Shown one piece after another: positions 1 to 64,000 of a DNA stretch of 64,000 nucleotides. Source of the DNA: Denitrovibrio sp. (GTDB taxonomy: Bacteria; Chrysiogenota; Deferribacteres; Deferribacterales; Geovibrionaceae); the NCBI GenBank assembly GCA_002869145.1, contig PKTM01000011.1, forward strand, positions 200,236-264,235, given 5' to 3'. The translations under genes were made by a program, and so were the position numbers. Under the pieces are notes generated by a model that was not told the origin of the DNA, searched no databases, and saw only the letters and a program-made list of their open reading frames with translations. Every line of letters begins with the position of its first letter. Position 1 is the first letter of the stretch.

Positions 1-741
1 GCCGCTATGGGTGAAATGATTTCTGCTATCGCACATCAGTGGAGACAGCCCCTGAACAATATAGGGCTATCATCACAGCTGATGAAAGATATTTATCTGG
101 GGCAGCCTTGTGAAATTGACTATATGGAGCTTTTCAGAAATCACACTGAGCTTGTCCAGTACATGTCAAAAACTATAGACGACTTCAAAAATTATTTCTC
201 TGTTAATAAAGAAAAATCCGAGTTCTCAATAGTACAGCAGCTGATAACAACAATAGAGTTAACAAAACCTCAGCTAAGCAGCAAAGGTGTCGAAACCATC
301 CTGCACTGCACATGCGGTTCACATAGCTTCAGCTATGGCAAACACTATACTGAAAGCTATTGTGAAATGGGCAAAGATATCATCATTGGTTTTCCAAGTG
401 AATTCAAACAAGTCGTCATTATCATCATCAGCAATGCCAGCGATGCAATCATGGAATATGCAGGAACTGACAGCAGCGCAGACAGAACCATCCAAATTGA
501 TGTTAATGTCATGGCAGATCATATTTCTGTGGATATAAGTAACTCAGGAAACAATATACCTGCTGATATAATGCCAAGAATTTTTGAGCCTTATTTTACA
601 ACAAAAGACGAAGGCAAAGGAACCGGGCTAGGTCTTTATATGTCTAAAATGATCATAGAAAAAAGCATGAATGGTAAGCTTACTTGCAGAAACACCGAAA
701 ACGGAGTTTGTTTGAATATACATCTCCCGCGCATTACATAG
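1..741 (+). CDS. Sensor histidine kinase, C-terminal part (5' truncated by window edge)
   Basis: The reading frame is open from base 1, so the sensor part lies outside the window and the ATG at 7 is only an internal methionine. The visible part is the transmitter. An H-box of the type MGEMISAIAHQWRQPL carries the phospho-accepting His. The N-box follows (NASDAI), then the F/G boxes (FEPYFTTKDEGKGTGLGL), and the protein ends shortly after with TAG. It should autophosphorylate on His and pass phosphate to a response regulator whose identity is not visible here. The HQWRQPLN version of the H-box is common in PAS/Cache sensor kinases of Proteobacteria, Campylobacterota and Deferribacterota. It points toward the end of the convergent groEL. 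Confidence 0.85.
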   Translation, partial: AAMGEMISAIAHQWRQPLNNIGLSSQLMKDIYLGQPCEIDYMELFRNHTELVQYMSKTIDDFKNYFSVNKEKSEFSIVQQLITTIELTKPQLSSKGVETILHCTCGSHSFSYGKHYTESYCEMGKDIIIGFPSEFKQVVIIIISNASDAIMEYAGTDSSADRTIQIDVNVMADHISVDISNSGNNIPADIMPRIFEPYFTTKDEGKGTGLGLYMSKMIIEKSMNGKLTCRNTENGVCLNIHLPRIT

Positions 742-901
742 CTAATCAGTAAGTAAATGAACGTCTTAAGCATCTGCCGAATTAAACCCCACCGCCATTT
801 CACCAAATAGCAGCCCTCGCGAGTTCTGTAATTTCATGAAGTTTTTTTGCCATTATCATTTATGACGATATCTGAGGCTTACAGGTGGTGTTTTTGATAT
901 T
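742..901. other. Gene-free spacer between the kinase and the groESL terminator
   Basis: No convincing reading frame, promoter or structured RNA was seen here. It separates the 3' ends of two convergent transcription units. Together with the terminator and hairpin that follow, it makes a gene-free stretch of about 340 bases. Confidence 0.4.
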
Positions 902-931
902 AAAAAAAGGGAGCCCCGAAGGACTCCCTTT
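902..931 (-). terminator. Intrinsic terminator downstream of groEL
   Basis: An 8-bp stem (AAAGGGAG at 906-913 pairs with CTCCCTTT at 924-931) encloses a 10-base loop. On the minus strand the stem is followed by a run of seven T. This is a classical rho-independent terminator for the leftward groES-groEL transcript. The plus side has only TTTGT, so termination of the kinase transcript here would be weak. Confidence 0.75.
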
Positions 932-964
932 GTAATTTGTTTTAATTTGAGCAAGCTTTTTTGA

Positions 965-1070
965 AAAGCTAGAAGCGAGTTATGCAAGGATGTTTTTTCG
1001 AGACGCAGGGGCGCATACTTACTGGTATGTAACCCAAGCGAGAAAAAACAGACGACGCATAACGAAGCTT
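965..1070. repeat. Long imperfect inverted repeat (REP/MITE-like hairpin)
   Basis: Nested arms can fold this stretch into one long hairpin. GTTATGC at 979-985 pairs with GCATAAC at 1057-1063. TGTTTTTTC at 991-999 pairs with GAAAAAACA at 1042-1050. CATAC at 1014-1018 pairs with GTATG at 1025-1029 around a six-base loop. AAGCT/AGCTT flank the outer arms. It lies between the groEL stop and its terminator. No second copy was noticed in this window. The size and architecture resemble extragenic palindromic elements, but that class is inferred. Confidence 0.5.
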
Positions 1071-1085
1071 ATAGGTTTTTCAAAA

Positions 1086-2741
<1,656 letters not shown>

Positions 2742-2796
2742 CTATAATCTTCTAAATTTTATTAATTTTTTACAAGTTCGGCATATGCCTCAGTAC

Positions 2797-3090
2797 TTAG
2801 CCTTCTATAACGCCGAGGACGTCATCTTCTCTCATGATGAGATACTCTTCATTGTCGAATTTAACTTCTGTGCCTGCATATTTTGCAAAAAGAACTTTGT
2901 CCCCAGGCTTAACAGTAGGCTCTACACGAACACCGTTATCCATAACTTTGCCTGCACCAACAGAGATAACCTCACCTTCGAATGGTTTCTCTTTTGCACT
3001 GTCAGGAATAATGATTCCTGAAGCTGTCTTCTCTTCTGACTCAAACCGCTTAACAATGATTCTGTCCTGTAAAGGTTTAATAGATGCCAT
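2797..3090 (-). CDS. groES: 10-kDa co-chaperonin GroES
   Basis: 97 residues, the usual family length. It starts [15 protein letters not shown] and contains the mobile-loop region ([18 protein letters not shown]) and the [14 protein letters not shown] segment. It forms the heptameric lid of the GroEL chamber. An SD-like GGAGGAG sits just upstream of the ATG on the minus strand. groEL follows after about 67 bases in the same direction, the standard groESL operon. Regulation is through the CIRCE element upstream, hence probably by the HrcA repressor, which is not encoded in this window. Confidence 0.97.
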
Positions 3091-3143
3091 TGTTTCTCCT
3101 CCTGTAACTTTACGTTTATTTTATTTTAGTTGTTTCCACTTTA

Positions 3144-3208
3144 TTAGCACTCATAAGCAACGAGTGCTAACAGTGTTATTATATATATGCCATTACTTAA
3201 AAAATCAA
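3144..3208 (-). promoter_or_regulatory. groESL promoter with perfect CIRCE operator
   Basis: TTAGCACTC (3144-3152), nine bases, then GAGTGCTAA (3162-3170) is an exact match to the CIRCE operator bound by HrcA. On the minus strand it is preceded by a sigma-70-type promoter. The -35 is TTGATT (complement of 3203-3208). The -10 is TATATA/TATAAT (complement of 3178-3185), with 17-19 bases between them depending on register. The operator would cover the start of transcription, giving heat-inducible repression of groES-groEL. Confidence 0.92.
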
Positions 3209-3270
3209 GATTTTTTTTAGAATTTTATCCCTTTTATTGTCAAAAATATTAGGTACTGATATATAAACAT

Positions 3271-4026
3271 ATGAGCATCATAAAAGATCTGGCAGAACTT
3301 ATCAGAAGCACACCGGAAAATATTTTTTTCACAGGGGCGGGAATATCCACCAAAAGCGGAATACCCGACTACAGATCACCCAGCTCCGGGCTGTGGACAA
3401 GACCAGAGGCGGTGAAAGCTGTCGATATATCCGGATTTATGGAAAGCCCGAAAACATTCTATGAGGTTTTCTCCGGCGAGCTTTATGAACCATTTGCCGC
3501 TGCAAAGCCGAACATTGCCCATAAATATATTGCACAGATAGAGAGCGCCGGAAAGTCGATGGGAGTGATTACCCAGAACATAGACGGACTGCACAAAAAG
3601 GCCGGTTCCAGAAATATTTATGAACTGCACGGTACAATGAGCACCAGCTCCTGTCTCTCCTGTAACACTGAAATTAAGACCAGCATTGTGTTTGACAAAT
3701 TCATGTTTGATAAAAAACAGCCTCAGTGCCCATGCGGAGGTATTATTAAGCCTGATATAACATTCTTTGGCGAAGCTCTGCCAGAGACTGCCCTGAACGG
3801 TGCCTTTCTGGCATCTGAAGAATGTTCTTTGATGATAGTGGTCGGCTCGTCTTTAAGTGTCATGCCTGCTGCAATGCTTCCTAAACATGCTAAAGACAAC
3901 GGCTCAAAGCTTGTTATAATTAATAAGACAGAAACCCCCCTAGACTACATGGCTGATATTGTGATAAATATAGATATAGCTGAAGTCTTTTCGGAGTTGA
4001 AAGAATTATGGAAGAATCCGGCGTAA
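3271..4026 (+). CDS. cobB: NAD-dependent protein deacylase, sirtuin family
   Basis: 251 residues, typical of bacterial Sir2 proteins. Motifs in order: NAD-binding GAGISTKSGIPDYRS near residue 22, TQNIDGLHKKAG, catalytic His in YELHGTMS, four zinc-binding Cys (CLSCN and QCPCGG), ITFFGEALPE, and GSSLSVMPA. It removes acetyl or related acyl groups from lysines using NAD, acting in the cytoplasm. The last 19 bases overlap the HIT gene, which suggests translational coupling. The family assignment is firm, the acyl preference is unknown, and the symbol follows the common naming of bacterial sirtuins. Confidence 0.93.
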   Translation: MSIIKDLAELIRSTPENIFFTGAGISTKSGIPDYRSPSSGLWTRPEAVKAVDISGFMESPKTFYEVFSGELYEPFAAAKPNIAHKYIAQIESAGKSMGVITQNIDGLHKKAGSRNIYELHGTMSTSSCLSCNTEIKTSIVFDKFMFDKKQPQCPCGGIIKPDITFFGEALPETALNGAFLASEECSLMIVVGSSLSVMPAAMLPKHAKDNGSKLVIINKTETPLDYMADIVINIDIAEVFSELKELWKNPA

Positions 4027-4523
4027 AAAAACTTTGGGCGCCCTGGCGTCTCAGATATCTTAAAGGCGAAGGGAAAGAGGACGGATGTGTCTTTTGCAAT
4101 AAGCCTAGCCTTGACAAATCAAATGACAAAGAGAGCCTCATTCTGCATAGAGGTAAGCATAACTTTATAATAATGAACTTGTTCCCGTACAACAACGGCC
4201 ATGTTATGGTTGTACCTTATAAGCACACAGGCGACTTTTGCGACCTTAGCGACGACGAGATGCTTGAGATGATGCAGCTGAGCCAGCTGACAATAAAAGT
4301 GTTTAAAAAAGTATTTAATACTGAAGGTTTCAACACGGGGTTCAACCTCGGAGCGGCCGCAGGGGCGGGCATTAGACAGCATCTTCACTTCCATGTGCTG
4401 CCCAGATGGACAGGAGATACAAACTTTATGCCTGTTTTAGGGGAGACAAGAGTCATTTCAGAGCATATATTTGATACATACGATAACCTAAAGAAAGTGT
4501 TCGATATGGAGGCAGGAGAATGA
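4008..4523 (+). CDS. HIT-family nucleotide hydrolase/phosphorylase
   Basis: 171 residues with the N-terminal signature KKLWAPWRLRYL, a CVFCNK zinc-type Cys pair, and the catalytic histidine triad in QHLHFHVLPRW. This matches the bacterial HIT subgroup related to diadenosine tetraphosphate phosphorylases (Rv2613c-like). It would split Ap4A or related dinucleotides. The exact substrate is inferred. The start is inside the sirtuin gene and the stop overlaps the next ATG (ATGA), so it sits in a tightly packed operon. Confidence 0.85.
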   Translation: MEESGVKKLWAPWRLRYLKGEGKEDGCVFCNKPSLDKSNDKESLILHRGKHNFIIMNLFPYNNGHVMVVPYKHTGDFCDLSDDEMLEMMQLSQLTIKVFKKVFNTEGFNTGFNLGAAAGAGIRQHLHFHVLPRWTGDTNFMPVLGETRVISEHIFDTYDNLKKVFDMEAGE

Positions 4524-4840
4524 AATTTATTAGCGGACTGATTAAAATAGCAGCGACACTCATTATTGTCGTTTTTGCTATACTGAACACAGCACCCATG
4601 CAGGTGAATTATTTCTTTAACAAACCTCCAATGCAGCTTCCGGTGTTTATCGTTGTGCTCTCAGCAATCCTTTTCGGAGTTTTGCTTACAGGTATGCTAT
4701 ACTCCATGGACAGGTTCAGGCTGAAAAGACAAATAAGTGCACTTAAAAAAGAGATAAAAAAGCAGGAGGACGAAATGGTCCGCCTTAGAAATATACCTTT
4801 TGAACAGCCTCAAAATATTGAGAAGAAGGAACTGACTTGA
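4520..4840 (+). CDS. lapA: LapA-domain inner-membrane protein
   Basis: 106 residues with two hydrophobic segments (about residues 8-25 and 40-63), a short periplasmic loop containing NTAPMQVNYFF, and a basic cytoplasmic coiled coil. This is the LapA/DUF1049 layout. In E. coli, LapA (YciS) works with LapB to set lipopolysaccharide synthesis through LpxC turnover. A LapB-like gene follows with a four-base overlap, which supports the call. Confidence 0.8.
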   Translation: MKFISGLIKIAATLIIVVFAILNTAPMQVNYFFNKPPMQLPVFIVVLSAILFGVLLTGMLYSMDRFRLKRQISALKKEIKKQEDEMVRLRNIPFEQPQNIEKKELT

Positions 4841-5826
4841 AATACAGCATAGAGTTTATAAAAGGACTTTCTGCTCTCACCGAAGGGGACTATGAAAAAG
4901 CATCTGTCCACCTGAAAAATGCCTCTCTGGAGAGGGGAGACAGGATAGAAGCATACTTTGCCGCTGGTCTTGTCTTTCGAAAAAACAAGCAGTACGACAG
5001 AGCCACATATGTTCTGGAAAGCATTCTGCGGAGTGCCGACATCGACCCGTCAACCAAAAGAGCGCTGACTGTAGAGCTTGGCAGAGTAATGTTTGATGCG
5101 GGCAACTACACCATTGCGCATTCACTTCTGGAGATGGCCACAGACAAAGACAGCTCTATTCTCCGTGCAAAAACTCTGCGCAGATTAAACAAATTTGAAG
5201 AAGCCGCAAACACATATAAGGCCATAGCAAAAGCCGAAAAAATCAATCTTGATGATGAAATTGGCTACTGTTACTACAGATGTGCTTTAGAAACAAGCGG
5301 ATCAAGACAAAGCAAATTCATCAAGAACGCACTTAAATATATACCGAAATCAAGATGCATTAATATGATGCATATAGACAACAATATTGCAGCAGGAAAG
5401 TCTTCCAAGGCTTTGGTAGACATAGAGAGATTTATGTCAGAAGAGCTTCCGGTCTCTATGGATGACATGCTGAAATTTCAAACAGTTTTCTTCGACATGA
5501 AACGCACAGAAGAGATGTTTCGGCTTGTTATGAAGCGTATTCAGGAGGGTTCTTCCAACCCATTCTTTTACATATTTGCTATGAACAGGCTCCTACAGGG
5601 TGAAAATCCAGAGAAAGCTATGGAAATCATTGACCTTTATCTGGAAAGATTCGGTTTCAACAACAGCATAGCAAAAGCTTCTCTTAAGCTCAGAGGAAAC
5701 AAATTTCTTGAGCTTTTAATAGAGGATGCTAATTTTTACAGATGCTCTAATTGCGAAAGCGAATTTAAGATTTACACTGATGCTTGCACTAACTGTCAGG
5801 CATTCGAAACACTGCGCCCAATTTAA
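4837..5826 (+). CDS. lapB: LapB-like TPR protein with C-terminal zinc knuckle
   Basis: 329 residues starting with TTG (TTGA overlap with the lapA stop). The body is a chain of helical TPR-like repeats (for example ALTEGDYEKASVHLKNA and FRKNKQYDRATYVLESIL). The protein ends with a rubredoxin-like knuckle, YRCSNCESEF followed by ACTNCQAF, the hallmark of LapB/YciM. LapB normally has an N-terminal membrane anchor. None is obvious here, so LapA may provide the membrane link. Role inferred: recruiting proteolysis of LpxC to balance LPS synthesis. Shorter than E. coli LapB (389), so the symbol is tentative. Confidence 0.65.
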   Translation: MKYSIEFIKGLSALTEGDYEKASVHLKNASLERGDRIEAYFAAGLVFRKNKQYDRATYVLESILRSADIDPSTKRALTVELGRVMFDAGNYTIAHSLLEMATDKDSSILRAKTLRRLNKFEEAANTYKAIAKAEKINLDDEIGYCYYRCALETSGSRQSKFIKNALKYIPKSRCINMMHIDNNIAAGKSSKALVDIERFMSEELPVSMDDMLKFQTVFFDMKRTEEMFRLVMKRIQEGSSNPFFYIFAMNRLLQGENPEKAMEIIDLYLERFGFNNSIAKASLKLRGNKFLELLIEDANFYRCSNCESEFKIYTDACTNCQAFETLRPI

Positions 5827-5843
5827 TTATTATCAGCACCGAA

Positions 5844-8438
5844 ATGAGGGAAACCTTTGATAGTGCCAATAGAGAAAACATTACCAGCCAGAAAATCACC
5901 CCCATGATGCAGCAGTTTTTTGACGTGAAGGAGAAATATCCTGATACCATCGTCTTTTTCCGTATGGTTGACTTTTATGAGATGTTTGGCGATGACGCTG
6001 TTGAAGCTTCAAAAATACTCGGAATAGCGCTCACCAGCAGAGACAAAAACAAAGACGGCGGCATGCCCATGTGCGGAGTGCCTCACCACAGCTATCAGAA
6101 CTACCTGATAAAAATGCTCAAAGCTGGTAAAAACGTTGCCATATGCGACCAGCTGGAAAACCCTGCAGAAGCCAAAGGGATAGTAAAGAGAGGCGTCACA
6201 AAGGTTCATACGCCCGGAACAGTCATTGACGATGCCGCCCTGTCCGCAACAGACAACAACTTCTTATGTACAGTTTATAAATCATCATCATTTTATTATT
6301 CGGCTTTTACTGATCTTTCCACAGGGGAGCTTTTCCTTGAAAAATGCACTGCATCAGATATTGCCGATGTTATAAAACGGTATTCCCCCAAAGAGATAAT
6401 AACAAGCTACCCATCAGACATGCCTAACAGCTTTGAGTTTGGCGGAAAGTTTTCTGAGACTCTTGCCGCAAGAGAGGTTATGGCGCACTACAGCGTGGGT
6501 GCAATGAAGTCTCTTGGACTTGACGAGACAAACTACGCCGCACCTTTGTATATGGCTCTGAAGTACATGCAAAGGGTTATTCTGGACATAAAACTGCTCA
6601 AACCAAAGATGGTTACAGACGACGAGCGTGTCTATTTAGACAGTGTCGCCGCTTCAACCCTTGAGCTGGTGAAAAACTCCAGAGACGGTTCTGAAAAGAA
6701 CACCTTATATTCAGTGCTGAACTATACTAAAACAACAATGGGCGCAAGAACGCTCAAAAAATGGCTGCTTAACCCGCTCCGCAGCACATCAGCAATATTA
6801 CGCAGACAAGAGATAATAGAGTACTTCATAAACAATCAGCCCACAGCAGACGGGCTTTGTGACCAGCTTGAAAAAGTTTATGATATCGAAAGGATAACCA
6901 CCAGACTTTCTGCAAACAGGTGTAACGCCCGTGACCTTGTCTGGCTTAAAAACTCCACAGAAACTTTCCCCGCAGTAAAATATATGCTTCAAAGCTGTGA
7001 GAACCCGCAAATTCAGGAGCTTGTGGCAAATTTTGACGACTTGAAAGACATCAGCGAACTTATAGAAAATGCTATCGAGGATGAACCCCCCGTAACCATA
7101 ACTGAAGGCGGGCTCATAAAAAAAGGCTACAACCCTGAAGTGGACGAACTGAAAGAGATAAAAGACAATAGCCGCGCAATACTTCTTAAAATCGAAACCG
7201 AACAGAAGCGTGACACAGGGATAAGCAACCTGAAAGTAAAGTTTAATAAGGTTTTCGGCTACTACATAGAAGTATCAAACGCACATAAAGAACGTGTGCC
7301 TGAAAACTATATCCGCAAGCAGACACTTGTTAACGCTGAGCGTTTCATAATACCCGAGTTAAAAGAGCTGGAAGAGAAAATCCTCCATGCAGACAGCCGT
7401 CTGGTTAATCTGGAGCACGAGCTTTTCAGCGAAATTCGGCGGAAAGTTGCGGAGAGTGCTGAACGCCTGCGGTCATCCGCAGCAAGTGTTTCCGAGCTGG
7501 ACTGTCTGTTGTCTCTGTCCAAAGCTGCACTGGCAAACAACTACCGGAAACCTGTAATAGGGGACTTTACCAACATAACAATAAACAACGGGCGACACCC
7601 TGTTGTAGAGAAAAACATCTCAACACCTTATGTTCCAAACGACATAGAGATGGATACGGATAAGAGCAAACTTACTATAATAACCGGTCCGAACATGGCT
7701 GGTAAATCAACCTATCTAAGGATGTGCGCACTGATAACCGTCATGGCACACATTGGGTCATATGTACCTGCAACTGATGCGGAGATAGGGGTTGTTGACA
7801 GGATATTCACCCGGGTCGGCGCAAGCGACAACCTTGCAGGTGGAGAATCCACTTTTATGGTGGAGATGGTGGAGACCGCAAACATACTGAACAACGCAAC
7901 AGATAAATCTCTTATAATATTAGACGAAATAGGCAGAGGCACATCAACTTTTGACGGTGTCTCAATAGCTTGGTCTGTAGCAGAATATATAGCTGACCAA
8001 ATAAGCGCTAAAACACTCTTTGCCACACATTATCATGAGCTCACCGATGTATGCCTTAACACAAAAGGTATTAAAAACTGTGCAACAGAGGTTGCGGAGC
8101 AGAACGGCGAGCTTATATTCATGAGAAAGGTGAAAGCGGGGACTGCGGACAAAAGTTACGGAATACATGTGGCTTAACTTGCCGGGCTTCCAAAGGGAGT
8201 TATCAACAGGGCAAACGACATCCTGCGCAACCTTGAAAAGAATGAACTGGCTCCCGAGGGGCTGGCTAACACCCCAAAAAAAGCGAAAAAAAGCATAGAG
8301 GCGAGTGTGGTGCAGACAATGTTAGTGTTTGACGACCACCCTGTTGTGGACGAACTAAAGGCTCTTGATGTAGAATCCTTAACACCGCTTCAGGCTTTGA
8401 ACCTTCTGTCTGAGCTAAAGGATAAGGCGGGACAATGA
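5844..8438 (+). pseudogene. mutS: DNA mismatch repair ATPase MutS, interrupted by one in-frame TAA
   Basis: MutS recognises mismatches and recruits MutL. The full span gives 864 residues, the normal size. Visible parts: mismatch-binding Phe-Tyr-Glu motif (VDFYEMFGDDA), core and clamp, Walker A TGPNMAGKST, signature near NLAGGESTFMVEM, Walker B LIILDEIGRGTSTFDG, and ATHYHELT. The frame breaks at codon 778 (TAA at 8175-8177) within SYGIHVA-stop-LAGLP, where relatives carry K, Q, E or R. It then continues in frame to TGA at 8436-8438. That stop overlaps the next ATG (ATGA), which shows the long form is ancestral. The truncated product would keep the ATPase but lose the C-terminal dimer/tetramer region. 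Confidence 0.93.
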
Positions 8439-9001
8439 GTACATTTTTAATGTTTCTTTACTCAAAACCATTTTTTGCTGTCTGCTTTGTCTTTCAGAGC
8501 ATCCCATTCTGGGTTCCGCTTCTGGCTGTTTTTGCAGGAGCAGACCCCCTGCTTATGATAGGGCTTTCCGCCCTCTCTGTCATGTCAAAGGCATATATAG
8601 ATTCCGAAATTTCTTTCAAAAACCCAATAACACTCATGCTGAAATACTTTCTGGCATCACCTCTGCTTTTTACTCTTAAGCTGACATTTGCTCTCGTAAT
8701 GACCGCACTTTTTATGTCTTACGGTCTGCAAGGCGTGGCGCTTGACAAGGGTATAGCAGCCGTTTTGATAGTGTATCTGATCATGAAACTTTATTTCAGA
8801 GAAAAAAACAATAACTACTGGAACGTTAAGGGGCTTGGTACATATCGGTTTTACTCAATAGCTGGAAAGCTTCTCTCCGCCCTGCTCTGGCTGGCATTTT
8901 TCACAGTAGAGCTTGGCCCCGCAGACAGCTTTGCCGTAGCATCTGCCGCCCTGTTTATCTCATTTTTAACATTTTACAAGGTTAACGAGGGACTGCTTTG
9001 A
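8435..9001 (+). CDS. Small integral membrane protein, function unknown
   Basis: 188 residues, strongly hydrophobic, with about five membrane spans (residues about 12-35, 40-52, 70-95, 103-115, 140-185) separated by short loops. A conserved-looking polar stretch KLYFREKNNNYWNVKGLG lies before the last spans. No family was recognised. It overlaps the mutS stop (ATGA), and its own stop overlaps the TTG start of the next gene, so it is co-translated with mutS and the WalJ-like hydrolase. No signal for a specific function. Confidence 0.7.
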   Translation: MSTFLMFLYSKPFFAVCFVFQSIPFWVPLLAVFAGADPLLMIGLSALSVMSKAYIDSEISFKNPITLMLKYFLASPLLFTLKLTFALVMTALFMSYGLQGVALDKGIAAVLIVYLIMKLYFREKNNNYWNVKGLGTYRFYSIAGKLLSALLWLAFFTVELGPADSFAVASAALFISFLTFYKVNEGLL

Positions 9002-9765
9002 GCCTGAAATTCAGCTGTGTATCGTCAGGCAGCTCAGGAAACTGTTATTTTCTTGAAAACGGATCTAATGTCGTCTTCGTGGATATAGGGATACCCTTAA
9101 AAACAATCACGACAAATGTTGATATCTCAATTTTTCACGGTAAAAACATTCATCTCTTCATAACACATGAACACCATGACCACATAGCAGGCATCAAACC
9201 TTTTATAAACAAATTCGCCCCGAAGGTATACGTCAGCCAGGGTACTGCTGATGTCCTTTACGGCAAAGGTATAGATGTTTCGAATTTTTTCATACTTGAT
9301 GGGGGGTGCGAGTATGACCTCGGCGGTTTTTCTGCCATCCCTTTCCACATAAGCCACGACTGTGCTGAGCCTTTCGGTTTCAGATTTATTTTTGGAGAAA
9401 AGGTTGTTACCTTTGCAACAGATCTGGGCACTACCACAAAGGACACTGAATTCTTCCTCTGCTGCAGCGACTTGCTGATACTGGAGTCTAACTATGAGCA
9501 GGAAATGCTTGAAAAAGGTCCTTACCCAAAGTACTTACAAGCAAGGATTTCTTCTCATAAAGGTCATCTTTCAAACCGTGACGCATTGAAACTGATCAGC
9601 TCCATCTGCGACACAGGGATACGCAAAATTTTCCTCGCACATGTAAGTGACGAAAACAACTGCTACGACCTGCTTAGCAAATACGCCGGTTTCTGCTCCA
9701 TCAACTACAAGATTGAAACAGAAGTTCTCCGCAGACAAACACCTGTTATAGGTATAACGGTCTAA
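8998..9765 (+). CDS. WalJ/YycJ-type metallo-beta-lactamase fold hydrolase
   Basis: 255 residues. N-terminal SLKFSCVSSGSSGNCYFLE is characteristic of the WalJ/YycJ group. The metal-binding motif is FITHEHHDHIAG, followed by the later ligands FATDLGTT and FLAHVSDENN. Members are two-metal hydrolases with 5'-3' exonuclease activity reported for the Bacillus protein and linked to mismatch repair. The location two genes after mutS fits a DNA-processing role. It starts with TTG overlapping the previous stop (TTGA). Confidence 0.85.
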   Translation: MSLKFSCVSSGSSGNCYFLENGSNVVFVDIGIPLKTITTNVDISIFHGKNIHLFITHEHHDHIAGIKPFINKFAPKVYVSQGTADVLYGKGIDVSNFFILDGGCEYDLGGFSAIPFHISHDCAEPFGFRFIFGEKVVTFATDLGTTTKDTEFFLCCSDLLILESNYEQEMLEKGPYPKYLQARISSHKGHLSNRDALKLISSICDTGIRKIFLAHVSDENNCYDLLSKYAGFCSINYKIETEVLRRQTPVIGITV

Positions 9766-9821
9766 TTAGCTCTTGTTTTAATTCGTTCGCCTCATAAATT
9801 ATTCTTTATAGAGGTGATATT

Positions 9822-10292
9822 ATGAAAAGATTTCTATTGGTTACGTTTTTAATACTATTTACTCTCACTGCATATGCCCGCCCCGATTCACTTCAAGGGG
9901 TAGACACTGCAAAATTTGTAGTTGATCTTAATCAGGCCAGAGCAAACATTTTGAAAACGAGACTCTCCCTTATTTTAGAAACCATGGACAATATAGAAGA
10001 TTATGCCGTAAAAACTACTGTGGTGGTTGCAGTGCGTGGACCGGACTCAAGGTTTATGACCGTCAATGACAGTTATATCGCTCCGGGGGATATAGAGCTG
10101 AAAGCTGATATAGCAGAACTTTTAGATAAGCTTGTAAAGCGCGGAGTAAAACTGGAGCAGTGTGCTGTCGCTCTCAGAATGCTAAACATCAGCAAAAAAG
10201 ATATCAACCCGCAAATTCAGGTAGTGAAAAACGGATATGTCTCTCTGATAGGTTATCAGAATAAAGGTTACGCAATTTTGCCTATGGAATAA
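9822..10292 (+). CDS. Exported DsrE-like sulfur-relay family protein
   Basis: 156 residues with a clean N-terminal signal peptide (MKRFLLVTFLILFTLTAYA, cleavage after about residue 19). The mature part has the DsrE/YrkE-like pattern: a beta strand VVVAVRGPDSRFM, then RGVKLEQCAVALRM with the conserved Cys, ending YVSLIGYQNKGYAILPM. Periplasmic DsrE-like proteins of this layout are common in sulfur- and nitrate-respiring bacteria. The actual substrate is unknown. It has a good SD (GAGGTGAT) and stands alone between the WalJ gene and the DUF6765 gene. Confidence 0.72.
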   Translation: MKRFLLVTFLILFTLTAYARPDSLQGVDTAKFVVDLNQARANILKTRLSLILETMDNIEDYAVKTTVVVAVRGPDSRFMTVNDSYIAPGDIELKADIAELLDKLVKRGVKLEQCAVALRMLNISKKDINPQIQVVKNGYVSLIGYQNKGYAILPME

Positions 10293-10374
10293 AAATTTGC
10301 CCACTTTAAAGATACTATATTAAATTTAATCTGCACTTTAAACAGAGGTAACCAATTAATGGTAATCAGCCTTT

Positions 10375-10400
10375 GGTATTATAAATTTATAAAAAATACC
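10375..10400 (+). promoter_or_regulatory. Inverted repeat abutting the ribosome binding site
   Basis: GGTATT (10375-10380) and AATACC (10395-10400) bracket the perfect palindrome TATAAATTTATA (10380-10391). The SD GGAGG begins at the very next base and the start codon is 10 bases further on. It could be an operator or an RNA hairpin that affects initiation of the gene at 10411. The regulator is unknown. Confidence 0.35.
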
Positions 10401-10410
10401 GGAGGCAAAC

Positions 10411-11445
10411 ATGCAAATAGATTTCCATCACACAGTAACTTATGTATTGGCAAGACTAGCGGGCTTTAATCATGAAGACGCACACATCATTTCTTATTCA
10501 GCACAATATGTAGATGATGCCACTAATGGCGGAACGATACGGTTCGAAAATGACGCTACTTATACCAGAATAGCTTCAGCGCACCACATCTATAAACTTA
10601 CAAAATTTAACGATGTCGAAAACCATCACGTATGGGTACCTTTTCATTTCCTCCCAGGGAATGGAGAGAAGCCTGATGGTACAAATATCAAAGGAAACTT
10701 CATTCATAAACTTGTATGCAAGCCTAACAGCACGATTGCAAAGGACATGCTCAGTTATTGTCTAGCTGATAGAAATAAACCCTATGCTCTTCATAGACTA
10801 GGTATCAGCATGCACGTATTTGCTGATACATGGGCTCACAGAGAGTTCGCTGGTATATGCGATGAGATTAATAAGATTGATCTTTATAATGCTGAACTTG
10901 CAGACAAGTTAAAAAGCTCATCTGTTGGAAGTTTTTTTCCTATGGGACATGGCCCGGCACTTACTTTTCCTGATATGCCTTTTTTGGAGTGGAGTTATCA
11001 AAACGGAAGAAATGTTATCGTAGAAAGAGATAACACAACTGAGTTTATAGATGCTGCTGAGAAAATGTATGCCTTTATGCTTGAATATAATAAACAGCCT
11101 CGGAAACAACTTCCAGAGGAAATAAAAAAAATCTTTCGCGAACTGTTCCTGTCGCTGACCGATGAAGATGGACATGAAAGACACAAGGGCTGGATTGAAG
11201 CTATCAGGAGCGGTCGATTTAAGCAAATAGGCGAGCAAGAATTAACATATATTCCAAAAGGAGCTGGCTCGTGGAAACATGTAGCCCTTGAAACAGAGAA
11301 AGAAACTGACGATTACGACGAAAGATTTGAGTTTAAATCGAGCTTTATGACAAGCAACTGGAAAATGTTCCACGATGCTCTGCAAGCGCATAGGTTTGAT
11401 GTAATACATGATATTTTACCTAGATATGGAATCTGTGCAGGATAG
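10411..11445 (+). CDS. DUF6765-like protein (zinc phospholipase C-like histidine pattern)
   Basis: 344 residues, cytoplasmic by appearance (no signal peptide). It is rich in conserved-looking histidines and acids: DFHHTVTYVLARLAGF at the N-terminus, SAQYVDDATNGG, SAHHIYK, ENHHVWVPFHFLPG, and HRLGISMHVFADTWAHREFAG. The pattern fits an all-helical metal site like that of zinc-dependent phospholipase C/S1-P1 nuclease folds, and I recognise it as probably DUF6765. No enzymatic activity can be assigned. Strong SD GGAGG. It is convergent with the amidase gene, whose stop is only five bases away. Its A/T-richer codon use compared with neighbours could mean a separate origin. Confidence 0.65.
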   Translation: MQIDFHHTVTYVLARLAGFNHEDAHIISYSAQYVDDATNGGTIRFENDATYTRIASAHHIYKLTKFNDVENHHVWVPFHFLPGNGEKPDGTNIKGNFIHKLVCKPNSTIAKDMLSYCLADRNKPYALHRLGISMHVFADTWAHREFAGICDEINKIDLYNAELADKLKSSSVGSFFPMGHGPALTFPDMPFLEWSYQNGRNVIVERDNTTEFIDAAEKMYAFMLEYNKQPRKQLPEEIKKIFRELFLSLTDEDGHERHKGWIEAIRSGRFKQIGEQELTYIPKGAGSWKHVALETEKETDDYDERFEFKSSFMTSNWKMFHDALQAHRFDVIHDILPRYGICAG

Positions 11446-11450
11446 CAAGA

Positions 11451-13259
11451 TTAGTCGCCGTTGAAAATGCTGAGATACTCTTTAAGACCATTAAATATCC
11501 CTTCGGCTATCTTTTCACGATGTCTGCTGGTTTTAAGCATCTTTGCCTCGGACGAGTTCGTTACAAAGCCTGATTCCACAAGAACAGCAGGCATTTTTGC
11601 ACCCACAAGAACATAGAATGGCGCCTGTTTCACGCCCAGGTCGTACTTCTGCGATTTATATATGTTCTTATGCAGGCTTTTCTGAACAAATGAGGCTAAC
11701 TGCAGTGATTCCTCCAGTTTGGAGTTCAGCATTATATATTTCAAAATACCCTGTAGGTCTGACATAGATTTTTGTGTGGTGGAGTTCTCTTTCGCCGCAA
11801 CTTCAAGAGCTTTTTTGTCATTGGTGACGTTCAGGACGTAGGTTTCAATGCCTCTGGCGTTCCTGTTCGGTGCAGCATTTATGTGCAGGGAGATGAACAT
11901 ATCTGCCTTTTTTCTGTTTGCAAAGGCAGTTCTGGCCTCCAGCGGAATAAACACATCACGGTTTCTGGTCAGATAAACATTTATATTCTTGTATTTATTT
12001 TTTATAAGCCTGTAAAGCTGCTTACTCACATCCAGCACCACATCCTTCTCTTTGATACCGTTATGCATTGTGCCGGGGTCTTTCCCGCCGTGTCCGGGGT
12101 CTATCACTATGGTGTTTATCTTCAGACCAAAAACGCTGGCAAGGGTTGCTGAGCCATTACCTTTTGTATTGGCTTTTGTCCCTGTTGGAACTTTTTTTGT
12201 AGAGGATTCATATTTCGCAGTCTGCATCGGCTTATTTTCAAGCGGGTTGCCGCTGACGTCTATGACTATCCTGTCCGGACCGCTCATTGCAAATACTGTA
12301 AAATCCTTTACGGCATCGCTGTCCAGAACAACTCTGGCCACACCCGGTCTGTTGTAGCCCCAGCGGATTCCACGTAAAAGCCCGTCTTTTATATTTATGT
12401 CTTTCGGTATTTCCGAAGACATAACAGCATCATGAACGTCTATAAAAAGCCTTGGAGGTTTTCCAAACTGAGGGTTGGCTTTCAGCCAGTGTTTTTCGAA
12501 ATCGGTTCTTCCTGAAATATCCAGAACAACTCTGGTGTAGTCGTCTGTGGAAAAATACCTAATCCTGTGAACAACAACCTTTCCTGAAGGTGAGGCAGGG
12601 GCGGAATCAGTTCCATATGCAACTTCTTTTGAGGTCTTTGCTGTCTCTGCTGTCTCATGCTCATCTTCTGAATCTGGTTCATCTATGACTATAGGCGCAA
12701 CAGGCACAGCAGGTGTTGTGCTTTTCACAACGGACTCGGCGGTTTCAGTAGGCGCAGGTGCGTCTATATATAATGATCTTTCAAATTTTTTCTCTATAGC
12801 TGCAAGCTTATCCTCTGCTGTTTTGGAATCTTCTGTGTTGGGAAATCTGTTCATCAGCTTTTTCAGCATATATCTGGCAGATGGATAATCCTTCTGTTCT
12901 TCGTATATTTTAGCTGACTGGAGGTATGCAAGGGATGCCAGCCTTGTCTGATAATTTGATGCCAGCAATTTAAGATTTTTCAGAGCGCTCATAAGGTCTG
13001 AGCTGTTATTATATCTGTGATAGCTTCTGTAGTATGTTTGAGATGTATAGTGGAGTGCATCATCAGCCAGCTTGCCGTTGGGGTCTGATTCGTATATCTT
13101 ATTAAATCTGTCGGCAACGATAAGATAAGATTTTCTGGTAACTTTGCCTGAGTTTTCGATATAGTTAAGATCTTTCTTTGCAGACTGATAGTCTTCGATA
13201 TTACCAAAAGCTATTCCAGCCAGCAACACCAGCATCAATGTAACAACAAGTCTTTTCAT
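11451..13259 (-). CDS. N-acetylmuramoyl-L-alanine amidase with TPR and AMIN domains
   Basis: 602 residues. Signal peptide at 1-19, helical repeats at about 25-150, a low-complexity linker, an AMIN domain (about 225-335, VVLDISGRTDFEKHW and ARVVLDSDAV) and a C-terminal Amidase_3 domain. That domain has the zinc-site motifs VIDPGHGGKDPG, EKDVVLDVS, FISLHINAAPN and LVESGFVTN. It cleaves stem peptides from peptidoglycan in the periplasm, with AMIN directing it to the envelope or septum. AmiC-like, though the extra helical region is not part of E. coli AmiC. The start overlaps the uvrA stop by four bases. Confidence 0.9.
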   Translation of the reverse strand: MKRLVVTLMLVLLAGIAFGNIEDYQSAKKDLNYIENSGKVTRKSYLIVADRFNKIYESDPNGKLADDALHYTSQTYYRSYHRYNNSSDLMSALKNLKLLASNYQTRLASLAYLQSAKIYEEQKDYPSARYMLKKLMNRFPNTEDSKTAEDKLAAIEKKFERSLYIDAPAPTETAESVVKSTTPAVPVAPIVIDEPDSEDEHETAETAKTSKEVAYGTDSAPASPSGKVVVHRIRYFSTDDYTRVVLDISGRTDFEKHWLKANPQFGKPPRLFIDVHDAVMSSEIPKDINIKDGLLRGIRWGYNRPGVARVVLDSDAVKDFTVFAMSGPDRIVIDVSGNPLENKPMQTAKYESSTKKVPTGTKANTKGNGSATLASVFGLKINTIVIDPGHGGKDPGTMHNGIKEKDVVLDVSKQLYRLIKNKYKNINVYLTRNRDVFIPLEARTAFANRKKADMFISLHINAAPNRNARGIETYVLNVTNDKKALEVAAKENSTTQKSMSDLQGILKYIMLNSKLEESLQLASFVQKSLHKNIYKSQKYDLGVKQAPFYVLVGAKMPAVLVESGFVTNSSEAKMLKTSRHREKIAEGIFNGLKEYLSIFNGD

Positions 13260-16072
13260 CTGTTAAGTTTGCCCTTTAAATACTTCCCTGTATACGAGGT
13301 CTTGCACTCCGCACAATCTTCCGGAGTACCTTCAAATATTATATATCCGCCCCCTTCGCCCCCTTCAGGACCAAGGTCTATAATATGGTCTGCGCACTTT
13401 ATCACGTCAAGGTTATGCTCAATTATGATAACAGTATTTCCGCTATCTGTTAAGCGGGAGAATATCTTCACCAACTTGTTTATATCATCAAAATGAAGCC
13501 CTGTCGTGGGTTCATCGAAAATATATAAAGTTTTTCCTGTTGGTCTTTTCATCAGCTCCTTTGCAAGCTTCACTCGCTGAGCCTCGCCACCGGAAAGTGT
13601 TGTAGCGGGCTGACCAAGTTTAATGTATCCAAGCCCCACATCTTTTAAGACAGACAGCTTATTCTTTAATTTCGGAATATTTTCTAAAAACTCAAATGCC
13701 TGATTTACAGTCATGTCCATAACGTCAGCAATATTGTTCCCTTTGTACTTGATATCAAGGGTATCGCGGTTATATCTTTTTCCTTGGCATGCATCGCATT
13801 TCACATACATGTCCGGCAGAAAATGCATCTCTATCTTGATATACCCTTCACCTGAACACGTTTCGCAGCGGCCGCCCTTTGCCCCCTTCACGTTGAAGCT
13901 GAAACGGCTCATCTTGTACCCGCGCACCTTCGCATCCTGTGTCATGGCAAATATCTCGCGGATATCTGTGAAAACGCTTGTGTATGTTGCGGCGTTTGAT
14001 CTGGGTGTGCGCCCGATTGGTGACTGGTCAATGTCGATTACTTTGTCCAAATGCTCCACACCATCTAAGGAGTCAAACTCACCTGATCTTATATTTGTCC
14101 TGAGAAGCCTCTTCTTAAGGGCTGCCTGAAGCGTATCCATTATAAGTGTTGATTTACCTGAGCCGGAAACACCTGTTACACAGATATTCAGCCCCAGCGG
14201 GATCTTTAATGTTAAATCTTTCAGATTGTTCTGTCTTGCTCCGGTCAGGCTCACAAACCTGCCATCCATTTTTTTTCTTTCAGCAGGCATCTCTATATTT
14301 TTTATACCGGACAGGTATTGCCCTGTAAGTGAAGCTTCGCAGTGTTTCAGCTCTTCGGGATGCCCTGTAAAAACAACTTCACCACCTTTACGCCCGGCAC
14401 CCGGCCCCATATCTACTACAAAATCTGAAGCATATATAGTGTCCTCATCGTGTTCAACCACAATGAGCGAGTTGCCTATGTCACGCAGGTTCTTAAGTGT
14501 GGCAATCAGCATGTCGTTATCTCGCTGATGCAGTCCTATGCTCGGTTCGTCCAGCACATAAAGCACATCTGTCAGACCTGACCCTATCTGTGTAGCCAGC
14601 CTTATTCGCTGTGCTTCACCACCTGATAGTGTTGACGCTTTACGCTCAAGGGTAATGTAGCTAAGACCTACATCGTTCAGAAACTTCAGCCTGCGTTTTA
14701 TCTCGTTGATTATTTTAATGGCTACGTCTTTTATAAATCCGTCAAACTTAGCTTTTTCAAAAAAGTCGAGTGTCTCACGAACATTCATGGATGATATTTC
14801 GCTTATATTTTTACCGCATATAAAAACTGATAGGCTTGTTCTTTTAAGCCTTGCGCCTTCGCAAGACGGGCAGTTTTGTGACGACATATATCTTTTTGCA
14901 AAGTCTCTGTCGGACTGAGTTCCGGTGTAAAGTTTCTCTTTCAGAAAACCGTACACACCTGTAAATTTCTTATCGTAAAAGACTTTCTTCTCGCCTTTGA
15001 AGGTGAACATTTTAATGGGCTCATCAAGACCTTCCAGAAGAATAGCCTTATGCTTATCAGCAAGTTTCCCGTATGGTTTGTTCATGTCTATGCCATATTT
15101 TTCAGACAGTGCCACAAGGGTGTTATAAAAATGAAAATTATCAAACTGCTGCCAAGGCTCTATGGCTCCTTCACGGACACTGAGTTCTTCGTTCGGCACA
15201 ATGGATGCTGTGTCAAATATCTGCATTTCCCCAAGCCCTTCGCATTCGGGGCATGCTCCAAAGGGGTTGTTAAATTAAAAACTTCTCGGCTCAATCTCCT
15301 CTATACTGATATCGCAGTCCGGACAAGTAAATTTTTGTGAATAAAGTGATGTCCCCTCATCAGTAAGTATCTCCACCAGACCATCACCCAGAGTAAGTGC
15401 TGTCTCTACAGAATCTGTGAGGCGTCTTGTTATCCCCTCTTTCATCTTGATACGGTCTATCACTACCGAGATACTGTGTTTGACCTGCTTATCCAGATCT
15501 ACCTGATCTTCCAGCCGTCTGAGCTCTCCGTCAATAACAGCTCTGACATACCCGTCCTTAAGCAGTTTCTCAAGCAGCTTTTTGTGTTCGCCTTTTTTCC
15601 CTCTGACCACAGGGGAGAGTATCTCCACCTTAGTCTCTTCCGGCAGAGCAAGAACTCTGTCAACTATCTGCTGAACGGAGTAACTCTGAACAAGTTTGCC
15701 GCAGACAGGGCAATGAACCGAGCCCGCTCTTGCGAAAAGCAGTCTCATATAGTCATAAACTTCAGTTATAGTCCCTACTGTTGATCTTGGGTTTCTGCTT
15801 ATAGATTTTTGCTCTATGCTTATGGCCGGAGAGAGGAACTCTATAGAATCCACATCAGGCTTCTCCATCATCTCCAGAAACTGTCTGGCATAAGCGGATA
15901 GTGATTCCACATACCTTCGCTGACCTTCGGCATACAGCGTATCGAATGCCAGAGTTGATTTCCCTGAGCCTGATACTCCTGTAATAACTACAAGCCTGTT
16001 TTTTGGTATGTTAAGATTGATATTTTTAAGATTGTGCTGTCTTGCACCTTTGATGATTATGTGGTCGTTCAT
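13256..16072 (-). pseudogene. uvrA: Excinuclease ABC subunit A, interrupted by one in-frame TAA
   Basis: UvrA is the damage-sensing ATPase of nucleotide excision repair. The full span gives 938 residues, the family norm. The first P-loop is GVSGSGKST near residue 33, with a zinc site CPVCG and later CPDC. The second zinc module is CETCSGEGY/CDACQGKRY, and there are signature LSGGEAQR motifs in both halves. One stop breaks it at codon 266 (TAA at 15275-15277) inside EIEPRSF-stop-FNNPFGACP. E. coli UvrA and most others have Ser there (LFSFNNP), so TCA changed to TAA is the likely event. Frame continues perfectly afterwards. The fragment would lack the second ABC module. Confidence 0.95.
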
Positions 16073-17610
16073 TCTTGCCAGTCTTGGTCTTCCAGTGAAA
16101 TAAATTTGATCTGCTGATATTTATCATCGAAGTAGTAAACAACATTCTTCTGATTTTCACGCACAGCCACCTTCTCTCTGTAAATCTGAACATTCAGTCC
16201 ACCGAACAAAGTACCTGTAACTTTCAGCTTCGGTTTAGGGTGGTAAGCTTCCTTTATGAGTTTCTGCATGCTTTTTTCAACATCAGCTATTTTAGCATCT
16301 ATCTGTTTCCGCATAGTTATAAGCTGGCGAACCTTAGGGTTTGCGAGCACTTCTTTCTTTTTCAAATCAACACTGCCGAGGAATTCGTCAATCTTTGCCT
16401 TGTTCTCCTCATACTTCAGCTGAGTTTTTTTAAGAGCATCCATCTCTTGTGCAAAGTAGAATTTTGTACCGACATTAATGATGAATTTAGAGTTCCCGCT
16501 TGTTCCTGCCTGAACAATTCGAGCCTCTTCGAATGCGACAACACTTCCACCGGCTATAACGCCCGGCTCTTTAGTCGCCTCAAGCCTTCCTCCAGTTTTC
16601 AGATTGGAGTGGTATGCGTACTTCTGTATATCTATGTTTCCTTTGGCTTCGATATTAGCACCTTCAGCATACCCTAAAAACACATCACCAACAGCTTTTA
16701 CACTCCCTTTCAGGTCGCCTTTGATGCCGAGCTTGATGATAATGTTCCCACCAGCCTCCAGATGTGCATCTTGGCAGATGCCGTCTATATATATATCCTT
16801 TTCAGCTTTTATTTTAAAATCGCTAAGGACATCGTTTTTAACATGTACCGAGCCATTAAACACTATGTTGCCCGTACTGTAATCTATATTTCCGCGAACC
16901 ACATAAACAGGGCTGACCTCCAGAGTGTTTCTGCCAAAAGTTACACAGCCGTCAGTTACAGCGAAAAACTCTGTACCGTCTTTTTCAACACGAACGCCCT
17001 CACCAACACTTATGTCAGTATCTACTCCGGGCTCAGGCGGTATCTCTTGGTTTTTGACACTAAGACCTCTCACGCCTGCAGTGGCAGGTTTTTTAGTGAG
17101 AAGCAGATCTCCTTCATTAACAATCCTTATGTTATCTATGTTTTTGTAATCTACGCTTCCATTTTTAAGTATCTTTGGTTTGCTTTTGACAGGATCGAAG
17201 TTAAGCATAATTTGAGAATTTTTCCCATGGATGGGTTCAACACCTTCTGCTACTATAACTTTTTCTAAAATCCCACCTTCACTGCACTGTTTTACAGCGT
17301 TTTCTATGCTGTCCTTGTGAATGTTTACAGTAACGTCCTCTTCCTGGAGGATTGACATTATCTTTTCAGAAGTAAGAGGTTCGCCTTCATTTATGGGTGG
17401 ATAAAAATCAACTGTGGCTTTAAGTCCGTCACTTGAGATCTCAAGCTCCGCATCTCCATCAACATTTATATCTGTGACTATCTTTACCAAAATCCTTTCG
17501 TCTTCATCTCTTGAAAATATAAAATCATTGAGATCAAGTCCATATCTCTTATCAAAGATTTTGGCAAGCTCGGTTTCATTCTTATTTGTGTAATTCTTTA
17601 AAAGATTCAT
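16069..17610 (-). CDS. FapA/DUF342 family protein (flagellar assembly protein A-like)
   Basis: 513 residues. The middle (about 170-380) is the DUF342 right-handed beta-helix with repeated GxVxVxxxVLS-type strands ([46 protein letters not shown]). It is followed by a coiled coil (about 385-450) and a small C-terminal beta domain. FapA-type proteins influence placement of polar flagella in Vibrio, and others of the family have unknown roles. Here it lies beside a GAF kinase and close to the large flagellar run on the other strand. Its stop overlaps the uvrA start (ATGA). Confidence 0.8.
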
Positions 17611-18751
17611 AGTTATATGGCATCCTTACTATAAACTCTGTAAACAAGCCCTCTTCAGAGTCTACGCTTATTGTACCGTTATGAGCTTCGACAATCATTT
17701 GCACTATAGCAAGCCCAAGCCCCGTACCTTTTGCCTTCCCTGATGTAAAAAATGGCTGAAACAGCTTGCTTAGATACTCCCTTGGTATCCCTTTGCCTGT
17801 ATCACGCACTTTAAACACAACACATTCACCGTCAGCTTCGCACGAAAGAACAACTTTTCCGTCGTTCTCCAGAGCATCAATAGCATTTGAAACAAGGTTA
17901 AACAGTACCCTGAATAATTTGCCTCTGTCTACCTTCATCGTTAAATCATTAATAATATTCAATTCGACACTTATATTTGTGTCCTTAGTCATAATTGTAG
18001 CATGTTTCAAGATTTCTGTAAACATCTCAGAGACTTTGAAAGTTTCCAAATTTATTGAAACTCTCTGTCTGGAAAAATCCAGCAGATCAAGCGAGAGTCC
18101 GTGAAGCCTCTTCACTTCAAGATGGATGGCATTAATGTAATCCTGCATGTCAGGATTCAGCCCCTCTTCCATATCTATAAGTTCCAGATAAGACTGAACA
18201 ATGTGCAGCAGATTTTTAATATCGTGAGCTATAGAGGAGTTCAGCATGCCTATGACACGCAGGTTTTCACTTTTTCTCATATCTCTGTAGACATTAAATC
18301 TGTCAACCCCGAGAGCGCACTGGCTTGCGATATATCTCGCCACCTTAACGTCCACATCGTTAAAAAAGTCACCCTCTTTGTCTGTAAGGTTCAAAACACC
18401 GAGTATCTTGTCTTCTTTTTTCAACGGTACAGACATGAAGTAGTTCGCCTGATAACCAAGCTCTTCTCTGCTCTCATCTGTGTGATTCGCCATAACTTCA
18501 ACGCCTGTTTTTGCAACTTTTCCTGCAACACCTTCGCCAAGTTTAATGTTCACCGTGGAGTAATCAACTTCAAATCACGCATGAGCATACATTTTCAGTG
18601 CGTCATCTTCGATGAGCATCAGAGATATACGCTTAACACCAAGGTATTCCTTTGCAATGTTGATAATCGCAGGAAGCAGGTTGTGTATCTCAAACATGCT
18701 GTTCATTTTTTCGGAGATCTCAACGAGAACCTCCAGAAAGTCGTTTTTCAG
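17582..18751 (-). pseudogene. GAF-domain sensor histidine kinase, interrupted by one in-frame TGA
   Basis: Order: short coiled N-terminus, GAF domain (about 15-165), HisKA with SIAHDIKNLLHIV, and HATPase with NLVSNAIDAL, DTGKGIPREYL and KGTGLGLAIVQM. No membrane span, so a cytoplasmic sensor. A TGA at 18575-18577 (codon 59) splits the GAF domain at MYAHA-stop-FEVDYSTV. Frame is kept on both sides, and Gly (GGA) is a plausible lost residue. No ATG follows the upstream stop until 18706. The CTG at 18751 has an SD-like GAGGT and overlaps the mqnC stop, so 18751 or 18706 may be the start. The 3' end overlaps fapA by 29 bases. Confidence 0.85.
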
Positions 18752-19776
18752 TCTAAATACCTCAAAATATTATATTCCATATCTCTCTGAGCCGGTCTGA
18801 AGCCCGCCTTTGATATTGTATTTCTTATCTCATCCACACTCATGCGAAAGCTGGCTCCGCATGCGGCAACAACATTCTCCTCTATCATAAGAGACCCGAA
18901 ATCGTTACCTCCGAAATAAAGCGCAGTCTGACCCACTTTAGGCCCCTGTGTTACCCATGATACCTGAATGTTGGGTATATTATCAAGATAAAGCCTGGAA
19001 ACTGCCAAAACACGCAGGTATTCTAAAGCGCTAACATGTGAGCCGCCCAGCTCAGTGTTGTCCGGCTGGAAGGGCCAGGGGATAAACGCTGTGAACCCGC
19101 CAGTTTTGTCCTGCAGATCTCTTACTTTTTCTAAATGCTCAATAATTTTGACGGCTTCGTCCTCTTTCTTAAACATCATAGTGGCGGTAGTTCTCATCCC
19201 TAGTCCGTGGGCTGTCTCCATTACAGATAGCCATTTCTTTGAGGATATCTTGTTCGGGCTTATCTTCTTTCGCTCCGAATCAATGAGCAGCTCAGCTCCT
19301 GCACCGGGAATACTGTCAAGCCCGGCTGTCTGAAGCCTTTTTATGGTATCCGCCACAGATAAATTCGAAAGCCCGGCAATGTGCGCCACCTCAGGTGCAG
19401 AAAAACCATGCACCCAAACTCCAAGCCCTTTCATGAACCGAAGCATATCCTCGTAAAACTCTATAGGCAAATCAGGATGAAGTCCGCCCTGTAAAAGTAT
19501 TTGTGTTCCGCCGAGAGACTTAGTCTCCTCGATCTTCTGGCTAAGGGTCTGCTTATCCATGACATATGCACCCTCTGCCTCTTTTTCTCTGTAAAAAGCG
19601 CAGAATGAGCATTTGCATGTGCAGATATTTGAGTAGTTTATGTTTCTGTCGATAACAAAGGTGACGGTGTTTTGAGTATGCAACTCTCTCCTCATTTTAT
19701 CAGCAGATGCTGCCAGTTCCATCAAATCAGCATTTTCAAGCAGCTGTACGCCTTCGTCAAAACTGAGTCTTTTCAA
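18748..19776 (-). CDS. mqnC: Cyclic dehypoxanthine futalosine synthase (menaquinone, futalosine route)
   Basis: 342 residues, radical SAM. The cluster ligands are in NICTCKCSFC (Cx3Cx2C pattern), then LLQGGLHPDLPIEFYEDM, SIPGAGAELL, TTATMMFK, FIPWPFQPDNTEL, and the C-terminal GGNDFGSLMIEENVV. This set is diagnostic of MqnC, which cyclises dehypoxanthine futalosine in the alternative menaquinone pathway. MqnE is the closest alternative, but IPWPFQP and the QGGLHP context favour MqnC. First gene of a leftward overlapping run (mqnC, kinase, fapA, uvrA, amidase), divergent from fliR. Confidence 0.9.
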   Translation of the reverse strand: MKRLSFDEGVQLLENADLMELAASADKMRRELHTQNTVTFVIDRNINYSNICTCKCSFCAFYREKEAEGAYVMDKQTLSQKIEETKSLGGTQILLQGGLHPDLPIEFYEDMLRFMKGLGVWVHGFSAPEVAHIAGLSNLSVADTIKRLQTAGLDSIPGAGAELLIDSERKKISPNKISSKKWLSVMETAHGLGMRTTATMMFKKEDEAVKIIEHLEKVRDLQDKTGGFTAFIPWPFQPDNTELGGSHVSALEYLRVLAVSRLYLDNIPNIQVSWVTQGPKVGQTALYFGGNDFGSLMIEENVVAACGASFRMSVDEIRNTISKAGFRPAQRDMEYNILRYLD

Positions 19777-19891
19777 CGATGCCTCCGACTAAAACACGTT
19801 TAATATTTTATTCTACATATCTCGGCTTTAAATGAAAGTATTTTCTATTTTATTGCGTTGTAATTATGCTCAACAGACAATATTATGTAGT

Positions 19892-20665
19892 ATGTTTGAA
19901 TTTCTTTTCTACCCGGACTCATTGACAAGCTTTATCCTCGTTGCCACAAGGGTTGGCAGCATACTTGCCTCTGCGCCTTTTTTCGGGAGCAGCGCTATTA
20001 AGACCCAGATAAAAGTGTTTCTTACAATCCTGGTCGCTTTGCTTATTTACCCTGGGGTAGAAAACGTAACAATAGAAAACATAGGTACTCTTTTGCTGGT
20101 ATTACTCATATTCAAAGAGATTTTGATAGGCGTCTGCATCGGCATACTCTCGCATTTCCTTTTTATAGGTGTGCAGCTTTGCGGGCAGGTAGCAGGGATG
20201 CAGATGGGGCTGAACATGGCAAGAGCCTTAGACCCCTCTTCAGATCAAAGCTTGTCACTCATTTCAACTTTTCTAAACATTACAATGCTGCTGATTTTCA
20301 TTGCGATAGGCGGACATTACTACGTAATCGGTGCTATATCAGAATCATTCCGCTTCATCCCGCTGGGTGGCGGACATATCGAACCAGTAGCTTTTGAATA
20401 TATTGCGAAGCTTTTTACTTTCACATTTCTCACAGCAATAAAGATAATGGCACCGGTGCTGATGACTCTGCTAATGTTTTCCATCGTAATAGGTACAATA
20501 GTAAAATTTGCGCCGCAGATAAATTTGATGATAGTAGGTATACCAATAAAAATCGTAGTAGGAATAACTATGCTGCTTCTGAGCATGGACTATTTCTATA
20601 TAGTTTACGAGAAAGTTCTCCTCCGGTATTTCGAGGAAACAGCAAATATAATAAGGCTTTTTTAA
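19892..20665 (+). CDS. fliR: Flagellar type III export protein FliR
   Basis: Multi-span membrane protein of the export gate. FliR features are LILVATRVGSILASAPFFGS at the N-terminus, GIVCIGILSHFLF-like segments, GQVAGMQMGLNMA and MVGIPIKIVVGI. The first ATG in frame is at 19832, but family members begin at the MFEFLFYP segment, so the ATG at 19892 (257 residues) is preferred. Neither start has a strong SD. The stop TAA directly abuts the flhB ATG. fliP and fliQ are not in the window, so the gate genes are split in this genome. Confidence 0.9.
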   Translation: MFEFLFYPDSLTSFILVATRVGSILASAPFFGSSAIKTQIKVFLTILVALLIYPGVENVTIENIGTLLLVLLIFKEILIGVCIGILSHFLFIGVQLCGQVAGMQMGLNMARALDPSSDQSLSLISTFLNITMLLIFIAIGGHYYVIGAISESFRFIPLGGGHIEPVAFEYIAKLFTFTFLTAIKIMAPVLMTLLMFSIVIGTIVKFAPQINLMIVGIPIKIVVGITMLLLSMDYFYIVYEKVLLRYFEETANIIRLF

Positions 20666-21730
20666 ATGGCAGAAAATCAAGATGGAATGGAGAAGTCGGA
20701 ACAGCCGACGTGGAACCGAAAATGGAAATCCCGGCGTGACGGAAATGTTGCAAAAAGCAAAGAGCTGCCGCCTGCAGTATCCATAGTTGTTCTCGCCCTG
20801 TTTTTTTACTTCTACGCACCGACAATGTTCAATGGGCTGGCTCGTTTGATGCGTGAGTTCCTTATGAATATGGATAGAGATGTAAACACTCAAAGCAGTT
20901 ACGACATGCTTCAGTTCACTCTAAACGAAACCTCCGTTATAATGGCTCCATTTGCTATACTTCTGGTTATCATCGCATTTGCCGTAAACATTTACATGGT
21001 GGGGTTCCTTTTCGCCACTAAGCCTTTAGAACCAAAATTCTCCCAGTTAAACCCTTTTAAGGGATTTGGTAAATTCTTTAAAATTAAAAGCCTTGTAGAG
21101 CTTATCAAATCACTGATTAAGGTTTTTGCTATAAGTTATCTGGCGTATTTTATAATCAGAGGCAAGCTCCCTATGATAATCTCCATGGCAGATATGGACT
21201 TTATGGACATACTGCGTATGCTCTCGATGATAATCTTCGAAATACTTCTGAAGATTGGCGTTTTAGTGCTTATAATGGCTATACTGGACTATCAATATCA
21301 AAAATGGCAGCACAATAAAGACCTTATGATGACTAAGCATGAAGTGAAGGAAGAGCGTAAGCAGATGGAGGGGGATCCTCAGATAAAAAGGAAAATCAGA
21401 CAGATCCAAAGAGATATGGCACGACAAAGGATGATGGATGCAGTGCCTAGTTCTGACGTTGTTGTAACTAACCCCACTCACTACGCTGTTGCACTAAAAT
21501 ATGACGGCAAGAACTACAAAGTGCCTGTTGTTGTGGCTAAAGGTCAAAGACTTATAGCCTTAAGGATTAAAGAGATAGCGAAAGAGCAGGGGGTTCACAT
21601 TCATGAAAACGCTCCTTTGGCCAGATCACTTTTCAAAACAGTTGACATAGGTGACGAAATACCTGAAAATCTTTACAAGTCGGTAGCCGAAATTCTTGCA
21701 CTTGTAGACAAATTCAAAAGACCAGCTTGA
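20666..21730 (+). CDS. flhB: Flagellar export switch protein FlhB
   Basis: 354 residues. The N-terminal cytoplasmic EKSEQPT and GNVAKSKELP are followed by four membrane spans and the C-terminal cytoplasmic domain with the autocleavage motif NPTH (VVTNPTHYAVALKY), then VPVVVAKGQ and ENAPLARSLF. FlhB switches substrate specificity from hook to filament. Odd point: the segment PTWNRKWKSRRDGN has two Trp where relatives have small or charged residues. Both are TGG codons and could be G-to-T changes of GGG (see findings). Start abuts the fliR stop. Confidence 0.95.
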   Translation: MAENQDGMEKSEQPTWNRKWKSRRDGNVAKSKELPPAVSIVVLALFFYFYAPTMFNGLARLMREFLMNMDRDVNTQSSYDMLQFTLNETSVIMAPFAILLVIIAFAVNIYMVGFLFATKPLEPKFSQLNPFKGFGKFFKIKSLVELIKSLIKVFAISYLAYFIIRGKLPMIISMADMDFMDILRMLSMIIFEILLKIGVLVLIMAILDYQYQKWQHNKDLMMTKHEVKEERKQMEGDPQIKRKIRQIQRDMARQRMMDAVPSSDVVVTNPTHYAVALKYDGKNYKVPVVVAKGQRLIALRIKEIAKEQGVHIHENAPLARSLFKTVDIGDEIPENLYKSVAEILALVDKFKRPA

Positions 21731-21774
21731 TGACGGACTCTAATTGAATCTTACTTTTTTATGGAGCACAGCAC

Positions 21775-23859
21775 ATGGCGGAAGAAGACTCAGGAATCTT
21801 GAAAATTTTTAAACAGAAAGACTTGAGCTTCTCTATCTTTTTCATAGGCATTATCGTTGTAATGATCCTGCCGCTACCTTCTGCCTTAATAGATATTCTG
21901 CTTACAGCAAGTATTGCTTTATCCGTAATTATACTTATGGTTGCAATACACTCACAGAACCCTATGGATTTCTCAACTTTTCCAACGGTACTGCTTATTG
22001 TTACTCTTTTCAGACTTTCACTGAACGTTGCAACAACCAGAACCATCCTTCTGCACGGGGCGGAAGGCGAAGAAGCCGCTGGTCAGGTTATACGGGCTTT
22101 CGGACAATTTGTTGTCGGCGGTAATTACATTGTAGGTATCGTTATCTTTCTCATTCTTGTTCTTATTAACTGGATGGTTATTGTACGAGGTTCCGGGCGT
22201 ATTGCTGAAGTTGCTGCAAGGTTCACACTGGACGCTATGCCTGGTAAGCAGATGGCAATAGACGCTGACCTTAACACCGGGCTTATAACAGATGAACAGG
22301 CAAAAGAAAAACGTGAGGAGATCCAGAAAGAGGCTGATTATTACGGTTCTATGGACGGTGCCAGTAAGTTTGTAAAGGGTGATGCCATGGCTGGTATCAT
22401 CATAAAAGGCATAAACATTACCGGCGGACTTCTTATTGGTGTTTTTCAGCATGGGATGCCTGCTGCTGAGGCGGCAACACGTTTTACAATACTTACTATC
22501 GGTGACGGACTTGTTTCTCAGATACCTTCACTTATTATATCAACATCGGCTGGTCTGATAGTTTCCAGAGCAGGCGGCTCTGCAGACCTTTCAGGTGCGC
22601 TTTTCGAACAGCTTTTTTCCAGCTCAAAGGTTCTCGCTGTAGCCGGCGGTATTATATTTTTCTTTTCACTTGTACCGGGACTTCCGAAAGTCTCATTTAT
22701 GGCTATATCCGCACTTCTTTTTTATCTGGTTTATGTGTCCAGAGGGAAACCTGAAGATCTAGAAAAGAAGGCTAAAGATGAGGCTGAAAAAAGCAGGGAG
22801 GATGTCCCTGAGGATGAAGAGGTCAAAAGTCTTCTGGAGATGGATGTCATGGAGCTGGAGATAGGTTTTGCTCTTATTCCGCTTGTTGATGCAAACCAGG
22901 GGGGAACACTCCTGAACAGGATAAAAGCTATCAGGCGTCAGTTGGCCATAGAGATGGGCTTTATAGTTCCGCCAGTTCGCATCAGAGACAACCTTCAGCT
23001 GGATGCAAACGCATATTCCGTTATGCTTAAAAGTGTTAAAATAACCAATGGAACGATATTTCCTGATAAATTTCTGGTTATGAACCCTGAAGGAGATATT
23101 GACAAGATAGATGGAATACCTACGAAAGAGCCTGCCTTTGGGCTGGAGGCCAAGTGGGTTGACGAGGCTGTGAAAGAGATGGCGGAGATGGAGGGGTATA
23201 CTATTATTGACCCTTCCACAGTTGTAGCTACGCATCTCACAGAAACAATAAAGCGAAATGCTCACGAGCTGCTTGGAAGACAAGAGACTCAGGAGCTTCT
23301 GGATAAGCTGAAAGAAAAATATCCAAAGCTGGTGGATGATGTTGTACCTTCAATACTTGATCTGGGCACAGTAAACAGAGTGCTCCAGAATCTTCTGAAA
23401 GAGCGTGTTTCCATAAGAAACCTGCAGTCTATCATGGAAGTGCTGGCAACATTCGGCATGCAGAATAAACAGCCGGATTATCTGATAGAGAAAGTCAGGC
23501 TTACCCTTAAACGCCAGATTACAGAATCAATGACCGCAGCAGACGGCAACCTTTACGTGTTCACTCTGCCGTCCAAGACAGAACAGATGCTTGCCAGCAA
23601 CCTACAGCAGACGGATGACGGACAGGAGATAGTTATCGACCCATCTATAGCGCAGAAGATACTCTCGGGCATAATGAAGAAATCAGAGGAATGCATTCAG
23701 AGAGGTCTGCCTCCGCTAATGATCATTTCGCCCCCGATCAGACTCCCAATGAGACGTTTTGTAGAAAAATTTGTTCCAAATGTTAATATAATGTCACATA
23801 ATGAGATAAGTGAAAGTGTGAGAATTGAGAGTCTTGGTATGCTGGAGATCGACACATGA
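21775..23859 (+). CDS. flhA: Flagellar export gate protein FlhA
   Basis: 694 residues, normal for FlhA. Eight N-terminal membrane spans, the conserved FHIPEP-family stretches TFPTVLLIVTLFRLSLNVATTR and VRGSGRIAEVAARFTLDAMPGKQMAIDADLN (shown in part), and the C-terminal chaperone-docking domain (about 350-694, with VPSILDLGTVNRVLQNLL). It is the major component of the export gate, forms a nonameric ring and docks FliI-driven cargo. SD GGAG eight bases upstream. The stop overlaps the flhF start (ATGA). Confidence 0.97.
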   Translation: MAEEDSGILKIFKQKDLSFSIFFIGIIVVMILPLPSALIDILLTASIALSVIILMVAIHSQNPMDFSTFPTVLLIVTLFRLSLNVATTRTILLHGAEGEEAAGQVIRAFGQFVVGGNYIVGIVIFLILVLINWMVIVRGSGRIAEVAARFTLDAMPGKQMAIDADLNTGLITDEQAKEKREEIQKEADYYGSMDGASKFVKGDAMAGIIIKGINITGGLLIGVFQHGMPAAEAATRFTILTIGDGLVSQIPSLIISTSAGLIVSRAGGSADLSGALFEQLFSSSKVLAVAGGIIFFFSLVPGLPKVSFMAISALLFYLVYVSRGKPEDLEKKAKDEAEKSREDVPEDEEVKSLLEMDVMELEIGFALIPLVDANQGGTLLNRIKAIRRQLAIEMGFIVPPVRIRDNLQLDANAYSVMLKSVKITNGTIFPDKFLVMNPEGDIDKIDGIPTKEPAFGLEAKWVDEAVKEMAEMEGYTIIDPSTVVATHLTETIKRNAHELLGRQETQELLDKLKEKYPKLVDDVVPSILDLGTVNRVLQNLLKERVSIRNLQSIMEVLATFGMQNKQPDYLIEKVRLTLKRQITESMTAADGNLYVFTLPSKTEQMLASNLQQTDDGQEIVIDPSIAQKILSGIMKKSEECIQRGLPPLMIISPPIRLPMRRFVEKFVPNVNIMSHNEISESVRIESLGMLEIDT

Positions 23860-25043
23860 GAATCAAAAAGTACGAAGTCTTTGACATGAAAGAAGCTATG
23901 AAGCTTATAAAGGAGGAACTTGGACCTGACGCCATGATCCTCTCTTCGCGCAAAGTTGTGAAAAACAACAACTTCGGGCTCTTCTCAAGACCAATAATAG
24001 AAGTAACTGCCGCAGTCGAAAACGACGACAGGGTTAAAAACAAAAAAACAGTCGGTAAAAATTTTGATCCGGCAAAAGAAAATCATGATAAATCTGACAC
24101 AACAAAAGATCTGGACAGGATCGCAGAGCTTATAAACACTCTTGGACTGAACCGGTTCGACAGCCTTATTTCCGACATTACCGACATAAAAAAGCAGATG
24201 ATGGAGATGAAGTCCAGCCTGAAAGAAAACATCATGGTAGACCTCTCATGACCAATAAGAGACTTCTATAACATCATGGTAAAAAACGGTGTGGACGATG
24301 TCATCGTCTATAAGTTTCTTAAAAAAATAGAAAAGAGAACCTCACACGGACTCACCCCAAACCAGATAAAAAACCTCATAACCCAGCTAATGTCTGAGCT
24401 TGTGCCGGTGGAGAAGGACTACTTCTCGTCTATAAACAGCAAGGTGCTTGCGCTTGTGGGACCAACCGGAGTAGGCAAAACTACTACAATAGCAAAGATT
24501 GCTGCTAATTTGAGCCTGAAACTGAAAAAATCCGTTGCGCTGATTACAGTAGACAATTTCCGAATAGGTGCGGTTGAGCAGCTGCGGACTTATGCGGAGA
24601 TAGTGGATATACCGCTTAGGGTTGCATCAACACCTGCGGAACTGGAACACATAATATACGAATGCCGTGACTACGAATACATTTTCGTGGACTCTATGGG
24701 GCGCAGCCAGTTCGATGACGACCAGATAGGCGATCTTATGAAATTCCTTGAGGTGAGCCCGCTTATCAAAGTTGCTTTGGTGCTCTCTATGAGCAGCAAC
24801 CACTCAGAGATGATGGACACCTATGACAGATATGCAAAACTGCTTCCTGAATACCTGATATTTACCAAGCTGGACGAAACCAGATATTTTGGCCCGCTTG
24901 TCAATTTACCAATAAAGAAAAAAACGCCTCTTATGCTTTTAAGCAAAGGGCAAAATGTTCCTGATGATATGGAACTTCCGGATGGCAAGAAGATTGCTGG
25001 TATGATTCTGAACGAGATACCAGCCTTGTGGAGCGATAAATGA
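23856..25043 (+). pseudogene. flhF: Signal-recognition-type GTPase FlhF, interrupted by one in-frame TGA
   Basis: The full span is 395 residues. N-terminal B domain (MRIKKYEVFDMKEAMKLIKEELG), helical N domain, and G domain with P-loop GPTGVGKTTTIAKIA, VDNFRIGAVEQL, and a G3-equivalent segment VDSMGRSQ (usually DTAGRS) plus TKLDE. FlhF sets the place and number of polar flagella with FlhG. A single TGA at codon 132 (24249-24251) lies in VDLS-stop-PIRDFYNIM at the B/N junction. The lost residue is not strongly conserved, so GGA or TCA are equally possible. Stop overlaps the flhG start (ATGA). Confidence 0.93.
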
Positions 25044-25894
25044 CAGATCAGGCTCACAGCCTGCGCAGAAAGGCTTGGGAACAGCACAGGAAGGCGACTT
25101 ACATCTCTGTCTCTTCTGGCAAAGGCGGAGTCGGAAAGACTAATTTTGCGGTAAACCTTGCCTGTCTGCTGGCTCAGCTAGGAAAAAAAGTTCTTGTTTT
25201 CGACGCCGATCTTGGACTGGCAAATGTAGATATCCTGCTGAATGTATCAGTATCTGCCTCCATCAGAAAATATATGACTGGTGAGGTTGGGCTGAACGAC
25301 ATAGTAAAGAAGGATAACTACGGGATAGATATTATCCCTGCCTCCAGCGGTTTCGTTGAGCTTTCTAACCTTTCTGACGAAGAGCACGAAAAGCTCGTAG
25401 ACATATTTGTTTTGCTAGACGGACAGTATGACTACATCATTTTCGACACGGGAGCGGGGATCTCTGAAAATGTTATACGGTTCACTTCCATTGCTGATTT
25501 GGTGGTGGTCTTGACAGTGCCGGAGCCCACAGCGATAACTGATGCCTATGCATTCATGAAAGTGGTACACTTTCAGTATGGCATAGAGAATATTCAGTTT
25601 GTGCTGAACAGAGTTGACGACGTGCAGGGCGTTAAGGGGATATTTGAAAGTATGAAGAATGTCGCCAGAAAATTTCTGAACGTGGAACTTGAATTTCTCG
25701 GATACCTGAGAGAGGATAAAGCTCTTATAAAATCTGTCAAATCACAGAAACCGGCTTGTGTGCTGAGTCCGAACACTCCTTATGTTAAGGACATGCTCGC
25801 CATTGCACGCAAAATTACCGGACAACCAGAGGAATCCACCAAAGACAGGCAGAAAGGAAACATCTATTCACTGATCAAAGGGGTGTTCAAGTGA
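25040..25894 (+). CDS. flhG: Flagellar number regulator FlhG (MinD-like ATPase)
   Basis: 284 residues. Deviant Walker A with signature Lys, SSGKGGVGKTNFAVNLA. Switch I/II DADLGLANVDILLN and FDTGAGIS. The N-terminal AHSLRRKAWEQ is the FlhF-activating helix of FlhG proteins. C-terminal amphipathic helix NIYSLIKGVFK suits membrane binding. It limits flagellar number and activates FlhF GTPase. Overlaps flhF by four bases. Confidence 0.93.
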   Translation: MTDQAHSLRRKAWEQHRKATYISVSSGKGGVGKTNFAVNLACLLAQLGKKVLVFDADLGLANVDILLNVSVSASIRKYMTGEVGLNDIVKKDNYGIDIIPASSGFVELSNLSDEEHEKLVDIFVLLDGQYDYIIFDTGAGISENVIRFTSIADLVVVLTVPEPTAITDAYAFMKVVHFQYGIENIQFVLNRVDDVQGVKGIFESMKNVARKFLNVELEFLGYLREDKALIKSVKSQKPACVLSPNTPYVKDMLAIARKITGQPEESTKDRQKGNIYSLIKGVFK

Positions 25895-25916
25895 GCTGTG
25901 AACAACGGAGGCGCTG

Positions 25917-26120
25917 ATGAATTTTTCATACAGAGAACTTGCACTTCTGCTTGCCACAATGGTATTTATCGTGTCATTTGTTGCGAAATTCCTTATTTAT
26001 GATGTAAAATTGACTTATATAGCTAGGGATATTATAATGTTTCTTTCTGTTTATCTGATAGCGAAGAACCTTTTCTTCATGATAGATAAGCTCATTATAA
26101 ACTATAGGAAAATCATGTGA
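25917..26120 (+). CDS. Small two-span membrane protein, unknown
   Basis: 67 residues, predicted membrane spans at about 8-27 and 36-56, with the charged C-terminus KLIINYRKIM. SD GGAGG five bases upstream of ATG. It sits between flhG and fliA, overlapping the GTG start of fliA by four bases. Small membrane proteins at this position exist in other flagellar operons, but no function can be given. Confidence 0.7.
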   Translation: MNFSYRELALLLATMVFIVSFVAKFLIYDVKLTYIARDIIMFLSVYLIAKNLFFMIDKLIINYRKIM

Positions 26121-26851
26121 CAGGATACGGGCAAACTGCCGGCAACAGATTCAGCCGGGAAGAAAAAGATAAAATTATTGTGGAATTTATGCCCAAAATC
26201 AAGTCATGGGTTTTGCGCATTAGCACCACACTGCCAGATACTGTTGATGTTGACGATCTTTATTCATCAGCATGCTTAGGGCTTATAGAGTCTCTGGAAC
26301 GCTTTGACAAAGACAGAAATGTTAACTTTTACACTTTTGGCGAAAGACGCATAAAAGGTGCCATCCTCGACACTCTGAGAAATCTCGATTACCTCCCAAG
26401 AAACGTGAGAACAAGACTAAAACAGCTAGAAAGACATATAGAAAACCACTACCGCACTGCCGGCGAAAAGCCAAACGTGAAACAGATAGTTGAAAACAGC
26501 GACTTTACTGAGCAGGAGGTCTACAGACTTCTGGAGCTCATGGAAAATGATAAAATACTCTCTCTGGATGAAACAGTCGGCCCCGAAGGTGACACAAACC
26601 TGGTAGATTTTATAAGAAGTGCCGGACTGTCTCCAGAAGATGAAACAGTTAAGATAAGGTTGATAAAAAGGCTTGGTGATGAAATAGACAGCCTTAATGA
26701 GAAAGAGAAATATGTAGTTTCGCTTTATTACTTCGAAGAACTGACAATGAAAGAGATTGCTGTGGTGCTGTGCATCACAGAATCACGAGTATCGCAAATA
26801 CACTCTGCAGCAACTGCTAAGCTAAAGAAGAAGCTGCGGGAGTTTTATTAA
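26117..26851 (+). CDS. fliA: Flagellar sigma factor sigma-28
   Basis: 244 residues, GTG start overlapping the previous stop. Region 2 (DLYSSACLGLIESLERFD and TFGERRIKGAILDTLRNLDYLPR) is typical of FliA/WhiG. Regions 3 and 4 follow, with the helix-turn-helix MKEIAVVLCITESRVSQIHS. It directs RNA polymerase to late flagellar and chemotaxis promoters. The anti-sigma factor FlgM is not in this window. No clear FliA-type promoter was recognised within the run. Confidence 0.93.
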   Translation: MTGYGQTAGNRFSREEKDKIIVEFMPKIKSWVLRISTTLPDTVDVDDLYSSACLGLIESLERFDKDRNVNFYTFGERRIKGAILDTLRNLDYLPRNVRTRLKQLERHIENHYRTAGEKPNVKQIVENSDFTEQEVYRLLELMENDKILSLDETVGPEGDTNLVDFIRSAGLSPEDETVKIRLIKRLGDEIDSLNEKEKYVVSLYYFEELTMKEIAVVLCITESRVSQIHSAATAKLKKKLREFY

Positions 26852-26904
26852 TAAAGTATTTGGCTTAATTATTTTGTGTGTTACGGCATTGAAGGGAGAT
26901 ATGC

Positions 26905-27972
26905 ATGGCTAAGATCAAGCTTCTTGTGGTCGATGATTCGGCTTTTATGAGAAAAGCTATTGAAAACATGGTGAAGAAAGACCCAGATATTGAGATTGTA
27001 GGTACGGGTAAAAACGGAATTGATGCCATTGAAATGGTTAAATCGCTCAATCCTGATGTAATGACTCTGGACATTGAAATGCCCCGTATGGACGGTCTTA
27101 CCGCTCTGCAAAAAATAATGTCCGAAAATCCTCTCCCCGTCATCATGGTTAGCTCACTTACAACTGAAGGTGCAGACGCTACCCTTAGAGCACTGGATCT
27201 TGGTGCAGTTGACTTTATTCCAAAAGAGAAATCATTCGCCAGTTTCGGCGTTATGAAAATAGAAGACCAGCTAATTGCAAAAATTAAAGACTTCTCCAAA
27301 AGAAAAACCTTTTTCAGAAAGCCAGTTCTTGCAAGACCCTCAGCATCTACAGCAAAACCTGCTGCTCCCGCACCAAAAAGACCAGCGCCTAAAATAACTT
27401 CTAAAAAGAAAATGGTCGTAATAGGGACATCCACGGGCGGTCCGCAATCCCTTCAAAAAGTTATCCCTATGCTTCCTGGTGATTTAGGTGTACCTATAGT
27501 TGTTGTTCAGCATATGCCGCCTAACTTTACAAAATCTCTTGCTCAAAGACTGGATTCTCTAAGCAAGCTTAAAGTGCTGGAAGCTCAGGGGAAAGAAAAG
27601 CTAGAGCCTAACCACGTATACATAGCAAAAGGCGGAACACACCTTAAGATAAAAAAAATGGGGCCGCATTTTTATACAGAAGTATCAACCGAGCCTTCCA
27701 GTACTCTGCATATCCCAAGTGTAGACGTAACGGCTGCATCTGTGGCTGAAACTATCGGGCGTGACGCTCTAGGTGTCATTATGACCGGTATGGGCAGTGA
27801 TGGGATGAAAGGACTACAGCTTCTGAAACTGAAAGGCGGGAGTGTCTTAGCTCAGGACGAGCAGTCTTGTATTGTATACGGCATGCCCAGAGCTGTTGTT
27901 CAGTCCGGTTTTCAGGATGAGATCATACCTCTTGAAGAGATTTTCCAGCGCATAGTCGCTTACTGTAAATAA
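26905..27972 (+). CDS. cheB: Chemotaxis methylesterase CheB
   Basis: 355 residues. Receiver domain 1-125 with DDSAFMRKAIE and phospho-Asp in TLDIEMPRMDG. A Pro/Ala/Lys-rich linker (about 130-165) and CheB methylesterase domain with the catalytic Ser in IGTSTGGPQSL, His in QHMPPNFT and Asp in GMGSDGMKG. It removes methyl groups from (or deamidates) receptors to adapt the signal. SD AGGGAG upstream. Immediately followed by fliM. Confidence 0.96.
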   Translation: MAKIKLLVVDDSAFMRKAIENMVKKDPDIEIVGTGKNGIDAIEMVKSLNPDVMTLDIEMPRMDGLTALQKIMSENPLPVIMVSSLTTEGADATLRALDLGAVDFIPKEKSFASFGVMKIEDQLIAKIKDFSKRKTFFRKPVLARPSASTAKPAAPAPKRPAPKITSKKKMVVIGTSTGGPQSLQKVIPMLPGDLGVPIVVVQHMPPNFTKSLAQRLDSLSKLKVLEAQGKEKLEPNHVYIAKGGTHLKIKKMGPHFYTEVSTEPSSTLHIPSVDVTAASVAETIGRDALGVIMTGMGSDGMKGLQLLKLKGGSVLAQDEQSCIVYGMPRAVVQSGFQDEIIPLEEIFQRIVAYCK

Positions 27973-27982
27973 AGGAGCATAA

Positions 27983-28996
27983 ATGGCTGATATTCTAAGT
28001 CAGGAAGAGATTGATGCCCTATTGTCTACTGTTTCTACAGACGAGGAGATCGCTGAAGAAAAAGTTGAACAGTTGGACTTTATTCCGAAAAAAATATCTG
28101 TCTATGATTTCCGCAGACCTGACCGAGTCAGCAAGGAACAGCTCCGTTCAATAAGAAACCTGCACGATAAATTTGCAAGAAACTTTTCATCTACACTTTC
28201 AAACTATCTGCGTACAATTACTTACATAACACTTACATCGGTTGATCAGATGACATATGGGTAATTTCTTATGTCGCTGCCTGACCCCACCAGTTTTAAT
28301 ATTATCAGTATGATCCCTATGGAAGGCAACACTGTTCTCGAAATAAACCCTTCGCTTGTTTTCCCTATAGTCGACAAGCTTCTGGGTGGCACTGGTAAAC
28401 CGTTGTTCCAGACCAGAGAGCTTACGTCTCTGGAACAGCACATTATGGACGGGATCCTCGGTCTCATACTAAAAGATCTGGAAGAGGTCTGGAGACAGAT
28501 TATTCCCAACATCAGGATGAAGAAAGAAATAAGCGAAAACAGCCCACACATTATACAGATAGTTTCTCAGAACGAAGTAGTGATACTTGTTGTGTGTGAG
28601 GTGAAGTTCGGCGAAGTCCTCGGTATGATGAACCTCTGCATCCCTGCAATAGTTCTGGAGCCTGTACTTGGCAAGATCAGCTCCAGTGACTGGCTCATCG
28701 GAGCCAAGAAAGGTCTGGAGGGCGAAAAAGAGGACGAGATTATGCATATGCTTCTTGAAACAGAAGTTCCCACAAATGTTTATCTGGGGCATAACAAACT
28801 TACAATAGAAGATATTATGGGACTTTCAAATGGCGATCTGATAATGTTTAATGTAAAACAAGACAGACCAGTTGAAATTCATTTGAATAATAAGAAGAAA
28901 TTCCTCGGCGAGGTTGGCACTCTCGGGGTTAAAAAGGCAGTGAAAATCACACAATTCTTAACGGAGATAGAAGAAGATGAAAACCCCGCTGAGTGA
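27983..28996 (+). pseudogene. fliM: Flagellar switch protein FliM, interrupted by one in-frame TAA
   Basis: The full span is 337 residues, normal. N-terminal CheY-P binding peptide ADILSQEEIDALL, middle CheC-like domain beginning PDRVSKEQLRSIRNLHDKFARN (in part), and C-terminal SpoA domain (VYLGHNKLTIEDIMGL). The frame is interrupted at codon 94 (TAA at 28262-28264) in DQMTYG-stop-FLMSLPDPT. The family typically reads TYGEF or TYEEF, so GAA changed to TAA is a confident reconstruction. Without FliM no C-ring would form. The 3' end overlaps fliY by 20 bases. Confidence 0.95.
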
Positions 28997-29888
28997 TAAC
29001 AAGCATAGCACCTTCACAAGTGTTGCACAGGAAATTTTTCAGTCCACCTTAGACAGCATGTTCGATAAGGACATAAAGGTATCCTTCTCAGAAGTCTCCA
29101 GCGGCGGCCCTGACGATCTGGCCGATGGCTATGAGTCCCAGACACTTATTCTTGCAACCGAAGAGAAATCCGGGATGGAATCAGGTCTTATGTTTAAAAC
29201 AACAGACATCACATACATGACAAATCTTATGATGATGATGGATGAACCGGGAAAAGACAGCTTAGAAGATGATGATAAAGATGCTGTGAAAGAGCTGGCA
29301 TCACAAACTCTGGCAGCAATAGGCGTTCCGCTGGAAGAAAAAACTCAGGTAAAGGTTAGCTTCCGTGTGGACGATGTAATGATAAATGATGCTCCTGCAC
29401 TCTTTCAGGCTGAAGAATACATGATTGTTGATGCCGCGCTGTCCATTGGCGACACCAACACGACTTTTCGTTTCTTTACGGACTTGAACCTTATGAGTCT
29501 TTTCGGAGACAAGGGTGATGGCGGCGAACCTGATTTCGGTTCTGCATTCACTTTCCCAGACGATGACGATGACGGCAGTGGCGGACTTGGCTTAGGAGAC
29601 AGCATGGGCGGAGGCGGAGGCTCACCTTCAAACCTTGACCTTCTTCTTGATATTGATGTTCCTGTAAGTGTAAAAATGGGCTCTACAAAAATGTTTTTAA
29701 AGGATATACTTACTATGGGTTCTGGAAATATTATAGAACTAGATGAATCCGCAGATGAACCTGTTGAACTTGTAATAAACAATAAAGTCATTGCAAGAGG
29801 GGAAGTAGTTATTGTTGACGGGTATTTTGGTTTCAGAATTAAAGAAATTGTAAGCAGAGCTGAAAGAATAAAAAAATTAAAAGATTGA
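28977..29888 (+). CDS. fliY: Flagellar switch protein FliY/FliN
   Basis: 303 residues with two parts. The N-terminal CheC-like domain (about 1-190) resembles FliM's middle domain. An acidic then Gly-rich linker (DDDDDGSGGLGLG and on to about 215) precedes the C-terminal SpoA domain (about 220-303, LDIDVPVSVKMGSTKMFLKD and DGYFGFRIKEIV) typical of FliN. In FliY of Bacillus and Thermotoga the first domain dephosphorylates CheY. Here the helix KELASQTLAAIG lacks the usual Glu-x-x-Asn pair, so phosphatase activity is doubtful. Confidence 0.88.
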   Translation: MKTPLSDNKHSTFTSVAQEIFQSTLDSMFDKDIKVSFSEVSSGGPDDLADGYESQTLILATEEKSGMESGLMFKTTDITYMTNLMMMMDEPGKDSLEDDDKDAVKELASQTLAAIGVPLEEKTQVKVSFRVDDVMINDAPALFQAEEYMIVDAALSIGDTNTTFRFFTDLNLMSLFGDKGDGGEPDFGSAFTFPDDDDDGSGGLGLGDSMGGGGGSPSNLDLLLDIDVPVSVKMGSTKMFLKDILTMGSGNIIELDESADEPVELVINNKVIARGEVVIVDGYFGFRIKEIVSRAERIKKLKD

Positions 29889-29920
29889 CACAACGTACTA
29901 TTTTGGAAATAATATATAAT
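29885..29920 (+). promoter_or_regulatory. Possible promoter in front of cheY
   Basis: TTGACA at 29885-29890 overlaps the fliY stop, and TATAAT lies at 29915-29920. The gap is 24 bases, too long for a standard sigma-70 promoter. The alternative -10 TAATAT at 29910-29915 gives 19. cheY is preceded by the only real gap in this part of the run (57 bases), so some local initiation is plausible. Confidence 0.3.
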
Positions 29921-29945
29921 AAGACAACAATGTGGAGGACCAGCA

Positions 29946-30323
29946 ATGGCTCACGAACACGTTATAATTACAGTTGATGACTCTTCAACTATGAGAAGGA
30001 TTATCAGAAATACACTCACTAAGCTCGGATTCACCAATATTCTTGAAGCTGCAAACGGAGTGGAAGGTCTTGATGTTCTTGCAGAAAATTCTGTTGACAT
30101 GATCATAACTGACTGGAATATGCCTGAAATGGATGGTCTCGCCTTTGTTAAAACCCTCCGCGCTAAAGATGAATACAAAGAAACACCGATACTTATGGTT
30201 ACTACTGAAGCTGCGAAGGAAGATATTCTTACTGCGTTAAGAAGCGGCGTTAACAATTATGTTGTTAAGCCATTCACTCCAGACACTCTTCAGGAAAAGG
30301 TGAACAAACTCCTTGGTCTTTGA
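29946..30323 (+). CDS. cheY: Chemotaxis response regulator CheY
   Basis: 125 residues, a single receiver domain. Acid pocket VDDSSTMRRII, phospho-Asp in MIITDWNMPEMDGL, Thr in MVTTEAAKEDI, Lys in VVKPFTPDTL. All catalytic residues of CheY are present. Phosphorylated by CheA, it binds FliM to change flagellar rotation. SD GGAGG upstream. cheZ begins within or just after its stop. Confidence 0.96.
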   Translation: MAHEHVIITVDDSSTMRRIIRNTLTKLGFTNILEAANGVEGLDVLAENSVDMIITDWNMPEMDGLAFVKTLRAKDEYKETPILMVTTEAAKEDILTALRSGVNNYVVKPFTPDTLQEKVNKLLGL

Positions 30324-30325
30324 CA

Positions 30326-30964
30326 ATGTCTGAGTACAAAGATATAAACGAGCTTTTGGATATTGCCAGAAGTATCAACGAAGGAAAATACGACGTAGTA
30401 AGTGTAGATGTTAATTCCGAAAACGAATTATTTCATATTGCCCAGTATTTTAGTAAATCTATTGAAAAGCTTCAGACCATTTCTGACACTGTTGAAGACA
30501 GCTATGAGGACTTGCCAGGTTTCGAAGAAACTCTCAAAGCAATAATTAACGATGCTAAAACAGCATCTGAAAATGTACTTAGCTGTGTTGACAATATCAA
30601 TTTCGTCACAGACGACATTAAAGAAAACCTGCAAATCCTAAAAAAACAGGCAGAAACAGGAAAGCTCGGCAAGATGGATGGTGTGCTCGACAGGCTGAGA
30701 GATAAAGCTCTGGCCGGGCAGGACACATCTTTCGATATAATAGCATCTTTGGAATTTCAGGATATTACCAAGCAAAAAATCGATAAGCTTGTTAAAATAA
30801 TATACGACCTTCAAGAAAGACTTTCTCATCTGGTCATAATGTACGGCGTCAAAGAGGATAAGATTGACGTTGAAACACTTGATAAGCTTAAGATGAAACA
30901 GAAAGAAGATGTTCTTGATGACCAGAATTTAGTTGATGAACTCATGCGAGAATTCGGAAAATAA
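30326..30964 (+). CDS. cheZ: CheY-P phosphatase CheZ
   Basis: About 212 residues, mostly long helices. The catalytic segment SLEFQDITKQKIDKL holds the Asp and Gln used by CheZ to dephosphorylate CheY-P. The C-terminal peptide QNLVDELMREFG resembles the CheY-tethering tail of E. coli CheZ. The ATG at 30326 is preferred. A TTG two codons upstream (30320), overlapping the cheY stop, is also possible. The presence of CheZ outside Gamma- and Betaproteobacteria fits its wider distribution. Confidence 0.88.
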   Translation: MSEYKDINELLDIARSINEGKYDVVSVDVNSENELFHIAQYFSKSIEKLQTISDTVEDSYEDLPGFEETLKAIINDAKTASENVLSCVDNINFVTDDIKENLQILKKQAETGKLGKMDGVLDRLRDKALAGQDTSFDIIASLEFQDITKQKIDKLVKIIYDLQERLSHLVIMYGVKEDKIDVETLDKLKMKQKEDVLDDQNLVDELMREFGK

Positions 30965-31001
30965 GTCTTGGGTTTAGGCAAATCCGGGATGGAGGGATAT
31001 T

Positions 31002-33089
31002 ATGAGCAACAATGACATGCAAGACCTAGTACAGGACTTTATTTTAGAAACAGAAGAGATCATAGAAGCTCTTGACCACGACCTGGTAGAACTTGAATCA
31101 AGAAAAAATGACCTTGACCTTCTTAATAAAATATTCAGAGGGGCTCACACAATGAAGGGTGCGTCCTCTTTCCTCGGTTTCGACAAAATGACCAATGTAA
31201 CCCATCACGCTGAGGAAATTCTTAATAAACTTAGGAAAAATGAAATCTCAGTTAACGCAGAGATTATGGATATTCTTCTTGAGTTTGTAGATGCGACTAA
31301 AATAATTGTTTAAGATATAAAAAATGGCAGCGATAACGCTGACGTTAAAGACCTTATCAAAAGGCTGAAGCTTGCTAATGAAGGCAAACTGGCTGGTGGC
31401 GGCAATGGCGGGAAACCTAATGAAAAACAAGACGCTGCACCTCAGAAAAATGTTGAACAGGTTAAAAAGGCTGCTATGTCCATAGAGCAGACAATCCGTG
31501 TCGATGTTTCCAGACTAGATTCGCTTATGAACCTTGTTGGAGAGCTTGTTCTCTCCCGTAACCGCATCGGTCAAATTTCCGGCGATCTGGAGAAAAAATT
31601 TGAAGGCGAATTCCTCATCGAACAGCTTATGGAAACCACTTCCCAAATAGGGTTGATCACTACTGAGCTACAGCTCGCTGTGATGAAAACAAGAATGGTC
31701 CCTATAGGAAAGGTTTTTAATAAATTCCCAAGAATGGTGCGGGACCTTTGCCGTGACATGAAGAAGGATGTAGACCTTGTTATAGCAGGAGAAGAGACAG
31801 AACTGGACAAGTCTGTTGTGGAAGAGATCGGAGATCCGCTCATCCACATGATAAGAAACTCTGTGGATCACGGTGTTGAAACACCAGATATCAGACGCAA
31901 AAGAGGAAAGGCCGAAAAAGGGACAGTGAACCTTTCAGCTTACCACGAAGGCAACCATATCGTTGTAGAGATCAAAGATGACGGTGCAGGGATGGATGCT
32001 GATCTTCTGAAGGTGAAGGCTGTTGAAAAAGGCGTAATAACCGCAGACGAAGCGAAAAATATGGATCCTGAAGCTGCATACGGGCTTGTTTTCAAGCCGG
32101 GATTTTCCACTGCAGCAACGATAACAGACGTATCCGGTCGTGGGGTGGGTATGGATGTTGTTAAAACTAATATAGAAAAACTGAACGGTATCATAAACAT
32201 AGAATCAGAACTGGGGCACGGAACAAGATTCAGAATGAAGCTGCCTCTTACACTTGCAATCATTCAGGCTCTTCTTGTTGATGTTTCGGGAGAAATATTT
32301 GCTATTCCGCTTGTTTCTGTTATTGAGACTGTACGCATTAAAGAGACCGAAATACATAGCTTTGAAGGCCGCGAAGTTCTTAAACTGCGCGATTCAGTTC
32401 TCAGCCTTATTAGACTGGACGAGATATACGAACTTCAGGAATCACTTGATGACGATATTTATGTCGTTGTTGTTGGACTTGCAGAAAAGAAACTAGGACT
32501 TGTTGTTAGCAAACTTGTAGGCCAGGAAGAGATTGTTATCAAGTCGCTTGGTGATTACCTGAGCGGAAACGAAGGCATTGCAGGTGCTACCATTATGGGT
32601 GATGGACGTGTTAGACTCATCATTGATGTAGCAGGTGCAATGGAGATAGCTTCCAAGATGCCGAGAAGATCTAAAAAGAAGAAGACTGTTGCTGTCACAC
32701 AGAAAACCGGCAATAAGATAACTGTTCTTATTGTTGATGATTCTGCTACAGACAGAAAAATCATAACCAGGCTTCTCTCCTCTACAGGATGGATAGATGT
32801 TAAAGAAGTAACCAGCGGAAAAGATATGATAAAAATCTTTGAAAAGGTTGATCCTGATCTCATTATTACAGACATAATGATGCCTGAGATGGATGGATAT
32901 GAGGTTGCGAAAAATCTCAGAGAGAAAGGGTTCGAAAAACCTATCATAGCTATCTCTGGAAGATCGGAAATATCAGAACGTAAGAAGATCTCCGCTGCAG
33001 GTATTGACGCATTCTTGCTAAAGCCTCTTAATCTGCAGACAATGCTGGACAAGATTGATGAACTTATGGCGAATTCTAGCAATAGCTAG
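31002..33089 (+). pseudogene. cheA: Chemotaxis kinase CheA with C-terminal receiver, interrupted by one in-frame TAA
   Basis: The full span is 695 residues. Hpt domain with His49 (FRGAHTMKGASSF), P3 dimerisation (LMNLVGELVLSRNRI), HATPase (IHMIRNSVDHGVETP and GRGVGMDVVKTNI), CheW-like P5 domain, then an extra CheY-like receiver (VLIVDDSATDRKI and LIITDIMMPEMDGY). There is no obvious P2 between Hpt and P3 beyond a short linker. TAA at codon 104 (31311-31313) lies just after Hpt in ATKIIV-stop-DIKNGSD. Glu or Lys is likely there. SD GGAGGG upstream. No cheW lies in the window. Confidence 0.94.
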
Positions 33090-33378
33090 CTGTTTTACAG
33101 TTATATCATTTAACGTCTTTGCCGATATATATGTATATGAGGTGGTAACTGAAACCAAGCGGTTCCAAACCGCCTCAAAAATGCAGCCTAGAACTTTTAT
33201 CAGATATTATGGCGGCACGGATGTCATCTACGAACTGATCATAGTTGACACTATAAAAGGTGATAATTTAAATGAAGCAGCTGATAAATATAAACTTGGC
33301 CAAAATAACTACCGTGACATGGTTCCGAAAGCTGCTAATCCTAACCACGATTTTAACCGTTTTATCTGGTGGAGATAG
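33058..33378 (+). CDS. Small exported protein, unknown
   Basis: 106 residues with a signal peptide (MNLWRILAIASCFTVISFNVFA). The mature part begins DIYVYEVVTETKRF and has no recognised domain. A TTG one codon upstream is possible. It overlaps the end of cheA by 32 bases, and its own 3' end is overlapped by the next gene for 107 bases in another frame. The start of the mature part (DIYVYEVV) resembles that of the next protein (RYKYKVIV), hinting at a related pair, but this is weak. Confidence 0.6.
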   Translation: MNLWRILAIASCFTVISFNVFADIYVYEVVTETKRFQTASKMQPRTFIRYYGGTDVIYELIIVDTIKGDNLNEAADKYKLGQNNYRDMVPKAANPNHDFNRFIWWR

Positions 33379-34183
33379 CTTTGCTCAAGAACGCTATAAA
33401 TATAAAGTCATTGTAGCCCGACCCGGGAAAAACGTCACAACACAGCTCCGTGTATATGCGGAAAATCAAGAAGAAGCCAGAGAAAATGTAGCTCTTAACG
33501 GCTGGCAAATACTCTCCATAGAAGAAATCATGGATACCACGCCCGGCGATACACTCACAAGAGGCGCAGAATCCGGCACAACATTTAATATAAATATTAC
33601 AAAAGTAGGCAAGGGCGAAGTCGTGCCTACTGGAGATGTTTCTGTTGCTGACGGAGACAGCCTTCAGATAGATTTTAGCCCGGGGCCTTGTGAAAAACTG
33701 GACAAACTTCTTTATAACGGTGCCGAGCTCCAAATTACTGGTCCAAAACACACACTAGACAACATCACAAAAGATGGATATGTAGTGGCTGTCTTTAACG
33801 AAAATGGCTCACAATGTGCAGAGAACGGCATCTTCAGCGAAAACCTTAAAGAGGTCGGAGCTATTTACTTCGCTCTTGGAAAGTTCCGAAAAGACCTTAC
33901 TGAAGCAGAGGCAAATGTTATAAACTCTGTCAAAGATCAGCACAATTACGTAATAATCGGCCACACTGACGATGTGCGAGTAATCCCAAATGAAAAGTTT
34001 TCTGACAATTTTCAGCTATCGGTCAAACGTGCTGAATTTGTTTTAAAACAGCTTGCAGATTCCGGATTTAACACTGAAGCGATAAAGATTGTGGGGCTTG
34101 GACCTGCCTTCCCCGCTGCACCCAATATGAAGGAGGGGCAGCCTTTAAACAGGCGCGCCGTGCTTTATGAGCGAACAAACTAG
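33272..34183 (+). CDS. Exported protein with C-terminal OmpA peptidoglycan-binding domain
   Basis: 303 residues. Signal peptide after a 19-residue basic N-terminus (hydrophobic core KLLILTTILTVLSGG, cleavage near SFAQ). A novel middle part, then an OmpA/MotB-like domain (about 200-303, YVIIGHTDDVRV, LSVKRAEFVLKQL and GQPLNRRAVLYE). SD AAGGTGAT fits ATG 33272. A GTG at 33314 would give a shorter signal peptide. It likely anchors to peptidoglycan in the periplasm. The 107-base overlap with the gene upstream is unusual, but both proteins look genuine by their signal peptides. Confidence 0.75.
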   Translation: MKQLININLAKITTVTWFRKLLILTTILTVLSGGDSFAQERYKYKVIVARPGKNVTTQLRVYAENQEEARENVALNGWQILSIEEIMDTTPGDTLTRGAESGTTFNINITKVGKGEVVPTGDVSVADGDSLQIDFSPGPCEKLDKLLYNGAELQITGPKHTLDNITKDGYVVAVFNENGSQCAENGIFSENLKEVGAIYFALGKFRKDLTEAEANVINSVKDQHNYVIIGHTDDVRVIPNEKFSDNFQLSVKRAEFVLKQLADSGFNTEAIKIVGLGPAFPAAPNMKEGQPLNRRAVLYERTN

Positions 34184-35141
34184 CGTAACCTATCAGGATT
34201 TCTTCAACATAAAACTTAAAAAGTTCTACGAATATGTCAGCGATGTGATGCATGATTTCTCGTACGCTATTCACAGAAACCTCAGAGAAGAAGAGGGGAA
34301 AAGACGTATAGAGGTCTGGCGGTCTTCAAAAAATGAAAATGTCAGTGCTATCGTCTGGATAGAAGTTGTGAAGGGCGGTGTTGAGCTTGATCACTACATA
34401 GCCACTGATGTTTTACGCTCCATGAACGAAGAGGGGATGACAAAACTCTTCTTCTTTACCAACACAGACATATCCACCGACACAAAAGATGTGCTTGACG
34501 GCAAGGATCACTATGTCTTCACCCCGAAAGACATTATAGAGACCATTGACGCTCTTGAAGTGAAGAAGATGTCTAAAGCTATCAAAAAACGTAAGAACGT
34601 AAAAGTTCTATCGGGTATGGTAACTATCAGAAACTATCTCAAAAATCATCCTCCAAAAGGGAGAAAGGTCTTTGTCAACACAAGTACCCTGTCTGATCTG
34701 GCTCAGAACTACATACATCTGGTAAGAGAGACGTTCAACGAAGTTGACAGACTGGATGATATAAACAACCTTGATCAGGCAACCAAAGAGAGATTCATTA
34801 GACTGCTTTCTAAACTGCTACCTGAACTCAGGAAGACACTTTATTTCAAATTTACTGAACGTTTAGACTATATCTCTGACACCATCTATAACATTATGCA
34901 GAATCTGGTGATTTACATCAGCGCACTTGCAGAGATGGAATCCGAAGAGCAGATGAATAAAGCAAGAGACGCAATTGAAACAGAAATAGACACACTTAGC
35001 AATATAGATGATAAACTTGAAGAATTCTATACTGAGCAAATGAAAACAACAGAGAAACTCAGCTACAACCTTCTATATGTTTCAATTGGTGTTATCGCTT
35101 TTATGGTAATACTTTACGTTCTCATCGTCCGCAGCATGTAA
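34167..35141 (+). CDS. Tail-anchored protein with restriction-endonuclease-like N-terminus
   Basis: 324 residues. The N-terminal half (about 40-140) has a strand-helix pattern like Mrr-type nuclease folds (RRIEVWRSS, SAIVWIEVVKGG, ATDVLRSMNEEGMTKLFFFTNTDIS). The catalytic (D/E)xK motif is not clearly kept, so it may be inactive. The middle is helical, and a coiled coil precedes a C-terminal membrane span (about 302-321) followed by RSM. The domain reading is inference from pattern only. It overlaps the OmpA-like gene by 17 bases and belongs to the motility run by position. Confidence 0.6.
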   Translation: MSEQTSVTYQDFFNIKLKKFYEYVSDVMHDFSYAIHRNLREEEGKRRIEVWRSSKNENVSAIVWIEVVKGGVELDHYIATDVLRSMNEEGMTKLFFFTNTDISTDTKDVLDGKDHYVFTPKDIIETIDALEVKKMSKAIKKRKNVKVLSGMVTIRNYLKNHPPKGRKVFVNTSTLSDLAQNYIHLVRETFNEVDRLDDINNLDQATKERFIRLLSKLLPELRKTLYFKFTERLDYISDTIYNIMQNLVIYISALAEMESEEQMNKARDAIETEIDTLSNIDDKLEEFYTEQMKTTEKLSYNLLYVSIGVIAFMVILYVLIVRSM

Positions 35142-35271
35142 GCCTTATCTGAAACTACATTTTTTATTACTTCAAACTGTTTGATTTTTACTGAACAATG
35201 CATTAAACTTATTGTAGTAAAAAGTCTTTATAAATAGAGGCTTGGGGTGTTCATTATAAAATTCAACCGGA

Positions 35272-36858
35272 ATGTGGCACAAAATGGAATATAGTAGCGA
35301 GATTCTAAACTATATCAGTGAAGTTGTATTCGTTGTAAACGATAAATATCAGATACAATATTGCAGCCCACAGGTGAAAAATCTTACTGGCAAAGGTCCT
35401 GAAAAGCTTATAGGCAAAAAGTGCTATATGCTTCTTTTTAACAAAATGGAGCCATGAAAAAACTGTCAGCTTTCTAAACTGCAGGAGAGTAAAATTCCAG
35501 TAGACATCGAACACGACACTATTACCCACAGAGGATTCAGAAAGCTTCTCTCTGCGAAGTTCATTCAGCTTGAAAAGGGCGCATATGCGGAGATACTCAC
35601 AGACATCACCAGCACCAAAAAGCTGATCGACAAACTTACCAGGCATTCCAAAGAGCTTAAGGCATCCAACGTGGTTTTGAACCTTAAACGTAAAGAGTCT
35701 GAAAAGGAGCACAGGTTAATCCTGCGCACCATAAATTCACTTAACGACAGTGTCATGGTGGTGAACCCTGACCTGTCCATAAACGTCTCCAACTCCAGCC
35801 TTATAGACATGTGCGGACTTGAGGGGCGCAAGGTCTCCGAACTGAAATGTTTTGAGATATACGGATATACCGAGCAGTGTAAAGACTGCGCCTTTCTCGA
35901 CCCTACCATTACAAGATCATTCCGAGAGGCTAATGGTAAAAAGCTCACCGTCACCATGAATCACTTTGACAGGTACATAGTAGAATCGCTACGTGACACA
36001 ACCAAAGAGCTGAAACTTATAGACGAGATAAAGAAGCAGCAGGAAACTCTCCATGAAAAACAAAGGCAGATGAGCCTTCTTAATGAAGACCTGCTTCGCA
36101 TGAATGAAAAACTAAAAAAGGCCCACAAGATTATAGACGAAGAGCTTACTCAGGTTGGAGAGATACAGGCCAGCCTGTTGCCGGAATCACTTCCGCAAAT
36201 AGAAGGGTATGATTTTGGTGCTTTTTATGTCCCAGCAGAGCATGCAGGCGGTGACTACTACGACTGCATAGAGATGAGCAACGGATACTGGGGTCTTGGC
36301 GTTGCGGATGTTTCCGGTCACGGCATACCCGCATCTGTCATAATGGCTATAACGCGCGCAATAATGCGCTCCTACACCTATGACATAATATCACCCGCCG
36401 AAGCTGTAGCTATGGTAAATGAAATCCTTTGTGACAACATTCACACAAATGACTTTGTCACTATGTTTTATACTGTTTTCAACTCAAAAATGAATACTCT
36501 CAGATATGCAAGCGCAGGGCACAACCCGCTGCTGTTTTATGACAAATCAGAAATGCTTGTTAAAAAGATTTCAGCCCACGGAATGTTTCTAGGGGCTTTT
36601 GATATGGTAGAATATGAAGAAGGCACTCTGGAAATAGATTCCGGCGATGTCGTCTTTTTATATACTGACGGACTTAATGAGGCAATGAACAGATCCAGAG
36701 ATCAGTACGGTTATGACCGTCTCATTTCAAAGATTATGATGTTTTCAAGCCTTCCTGTCAGCGAAATGATCGAAAATATTATGAATGATGTCGAAGACTT
36801 CACACAGGGTAACCCATTTGAAGACGACATAACTATACTAGCTTTTAAAAAACTATAG
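35272..36858 (+). pseudogene. PAS-PAS-SpoIIE/PP2C phosphatase (RsbU-like), interrupted by one in-frame TGA
   Basis: The full span is 528 residues. Two PAS domains (about 5-75 and 145-240), a coiled coil, and a SpoIIE phosphatase domain from about 310 with FYVPAEHAGGDYYD, VADVSGHGIPASV, DFVTMFYTVF, YASAGHNPLL and LYTDGLNEAMN. It should dephosphorylate the STAS protein encoded next. TGA at codon 62 (35455-35457) falls in NKMEP-stop-KNCQL. PAS domains of this kind often read PCxxC here, so TGC changed to TGA is likely. A selenocysteine is a less likely reading. A start at the second ATG (35284) is also possible. Confidence 0.88.
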
Positions 36859-36871
36859 GGAGGCAATTATT

Positions 36872-37192
36872 ATGCTAGAAGTACAAGACAAAGGTGGCAA
36901 AAAACTCGTATTTGTCAAAGGTGAAATCAATGCTCAGACCGGTAGCGAGCTGAAAAAAGATGTTCTCGCACTTTTTGAATCTGCTGATTCTGCTGTGCTT
37001 TCTTTCAAAGGTGTTGTTTACATGAACAGCTCAGGCCTTAGAGAGATTATCGACCTCCTTAAAAGCTCCAACAAAGCAAAAAAGAACCTTATGCTTTGTG
37101 AAATGTCCTCAGACATCAGAGAGATGTTTACTTTTACTGGGCTTGACAAAGTTTTTAAAATATACGATACACAAGCGCAAGCTTTGGGGTAA
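36872..37192 (+). CDS. STAS-domain anti-sigma-factor antagonist
   Basis: 106 residues, a whole STAS domain: KLVFVKGEINAQTGSELKKD, then VVYMNSSGLREIIDLLK with the phosphorylatable Ser, then MLCEMSSDIREMFTFTGLDKVFKIY. Family role: when unphosphorylated it binds an anti-sigma kinase and frees a partner. The upstream SpoIIE phosphatase (13 bases away, SD GGGAGG) is the natural activator. No RsbW-type kinase is present in the window. Confidence 0.92.
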   Translation: MLEVQDKGGKKLVFVKGEINAQTGSELKKDVLALFESADSAVLSFKGVVYMNSSGLREIIDLLKSSNKAKKNLMLCEMSSDIREMFTFTGLDKVFKIYDTQAQALG

Positions 37193-37195
37193 ATT

Positions 37196-38614
37196 ATGTC
37201 AGTTGAATTCGCCAAAACCGGTGATATTCTTAAAGTTATTGTCGGACAGGACGCATCCGGCAAAGAGCTTGAAGAAGCTTCCAGGAATATTTTAACGTTT
37301 AAAGATACAGCAAGGATCAGTCTTGACCTTAAGAACTGCTTTTACATCCAGAGCAAAGCTCTCGCTGCACTAATAGCTTTTAAGAAGAACTCTTACAAAA
37401 TCGGCGCTGATTTTGTGATAAGCAACGTGTGTGAAAACGTCTTTCAGGTTTTTGAGATGGCTAACCTGAACATGTATTTCACTATTGTGGAAGACTTTAC
37501 AACTTATAACCCAGACGAGCTTGTGGAAAAGTTTTTTGAGGCTGATTATGCCGACAGGGTCTCTGACTTCATTTCAGAAAACATGAACGAAGTGTACCGC
37601 AAAAAACTCTATGAAGTGATGGAATCAGATGAGCCTACTCTTAAGTATTACGCAATACTTACCCTCGGCAAATCTCATGATTATGCCTCTGAGGACATGA
37701 TAAAAGAAGCTCTTAACAGTGATGTCCCGCAAGTGGCAAAAGCGGCTGTACTTGTACTTGGCTGGTTTGGCGATACAGACAGCAAAGAGAAGATATACTC
37801 GTTTCTGGACTGCGAAATGGAGGATCTGCGTGATGCAGCGGCTGCTTCCATCGCCTTGCTATCTGATGATTCTGATGCAGAAAGACTTGGTAAACTGCTT
37901 TCCAGTGAAAATATTTCAGTCAGAAAGGTGACAATACAGGCACTTACGCTCATTAACGATCAAAAGGCATTTGACCTTTTAGTTCAAAGCTTGAACTCTG
38001 AGAAAAATGAAGAAGTAAGCTCCGCTCTTATAAGAGCAATATCTTCATTTAATAAACCAGGTGTTTCAGACATTCTTATAAAAGCACTCGGCAGCAGCTC
38101 TATTAAAACAAGAGAGGCAGCAGCGAGCGGTCTGGCCAAGATCAAAGCGAAAGATAAAATCAATGAAATACTTGCAAGAGTGACAGACAGCGACTCATGG
38201 GTGGGCTATTTTGCTGTTAAAGCATGCGGAGACATATGCTCCGTAGCCGAAGCACAAATGCTGAAAAACAGCTACCCTGAAGTTGACGAAAATGTAAAAC
38301 TTGCAATAGTCGAAGCGCTAGGAAAGATTAATGCGGATTTCAGCGAATTTTACATCTCTATTTTGAATGATGAAAATGAAGATATCCGTAAAGAGGTCTT
38401 AAGTGCACTGGCAAATGACAATAAAGAGCTGGCATCCGGAGCCGCTGTTAAACTCTTTATAGAGGACAAAAGCTGGCTAGTAAGGTATAAGGCTCTGGAA
38501 ATAATTAATGCTATCAAACCAAAAGACTACGTTGAACTTTTAAAGGAAGGGCTTGAAACGGACGATAGTAAGTATGTGAAAGAAAAAATTCAGTCTATTT
38601 TGGATGCACTATGA
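37196..38614 (+). CDS. STAS-like domain fused to HEAT repeats
   Basis: 472 residues. The first 105 have the STAS pattern (ARISLDLKNCFYIQSKALAALIAFKKNS, shown in part; FQVFEMANLNMYF), but with a Ser-Lys-Ala segment rather than the canonical S-S-G. From about 130 to the end runs a HEAT/PBS-lyase-like series of 31-residue repeats (for example VPQVAKAAVLVLGWFGD and VRKVTIQALTLINDQ). A likely scaffold that links the phospho-switch to chemotaxis proteins, which is inference. Starts three bases after the STAS gene and overlaps cheR by four bases. Confidence 0.8.
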   Translation: MSVEFAKTGDILKVIVGQDASGKELEEASRNILTFKDTARISLDLKNCFYIQSKALAALIAFKKNSYKIGADFVISNVCENVFQVFEMANLNMYFTIVEDFTTYNPDELVEKFFEADYADRVSDFISENMNEVYRKKLYEVMESDEPTLKYYAILTLGKSHDYASEDMIKEALNSDVPQVAKAAVLVLGWFGDTDSKEKIYSFLDCEMEDLRDAAAASIALLSDDSDAERLGKLLSSENISVRKVTIQALTLINDQKAFDLLVQSLNSEKNEEVSSALIRAISSFNKPGVSDILIKALGSSSIKTREAAASGLAKIKAKDKINEILARVTDSDSWVGYFAVKACGDICSVAEAQMLKNSYPEVDENVKLAIVEALGKINADFSEFYISILNDENEDIRKEVLSALANDNKELASGAAVKLFIEDKSWLVRYKALEIINAIKPKDYVELLKEGLETDDSKYVKEKIQSILDAL

Positions 38615-39441
38615 TAAATACGGGTACAATCAAAATCAAAGATGACGAATTTGTAGAACTGAAAGACATAATCTACAAAAACGCCGCCATCGCTTTTGCT
38701 GACAGTAAAAAGTATCTGATTGAGAACAGGCTGTCCAAAAGACTACAGGAACTAAACTTTTCCAGTTTTAAGGATTATATTTACTACCTTAAATATGATT
38801 CGAAAAAACGCGAAGAGATGGAAATTCTTTTAAATCATGTGACTATAAATGAAACATATTTTCTACGTGAAAGAGCGCAGATGGATCATATGATAAAAAA
38901 TGTAATTCCAGAGCTGATAGCAAAAGGGAAGAGGAACATTAGAATATGGTCTGCGGCCTGCTCATCTGGTGAAGAACCTTACTCTATCGCCATTCTTTTG
39001 AACGAGGCAGGGCTTTTCGGAAAAGCAAACATAGAAATTATTGCTACTGATATTAACACAGAAGTTCTGCAAATAGCTCAGAAAGGGATTTATAGAACCA
39101 TCTCTTTCAGAGGGGTTCCACCCGCAATACAGCAAAAATATTTTACCAAAGACGGCTTCACCTTTAAGCTTGATCCAAATATAATGAACAAGATCAAATT
39201 TTTTCAGGGTAATCTTTCTAACCCTATGCTCGGCTCAAAGGTTGGAAAGCTGGATGTTATCTTTTGCAGGAATGTTCTTATCTACTTTGACGTACCTAGC
39301 AAAACAAAAGTGATAGACCTTTTCCATAAATCTCTGAATGTACCGGGAGCACTTTATCTGGGCCACTCAGAAACACTCAACAAGATATCTGTCAGCTTTA
39401 AGATGGAAAATTTTGGCGGTGGTATTATTTATAGAAAGTAG
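38611..39441 (+). CDS. cheR: Chemoreceptor methyltransferase CheR
   Basis: 276 residues. N-terminal helical domain and SAM-binding domain with RIWSAACSSGEEPYSIA, IIATDINTEVLQIAQKGIY and DVIFCRNVLIYFD, all diagnostic of CheR. It methylates glutamates of chemoreceptors against CheB. Overlaps the STAS-HEAT gene (ATGA). Confidence 0.96.
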   Translation: MINTGTIKIKDDEFVELKDIIYKNAAIAFADSKKYLIENRLSKRLQELNFSSFKDYIYYLKYDSKKREEMEILLNHVTINETYFLRERAQMDHMIKNVIPELIAKGKRNIRIWSAACSSGEEPYSIAILLNEAGLFGKANIEIIATDINTEVLQIAQKGIYRTISFRGVPPAIQQKYFTKDGFTFKLDPNIMNKIKFFQGNLSNPMLGSKVGKLDVIFCRNVLIYFDVPSKTKVIDLFHKSLNVPGALYLGHSETLNKISVSFKMENFGGGIIYRK

Positions 39442-39471
39442 AAGGAATAAGTCAATGGGGTAAACCATAAC

Positions 39472-39753
39472 ATGCAAATCGTTCTCAACAAGACATATAT
39501 TGTTGAGAAACTTGCGAATGCACAAGACAGAGCTGGTGAAACACAACAGGCTAACCTGACAAATCAAGCCAAGCAGGAAAATGATAAGCGTGCAAACAGT
39601 GTAAACGAAACCGAAGAGGCTGAAGGTAAAACCATTGACACCAAAGAGAGAGAGCGCCGCAAAGAAGAAGAGAGAAAAAAGAGAGAACGGCGAAAGAAAA
39701 TTGCCAAAAAACTTCAAAACGACTCTGGACACATTATAGATTTGGAAGCATAA
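39472..39753 (+). CDS. Small highly charged coiled-coil protein, unknown
   Basis: 93 residues, Lys/Arg/Glu-rich between 45 and 80 (KERERRKEEERKKRERRKK), with a conserved-looking end GHIIDLEA. Similar charged short proteins with a GHxIDxE ending occur in flagellar or chemotaxis operons of delta-like groups (recalled, not checked). The next gene begins right after its stop. No SD is clear. Confidence 0.6.
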   Translation: MQIVLNKTYIVEKLANAQDRAGETQQANLTNQAKQENDKRANSVNETEEAEGKTIDTKERERRKEEERKKRERRKKIAKKLQNDSGHIIDLEA

Positions 39754-40533
39754 ATGAATAGTTGTAAGCTATTAGTATATTACCCTGAAGACTTCAGGAT
39801 TTTTTCAGGAACACTTTTAAGTGACAAACCATCAAAGATAAAACTGCAAAATGCAGATGCTGATGAACTTATGCCCTCTCTAGCTGCAAAGCTGAAATGG
39901 TTTGAAGGGGCTAATTCGAAATATGCATTTGTGGAGCTTTCAGGCGGAGAAGATGGTGTCTTTGCAGTAGAGTTAAAGTCTGAAATAGGTACCGAAAATG
40001 ATGATAGTCACTTTATAGAATACAGAGAGCACTTTGAGATTGTTAAAGCAGATGCTGCAAGAATAAACGATTACAAATACATTACTGATAAGGTTAATAA
40101 CAGGTATCGAAGCACTCTTGCCACACAGATTAAAAAAATAATCACTGACGAAACCCTTACCAATCAGTATCTATTCAAACTCCTTCTTCAGATAGATGCA
40201 AAAATGGAAGAGCTGCTTGACAGTTTGAAGAAAGATGATGAGATAGAAGGGCTTCGGGAAACAAAAATGCTGAGCTTTGGCGGAGGCGGATTGTCATTTC
40301 TTTATCAGGGCAGCGACATAAGCACTGGCGACATCATATACATCCAGTCTATGCCTAAAAACGGCGCAGGAATAAATTTTGCAGCGATCTGTAAAGTTTT
40401 TAATGTTATAAACACCGGTGAAAAGCAGATATGCGAAGCTGGGTACGAATATCTGGACGAAAGTACAAAAGAGACTATTATACATTACATCTTTCAAAAA
40501 GACAGAGAACAGCTTAAAAGGAAAAGGAACTAA
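39754..40533 (+). CDS. PilZ-like domain protein
   Basis: 259 residues. N-terminal beta-rich part (about 1-105), a helical middle, and a C-terminal PilZ-like module: ETKMLSFGGGGLSFLYQ, then DIIYIQSMPK, then INFAAICKVFNV, ending ETIIHYIFQKDREQLKRK. The terminal IFQKxRE pattern is common in PilZ-type flagellar regulators. The canonical RxxxR c-di-GMP motif is not seen, so binding of the messenger is uncertain. Confidence 0.6.
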   Translation: MNSCKLLVYYPEDFRIFSGTLLSDKPSKIKLQNADADELMPSLAAKLKWFEGANSKYAFVELSGGEDGVFAVELKSEIGTENDDSHFIEYREHFEIVKADAARINDYKYITDKVNNRYRSTLATQIKKIITDETLTNQYLFKLLLQIDAKMEELLDSLKKDDEIEGLRETKMLSFGGGGLSFLYQGSDISTGDIIYIQSMPKNGAGINFAAICKVFNVINTGEKQICEAGYEYLDESTKETIIHYIFQKDREQLKRKRN

Positions 40534-41036
40534 TGGATTTATCTACACTTTTAGGTATAGCTTTTTTACTGATTTGTGTTCTTTTCATTTTTTTGCTTGT
40601 GGCAATATCTAAAATTAATTCTCTGCATAGAAAAGTGACAGACGTAAGCCCGAAAGACCTTTATCCATTCATGGAAGAGCTTCGTGAGCTTGTAATAGAG
40701 AGCGAAAGGGTAGCCGATAAACTGGAAGATTCCGTGAAACAAAAAGAAGAGATGCTTGAAGACATCTCATCAATGCTGGATGACAAGCTGCAAAGACTGG
40801 AGACCATTCAGGAGAGTGAACCAACTCCGACCTATACGCCTTCATCAGGCAGTTTCCAACAAAGAACAGCAACACGGGAAACACCCACACACCAGCCTGC
40901 TCAAAGCGCTGGGACTAACATAAGAGATAAAATATCCGAGATGGTGTCATTAGGCCTTTCAGACATTGACATAGCCGCAAAACTCGGCATTTCCACCACA
41001 GAAGTACAGATAGTCAAAAGAATGGACATAGGATAA
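40533..41036 (+). CDS. DUF2802-like membrane-anchored protein
   Basis: 167 residues. N-terminal membrane span (about 5-27), a coiled coil (about 40-95), a Pro/Thr-rich linker, and a C-terminal helix-turn-helix-like end (KISEMVSLGLSDIDIAAKLGIS, in part; TTEVQIVKRM). This layout is that of DUF2802 proteins found in flagellar operons of polar-flagellated bacteria. Function unknown. Confidence 0.65.
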   Translation: MDLSTLLGIAFLLICVLFIFLLVAISKINSLHRKVTDVSPKDLYPFMEELRELVIESERVADKLEDSVKQKEEMLEDISSMLDDKLQRLETIQESEPTPTYTPSSGSFQQRTATRETPTHQPAQSAGTNIRDKISEMVSLGLSDIDIAAKLGISTTEVQIVKRMDIG

Positions 41037-41040
41037 AAAA

Positions 41041-42216
41041 ATGAACGTCTTCTGGCCTGAGGGTCTGCAGAAACTTGCCGATAAGGGTGAGATTTCCTTC
41101 AAAGACGGAGAACGGCTTAATCTTAACCTTGTCCGGAAAATGGACAACGGTCTTTATCTTATCAGCCTTAAAGGCAAATCATTTACCGCTCAGCTTCAGT
41201 TTGAGCCGCAGGGGAACACACTTCGTGCGGAGGTTGTACGCTCTAGCACCGGCGCTATGCAGCTTAAACTTATCCCAAAAGCTGAAAACAGCGGCAACCC
41301 GATGCGTGTTATAACTCAGACAGTTCAAACACAAACGCAGGGTGCAGCACCTAGCAATGCGGCAACAGCATCTTTGCCGGGAAATACGCTTCAAAGACTT
41401 ATTTTCCAGCTCCCTTCAGGCACAATAGACGTTAAACCGGGTGATCAGGTGCAGATCCAGATACTAAAGACTCTGGATAACGGAAATACTCTGGTAGCTA
41501 TAAAAAATAACCTCTTTGAAGTAAAGCTTGACCACCAGCTTCTGAAAAATTTGAGCGCAGAAGTTTTGAAAAACGATGTCTTAATAGAGCTTGCGGTTAC
41601 TAAAGCTCCCGTGGAGAACCTTAACCAAAACTTTGTAAAACAGGAAGTGGCCGGCTTAGACATAGTAAAACTTATGAGAGCTTTTGGTAAATTTCAAAAG
41701 CTGGACGTGTCAAACATAACAGCAGATTCTCTCAAACAGGCTGTTCGAAACTCCGGTCTTTTCATGGAAAACAAACTTTTGCATGGCGAAAACATGTCTG
41801 GCGATGAGAAGCTCAGAGCATATATTAACTCTGACATGACAGCAAAAGAAGGCATCACAAAAATACAGATAACAAACATGCTGCTTGCAGGCGGTCTGCT
41901 TGCTTTTCTGAAAACCAGCGATGAGGCTATAGATGACACTTATGTGCGCATGAAAAAAGACATGAAAGGTAAAAATACGCTTTATGTGTCTACCAGCTTC
42001 TCACAATTAGGGGAAACCCTTATGGTAATAAGAGATATTGGCGACCACCACGATGTTATAGTTAAGACCGAGGTGGATATTTCTGAAGAATTAAAAGACG
42101 TGGAGATTGAAAACGTTCGCATTCGGTGGTACAAATTTTCACACAAGGATAAGGAAGTCATGGACATAAAGAAGGATATATCCTTTAACATGGGTAATTT
42201 CGAGGTAATAATCTAA
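41041..42216 (+). CDS. FliK-like flagellar hook-length control protein
   Basis: 391 residues. N-terminal beta modules alternating with Gln/Ala/Thr-rich linker (about 95-125). The C-terminal half has LKQAVRNSGLFMENKLLHGE, a signature of FliK-type proteins, followed by a domain with YVSTSFSQLGETLMVI. Length and position after the PilZ-like and DUF2802-like genes support a hook or export role. The canonical FliK substrate-switch end is not obvious, so a FliK paralogue is possible. Confidence 0.6.
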   Translation: MNVFWPEGLQKLADKGEISFKDGERLNLNLVRKMDNGLYLISLKGKSFTAQLQFEPQGNTLRAEVVRSSTGAMQLKLIPKAENSGNPMRVITQTVQTQTQGAAPSNAATASLPGNTLQRLIFQLPSGTIDVKPGDQVQIQILKTLDNGNTLVAIKNNLFEVKLDHQLLKNLSAEVLKNDVLIELAVTKAPVENLNQNFVKQEVAGLDIVKLMRAFGKFQKLDVSNITADSLKQAVRNSGLFMENKLLHGENMSGDEKLRAYINSDMTAKEGITKIQITNMLLAGGLLAFLKTSDEAIDDTYVRMKKDMKGKNTLYVSTSFSQLGETLMVIRDIGDHHDVIVKTEVDISEELKDVEIENVRIRWYKFSHKDKEVMDIKKDISFNMGNFEVII

Positions 42217-43424
42217 TGCAGCTTAGCATCCAAACCATTAAACAGTTTTTTATAGATACATCTGAGTATTCTTTAACTTTGCTAGCAGCGGTTATCAGTT
42301 ATTTTGTAGTTAAGAAGATTGTAATGAAGCTTGCACTCTCTTTGTGCGCCAGAACCAAAAACAATTTTGATAACCTGCTTGCAGACCCGAAGCTTTTCCG
42401 CCAGCTTTCTCTTATTGCGCCTGCACTTGTCATTGTTTATGCCAAAGACATAATAAATATGCCTGACGAGGCAATGCAGATAGTCTCAGCTTTTATAGCT
42501 GTTAATATTACTTTATTTTTAATAAGAATTTTTACACTTATCAACAATGTTTATAATACTTTTGCTATTTCGTCCCGACGCCCTATAAAAGGTTATCTTC
42601 AGCTGCTTCAGGTCATCATAGCTTTTCTCGGATTTATAGCTTCCGCATATATTGCCTTAGGAAAATCACCTTTCGGCTTTTTAGGCGGGCTTGGTGCTAT
42701 GACCGCTGTTTTGATGTTCGTTTTCCGTGACACTATCCTCTCTTTCATAGCCGGAATGCAGATAATGTTCAACGACCTTATCCACAAAGGAGACTGGATA
42801 GAGGTTCCACGTTTCGGAGCAGACGGAGACGTCATTGACATAGCTCTTTATACTGTCACAGTTCAGAACTTTGACAAAACAATAGTCTCCATACCTACCA
42901 GTCAGCTTCTGGATGGTTCGTTTAAAAACTGGCGGGGGATGCAGGAAGCGGGAGGCCGCAGGATAATGAGATCAATCTTTCTAGATCAGTCCACCATACG
43001 CTTTCTGAACAAAGACGATATCCAAAGACTTTCAGAGATAGAACTGCTGAAGCCCTACATAGAATCAAAACTTACCGAAGGTGTGGATACCGACGGAAAT
43101 ATAAATAAACGTAAGCTGACAAATATAGGTACTTTTCGTGCCTACATTGCTCTATATCTTAAAAACCACCCTAAAATCAGACAGGATCTTACATTTTTAA
43201 TAAGACAGCTTCAGTCAGGACCTGATGGTCTTCCAATGCAAATATACGTTTTTACTAATGATACCAATTGGATAACATATGAGGGCATACAGTCTGACAT
43301 CTTTGATCATCTTTTATCTTCGGTTAGCGAGTTTGATCTTAAAATATTTCAAAACCCTTCAGGCAGCGACATTGCAAAACTATCAACAGCAGTGCAGCGG
43401 TCTGAAAATAGTTCTGATATATAA
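42216..43424 (+). CDS. Mechanosensitive channel, YbdG/MscM type
   Basis: 402 residues. About five membrane spans, then the MscS pore helix and beta domain: GKSPFGFLGGLGAMTAVLMFVFRDTILSF (in part) and NDLIHKGDWIEVPRFGADGDVIDI, then TVTVQNFDKTIVSIPTSQLL. The order and length fit YbdG-like small-conductance channels, which release solutes on osmotic downshock. Its ATG overlaps the previous stop by one base, so it is read from the motility run without obvious functional link. Confidence 0.88.
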   Translation: MQLSIQTIKQFFIDTSEYSLTLLAAVISYFVVKKIVMKLALSLCARTKNNFDNLLADPKLFRQLSLIAPALVIVYAKDIINMPDEAMQIVSAFIAVNITLFLIRIFTLINNVYNTFAISSRRPIKGYLQLLQVIIAFLGFIASAYIALGKSPFGFLGGLGAMTAVLMFVFRDTILSFIAGMQIMFNDLIHKGDWIEVPRFGADGDVIDIALYTVTVQNFDKTIVSIPTSQLLDGSFKNWRGMQEAGGRRIMRSIFLDQSTIRFLNKDDIQRLSEIELLKPYIESKLTEGVDTDGNINKRKLTNIGTFRAYIALYLKNHPKIRQDLTFLIRQLQSGPDGLPMQIYVFTNDTNWITYEGIQSDIFDHLLSSVSEFDLKIFQNPSGSDIAKLSTAVQRSENSSDI

Positions 43425-43489
43425 TAATACGCTTAAGTGTCTGATGTTATTTCCGATTAGTATCCTGAATATCTCTGGAGTGTACAAAC

Positions 43490-45160
43490 ATGTTCGGTAT
43501 AAAAAAATTTACAGTTACAGTGTCTGGGAGCGGTCGTGCCTTAGAGGTTAAAGGCGGCACAAACCTTTATGCGCTGCTTAGGGAAAACAACCTTATAGAT
43601 AAAAAACTTTGCGATGGAAACGGCCAGTGCGGCAAATGCAAAGTAAAAGTCTCCGGCACTCCCGTTAATAAGCCTACAAAAAAAGAACGTCTGGTTCTTG
43701 CTGAGGCGAGTCTGGACAGCGGCATTAGGCTGGCCTGTCAGTACCCTGTGAAATCGAACATTACCGTAGACACTCATGAAGCAGCAAAAAGAGAGAACGT
43801 CAACCCTGGCATCATCAGCATGAAGGTGAAAAAAGAGGGCGGCGAAATTGAGGAAAACGAATTTAAGAGCTTTCTGACCACAGAAATGTTTATCAACGAA
43901 GCAGAGAAAAAAGATGATAAAAAGCAGGCAGAGCCTGAGGTTATCGAAGATTTCTCTGATGAGGTTATTATAGATGATTCTGTTTATGACGAGCGTCCTA
44001 TAGAAGAGATTGTCGGTAATGAGAATACTGTAGAGATAACTAAATACAAAGAGCAGTCAAAAGAGGAATCGTCTTTCAGCAATGACGTACTGCTTCTCAT
44101 ACAGCAGCCGGGAGCCATAAGGTTTTACCATTACAGCGCAGGTATTGGTAATGTTGCAGACGATGGAACTATAAAAACAAATGAAAGGCTGGAAACAATT
44201 TTAGAAGAACAGCTTATTGCTGATTTTATTCATAACAACATAAAAATACAGGATATCGAGCGGGTTATAGTCATTCTGGACAAGCCTTATTTTGAAGGCG
44301 CTGAAATGTTCGGACTTGCAAAATACTCCTCTTTAGAACTTGGACCTTTCCTTGTTGAGGTTCTTCAGCCGAAAGAAAATCACCGCGATCTTGTTCGTTT
44401 TATGAGGTTTGTAAACCAAACACCAGGGAAAAAGCTGCTTATTCCTTTGGATAATATGGAGAAAGCGCACTTTATGGATGAGGGAAATCTTCATGACATG
44501 ACAGCTAAGTCCATAGACTGCGATTCTTTTTTCGGTATGAGTGAGTTTCAGGGCAACAACCCTATTGTGAACATAAGCCCTGACCTTATAGAGACAAAAA
44601 TAAAAGACGATTATCATTTGCCGGATTCAATATCTTTCCCTGTGTTTTTCCGTACAGCGGCACTGCTTATGAAAAACGGCCTCACAGACCGCAGACTTCA
44701 GCTTCTTAGCCGCTCTGAGGTTGTTGACGATTTTCCTCTGGAACTGACTGTGAAACTTAGCAAAAAAGATGATGTTGCAAGGTTTAACATTTACCGCAAG
44801 CAGGGCTGCGACCTTTATATAGACCAGAATGCTCTGGACAGCTTGAACAGTCTGAGGGTTTTTATCAGGTCTATAATAGGATACACAGAAGAACGTTTTG
44901 GCCGCATTGATGATATTGTTTTTTATACACTGACAGACAGCGAGTCACTTGCTTCTGACCTGATAGCTCTGAACGCTATCCCTAAAAAGTATGAAAAGAA
45001 AGTTAAAACATTTTTTGGTGACCCAACGCTTTATGCAGTGCAGTTTTTTCAGGAAAAAAATATAGGTACGTATTTCGAGAAAAGGTTTGGTGAGCAGGAC
45101 TTTATAGAGCTAGACGAGGACGAGCTTTTTCTTGAACATCAGAAAAAGTCTGCAATATAG
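43490..45160 (+). CDS. 2Fe-2S ferredoxin fused to a degenerate RACo/DUF4445-like domain
   Basis: 556 residues. Residues 1-100 are a plant-type 2Fe-2S domain with CDGNGQCGKCKVKV and RLACQYPV. A linker rich in acids follows (about 100-195). The C-terminal part (about 200-556) matches the order of the ASKHA ATPase part of corrinoid reductive activators. The end LYIDQNALDSLNSLRVFIRS, then IDDIVFYTL, then LNAIPKKYEKKVKTFFGDPT parallels ITQxDIRxxQLAKAAI, the AGGFG strand and the IGLLP/GN end of RACo. The Gly-rich ATP loops are lost. Likely an electron-transfer protein with a non-catalytic ASKHA fold; inferred. Confidence 0.65.
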   Translation: MFGIKKFTVTVSGSGRALEVKGGTNLYALLRENNLIDKKLCDGNGQCGKCKVKVSGTPVNKPTKKERLVLAEASLDSGIRLACQYPVKSNITVDTHEAAKRENVNPGIISMKVKKEGGEIEENEFKSFLTTEMFINEAEKKDDKKQAEPEVIEDFSDEVIIDDSVYDERPIEEIVGNENTVEITKYKEQSKEESSFSNDVLLLIQQPGAIRFYHYSAGIGNVADDGTIKTNERLETILEEQLIADFIHNNIKIQDIERVIVILDKPYFEGAEMFGLAKYSSLELGPFLVEVLQPKENHRDLVRFMRFVNQTPGKKLLIPLDNMEKAHFMDEGNLHDMTAKSIDCDSFFGMSEFQGNNPIVNISPDLIETKIKDDYHLPDSISFPVFFRTAALLMKNGLTDRRLQLLSRSEVVDDFPLELTVKLSKKDDVARFNIYRKQGCDLYIDQNALDSLNSLRVFIRSIIGYTEERFGRIDDIVFYTLTDSESLASDLIALNAIPKKYEKKVKTFFGDPTLYAVQFFQEKNIGTYFEKRFGEQDFIELDEDELFLEHQKKSAI

Positions 45161-45164
45161 CAAG

Positions 45165-45388
45165 TATTTAATGTTCTCTAATGTTTCTACTCAGAGCTTG
45201 CTGGAAAACATTTGGTGTTCTCAAATGTTTCTACTCAGAGCTTGCTGGAAAACATTTAATGTTCCTAAATGTTTCTACTCAGAGCTTGCTGGAAAACATT
45301 TGGTGTTTTCAAATGTTTCTGAAACTAACTTGTTGGAAAACATTTAATGTTCTCAAATGTTTCTACTCAGAGCTTGCTGGAAAACATT
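45165..45388. repeat. Five-copy 44-bp tandem repeat with hairpin arms
   Basis: Copies begin at 45179, 45223, 45267, 45311 and 45355, exactly 44 bp apart, with a partial unit before (45165-45178). Each holds the arms AAATGTTT and AAACATTT around TACTCAGAGCTTGCTG, so each can form a hairpin. The joint between arms alternates TTAATG, TTGGTG, TTAATG, TTGGTG, TTAATG, so the real period is 88 bp. Copy four has a changed centre but intact arms. The last copy supplies the final codons and stop of the receiver gene on the minus strand. May act as a two-way terminator between convergent genes. Confidence 0.9.
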
Positions 45389-45737
45389 GATAAAGAGCAC
45401 TTTCCAGATCAGCAGCACGAACGGGTTTATTCAGATAGAGACATGTTCCTTTATCTGCAGTATCTTTAAATGATTTGTATGACCCAAAAGCAGTTATTAC
45501 TATTTTCTTGGCGGGATGATTTTTTTCAGCCAATTCTTCAACAAGCTTTACACCGTTCATCTTTGGCATATGCAGGTCTGTTATTATGAGGTCATAATCT
45601 TTTGCTTCTGCTTTCGCCAGACCTTCCTGTCCGTCTGATGCCATATCAACTTCGTGTCCGCCCATTTTAAGTATCTCTGTGTATCCGAGTCTTGTGTGTT
45701 CTTCGTCGTCTACAACAAGTATTTTCAATTCCTGCAT
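45363..45737 (-). CDS. Single-domain response regulator
   Basis: 124 residues: LVVDDEEHTRLGYTEIL, phospho-Asp in LIITDLHMPKMNGV, Thr in IVITAFGSYKS, and Lys in YLNKPVRAADL. A stand-alone receiver. The last eight residues (QCFPASSE) and the TGA lie inside the fifth copy of the 44-bp repeat. It follows the tandem-Hfq gene by four bases and is probably co-transcribed with it. The partner kinase is unknown. Confidence 0.88.
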   Translation of the reverse strand: MQELKILVVDDEEHTRLGYTEILKMGGHEVDMASDGQEGLAKAEAKDYDLIITDLHMPKMNGVKLVEELAEKNHPAKKIVITAFGSYKSFKDTADKGTCLYLNKPVRAADLESALYQCFPASSE

Positions 45738-45741
45738 AATA

Positions 45742-46257
45742 TTATCTCTCGTTATCGTACTTAATTATCTCCCCATGCTGATATATGGGAAATACTGTCG
45801 ATACTGTATTTTTATAAACAAGCTGTTGCCTTCCTTCGAAAGCTGTCAGCAGTGTATAATTATCAAATCCTATTAGGCTTCCTCTGATTTTTACTCCGTT
45901 TATAAGAAAACTTACTATCGGAGATCTTGATTTTCTGACTTCATTTAAGAAGATATCCTGCATTGGCGGTCTTGTATGTTTTGGCTGCCGTCCTTGGTGT
46001 GCGTTGTAGTAAATCTTTGATATAAAGTCTATATCCACAACAGTCTTTGCTGCTGCCACAGTTGCTATATCATTTTTATTAATCATTATTTTCATTTCTG
46101 CATCGTCTATTATGATATGATATTGGTCAAAATCATCCACTCTTCCGCGAAATCTCTCTTTATTTTTCATGATAAACATGAGCGGTATTTTCTTTGTCCG
46201 AGCGTTATGCATAAAGACAAATTCTATCTGAGCGTGAAAAGTTGAAGAACTATCCAT
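45742..46257 (-). CDS. Tandem-Hfq protein (two Hfq/Sm domains in one chain)
   Basis: 171 residues from the ATG at 46257 (SD TAGGA). The second half reads like Hfq: MQDIFLNEVRKSRSPIVSFL, then INGVKIRGSLIGFDNYTLLT, then LVYKNTVSTVFP, where Hfq has VYKHAISTVVP (His changed to Asn). The first half has the same plan: AQIEFVFMHNARTKKIPLMF, ERFRGRVDDFDQYHIIIDD, then INKNDIATVA in the Sm2 position. Hfq is an RNA chaperone that forms hexamers; two domains per chain would give a three-chain ring (inference). A longer frame from 46320 exists, but a terminator-like hairpin lies in that part, so 46257 is preferred. Confidence 0.82.
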   Translation of the reverse strand: MDSSSTFHAQIEFVFMHNARTKKIPLMFIMKNKERFRGRVDDFDQYHIIIDDAEMKIMINKNDIATVAAAKTVVDIDFISKIYYNAHQGRQPKHTRPPMQDIFLNEVRKSRSPIVSFLINGVKIRGSLIGFDNYTLLTAFEGRQQLVYKNTVSTVFPIYQHGEIIKYDNER

Positions 46258-46280
46258 AATAAATCCTACCTGTAAAAATA

Positions 46281-46306
46281 AAAAAATCTGCCTCCCCTCT
46301 GAGGCA
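46281..46306 (-). terminator. Terminator-like hairpin in the leader of the tandem-Hfq gene
   Basis: On the minus strand TGCCTC, six bases, then GAGGCA, GA and a run of seven T (stem at 46289-46294 and 46301-46306). It lies between a strong promoter and the start codon at 46257. It may be an attenuator, or the end of a short leader RNA of about 60 bases. Confidence 0.55.
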
Positions 46307-46352
46307 AACTCTAATAACATTGCTATTACAATATAATGTAAAAGCTAAATTG

Positions 46353-46380
46353 ATTATAAAGTGTTTAAAAAAGTTGACAA
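46353..46380 (-). promoter_or_regulatory. Sigma-70-type promoter for the tandem-Hfq gene
   Basis: Minus strand -35 TTGTCA (complement of 46375-46380), 16 bases, then -10 TATAAT (complement of 46353-46358). Transcription would begin near 46346 and give a leader of about 90 bases with the terminator-like hairpin and a preceding TTACA/TGTAA stem. Confidence 0.6.
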
Positions 46381-46514
46381 GTCATTATTTTGTCCACGTA
46401 ATTATAGCCTTATTTTGTAAGTTTTTTCAAATATGTTTACTATGTTGAAACATCACGCAAGATTTCCACAAGATTCTAAATGCAAAAATCATTGACAAAT
46501 TTAGTCTAAATCGC

Positions 46515-46543
46515 TTGTCAACACTTTCCAAATAGCCTATTAT
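46515..46543 (+). promoter_or_regulatory. Sigma-70-type promoter for dnaN
   Basis: -35 TTGTCA (46515-46520), exactly 17 bases, then -10 TATTAT (46538-46543). Start expected near 46550, 34 bases before the dnaN ATG at 46584, which has SD AAGAGGT. The region 46381-46560 is very A+T rich and also holds loose matches to DnaA boxes (TTTCCACA at 46463-46470), none perfect. Confidence 0.65.
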
Positions 46544-46583
46544 TACTACAACTATATTTATAATATAATACTAAGAGGTCACT

Positions 46584-47690
46584 ATGCGTTTTAAGGCTGT
46601 AAAAGATGAAATCTATCCGCTAATACAGTTTGCCAATTGCTTTACCAGTCCAAAGAACCTGAACACTGTTTTGCAAAACATTCTTATTGATGCAGAAAGT
46701 GATGGAGTTACCCTTCGTGCTACTGATATGCAGGTAGGCTTTTCAGGTAAGACCGGTGTCAGTGTTGAGCAGACTGGGACAGCTACTGTATCAGGAAAAA
46801 AACTGTTAGACATTATAAAAGAGATACCTGATGGATCAGTTATAGACTTCTCTTTTGATGGTTCAAAGATAAATATTGAATCTGGCAAATCCAGCTTTAA
46901 ACTGTCTACAATAAGCCATGAAATTTTCCCAACAATGGCTGAAATAACTCCTGAGTATCACTTGAAAATCAAATCAGGACTTTTACAAAACCTTTTGAAA
47001 AAAACAAGCTTCTGTATCTCAACTGATGCATCAAAGATTGAATACACCGGATCACACATAGCTGTTTACGGTGATAAGCTTGAAATATCTGCTGCTGATT
47101 TTCAGCGCATAGCAACCTGCAGTGTAAAATTTGACGAAGAATATTCAAATGAGTTTATGATAAATATTCCACGCAAAACTGTAATGGAGCTCTTGAAGGT
47201 TCTGGATCAGGATGAATACGTTGAGATTGAAACTGATAGAAAACAGATAGTTTTTACAATCGGCGAAATACAGATATTCAGCAAACTTATTGAGAAATAT
47301 ATAAAAAGTATCACTAAACTCTTTACCAATGATTTCCCTTTGAAAGCTAAACTGAACAGAGCAGAGTTTCTTGATGTTATAAAAAGAGTGTCTGCTATTA
47401 CAAGTGAAGTTACACACGGTGTTGTTTTATCATTTCAAGCTGCTTCATTGACAATATATTCTCTTGAAACAGAATATGGAACAGGTAATGAAACCATTGA
47501 TGACTATGAATATAACGGGCAGCCTATGGACATTATCTTCAACGCAAAACACGTAGCTGAGATGGTTTCCAATGTTGATACTGATTATTTTCATCTTCAG
47601 ATGATGGGTGAGCGTAATCCAGCTTTAATACTGCCTGAGAGCGGTGAATACAAATATTTAGTAGTACCTATTTCTATTAACAGGTACTGA
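46584..47690 (+). CDS. dnaN: DNA polymerase III beta sliding clamp
   Basis: 368 residues, the normal clamp length. Three similar domains; typical parts are CFTSPKNLNTVLQNILID, GKKLLDIIKEIPD, and the C-terminal KHVAEMVSNVD and ILPESGEYKYLVVPI. Forms the ring that holds polymerase on DNA. Unusual context: dnaA does not precede it, and the divergent neighbour is the tandem-Hfq gene. Its stop overlaps the recF ATG. Confidence 0.95.
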   Translation: MRFKAVKDEIYPLIQFANCFTSPKNLNTVLQNILIDAESDGVTLRATDMQVGFSGKTGVSVEQTGTATVSGKKLLDIIKEIPDGSVIDFSFDGSKINIESGKSSFKLSTISHEIFPTMAEITPEYHLKIKSGLLQNLLKKTSFCISTDASKIEYTGSHIAVYGDKLEISAADFQRIATCSVKFDEEYSNEFMINIPRKTVMELLKVLDQDEYVEIETDRKQIVFTIGEIQIFSKLIEKYIKSITKLFTNDFPLKAKLNRAEFLDVIKRVSAITSEVTHGVVLSFQAASLTIYSLETEYGTGNETIDDYEYNGQPMDIIFNAKHVAEMVSNVDTDYFHLQMMGERNPALILPESGEYKYLVVPISINRY

Positions 47691-48701
47691 TGTTTACAGA
47701 AAGAGTCAGATTATTAAATTTTAGAAATCACTCTGACTCTATTTATGACTTTAAAAATATAAATTATTTAGAAGGGGATAACGGTGCAGGTAAGACATCT
47801 GTGCTGGAGTCCCTTTTTATTTTGTTTAATCTTAAGAGTTTCAGGCAGCAGTCAGTTAAAAAAACTAAAAAGTTTTGATCTGACAATTTTAAAATTTCAG
47901 CTAAATGCCTTTCAAACTCTGATAAACATACTTTCCATTACTTGTACGAAACATCACCCACATTAAAAGATGATAATGGCAACATCACTGATAAAGCTGA
48001 ATATTTATCTATGCACCCGACTATATGCTACTCGCCAGAGTTCAAACAGATAGTCTCAGATGATCAGGATGACAGAAGGAGATTTATTGATAAGCTTTCA
48101 TTCCATATAGACAGAGGTCATTTTGACCGTCTTACAGATTTAAAGAAGCTAAACACTATGAAGGTATCTGAACTTAAGAAAAATCGTTTAAATGTGCCTT
48201 ATATCGACTCTGTTAATGAAAAAATAGTGGAGCTCTCAAAAAAGATATCCGGTACAAGAGAATGCACTGCACTACAGATCAATGATTTTATGACTGAGGC
48301 TTATACCAGACTCAGGTTTGATGATGGTTTTAGACTGAATTTCAAAACTAACATTTCTGATAAGTCTCTTTTAAAGCAGGAGCTGTCTGAAAGAAAACTC
48401 TTTTATGGAAGCTCCAGAGACAGATTTTACTCTGTTTCAAATGATCGTGTTTATGACCGTTTTTCCTCATTCGGACAGAAGAAAACTTTTGTGCTCATTA
48501 CCCTCGCTTCTGGGCTGAAATTGCTTGAGAAAACTTCCAAAAATGATATAATCACAATGTTGGACGATTTTGAAGCCGGGCTTGATAAAAAGCGGGTTTC
48601 AGGGTTATTTCAGCTGTTTGAAAATAGTGCTCAAATCTTTGTTACAGGCGTTAACAATTTGAATTTTTCAGATCTACATACAATCAGGATACAGGTGAAA
48701 G

Positions 48702-48718
<17 letters not shown>
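47690..48718 (+). pseudogene. recF: Recombination protein RecF, interrupted by one in-frame TGA
   Basis: The full span is 342 residues, slightly short for RecF. VRLLNFRNHSD at the start, Walker A EGDNGAGKTSVLE, the ABC-signature region SSFGQKKTFVLITLA and Walker B TMLDDFEAGLDKKR. RecF loads RecA at gaps with RecOR. TGA at codon 63 (47876-47878) in KKTKKF-stop-SDNFKIS; Gly (GGA) is common at this place. Frame continues without any shift. Overlaps dnaN by one base and gyrB by 17. Confidence 0.93.
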
Positions 48719-51080
<2,362 letters not shown>

Positions 51081-51092
51081 GTGGAAAAATAA

Positions 51093-53570
51093 ATGGCTGA
51101 TAAAAACATTGTTGATATAAGTATTGAAGATTCGGTAAAGAACAGTTATCTGGACTATGCTATGTCCGTTATTGTGGGACGTGCGCTCCCCGATGTGCGT
51201 GATGGTCTGAAGCCTGTTCACAGACGCTGTCTTTATTCTATGAGTGAAATGGGCGTTCATTATAATAAGTCATATAAGAAATCCGCACGTATTGTCGGTG
51301 ACGTTATTGGTAAGTTTCACCCACACGGTGACTCTGCAGTTTACGACACAATAGTCCGTATGGCTCAGCATTTCTCTCTGCGATACACTCTTGTGGATGG
51401 TCAGGGTAACTTCGGTTCTGTAGACGGCGATTCAGCTGCTGCCATGAGGTACACTGAGATCAGACTTTCTAAGATATCCGAAGATATGCTTATCGACCTC
51501 GACAAAGACACTGTTGATTTTGCTGAAAACTATGATGGTTCAATGGTAGAGCATGTGGTTCTGCCTACCCGTGTTCCTGCATTGCTTGTAAACGGTACCA
51601 GCGGTATCGCAGTGGGTATGGCTACAAATATACCTCCGCACAACATATCAGAAATAATCAACGCTCTTAAGTATATGATAGATAACACTGATTACACTAT
51701 AGATGGTATACTTGAACATATATCAGGCCCTGACTTTCCTACTGCAGGAATTATTATGGGCGCTAAAGATATTAAAAACGCTTACCTTACTGGACGTGGT
51801 TCTATCATTGTGAGAGCACGTGTCCATATAGAAGAGACTAAGACAGGGAAACCTGTGATTATAGTTCGTGAGATACCTTATCTTGTAAACAAGGCATCTA
51901 TGATCGAAAAGATCGCAGAACTTGTACATGACAAAAAAGTTACGGGCATCACAGATCTTCGTGACGAATCAGACAAAGACGGTATACGTGTTGTAATAGA
52001 GCTTAAAAAGGGTGAGAACGCAGAAGTTGTTCTGAATAGACTTTATAAGTTTACCCAGCTTCAAACATCCTTTGGCTTTAACATGGTAGCCATTGTAGAC
52101 GGCAGACCTAGAACACTTAACCTTCAGCAGATACTCGAAGAGTTCTTAAAACACAGGGTGACTGTTGTCACTCGTAGAACAAGGTTCCTGCTTGCTAAAG
52201 CTGAAGCTAGACTCCACATTTTAGAGGGTCTTATAAAGGCTGTAGAGAATATCGACGAAGTTATTAAAACTATCAAAGCCTCTAGCGATACAGCCGAAGC
52301 TAAAGCGAACCTTTGCAAAAAGTTCGACTTTTCAGAGCTTCAGGCTCAGTCAATACTTGAGCTCAGACTTCAGAAGCTGACAGGACTTGAAATAGAGAAA
52401 CTGAAAGAAGAGTACGAGGCCACACTGAAAAATATTGAATATTTCAAGAGTATTCTTGGAAACCGTGCAGTGATGATGTCTGTTATATCTGACGAACTGC
52501 AAGAGGTTATCGATAAATATGGTGATGAAAGAAAAACTGAGATAGCTCCTGGTCTTCAGGAATTTGAGGATGAAGACCTCATTCCTAACACAGAAAAAGT
52601 AGTAACCATGACTCGTCAGGGCTATATCAAATCTACCCTGCTTAGCAGCTACGTTGCACAAAAACGTGGAGGCAAAGGGAAGATGGGCGCAGGAAGCAAA
52701 GAGGAAGATTTTGTGGAGCGCATTATCGTAACTACCAACCATACAAGGCTGATGTTCTTTACTAACACAGGCAAAGTTCATTACCTTAAAGTATATACTC
52801 TGCCGGAAGCTCAGCGTGATGCTAAAGGTAGACACATTTCTAACCTTCTCACACTTGAGCCGGATGAATTTGTAGCATCTGTACTTGCTCTTCCAGAAGA
52901 ATCAGAAGGCAAGTCACTCTTTTTTGCAACAAAAGAGGGTGTTATTAAAAAGACATATCTCGAAGAGTTTAAAAGTGGACGAAGCGGCATAGTAGCTATT
53001 AAACTTCGTGAAGGTGACGAGATAGTTACAGCGGATATCACTACCGAAAGTGATACTGTTATCCTCTCTTCTAAAGCTGGTAAGACTATTCAGTTTTCAT
53101 CAACCGATGCACGGGCAATGGGCAGAAACACCAGCGGTGTGCGTGGAATCATGCTTGGAGTCAGAGACGAAGTGGTAAGCATGGAGGTTCTGACAGGAGC
53201 TCCTTATATACTCGCCGTTACTGCTGGCGGATATGGTAAATGTACTCCAGTAGAAGAGTACAGACTACAAACCAGAGGCGGCAAAGGTATTAAGCTTTGT
53301 AGAGTAAGCCCGAAAACAGGCTACGTGTGCGGCGCAAAACAAGTAACAGACAATGATGAGGTGATGATAATCACCAGATCAGGTAAAACAATAAGAACAG
53401 AGGTCAAAGGGATATCAAAAATGGGCAGAGACACTATGGGTGTTAAGCTTATGGATATCGGTGATGACGACATAATTGCATTTGCAGTAATTAAAGAGGG
53501 GCATTTTAATGGCGACATTATTGGACGGGAAGGCGCTGGCGCAGAAGGTCAGAGCCCAACTGAAGACTAA
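51093..53570 (+). CDS. gyrA: DNA gyrase subunit A
   Basis: 825 residues. Quinolone-target region [17 protein letters not shown] with the wild-type-like Ser and Asp, catalytic Tyr in AAMRYTEIR, and the GyrA box [11 protein letters not shown] followed by the six-bladed C-terminal beta domain. Intact, unlike gyrB. It starts 12 bases after the gyrB stop. Its last 62 bases overlap folD, and the tail [15 protein letters not shown] is read from folD sequence in another frame, so an original stop may have been lost or the overlap is natural. Confidence 0.97.
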
Positions 53571-54357
53571 GGTAGACAAGCATAAAGTAACAACAGGCCG
53601 CGTTCCGGGGCTTGCTGTTGTACTTGTTGGCGAAGATCCTGCCAGTCAGGTTTATGTAAGGATGAAAAACAAGGCGTGTGAAGAGGCCGGCTATAAGTCT
53701 ATTGTAAATAGAATGCCTGACAGCACTACAACCGAGCAGCTGCTGGCTGTTGTTAATGAATATAACAATGACGATTCTATAAACGGTATCCTTGTGCAGC
53801 TTCCACTTCCTGACCAGATCAATGAAAGTGAAGTTTTGTACGCTATCAAACCAGAAAAGGATGTTGATGGTTTTCACCCTTTTAATGTTGGCCTTATGAA
53901 TATTGGTGCTGACACACTCTTTCCATGTACACCTTATGGGTGCATGAAGTTTTTTGAAGAATACGGCATAGATATAACCGGCAAATCAGCCGTTGTAATA
54001 GGAAGAAGCAATATTGTAGGGAAACCGATGGCGTCGCTTTTAATTAAGGCGAACACTACTGTTACAGTTTGCCATTCGAAGACCAAAGATATTGCGAGTG
54101 TATGCAGACAGGCTGATATAATAGTAGCTGCAATAGGCAGAGCAGAATATGTTACAGCCGATTTTGTCAAAGAGGGCGCTGTTGTTATCGATGTCGGCAT
54201 GAATCGCAAAGAAGACGGAAAGCTTTGTGGTGATGTTGCATTCGATGAAGTTTATGCAAAAGCGAGCTACATAACTCCTGTTCCCGGCGGAGTAGGACCG
54301 ATGACAATCGCTATGCTTCTTGCAAACACTATGAAAGCCTTTGAAGCTGCTCTTTGA
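53509..54357 (+). CDS. folD: Methylenetetrahydrofolate dehydrogenase/cyclohydrolase
   Basis: 282 residues: [38 protein letters not shown] (in part) with the catalytic Lys, [40 protein letters not shown], and the end [12 protein letters not shown]. It interconverts methylene- and formyl-tetrahydrofolate with NADP. SD GAGGGG lies within gyrA. One-carbon supply next to mnmE, which uses methylene-THF, may not be accidental. Confidence 0.96.
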
Positions 54358-54375
54358 TAGCAGTAAGTGATATAC

Positions 54376-55689
54376 ATGGATACCATATATGCGGCACTGA
54401 ACCCGCTGATACCATCAGCAGTAATTATTGTCCGCATCTCAGGTTCTGAAGCATCGAAAGTATGTGATCTGCTTGATGTGAAGGTACTTGAGGATAGAAA
54501 AGTTTTATATACCAAATATTGCGGGTCAGTTACAGATGATGTGCTGGTCACATTTTTCAAAGGACCCGCCTCTTATACCGGAGAAGATGTTATAGAGATA
54601 TCTTTTCATGGCAACCCGCTGATAATCCAGTCAGTATTCTCAGATCTTGAAAAACTAGGCTTCACCGGTGCAGAACCCGGAGAGTTTACCAAGCGCGCCT
54701 TTATAAACGGCAAAATTGATCTAACTCAGGCAGAATCTGTTGCAACACTTATAGAATCAAAGACCAAGCAAGGAATAGACTACTCTTACAGCCAGTTGAA
54801 AGGTTCAATGCGCAAAGAAATTGAGTCAATCAAAGACGTATTCGTTAATATTCTCACTATAGTTGAAGCACATATAGATTTTCCAGAAGAAGACATCGAA
54901 CAAGCACACGAATCAATAGTGTTTGAAAATCTTAAGCGCTTGCAAACAGCTGTTTCCGGCATACTTTTGTCATACAAAACCCATAAAGTTCTAAGGGATG
55001 GATTTCGTATAGCTATAGTAGGCAAACCTAATACCGGAAAGTCTTCACTAATGAATTATCTGCTTAAAGAAGAGCGTGCCATAGTTTCTGAAATAGCTGG
55101 CACTACAAGAGATTACATCGAATCGTCATTTGTTCTTAATGGTGTTCCTGTTTCGCTTGTGGATACCGCTGGCATGAGATTTACTGATGACGCTATAGAA
55201 AAGGCAGGCATTGAGAAGACATTAGCTCTTATTAAAGATGCAGATCTTGTTATTGCATTGCTAGACAGTTCCACTGGCCTGAATCACGAAGATGAGAATG
55301 TTCTTGATATAACTAAGGATCTCTCACGCTTGGTTGTAGTGAATAAGTCCGACATATCTGACGGCTTAGCTTACGAACATGTTGATTGCCGTATATCGGT
55401 AAAGCAGCAGATAAATATGGATGGACTCATGAGTATGTTTGCAGACAAGCTTGCAATGTCAGATTATGACTCTTATGGAAAGTCTATAATGGTTACAGAG
55501 AGACAAAAAAGATATTTTGACCGAATATTGGAATCTATAAATAAACTATTAGAATATTCTGAGGTAGACTTTGATATTTTTGAATATGAATTAAATTCTT
55601 CCCTCAGATTGTTGTCAGAGATTACAGGATTATCATATACTGAAGATATTTTGTCGAATATTTTTGATAACTTTTGTATTGGCAAATAA
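54376..55689 (+). CDS. mnmE: tRNA modification GTPase MnmE
   Basis: 437 residues from the ATG at 54376, where the family begins (MDTIYA). A GTG three codons upstream is possible. N-terminal folate-binding domain (GPASYTGEDVIEISFHG, GEFTKRAFINGKIDLTQAE), the G domain with GKPNTGKSSLMN, DTAGMR and NKSD, and the final motif FCIGK with the conserved Cys. With MnmG it builds the cmnm5 group on U34 of some tRNAs. Followed by a parS site and mnmG. Confidence 0.95.
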   Translation: MDTIYAALNPLIPSAVIIVRISGSEASKVCDLLDVKVLEDRKVLYTKYCGSVTDDVLVTFFKGPASYTGEDVIEISFHGNPLIIQSVFSDLEKLGFTGAEPGEFTKRAFINGKIDLTQAESVATLIESKTKQGIDYSYSQLKGSMRKEIESIKDVFVNILTIVEAHIDFPEEDIEQAHESIVFENLKRLQTAVSGILLSYKTHKVLRDGFRIAIVGKPNTGKSSLMNYLLKEERAIVSEIAGTTRDYIESSFVLNGVPVSLVDTAGMRFTDDAIEKAGIEKTLALIKDADLVIALLDSSTGLNHEDENVLDITKDLSRLVVVNKSDISDGLAYEHVDCRISVKQQINMDGLMSMFADKLAMSDYDSYGKSIMVTERQKRYFDRILESINKLLEYSEVDFDIFEYELNSSLRLLSEITGLSYTEDILSNIFDNFCIGK

Positions 55690-55717
55690 ACTTTCCACAT
55701 AATTGTTAATAAGTGGA

Positions 55718-55733
55718 TGTTTCACGTGAAACA
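55718..55733. promoter_or_regulatory. parS centromere site (perfect 16-bp palindrome)
   Basis: TGTTTCACGTGAAACA, matching the bacterial parS consensus bound by ParB. It lies in the mnmE-mnmG spacer (55690-55810). Near it are TTTCCACAT (55692-55700) and TTAATAAGTGGAT, loosely like DnaA boxes. parS sites cluster near the replication origin. Confidence 0.9.
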
Positions 55734-55810
55734 TTACAATGATTTTTTCAGCACTATTGCAGTTTAGAGGTTTATGAGGTAAAAGCGACGTTATATGGTT
55801 AGAGGTTATT

Positions 55811-57676
55811 ATGGGTACGTTGGTATATGACAAAAAATACGATGTGATAGTCGTTGGAGCTGGCCATGCCGGGTGCGAAGCTGCGCTTGCTTCGGCTAGA
55901 ATGGGTGCAGACACACTGCTTTTTACCATATCAGTCGAATCATTAGCTCAGATGAGCTGCAATCCAGCCATCGGTGGATTAGCAAAAGGCAACATTGTCA
56001 AAGACATAGATGCACTTGGCGGAGAGATGGCTAAGTGTATAGATGCTACTGGAATACAGTTTAGAATATTGAACATGAAGAAAGGGCCGGCTGTTAGAAG
56101 CAGCCGTGCTCAAGCTGATAAAGAACTTTACCGACAACAAATGCTTGAAACTATTATGCATCAGGAAAAACTTGACCTTAAACAGGGTGTGGTGCATGGA
56201 GTTGAGGCGAAGAACGGGGAAGTTATTGGTATTGTGAGCGATACTGGAATGCTTTACCGTGCTAAAAAAGTTATATTATCTACCGGGACTTTTTTAAAAG
56301 GTTTAATCCACATTGGTGATTGCAGTTATTCCGCAGGTAGAATGAATGAGTTTGCGTCTATAGAGCTTGTTCCATCTCTGCATAAACTTGGTTTTGTGAC
56401 TGAGCGCTTGAAAACAGGGACTCCTGCGAGGCTTGATGTCGGCACAATAGACTTCAGCAAGCTCGATGCACAGCCTGGAGATGACCCTCCACGTCCGTTT
56501 TCTTTTGAAACTACAAAGATAACTCTGCCGCAAGTTCCATGTTATATAACTTATACGTCTGAGGAGACTCATGAAATAATACGTGCCAATATGCACAGGT
56601 CACCTCTTTACTCAGGTGTTATTCAAGGTGTCGGACCTCGTTACTGTCCTTCTATAGAAGATAAGGTTAAAAAATTCCCTGAAAAGACACGTCATCAGAT
56701 ATTTTTAGAGCCGGAAGGTATTAAGTCCAGAGAGTACTATGCAAACGGATTTTCATCTTCTCTCCCTATAGATGTTCAGATTGCTATGTACCGATCTGTT
56801 CCGGGGCTTGAAAAAGTGGAATTTGTTCGCCCTGCATACGCCATAGAGTATGATTTTGTGCAACCAACTGCTTTGCATCCAACTATGGAGACAAAAAGCG
56901 TTAAGGGTTTGTATTTTACTGGGCAGCTAAACGGCACAAGCGGATACGAGGAAGCAGCTGCACAGGGATTAGTTGCTGCCGTAAATGCAGTCTTAGCCAT
57001 TGATAATAAAGAGCCTTTTATACTAGGTCGTGACGAGAGCTACATTGGTGTAATGTGCGACGATCTTGTAAATAAAGGTGTTGATGAACCTTACAGAATG
57101 TTTTCATCCAGAGCAGAGTACAGGCTTTGGTTAAGAGAAGATAATGCAGAGGAGAGACTTCTTAAGAAAGGGTATGACTTCGGACTTATATCAAAGACAA
57201 GATATGATAGATTTCTTAAAGAAAAAGAAGTGTTTGATGCTGAAATTAGAAGGCTGTCTGAAACTATAATTCACCCTAATAAAGAAAATCTTGAAAAATT
57301 ACAAAAGTATAATGTTGCTCCGAGAACGAGCGGTTCCGCAAAAGAAATGCTTAGAAGACCTGAGATAAGCTATAGCAATATCAAAGAGCTTTTTGGCGGT
57401 CTTGAATCAGAGAAGCTTTCAGAACAGGTTGAGATATTTGTAAAATACGAGGGTTATCTCGATAAACAACTGGAAGAGATAGAGAAATTTCGGAAACTGG
57501 AAAACCAGAAACTGCCAGAAAATATAGTGTATGAGGATATACACGGGTTACGCAGGGAATATGTGGAAAAGCTTAATGCAATAAGACCACAGACATTAGG
57601 TCAGGCAGGCAGAATAAAAGGGATGACTCCCGCTGCTGTGTCTCTCATTCATATCCATATAATGAGCAACAAATGA
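55811..57676 (+). CDS. mnmG: tRNA uridine 5-carboxymethylaminomethyl modification enzyme MnmG (GidA)
   Basis: 621 residues. FAD-binding VIVVGAGHAGCEAALASARM, then MSCNPAIGGLAKG with the catalytic Cys region, RFRILNMKKGPAVRSSRAQ, FASGEE-like GTSGYEEAAAQGLVA and the C-terminal helical domain ending TPAAVSLIHIHI. Partner of MnmE. SD GAGGTTATT upstream. The stop overlaps rsmG (ATGA). Confidence 0.96.
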   Translation: MGTLVYDKKYDVIVVGAGHAGCEAALASARMGADTLLFTISVESLAQMSCNPAIGGLAKGNIVKDIDALGGEMAKCIDATGIQFRILNMKKGPAVRSSRAQADKELYRQQMLETIMHQEKLDLKQGVVHGVEAKNGEVIGIVSDTGMLYRAKKVILSTGTFLKGLIHIGDCSYSAGRMNEFASIELVPSLHKLGFVTERLKTGTPARLDVGTIDFSKLDAQPGDDPPRPFSFETTKITLPQVPCYITYTSEETHEIIRANMHRSPLYSGVIQGVGPRYCPSIEDKVKKFPEKTRHQIFLEPEGIKSREYYANGFSSSLPIDVQIAMYRSVPGLEKVEFVRPAYAIEYDFVQPTALHPTMETKSVKGLYFTGQLNGTSGYEEAAAQGLVAAVNAVLAIDNKEPFILGRDESYIGVMCDDLVNKGVDEPYRMFSSRAEYRLWLREDNAEERLLKKGYDFGLISKTRYDRFLKEKEVFDAEIRRLSETIIHPNKENLEKLQKYNVAPRTSGSAKEMLRRPEISYSNIKELFGGLESEKLSEQVEIFVKYEGYLDKQLEEIEKFRKLENQKLPENIVYEDIHGLRREYVEKLNAIRPQTLGQAGRIKGMTPAAVSLIHIHIMSNK

Positions 57677-58290
57677 TAGAAAATTATTATAAATTTACTG
57701 AGAAACAGTTAGAACAGATTGCATTGTTTTATGAAATGCATGAACAAGCTACGCTAAACCTTACTGCTATAAAAGACAAGAAAATGTTTTACGTGAAACA
57801 TGTTTTAGATAGTTTTTTGCTGTATACTGAAAGGGTGAAACTGTTGAAAGGCGATGTTGCAGACATAGGAACGGGCGGTGGTTTTCCGGGAATGGTGCTC
57901 GCTATAATGTATCCGGAACTGAAATTTACACTTGTGGATAGTATAGCAAAAAAATGTAAGTTTCTTACTGAGTGTGCAAATGCACTGGAACTGGGCAATG
58001 TCGAAGTGATAGTATCAAGAAGTGAGGATTTGAAAGGTAAAAAGTTTTCAACCATACTCTCCCGTGGTGTTGCAAAGGTTGAGCAGATGATAAAATACAC
58101 ATGGCATCTGTCAGAAAGTGACTGTGTGTGGGTGCTGTATAAAGGCGAAAATGTCTCAGAAGAGCTTGAGACAGCACAAAATATAATGAAAAAGAGAAAG
58201 TTGGAGTTTATAAATGTCAGATATGAAACGCCGATTCAGAGGACTTATACTATCCTTGCTGGTAGTGGTGGTAGCAGCAGGCTGTACTGA
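57673..58290 (+). CDS. rsmG: 16S rRNA (guanine-527 N7)-methyltransferase RsmG
   Basis: 205 residues: NLTAIKDKKMFYVKHVLDSFLL (in part), SAM loop DIGTGGGFPGMVLAI, LVDSIAKKCKFL, and SRGVAKVEQMI. Methylates G527 of 16S rRNA; its loss gives low-level streptomycin resistance in many bacteria. Its codons for FYVKHV include a second parS-like site. The last 77 bases overlap the next gene, so the C-terminal LAGSGGSSRLY may be an extension. Confidence 0.93.
   Translation: MIENYYKFTEKQLEQIALFYEMHEQATLNLTAIKDKKMFYVKHVLDSFLLYTERVKLLKGDVADIGTGGGFPGMVLAIMYPELKFTLVDSIAKKCKFLTECANALELGNVEVIVSRSEDLKGKKFSTILSRGVAKVEQMIKYTWHLSESDCVWVLYKGENVSEELETAQNIMKKRKLEFINVRYETPIQRTYTILAGSGGSSRLY
57785..57800. promoter_or_regulatory. 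Second parS-like site inside rsmG
   Basis: TGTTTTACGTGAAACA differs at one position from the site at 55718. It is embedded in coding sequence, as parS sites often are, and lies about 2 kb from the first. parA and parB are not in this window. Confidence 0.8.
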
Positions 58291-59656
58291 ACAGATACGC
58301 ATTCAGCAGGAAGGACCTGTAAGGCTCTTCAACAGAGAGTACTATGCTGTGAAAAACCTTACAAGAAGCGATGTCAGAAAGATGAAAGAGCTTATGGCCT
58401 CATCCGATATTTCTGCCGCAAAGACAGCAGGTCTGATTTTAGGTCGGCACTACGTCAGAAATGGTGAAGTAGCAAATGGATATGCTCTTATAAAAGAAAA
58501 TCTGGACGACAGTTATCTCGATAGGTTTACAAGGATATCCGGTCACCTCTGGATGTTTGATGCAGCGAAAAAATCTGATGATGCTGAAACCGCTGAAGCT
58601 GAAAGAGCATATCTGAAAGGCGTTGAGATAGATAGCGTCGCAGAAAAAGCATTCAGACACTACTGTGCGCAGGAGGGGCGGGTTGCTCTGGACAGCAGTA
58701 GCATAAAGGATTGCGCTATTGCAGAAGAACCAGTCGGAGAATCAGAGGTTGACGTAGAGATATTTGAGGAGCCTAAACTGATACAGGAAGAACCTTATGA
58801 TGATTCCAGTATGCTTATGGAAAAAATAGTTGTTAAAGTAACGTCTGCAGAATCTGACCCACAGCTTATGGAGGCTATGCTTTATACTATTAGTAAGCTT
58901 GGCTTGGATGTTGAGCTTGATTTTACCGGGGAACGAACAGATTATGATTTTACTCTGGACGCAGAAACAAAGATTATCACATCAAAAACGAATATTTATG
59001 AATTTGGTATAGAGATGGATAAGGTTTTTGAAGAGACAGTGAGCCTTGCCATGCTGAACGGAGGCCTCACTCTGGTGCTTGGCTACACTCCGAAGCTTTA
59101 CGAGAAAGCTCTGGAGATAGAGGATAAGTACAAAGATACCGATATAAAGATTTATAAGTTTGATATTACAGATCCTGATTTTCAAAACCAGCTGAAAACA
59201 ATTAAAGAGCAGGAGGGGGAGAATGCAACCATCTCATTTGCAGTTGCAGGGACTGAAAAGCAGCTAGTGGATATAGTCCCTTTTCTGCGTTTTTATTCTG
59301 ATAAACCAGACAAAACAATACTTGCATGCGGAGTGGAGGGTTTTGGAAAACTATTTTTCAATCAAGAATATATTGAGTATTTCAGAGGAGCCTATGTTGT
59401 GACAGAAGTTCTTCTGCTTGGTAATAAGATTATCGAGGAGTTCAATGAGGGTTACTTTTCAGACTATACAAAACTGCCAACAGTTAAGGATATGCTTGGT
59501 CACGACCTTATTGTATTTATGGAAAAAATCAAAAATCCATCATTTCTGGAGGATTACCTTACAGGGATAGAGAGTCTTGAAGAGGGGAGACCAGTTAGAA
59601 ATATTGATGCATATAAGATAGTTAACTCTAAAAAGATTCGTAAGCTTATCAACTAA
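58214..59656 (+). CDS. Lipoprotein with periplasmic-binding (LpoA-like) fold
   Basis: 480 residues. Lipobox VVAAGC after a hydrophobic stretch, so a lipid-anchored protein. Residues about 55-150 look helical; about 190-470 resemble a type-1 periplasmic-binding fold (repeating beta-alpha units such as LVLGYTPKLYEKALEIEDKY and TILACGVEGFGKLFF). The combination of helical front and such a fold recalls LpoA, an activator of penicillin-binding proteins, but it is shorter. SD GGAG seven bases before ATG 58214, which lies within rsmG. Inference only. Confidence 0.65.
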   Translation: MSDMKRRFRGLILSLLVVVVAAGCTEQIRIQQEGPVRLFNREYYAVKNLTRSDVRKMKELMASSDISAAKTAGLILGRHYVRNGEVANGYALIKENLDDSYLDRFTRISGHLWMFDAAKKSDDAETAEAERAYLKGVEIDSVAEKAFRHYCAQEGRVALDSSSIKDCAIAEEPVGESEVDVEIFEEPKLIQEEPYDDSSMLMEKIVVKVTSAESDPQLMEAMLYTISKLGLDVELDFTGERTDYDFTLDAETKIITSKTNIYEFGIEMDKVFEETVSLAMLNGGLTLVLGYTPKLYEKALEIEDKYKDTDIKIYKFDITDPDFQNQLKTIKEQEGENATISFAVAGTEKQLVDIVPFLRFYSDKPDKTILACGVEGFGKLFFNQEYIEYFRGAYVVTEVLLLGNKIIEEFNEGYFSDYTKLPTVKDMLGHDLIVFMEKIKNPSFLEDYLTGIESLEEGRPVRNIDAYKIVNSKKIRKLIN

Positions 59657-59681
59657 AAAAGGCTATGCCTTCGCATAGCCT
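59654..59681 (-). terminator. Terminator between convergent genes
   Basis: A perfect 9-bp stem, AGGCTATGC and GCATAGCCT, around CTTC (59660-59681). On the minus strand it is followed by six T, so it ends the DUF362 transcript. On the plus side no T run follows. Confidence 0.8.
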
Positions 59682-59690
59682 GTAATACTG

Positions 59691-60758
59691 TTATTCCACC
59701 ACTATCAGCTTGTAGTTCTGGGTGCCAATGCCCATCTTTTCTGCATGAGCAAGCTGTACATTAGAATCCACTTCTGGGTACAATTCACTGAAAGGATCTG
59801 ACCCTCCGTAAGCTTTTGAGACGAGATCCAGACAAGCTTTGTCAAGTGCAACAGGGTCGAGTGATGAAGCAAACCCAATGTCTCCCACTACAGGCCTGTC
59901 GTTGCCTGGAAGGCAGTCGCAAGCAGGCGAAACGGACATGATTACGCTCAAGTAAATTATTTTTTTATTAAGTGCCTTAACGATACCAGAGGCATACTCT
60001 GCCATTTTAGTTTGTGTCGATGCCGAAGAGGCATCCCAGTTTATATAAATAGCACCTTCAGGACAGCTGCTTATACACATAGCACAGCCAGTACATTTAT
60101 CATTAATCATAGCTTTTGGTGTCATGTCGATTGCATTTGAAGCGCAGAATGAAAGGCATCTGCCGCAGGAAGTGCATTTATCCTGAAAAACTGATGGCTT
60201 AGAATCAGAATGCATATCAAGTTTGCCTTGTCTGCATGAGCAGCCCATAGACAGGTTCTTTATAGCTCCGCCAAAACCATACACTTCGTGGCCTTTAAAA
60301 TGAGAAACCATAAACATACCGTCAGCAGAAGCAATGTCTTTTGCAAGATTCACACTTTTAAGCATATCTCCATCGATTGAGATATTTACAGAGTTTTCAC
60401 CACGAAGCCCATCTGCAATGATAGTTGGTAAGCCTAGAGTGGAAAAGTTAAATCCGTTCATCGTAGCATTATGAAGATGATCTACACTATTCGTCCTCAT
60501 TCCCACGTAAAGCGTATTGGTATCAGTAAGATAAGGCTTAGTGTTCAGATGCTGAAGCTTCTCAATGACTGGTCTCAAAAATATAGGTCTAAGGTAAGCT
60601 GTGTTGCCGTATTCTCCGAAATGTGTCTTAATAGCTATAAGGTCATTTTTATTAAAGATAGATTCAGGAGAGCATCTGTTTACCAGCTTTTTTATTTTGA
60701 GCAGAGGGCTCTTGTGTTTTTTACTGTCGATACTTGAAAAAAATACTTCTGATGCCAT
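59691..60758 (-). CDS. DUF362 protein with two 4Fe-4S clusters
   Basis: 355 residues. N-terminal DUF362 (KTHFGEYGNTAYLRP and VSHFKGHEVYGFGGAIKNLSM, in part, with the CSCRQGK segment), then two ferredoxin motifs CTSCGRCLSFC and CTGCAMCISSCP at about 195-240, then a C-terminal DUF362 end (DIGFASSLDPVALDKACLDL). A cytoplasmic iron-sulfur protein of unknown electron partner. Has its own promoter and terminator. Confidence 0.88.
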   Translation of the reverse strand: MASEVFFSSIDSKKHKSPLLKIKKLVNRCSPESIFNKNDLIAIKTHFGEYGNTAYLRPIFLRPVIEKLQHLNTKPYLTDTNTLYVGMRTNSVDHLHNATMNGFNFSTLGLPTIIADGLRGENSVNISIDGDMLKSVNLAKDIASADGMFMVSHFKGHEVYGFGGAIKNLSMGCSCRQGKLDMHSDSKPSVFQDKCTSCGRCLSFCASNAIDMTPKAMINDKCTGCAMCISSCPEGAIYINWDASSASTQTKMAEYASGIVKALNKKIIYLSVIMSVSPACDCLPGNDRPVVGDIGFASSLDPVALDKACLDLVSKAYGGSDPFSELYPEVDSNVQLAHAEKMGIGTQNYKLIVVE

Positions 60759-60788
60759 GTTTTTCTCCTAATGATATAATACATTACT

Positions 60789-60817
60789 ATATTATATTGA
60801 CTAATGAAGTAATACAA
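60789..60817 (-). promoter_or_regulatory. Promoter of the DUF362 gene
   Basis: Minus strand -35 TTGTAT (complement of 60812-60817), 17 bases, -10 TAATAT (complement of 60789-60794), about 30 bases before the start codon, which has SD AGGAG. The spacer to the divergent gene at 60917 shows no other clear signal. Confidence 0.5.
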
Positions 60818-60916
60818 CAGGCACGGCTAAAATTTGACAGGAAATATAATTTGAAAAAGACTAAATTATGATTATTTTGTGATTTATATAAAGTAAGTAA
60901 TATTATTGGGAGATAC

Positions 60917-62152
60917 ATGAGCAAGGACTTCTACATCGGCAGACAGCCGATATTAGACAAAGAGGGGAAGGTGTATGCTTACGAGCTGCTCTACAGGCAG
61001 CAGGGCGAGCATGCGGCCAGCGTGCTGGATAATTCCGCCGCAACGGCGAGGGTTCTCATAAATGCCATACAGAATATGGGTCTGGAGTGCATGCTCAGTG
61101 GAAAGAAGGGCTTTATAAATGCCGATGAAGAGATTATACTTGGCGGGCTTATAGACATTCTTCCTAAAGAAAATTTTGTTATAGAGATACTTGAGACTAC
61201 AAAGGTGACACCTGAGCTTGTTGAAAAAATAAAAGAATATAAGGCATTGGTGCACAGCTTTGCACTGGACGACATGGTTCTGACAAAAGAATACTATGAT
61301 ATGTTCAAAAGCCTGTTTCAGGTGGTGGATATCATAAAAGTAGACTACCTTTACTGTGATAAAACAAAACTGAAAGGAAATTTACAGGTATTTAAAAAGC
61401 TGAATGTTGCAATGTTGGCTGAAAAAGTTGAAACTCAAGAGGATTTCGAATTTTGTAAAGAAGTTGGGTTTGACCTTTTTCAGGGTTACTTCTTTTCAAA
61501 ACCAGTAGTGCTTACTCAAAAGTCTGTAGACCCTTCTAAAGCAGCAACAGTAAACCTTATAAACATGATAAAAAATGATGCAGAGGTTAATGAACTGGAG
61601 AGTGTTATAAAGGGGCATACTGACCTTTACATAAACCTGCTGAGGTTCATGAACTCCGCTAGCTACTTTACCAAAGGAAACATAACCTCCATCAAGCATG
61701 CAATAGCGATGCTTGGCAGAGAAAACCTTGCTAAGTGGCTGTATCTTATTTTATACGCAGGGCCAAGCAATGATAATTTCGATAACCCACTGCTTGTCAC
61801 AGCTCAGGTGCGTGCGAAAATGATGGAAAAGCTGTGCAGCGAGTCTACAGTAAAGTGTGAACAAGAGGATGCTGCATATCTGGTGGGGCTGATATCGCTT
61901 ATGGATGCTGTTTTCAATAGAGACATACAAGACGTCGTAAAAGAGTTCAACGTGGATCAGGCGATAAAATTAGCCGTTACAGAGAAGTCTGGAGAACTAG
62001 GCAGACTATTGACGATGGTGATGGAATATGAAAATGACGAACCGGAAGCGCTTAGCGAAAACATTAAGAGTGTGGGGATAAATTTTGAAGGATTTAACGC
62101 AATAGTTCAAGAAAGTATAGAGTATGCAGAAAAATTTACGTCAATCGGATAA
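60917..62152 (+). CDS. EAL-HDOD signalling protein (YuxH-like)
   Basis: 411 residues. EAL-type part (about 1-200) beginning FYIGRQPILDKEGKVYAYELLYR. The catalytic EAL is replaced by ELL and the DDFG motif by DDMV, so phosphodiesterase activity is unlikely. HDOD domain (about 205-400) with LLRFMNSASYFTKGNITSIKHAIAMLG (in part). Such proteins link c-di-GMP or other signals to motility and adhesion. SD GGGAG upstream, transcribed alone. Confidence 0.88.
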   Translation: MSKDFYIGRQPILDKEGKVYAYELLYRQQGEHAASVLDNSAATARVLINAIQNMGLECMLSGKKGFINADEEIILGGLIDILPKENFVIEILETTKVTPELVEKIKEYKALVHSFALDDMVLTKEYYDMFKSLFQVVDIIKVDYLYCDKTKLKGNLQVFKKLNVAMLAEKVETQEDFEFCKEVGFDLFQGYFFSKPVVLTQKSVDPSKAATVNLINMIKNDAEVNELESVIKGHTDLYINLLRFMNSASYFTKGNITSIKHAIAMLGRENLAKWLYLILYAGPSNDNFDNPLLVTAQVRAKMMEKLCSESTVKCEQEDAAYLVGLISLMDAVFNRDIQDVVKEFNVDQAIKLAVTEKSGELGRLLTMVMEYENDEPEALSENIKSVGINFEGFNAIVQESIEYAEKFTSIG

Positions 62153-62246
62153 AATCTTATTACCTAACAATATAGAAATAAATAGTACAAAGCACAAGTT
62201 GAACACTATTAATCTGTTAAATATATTGTTGACTAGACAGTAATTT

Positions 62247-62262
62247 TTTGTAAAGATACAAA
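62247..62262. promoter_or_regulatory. Palindrome upstream of the IclR gene (candidate operator)
   Basis: TTTGTA-AAGA-TACAAA, a perfect 6-4-6 inverted repeat about 55 bases before the ATG at 62316, next to TTGACT (62229-62234). Autoregulation by the encoded IclR protein is possible. The -10 is not clear. Confidence 0.35.
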
Positions 62263-62315
62263 TAAGTAGGGATATATTAAAAACAGTGTTTTATACATAA
62301 CGTTTGGGAGTAGGT

Positions 62316-63110
62316 ATGAAGAGAGAAAAATCTGAATACGCCGTACAGGCAGTCAGTAATGCGATAGATATACTCGAACTGCTCGGAGATAAAGACAACG
62401 AACTTAGTATTACTGATATTGTCAGTGACCTCGGTCTTACAAGAAGCAATGTAAATAAGCTTCTAGCAACTCTCGAACTTCTTGGCTACGTCGAGCATAA
62501 CCGTTACACAGGAAACTTCAGGCTGGGTGTTAAAACTTTCCAGATATCACAAGCCTACATAAATAAACTTAGTGTAATAGAGATATCAATTCAGGTGCTC
62601 CAGCAGCTGAAAAACGACACTAACGAGTCAGCTTACATAAGCGTACTGCGTGATGAAAATGTTGTATATTTGAATGTGATAGAGACAGAGCAGGCTGTAA
62701 GAGTTCTGCCTAGAATAGGCAATGTCGGCCCAGCATATGCTACTGCAACAGGCAAAGCGCAGCTTGCATATTATGACGCTATGGAACTCGAAAAACTCTA
62801 TTCCGGTGAGTTTATGAAGATAACGCCGAATACCATCAAAAATTTTGAAGAACTAAAAGAAGAGCTTGCAGAAGCCAAAAGGCTTGGTTACGCCATTGAC
62901 AATGAAGAATATGAAACAGGCGTAAGATGTATAGGGGCACCCATTAAGGATTTTATGGGGAACGTTATTGCCGGAATAAGTGTTTCCGCACCGGCAGAAA
63001 GAATGGGTCTTGATCATATCCATAATCATATTGCACCTATAGTCGTTGATGCTGCGAGACTGCTTTCGAAAAAGTTTGGATACAGAGAGTACGCTGAAAG
63101 CGCTGATTAA
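62316..63110 (+). CDS. IclR-family transcriptional regulator
   Basis: 264 residues from the ATG at 62316 with SD GGGAG; a TTG at 62304 is weaker. N-terminal winged helix (AVSNAIDILELLGDKDNELSI, in part; TRSNVNKLLATLELLGYVEH) and C-terminal effector domain (GNVGPAYATATGKAQLAY, RLGYAIDNEEYETGVRCIGAPI in part, GISVSAPAERM). No metabolic neighbour tells the effector. Downstream sensor gene starts 48 bases later. Confidence 0.92.
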   Translation: MKREKSEYAVQAVSNAIDILELLGDKDNELSITDIVSDLGLTRSNVNKLLATLELLGYVEHNRYTGNFRLGVKTFQISQAYINKLSVIEISIQVLQQLKNDTNESAYISVLRDENVVYLNVIETEQAVRVLPRIGNVGPAYATATGKAQLAYYDAMELEKLYSGEFMKITPNTIKNFEELKEELAEAKRLGYAIDNEEYETGVRCIGAPIKDFMGNVIAGISVSAPAERMGLDHIHNHIAPIVVDAARLLSKKFGYREYAESAD

Positions 63111-63158
63111 AATCACAATCTCTTGTAATGATGCACTCTTAGGGTTTATAGTTTGTTT

Positions 63159-64000
63159 ATGAAACTCATAAACAGGCAGCTTATCATCTTTTTTACAGAA
63201 AACTCCTACCTATCTCATACAGTGAAGAAATATCTGGATTCAACCAATTACGGTAAATATCTTACCATCACATACAGCTTAGAAGACATGGAGCGCGTAC
63301 TGCGTTCTGGCAGAGTTGTTTTAAGCCTTGCAGACCAGACTTTAGGCGCTGAAACTATCAGAGAAGTGATAAATATCCATGTGAAAATAAATGAAGACCT
63401 TCCTATAGTGCTAATCACAGACAAGAACAAGCAGGATGATGCCGCAGAGCTAATTGAAACAGGTGTTTATGATTATATCACAACAGACAATCTCAAAAGG
63501 CTGGTTCCGGTTATAAGGCGTGAGATAAAGGCTTATAATGGAATTGTTTCAGAAAAAAAGGCACGGCAGGAGATCAAAGAGCTTTTGAACATAATAGAAT
63601 CTGCCGAGGACGAGATTTATATTATGGGCGGAGAAAGTTATAAGATAAAGTTTGCCAACAAAAAAGCACTGTCAAATCTTGGGTATACAATGCAGGAGCT
63701 GCACGGAAAAAACATGCAGGACATTACCGACGAGATACTGCCAATAGATATAAAAAACAAGGTAAAGACACCTGGCAGGGTAACATTCCGAACCATGTTC
63801 AAGAGGCGTGACGGGTCTAAATATCTTGGAGAATCAGTTTTCCAGATGGCGGAAACTGAAGGTAATTTAGCAGTTTTATGCATAGTTCATGATATAACCG
63901 AGAAAGAAGAGGCCAGAAAGCACGCATATGTTCTGGATAAAGCAATAGATGCCAGTGCTTCCGCAGTGACCGTAATAGACATCAAAAACAGAATAATATA
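63159..64000 (+). CDS. Receiver-like/PAS sensor protein, 3' end beyond the window
   Basis: 281 residues are visible and the frame stays open to the last base. The N-terminal ~125 residues look like a receiver domain (LPIVLITDKNKQDDAAELIE, then GVYDYITTDNLKRLVPVIRRE, in part). It is followed by a PAS domain (about 135-245, YKIKFANKKALSNLGYTMQEL, in part) and the start of a second one (KAIDASASAVTVIDIKNRI). Probably a hybrid kinase or a cyclic-di-GMP enzyme. ATG at 63159; TTG at 63153 has the better-spaced AGGG. Confidence 0.8.
   Translation, partial: MKLINRQLIIFFTENSYLSHTVKKYLDSTNYGKYLTITYSLEDMERVLRSGRVVLSLADQTLGAETIREVINIHVKINEDLPIVLITDKNKQDDAAELIETGVYDYITTDNLKRLVPVIRREIKAYNGIVSEKKARQEIKELLNIIESAEDEIYIMGGESYKIKFANKKALSNLGYTMQELHGKNMQDITDEILPIDIKNKVKTPGRVTFRTMFKRRDGSKYLGESVFQMAETEGNLAVLCIVHDITEKEEARKHAYVLDKAIDASASAVTVIDIKNRII

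Follow-up and report, generated by a model that had tools for sequence, protein, structure and literature searches.

A tandem Hfq protein with two unlike domains and an invariant receiver partner in Deferribacterales

The window, which is the whole 64,000-nucleotide stretch of DNA analyzed here, comes from Denitrovibrio (Geovibrionaceae, Deferribacterales in the NCBI taxonomy) and encodes an unusual Hfq protein. The presence of two Hfq domains in its single chain is well supported by profile comparison: a diverged first domain (D1) is joined by a conserved linker to a near-canonical second domain (D2). Our preferred reading, which we rate at nearly an even chance, is that it represents a second, specialized Hfq of the Deferribacterales, in which three chains would form a pseudo-hexamer with two kinds of RNA site and in which RNA activity would be gated by a receiver protein. 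The features of the locus are listed in Table 1.

Table 1. Features of the tandem Hfq locus, in positions of the window
Feature	Position	Strand	Description
Tandem Hfq protein	45742..46257	-	171 aa, stop codon included; Pfam PF17209 twice above cut-off
D1, first Hfq/Sm domain, about residues 7-73	46040..46239	-	diverged; 40.3 bits, E 2.4e-10 (searched alone against Pfam Hfq)
D1-D2 linker, about 25 aa	45967..46039	-	conserved; helix predicted at residues 76-86
D2, second Hfq domain, about residues 98-158	45784..45966	-	near canonical, His57 replaced by Asn/Ser/Thr; 82 bits
C-terminal tail	45745..45783	-	conserved EIIKY-x-x-E; alignment of 21 sequences
Stand-alone CheY-like receiver	45363..45737	-	124 aa; PF00072, 86.6 bits; 4-nt gap after the tandem gene
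Intergenic region upstream of the tandem gene, before divergent dnaN	46258..46583	.	shared with dnaN in family f1 only

The tandem reading frame starts at the ATG at 46257; an in-frame ATG upstream, at 46320, is not conserved. The whole protein scores 116 bits against PF17209 (curated cut-off 27 bits), with both stretches aligned, and 92 against TIGR02383 (cut-off 61.7). When the genome was scanned with the Pfam Hfq profile, the D2 half reached 82.3 bits and the D1 half 39.8 bits. A preliminary description of this DNA had proposed two Hfq domains in one protein and had named a profile search of each half as the test on which the proposal could fall; both halves lie above the curated PF17209 cut-off, D1 searched alone being significant at 40 bits against 27, and the motifs YKN in the second half and INKND in the first are present as claimed. 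D1 is matched to single Hfq by hhalign with 96.7% probability. Identity is 21% between D1 and D2 of the window protein, and 39% between D2 and the single Hfq of the same genome. The linker follows the pattern D-[IV]-[DE]-[FY]-ISK-x-YY...H-x-[RK]-PP, with I79, S80, K81, Y83, Y84, H94, P97 and P98 invariant in the alignment; in the tail E163, I164, I165, K166, Y167 and E170 are invariant in 21 sequences. An AF2 monomer of the tandem protein, too weak for domain packing (mean pLDDT 57, pTM 0.41), has a helix and five strands in each half, with pLDDT of about 70-86 over D1 residues 21-70, and its best PDB matches are solved Hfq structures (E ~1e-4, target TM ~0.8, 23% identity).

D1 and D2 were mapped onto E. 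coli Hfq numbering in 21 sequences from six families. We take the proximal U-binding pocket of E. coli Hfq to consist of Gln8, Tyr55 and Lys56, the rim positions to be Asn13, Arg16 and Lys17, and the distal A-binding pocket positions to be Tyr25 (Phe in some D2), Gly29 and Ile30 (Val in D2). D2 keeps Gln8, Asp9, Asn13, Arg16, Lys17, Phe39, Asp40, Tyr55 and Lys56 in every sequence, and Phe/Tyr25, Gly29 and Val30 in 19 of the 21; its position 57 is always Asn, Ser or Thr and never His. In D1, Gln8 is replaced by Glu and Asp9 by Phe in 21/21; in 19/21, Tyr25 is replaced by Ile, Gly29 by Lys, Ile30 by Glu, and Lys31 and Gln33 each by Arg. The N-terminal positions of D1 hinge on the alignment of a diverged helix. 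D1 positions 55 (Tyr) and 57 (His) are variable, with no Y/H signature, and the residues retained are Phe39, Asp40, Lys56 (21/21) and Thr61 (19/21). The combination of the Sm2 motif [YF]KH with proximal Gln8, used as a membership test for Hfq, is found in neither domain: D2 has Q8, Y55 and K56 with N, S or T in place of H57, and D1 has E8 and K56. As judged from this alignment, the distal A-binding residues and the proximal Gln8-Asp9 are lost from D1. D1 is not decaying, because its signature is constant throughout the order. Two different kinds of RNA site, as the preliminary description supposed, are well supported by the profiles and by residue conservation.

A three-chain pseudo-hexamer is plausible. 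In the most economical model, three chains would close into a single Sm-type ring of six domains, with D1 and D2 alternating. The three D2 units would provide near-standard Hfq sites (proximal U-binding, rim and distal A-binding), and the three D1 units would provide altered surfaces, with a basic strand where the distal A-binding pocket would be and Glu for the proximal Gln8. Each ring face would thus carry three standard-like and three altered sites, and the ring's range of RNAs should be more restricted than that of the cell's canonical Hfq, or distinct from it. An equally good reading of the D1 divergence is that D1 is out of RNA binding, or out of the ring.

A search of 60 related genomes recovered the same two-domain protein in 24 genomes besides that of the window. 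The families bearing it (f1, f2, f3, f5, f7 and f8) are all Deferribacterales, and the named genomes include Denitrovibrio, Seleniivibrio, Calditerrivibrio and other Deferribacteraceae/Deferribacterales. A 385-genome sample showed none of these tandems in its more distant members, and no relative of the protein is encoded in a viral collection. Orthologues are 41-94% identical (20 aligned); within the genus dN is ~0.04-0.05 and dS is saturated. The tandem gene is under strong purifying selection. In a domain tree of 69 columns D1 forms one clade (100/100) and D2 is not resolved from canonical Hfq, so that internal duplication and fusion of paralogues are not distinguishable.

Other candidate relatives were examined and rejected. 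A 151-aa protein of the sister family f9, encoded beside htpG (L057:4860-5312, L058:4698-5150), is not a two-domain homologue: its C-terminal half alone is Hfq, and a divergent one (35.9 bits), and hhalign gave no Sm similarity for its N-terminal half. A Bacillota match from the genome scan (L074) is an ordinary single Hfq; a match from the phage collection (H16) lies on a scaffold that is probably bacterial, a short way past miaA, and is likewise a single Hfq; and the long Hfq proteins of family f20 have an unrelated N-terminal region and no second Hfq. As a separate observation, two adjacent genes that each combine an N-terminal helical region, winged-helix-like by eye, with a C-terminal Hfq domain were noted at L081:5357-6427, L082:4618-5621 and L083:4568-5553, in small genomes (~1.5 Mb) of one distant family in which canonical Hfq is also present.

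The constant partner of the tandem gene is the receiver. It consists of a receiver domain alone and has all the catalytic residues of a stand-alone response regulator, namely the phosphoacceptor Asp54, the acidic pair Asp10/Asp11, Thr82 and Lys104, each invariant in 16 aligned sequences. In the window and in 24/24 other genomes it lies immediately downstream of the tandem gene on the same strand, and it is the sole neighbor that is constant across all families. The gap between the two genes ranges from -29 to +6 nt, the negative values being partly a matter of start-codon choice. The ribosome-binding purines of the window's receiver (GAGAG) overlap the tandem gene's final codons, which suggests translational coupling, and the first helix of the receiver is unusually invariant (DDEEHTRxGYxE), which suggests a fixed partner. 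Receiver orthologues score E ~1e-60; none was found in any tested tandem-less genome, where paralogues score ~1e-26 or weaker. No cognate histidine kinase adjoins the gene pair. On gene order, the pairing shows a functional association, which is not proof of physical contact. The tandem Hfq is probably co-translated with this phosphorylatable receiver, and the receiver, phosphorylated or unphosphorylated, would be the likely switch, binding the tandem Hfq and altering either its activity on RNA or the way it pairs with canonical Hfq. A bolder proposal, to which we give a sizeable minority chance, is that in most Deferribacterales an RNA chaperone is the direct end point of a two-component signal, the phospho-receiver gating an asymmetric tandem-Hfq ring that has two kinds of RNA site and works beside canonical Hfq.

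The search for a separate single-domain hfq that the preliminary description had recommended was successful: the gene lies in the same genome downstream of mutL-miaA (C12:60578-60763, 101 bits), and canonical hfq is present in every tandem-bearing genome. Family f4 (5 genomes) and family f6 (16 genomes) lack Hfq altogether, tandem and single types alike being absent in genomes G014, G016, G021, G023, G028, G029 and G032-G045, and the receiver orthologue is also absent in the ten Hfq-less genomes of these two families that were tested. One draft genome of family f2 (G026) has a single Hfq and no tandem. This distribution is what would be expected if the tandem protein needs canonical Hfq, and it fits an alternative that we consider rather unlikely, in which D2 alone forms the ring and binds RNA, either as a six-chain D2 hexamer or together with canonical Hfq in mixed rings, and D1 remains outside. 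D1 would then serve the receiver, or RNase or polymerase partners, as a docking module through which canonical Hfq would be modulated, and of this role too we are doubtful to the same degree. The lack of Gln8, Asp9, Tyr25 and the distal Gly-Ile pair in D1 agrees with such an arrangement, as does its faster evolution (mean pairwise identity 63% for D1, 71% for D2 and 81% for single Hfq). However, D1 nearly always keeps Lys56/Thr61 of Sm2 and Phe39/Asp40 of Sm1, which would be needless for a mere docking module, and one or two loss events may be enough to account for the joint absence of the two Hfq types.

It is improbable, in our estimate, that the operon serves co-expression only, with the receiver acting elsewhere and the tandem Hfq being a chaperone for a particular stress or phase that is not gated at the protein level. 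It is common for a receiver to stand alone, and its target is then usually a distant one; these genomes encode many receivers, but the pair is inseparable in 25/25 genomes and jointly absent elsewhere, and no other neighbor is shared by all the families. That the protein is linked to replication, acting with dnaN, recF or gyrB, is a far more remote prospect. The preliminary description called the setting unusual on account of dnaN and the receiver. The tandem gene does adjoin dnaN, as it stated, with dnaN divergent at 46584 (+), and dnaN-recF-gyrB stand beside the tandem gene in 12/12 genomes of the window's family (f1), the window included; but dnaN lies outside the ~5-kb flanks in 13/13 genomes of five other families, and outside f1 the upstream neighbors are unrelated between families. 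A dnaN link is ruled out by this synteny, and the replication reading is largely refuted with it; what stands of the unusual setting is the receiver, real and invariant in all 25 genomes, the dnaN adjacency being incidental and confined to the window's family. The idea that the first half is a chance resemblance or an annotation artefact, to which its low identity with the second half (just 21%) might lend itself, is refuted by an E value of 2.4e-10 with a score above the curated cut-off, by the hhalign match to single Hfq, and by recurrence in 24 genomes.

Downstream of the receiver, a convergent gene for a 2Fe-2S protein follows in 20/25 genomes (43490-45160 in the window); this long protein has an N-terminal 2Fe-2S domain and is weakly AcsV-like. 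Between the two genes, a 44-nt direct repeat is present in five copies (window 45166-45388), each with a short inverted repeat, AAACATTT...AAATGTTT; elsewhere in the genome the repeat has one weak place, C18:95124-95190. One in-frame stop each was seen in recF (TGA, window 47876), gyrB (TAG, window 49326) and xseA (TAA, L059:6323), and recF and gyrB are intact in a relative (L033). Draft base errors rather than recoding are suggested, because three different stops and an essential gene are involved.

The tandem architecture is not unprecedented, since the Zymomonas mobilis hfq was reported in 2010 to encode two Sm-like domains, as in six other Sphingomonadales, in a study that raised the question of whether a ring could be completed by three proteins (PMC2877685). 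The Sphingomonadales proteins (Zymomonas ZMO0347; NCBIfam model NF010691/PRK14091) likewise have two Hfq domains in ~170-200 aa with a linker of ~20-25 aa, but both of their domains are canonical (both YKHA[IV]ST), whereas the Deferribacterales D1 is strongly diverged. The tandem of Sphingomonas parapaucimobilis (WP_281177287.1), encoded between an ntr-type regulator and hflX, passes NF010691 with 287 bits over positions 10-173 (cut-off 270 bits); the window protein fails NF010691/PRK14091 at 80 bits against 270, with D2 alone aligned. Unlike the Sphingomonadales tandem, the Deferribacterales protein is additional to canonical Hfq and has the receiver as a fixed partner. With canonical Hfq (PF17209, TIGR02383) D2 has in common its Sm1-Sm2 layout, its residues at the proximal and rim sites and the majority of those at the distal site; it differs in its fusion to an altered domain, the replacement of His57 and the conserved EIIKY-x-x-E tail. 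A 2020 comparative paper reported two Hfq-like proteins in four Deferribacteraceae species and described no tandem (PMC7074383). Burkholderia Hfq2 (175-216 aa) is likewise a long second Hfq beside a canonical one, but its length is due to a disordered Gly-rich tail and not to a second Sm domain (PMC7074383). Other searches of the open-access literature returned nothing on the Deferribacterales tandem protein. What is new is the D1/D2 asymmetry, the occurrence alongside canonical Hfq and the obligate pairing with a receiver; tandem Hfq itself was known.

Uncharacterized double Sm/Hfq-like proteins, several with an N-terminal cold-shock domain, were also noted in eight genomes of different lineages (L094-L101). 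In the three that were scanned, the first Sm half matched no Pfam family above cut-off; by hhalign this first domain is nearer to D1 (75%) than to single Hfq (14%), which makes an older origin of the tandem possible, although unproven. The proteins differ from the tandem in their ~20% identity, the frequent cold-shock domain and the absence of a receiver in the short flanks. A full-length collinear hhalign alignment of the two groups (E 8.5e-5, probability 60%) is only suggestive of a common origin. Control of RNA binding by a receiver has a parallel in ANTAR proteins such as EutV/NasR, receiver-controlled regulators in which a sensory input domain acts on RNA binding; there the input and RNA-binding domains share one chain and the fold is unrelated, whereas in the Deferribacterales the fold is that of Sm proteins and the two parts are encoded by separate genes.

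If the receiver acts on the tandem Hfq, a two-component system would control an Hfq-type chaperone by protein contact, for which a limited search of the open-access literature found no case; interest in the system would grow if receiver gating were shown. Asymmetric Hfq rings, if they do exist in nature, would help to tell which of the six equivalent Hfq sites serve sRNA loading, mRNA binding and annealing. A natural contrast is available within the Deferribacterales: some lineages have tandem as well as canonical Hfq, and others lack both.
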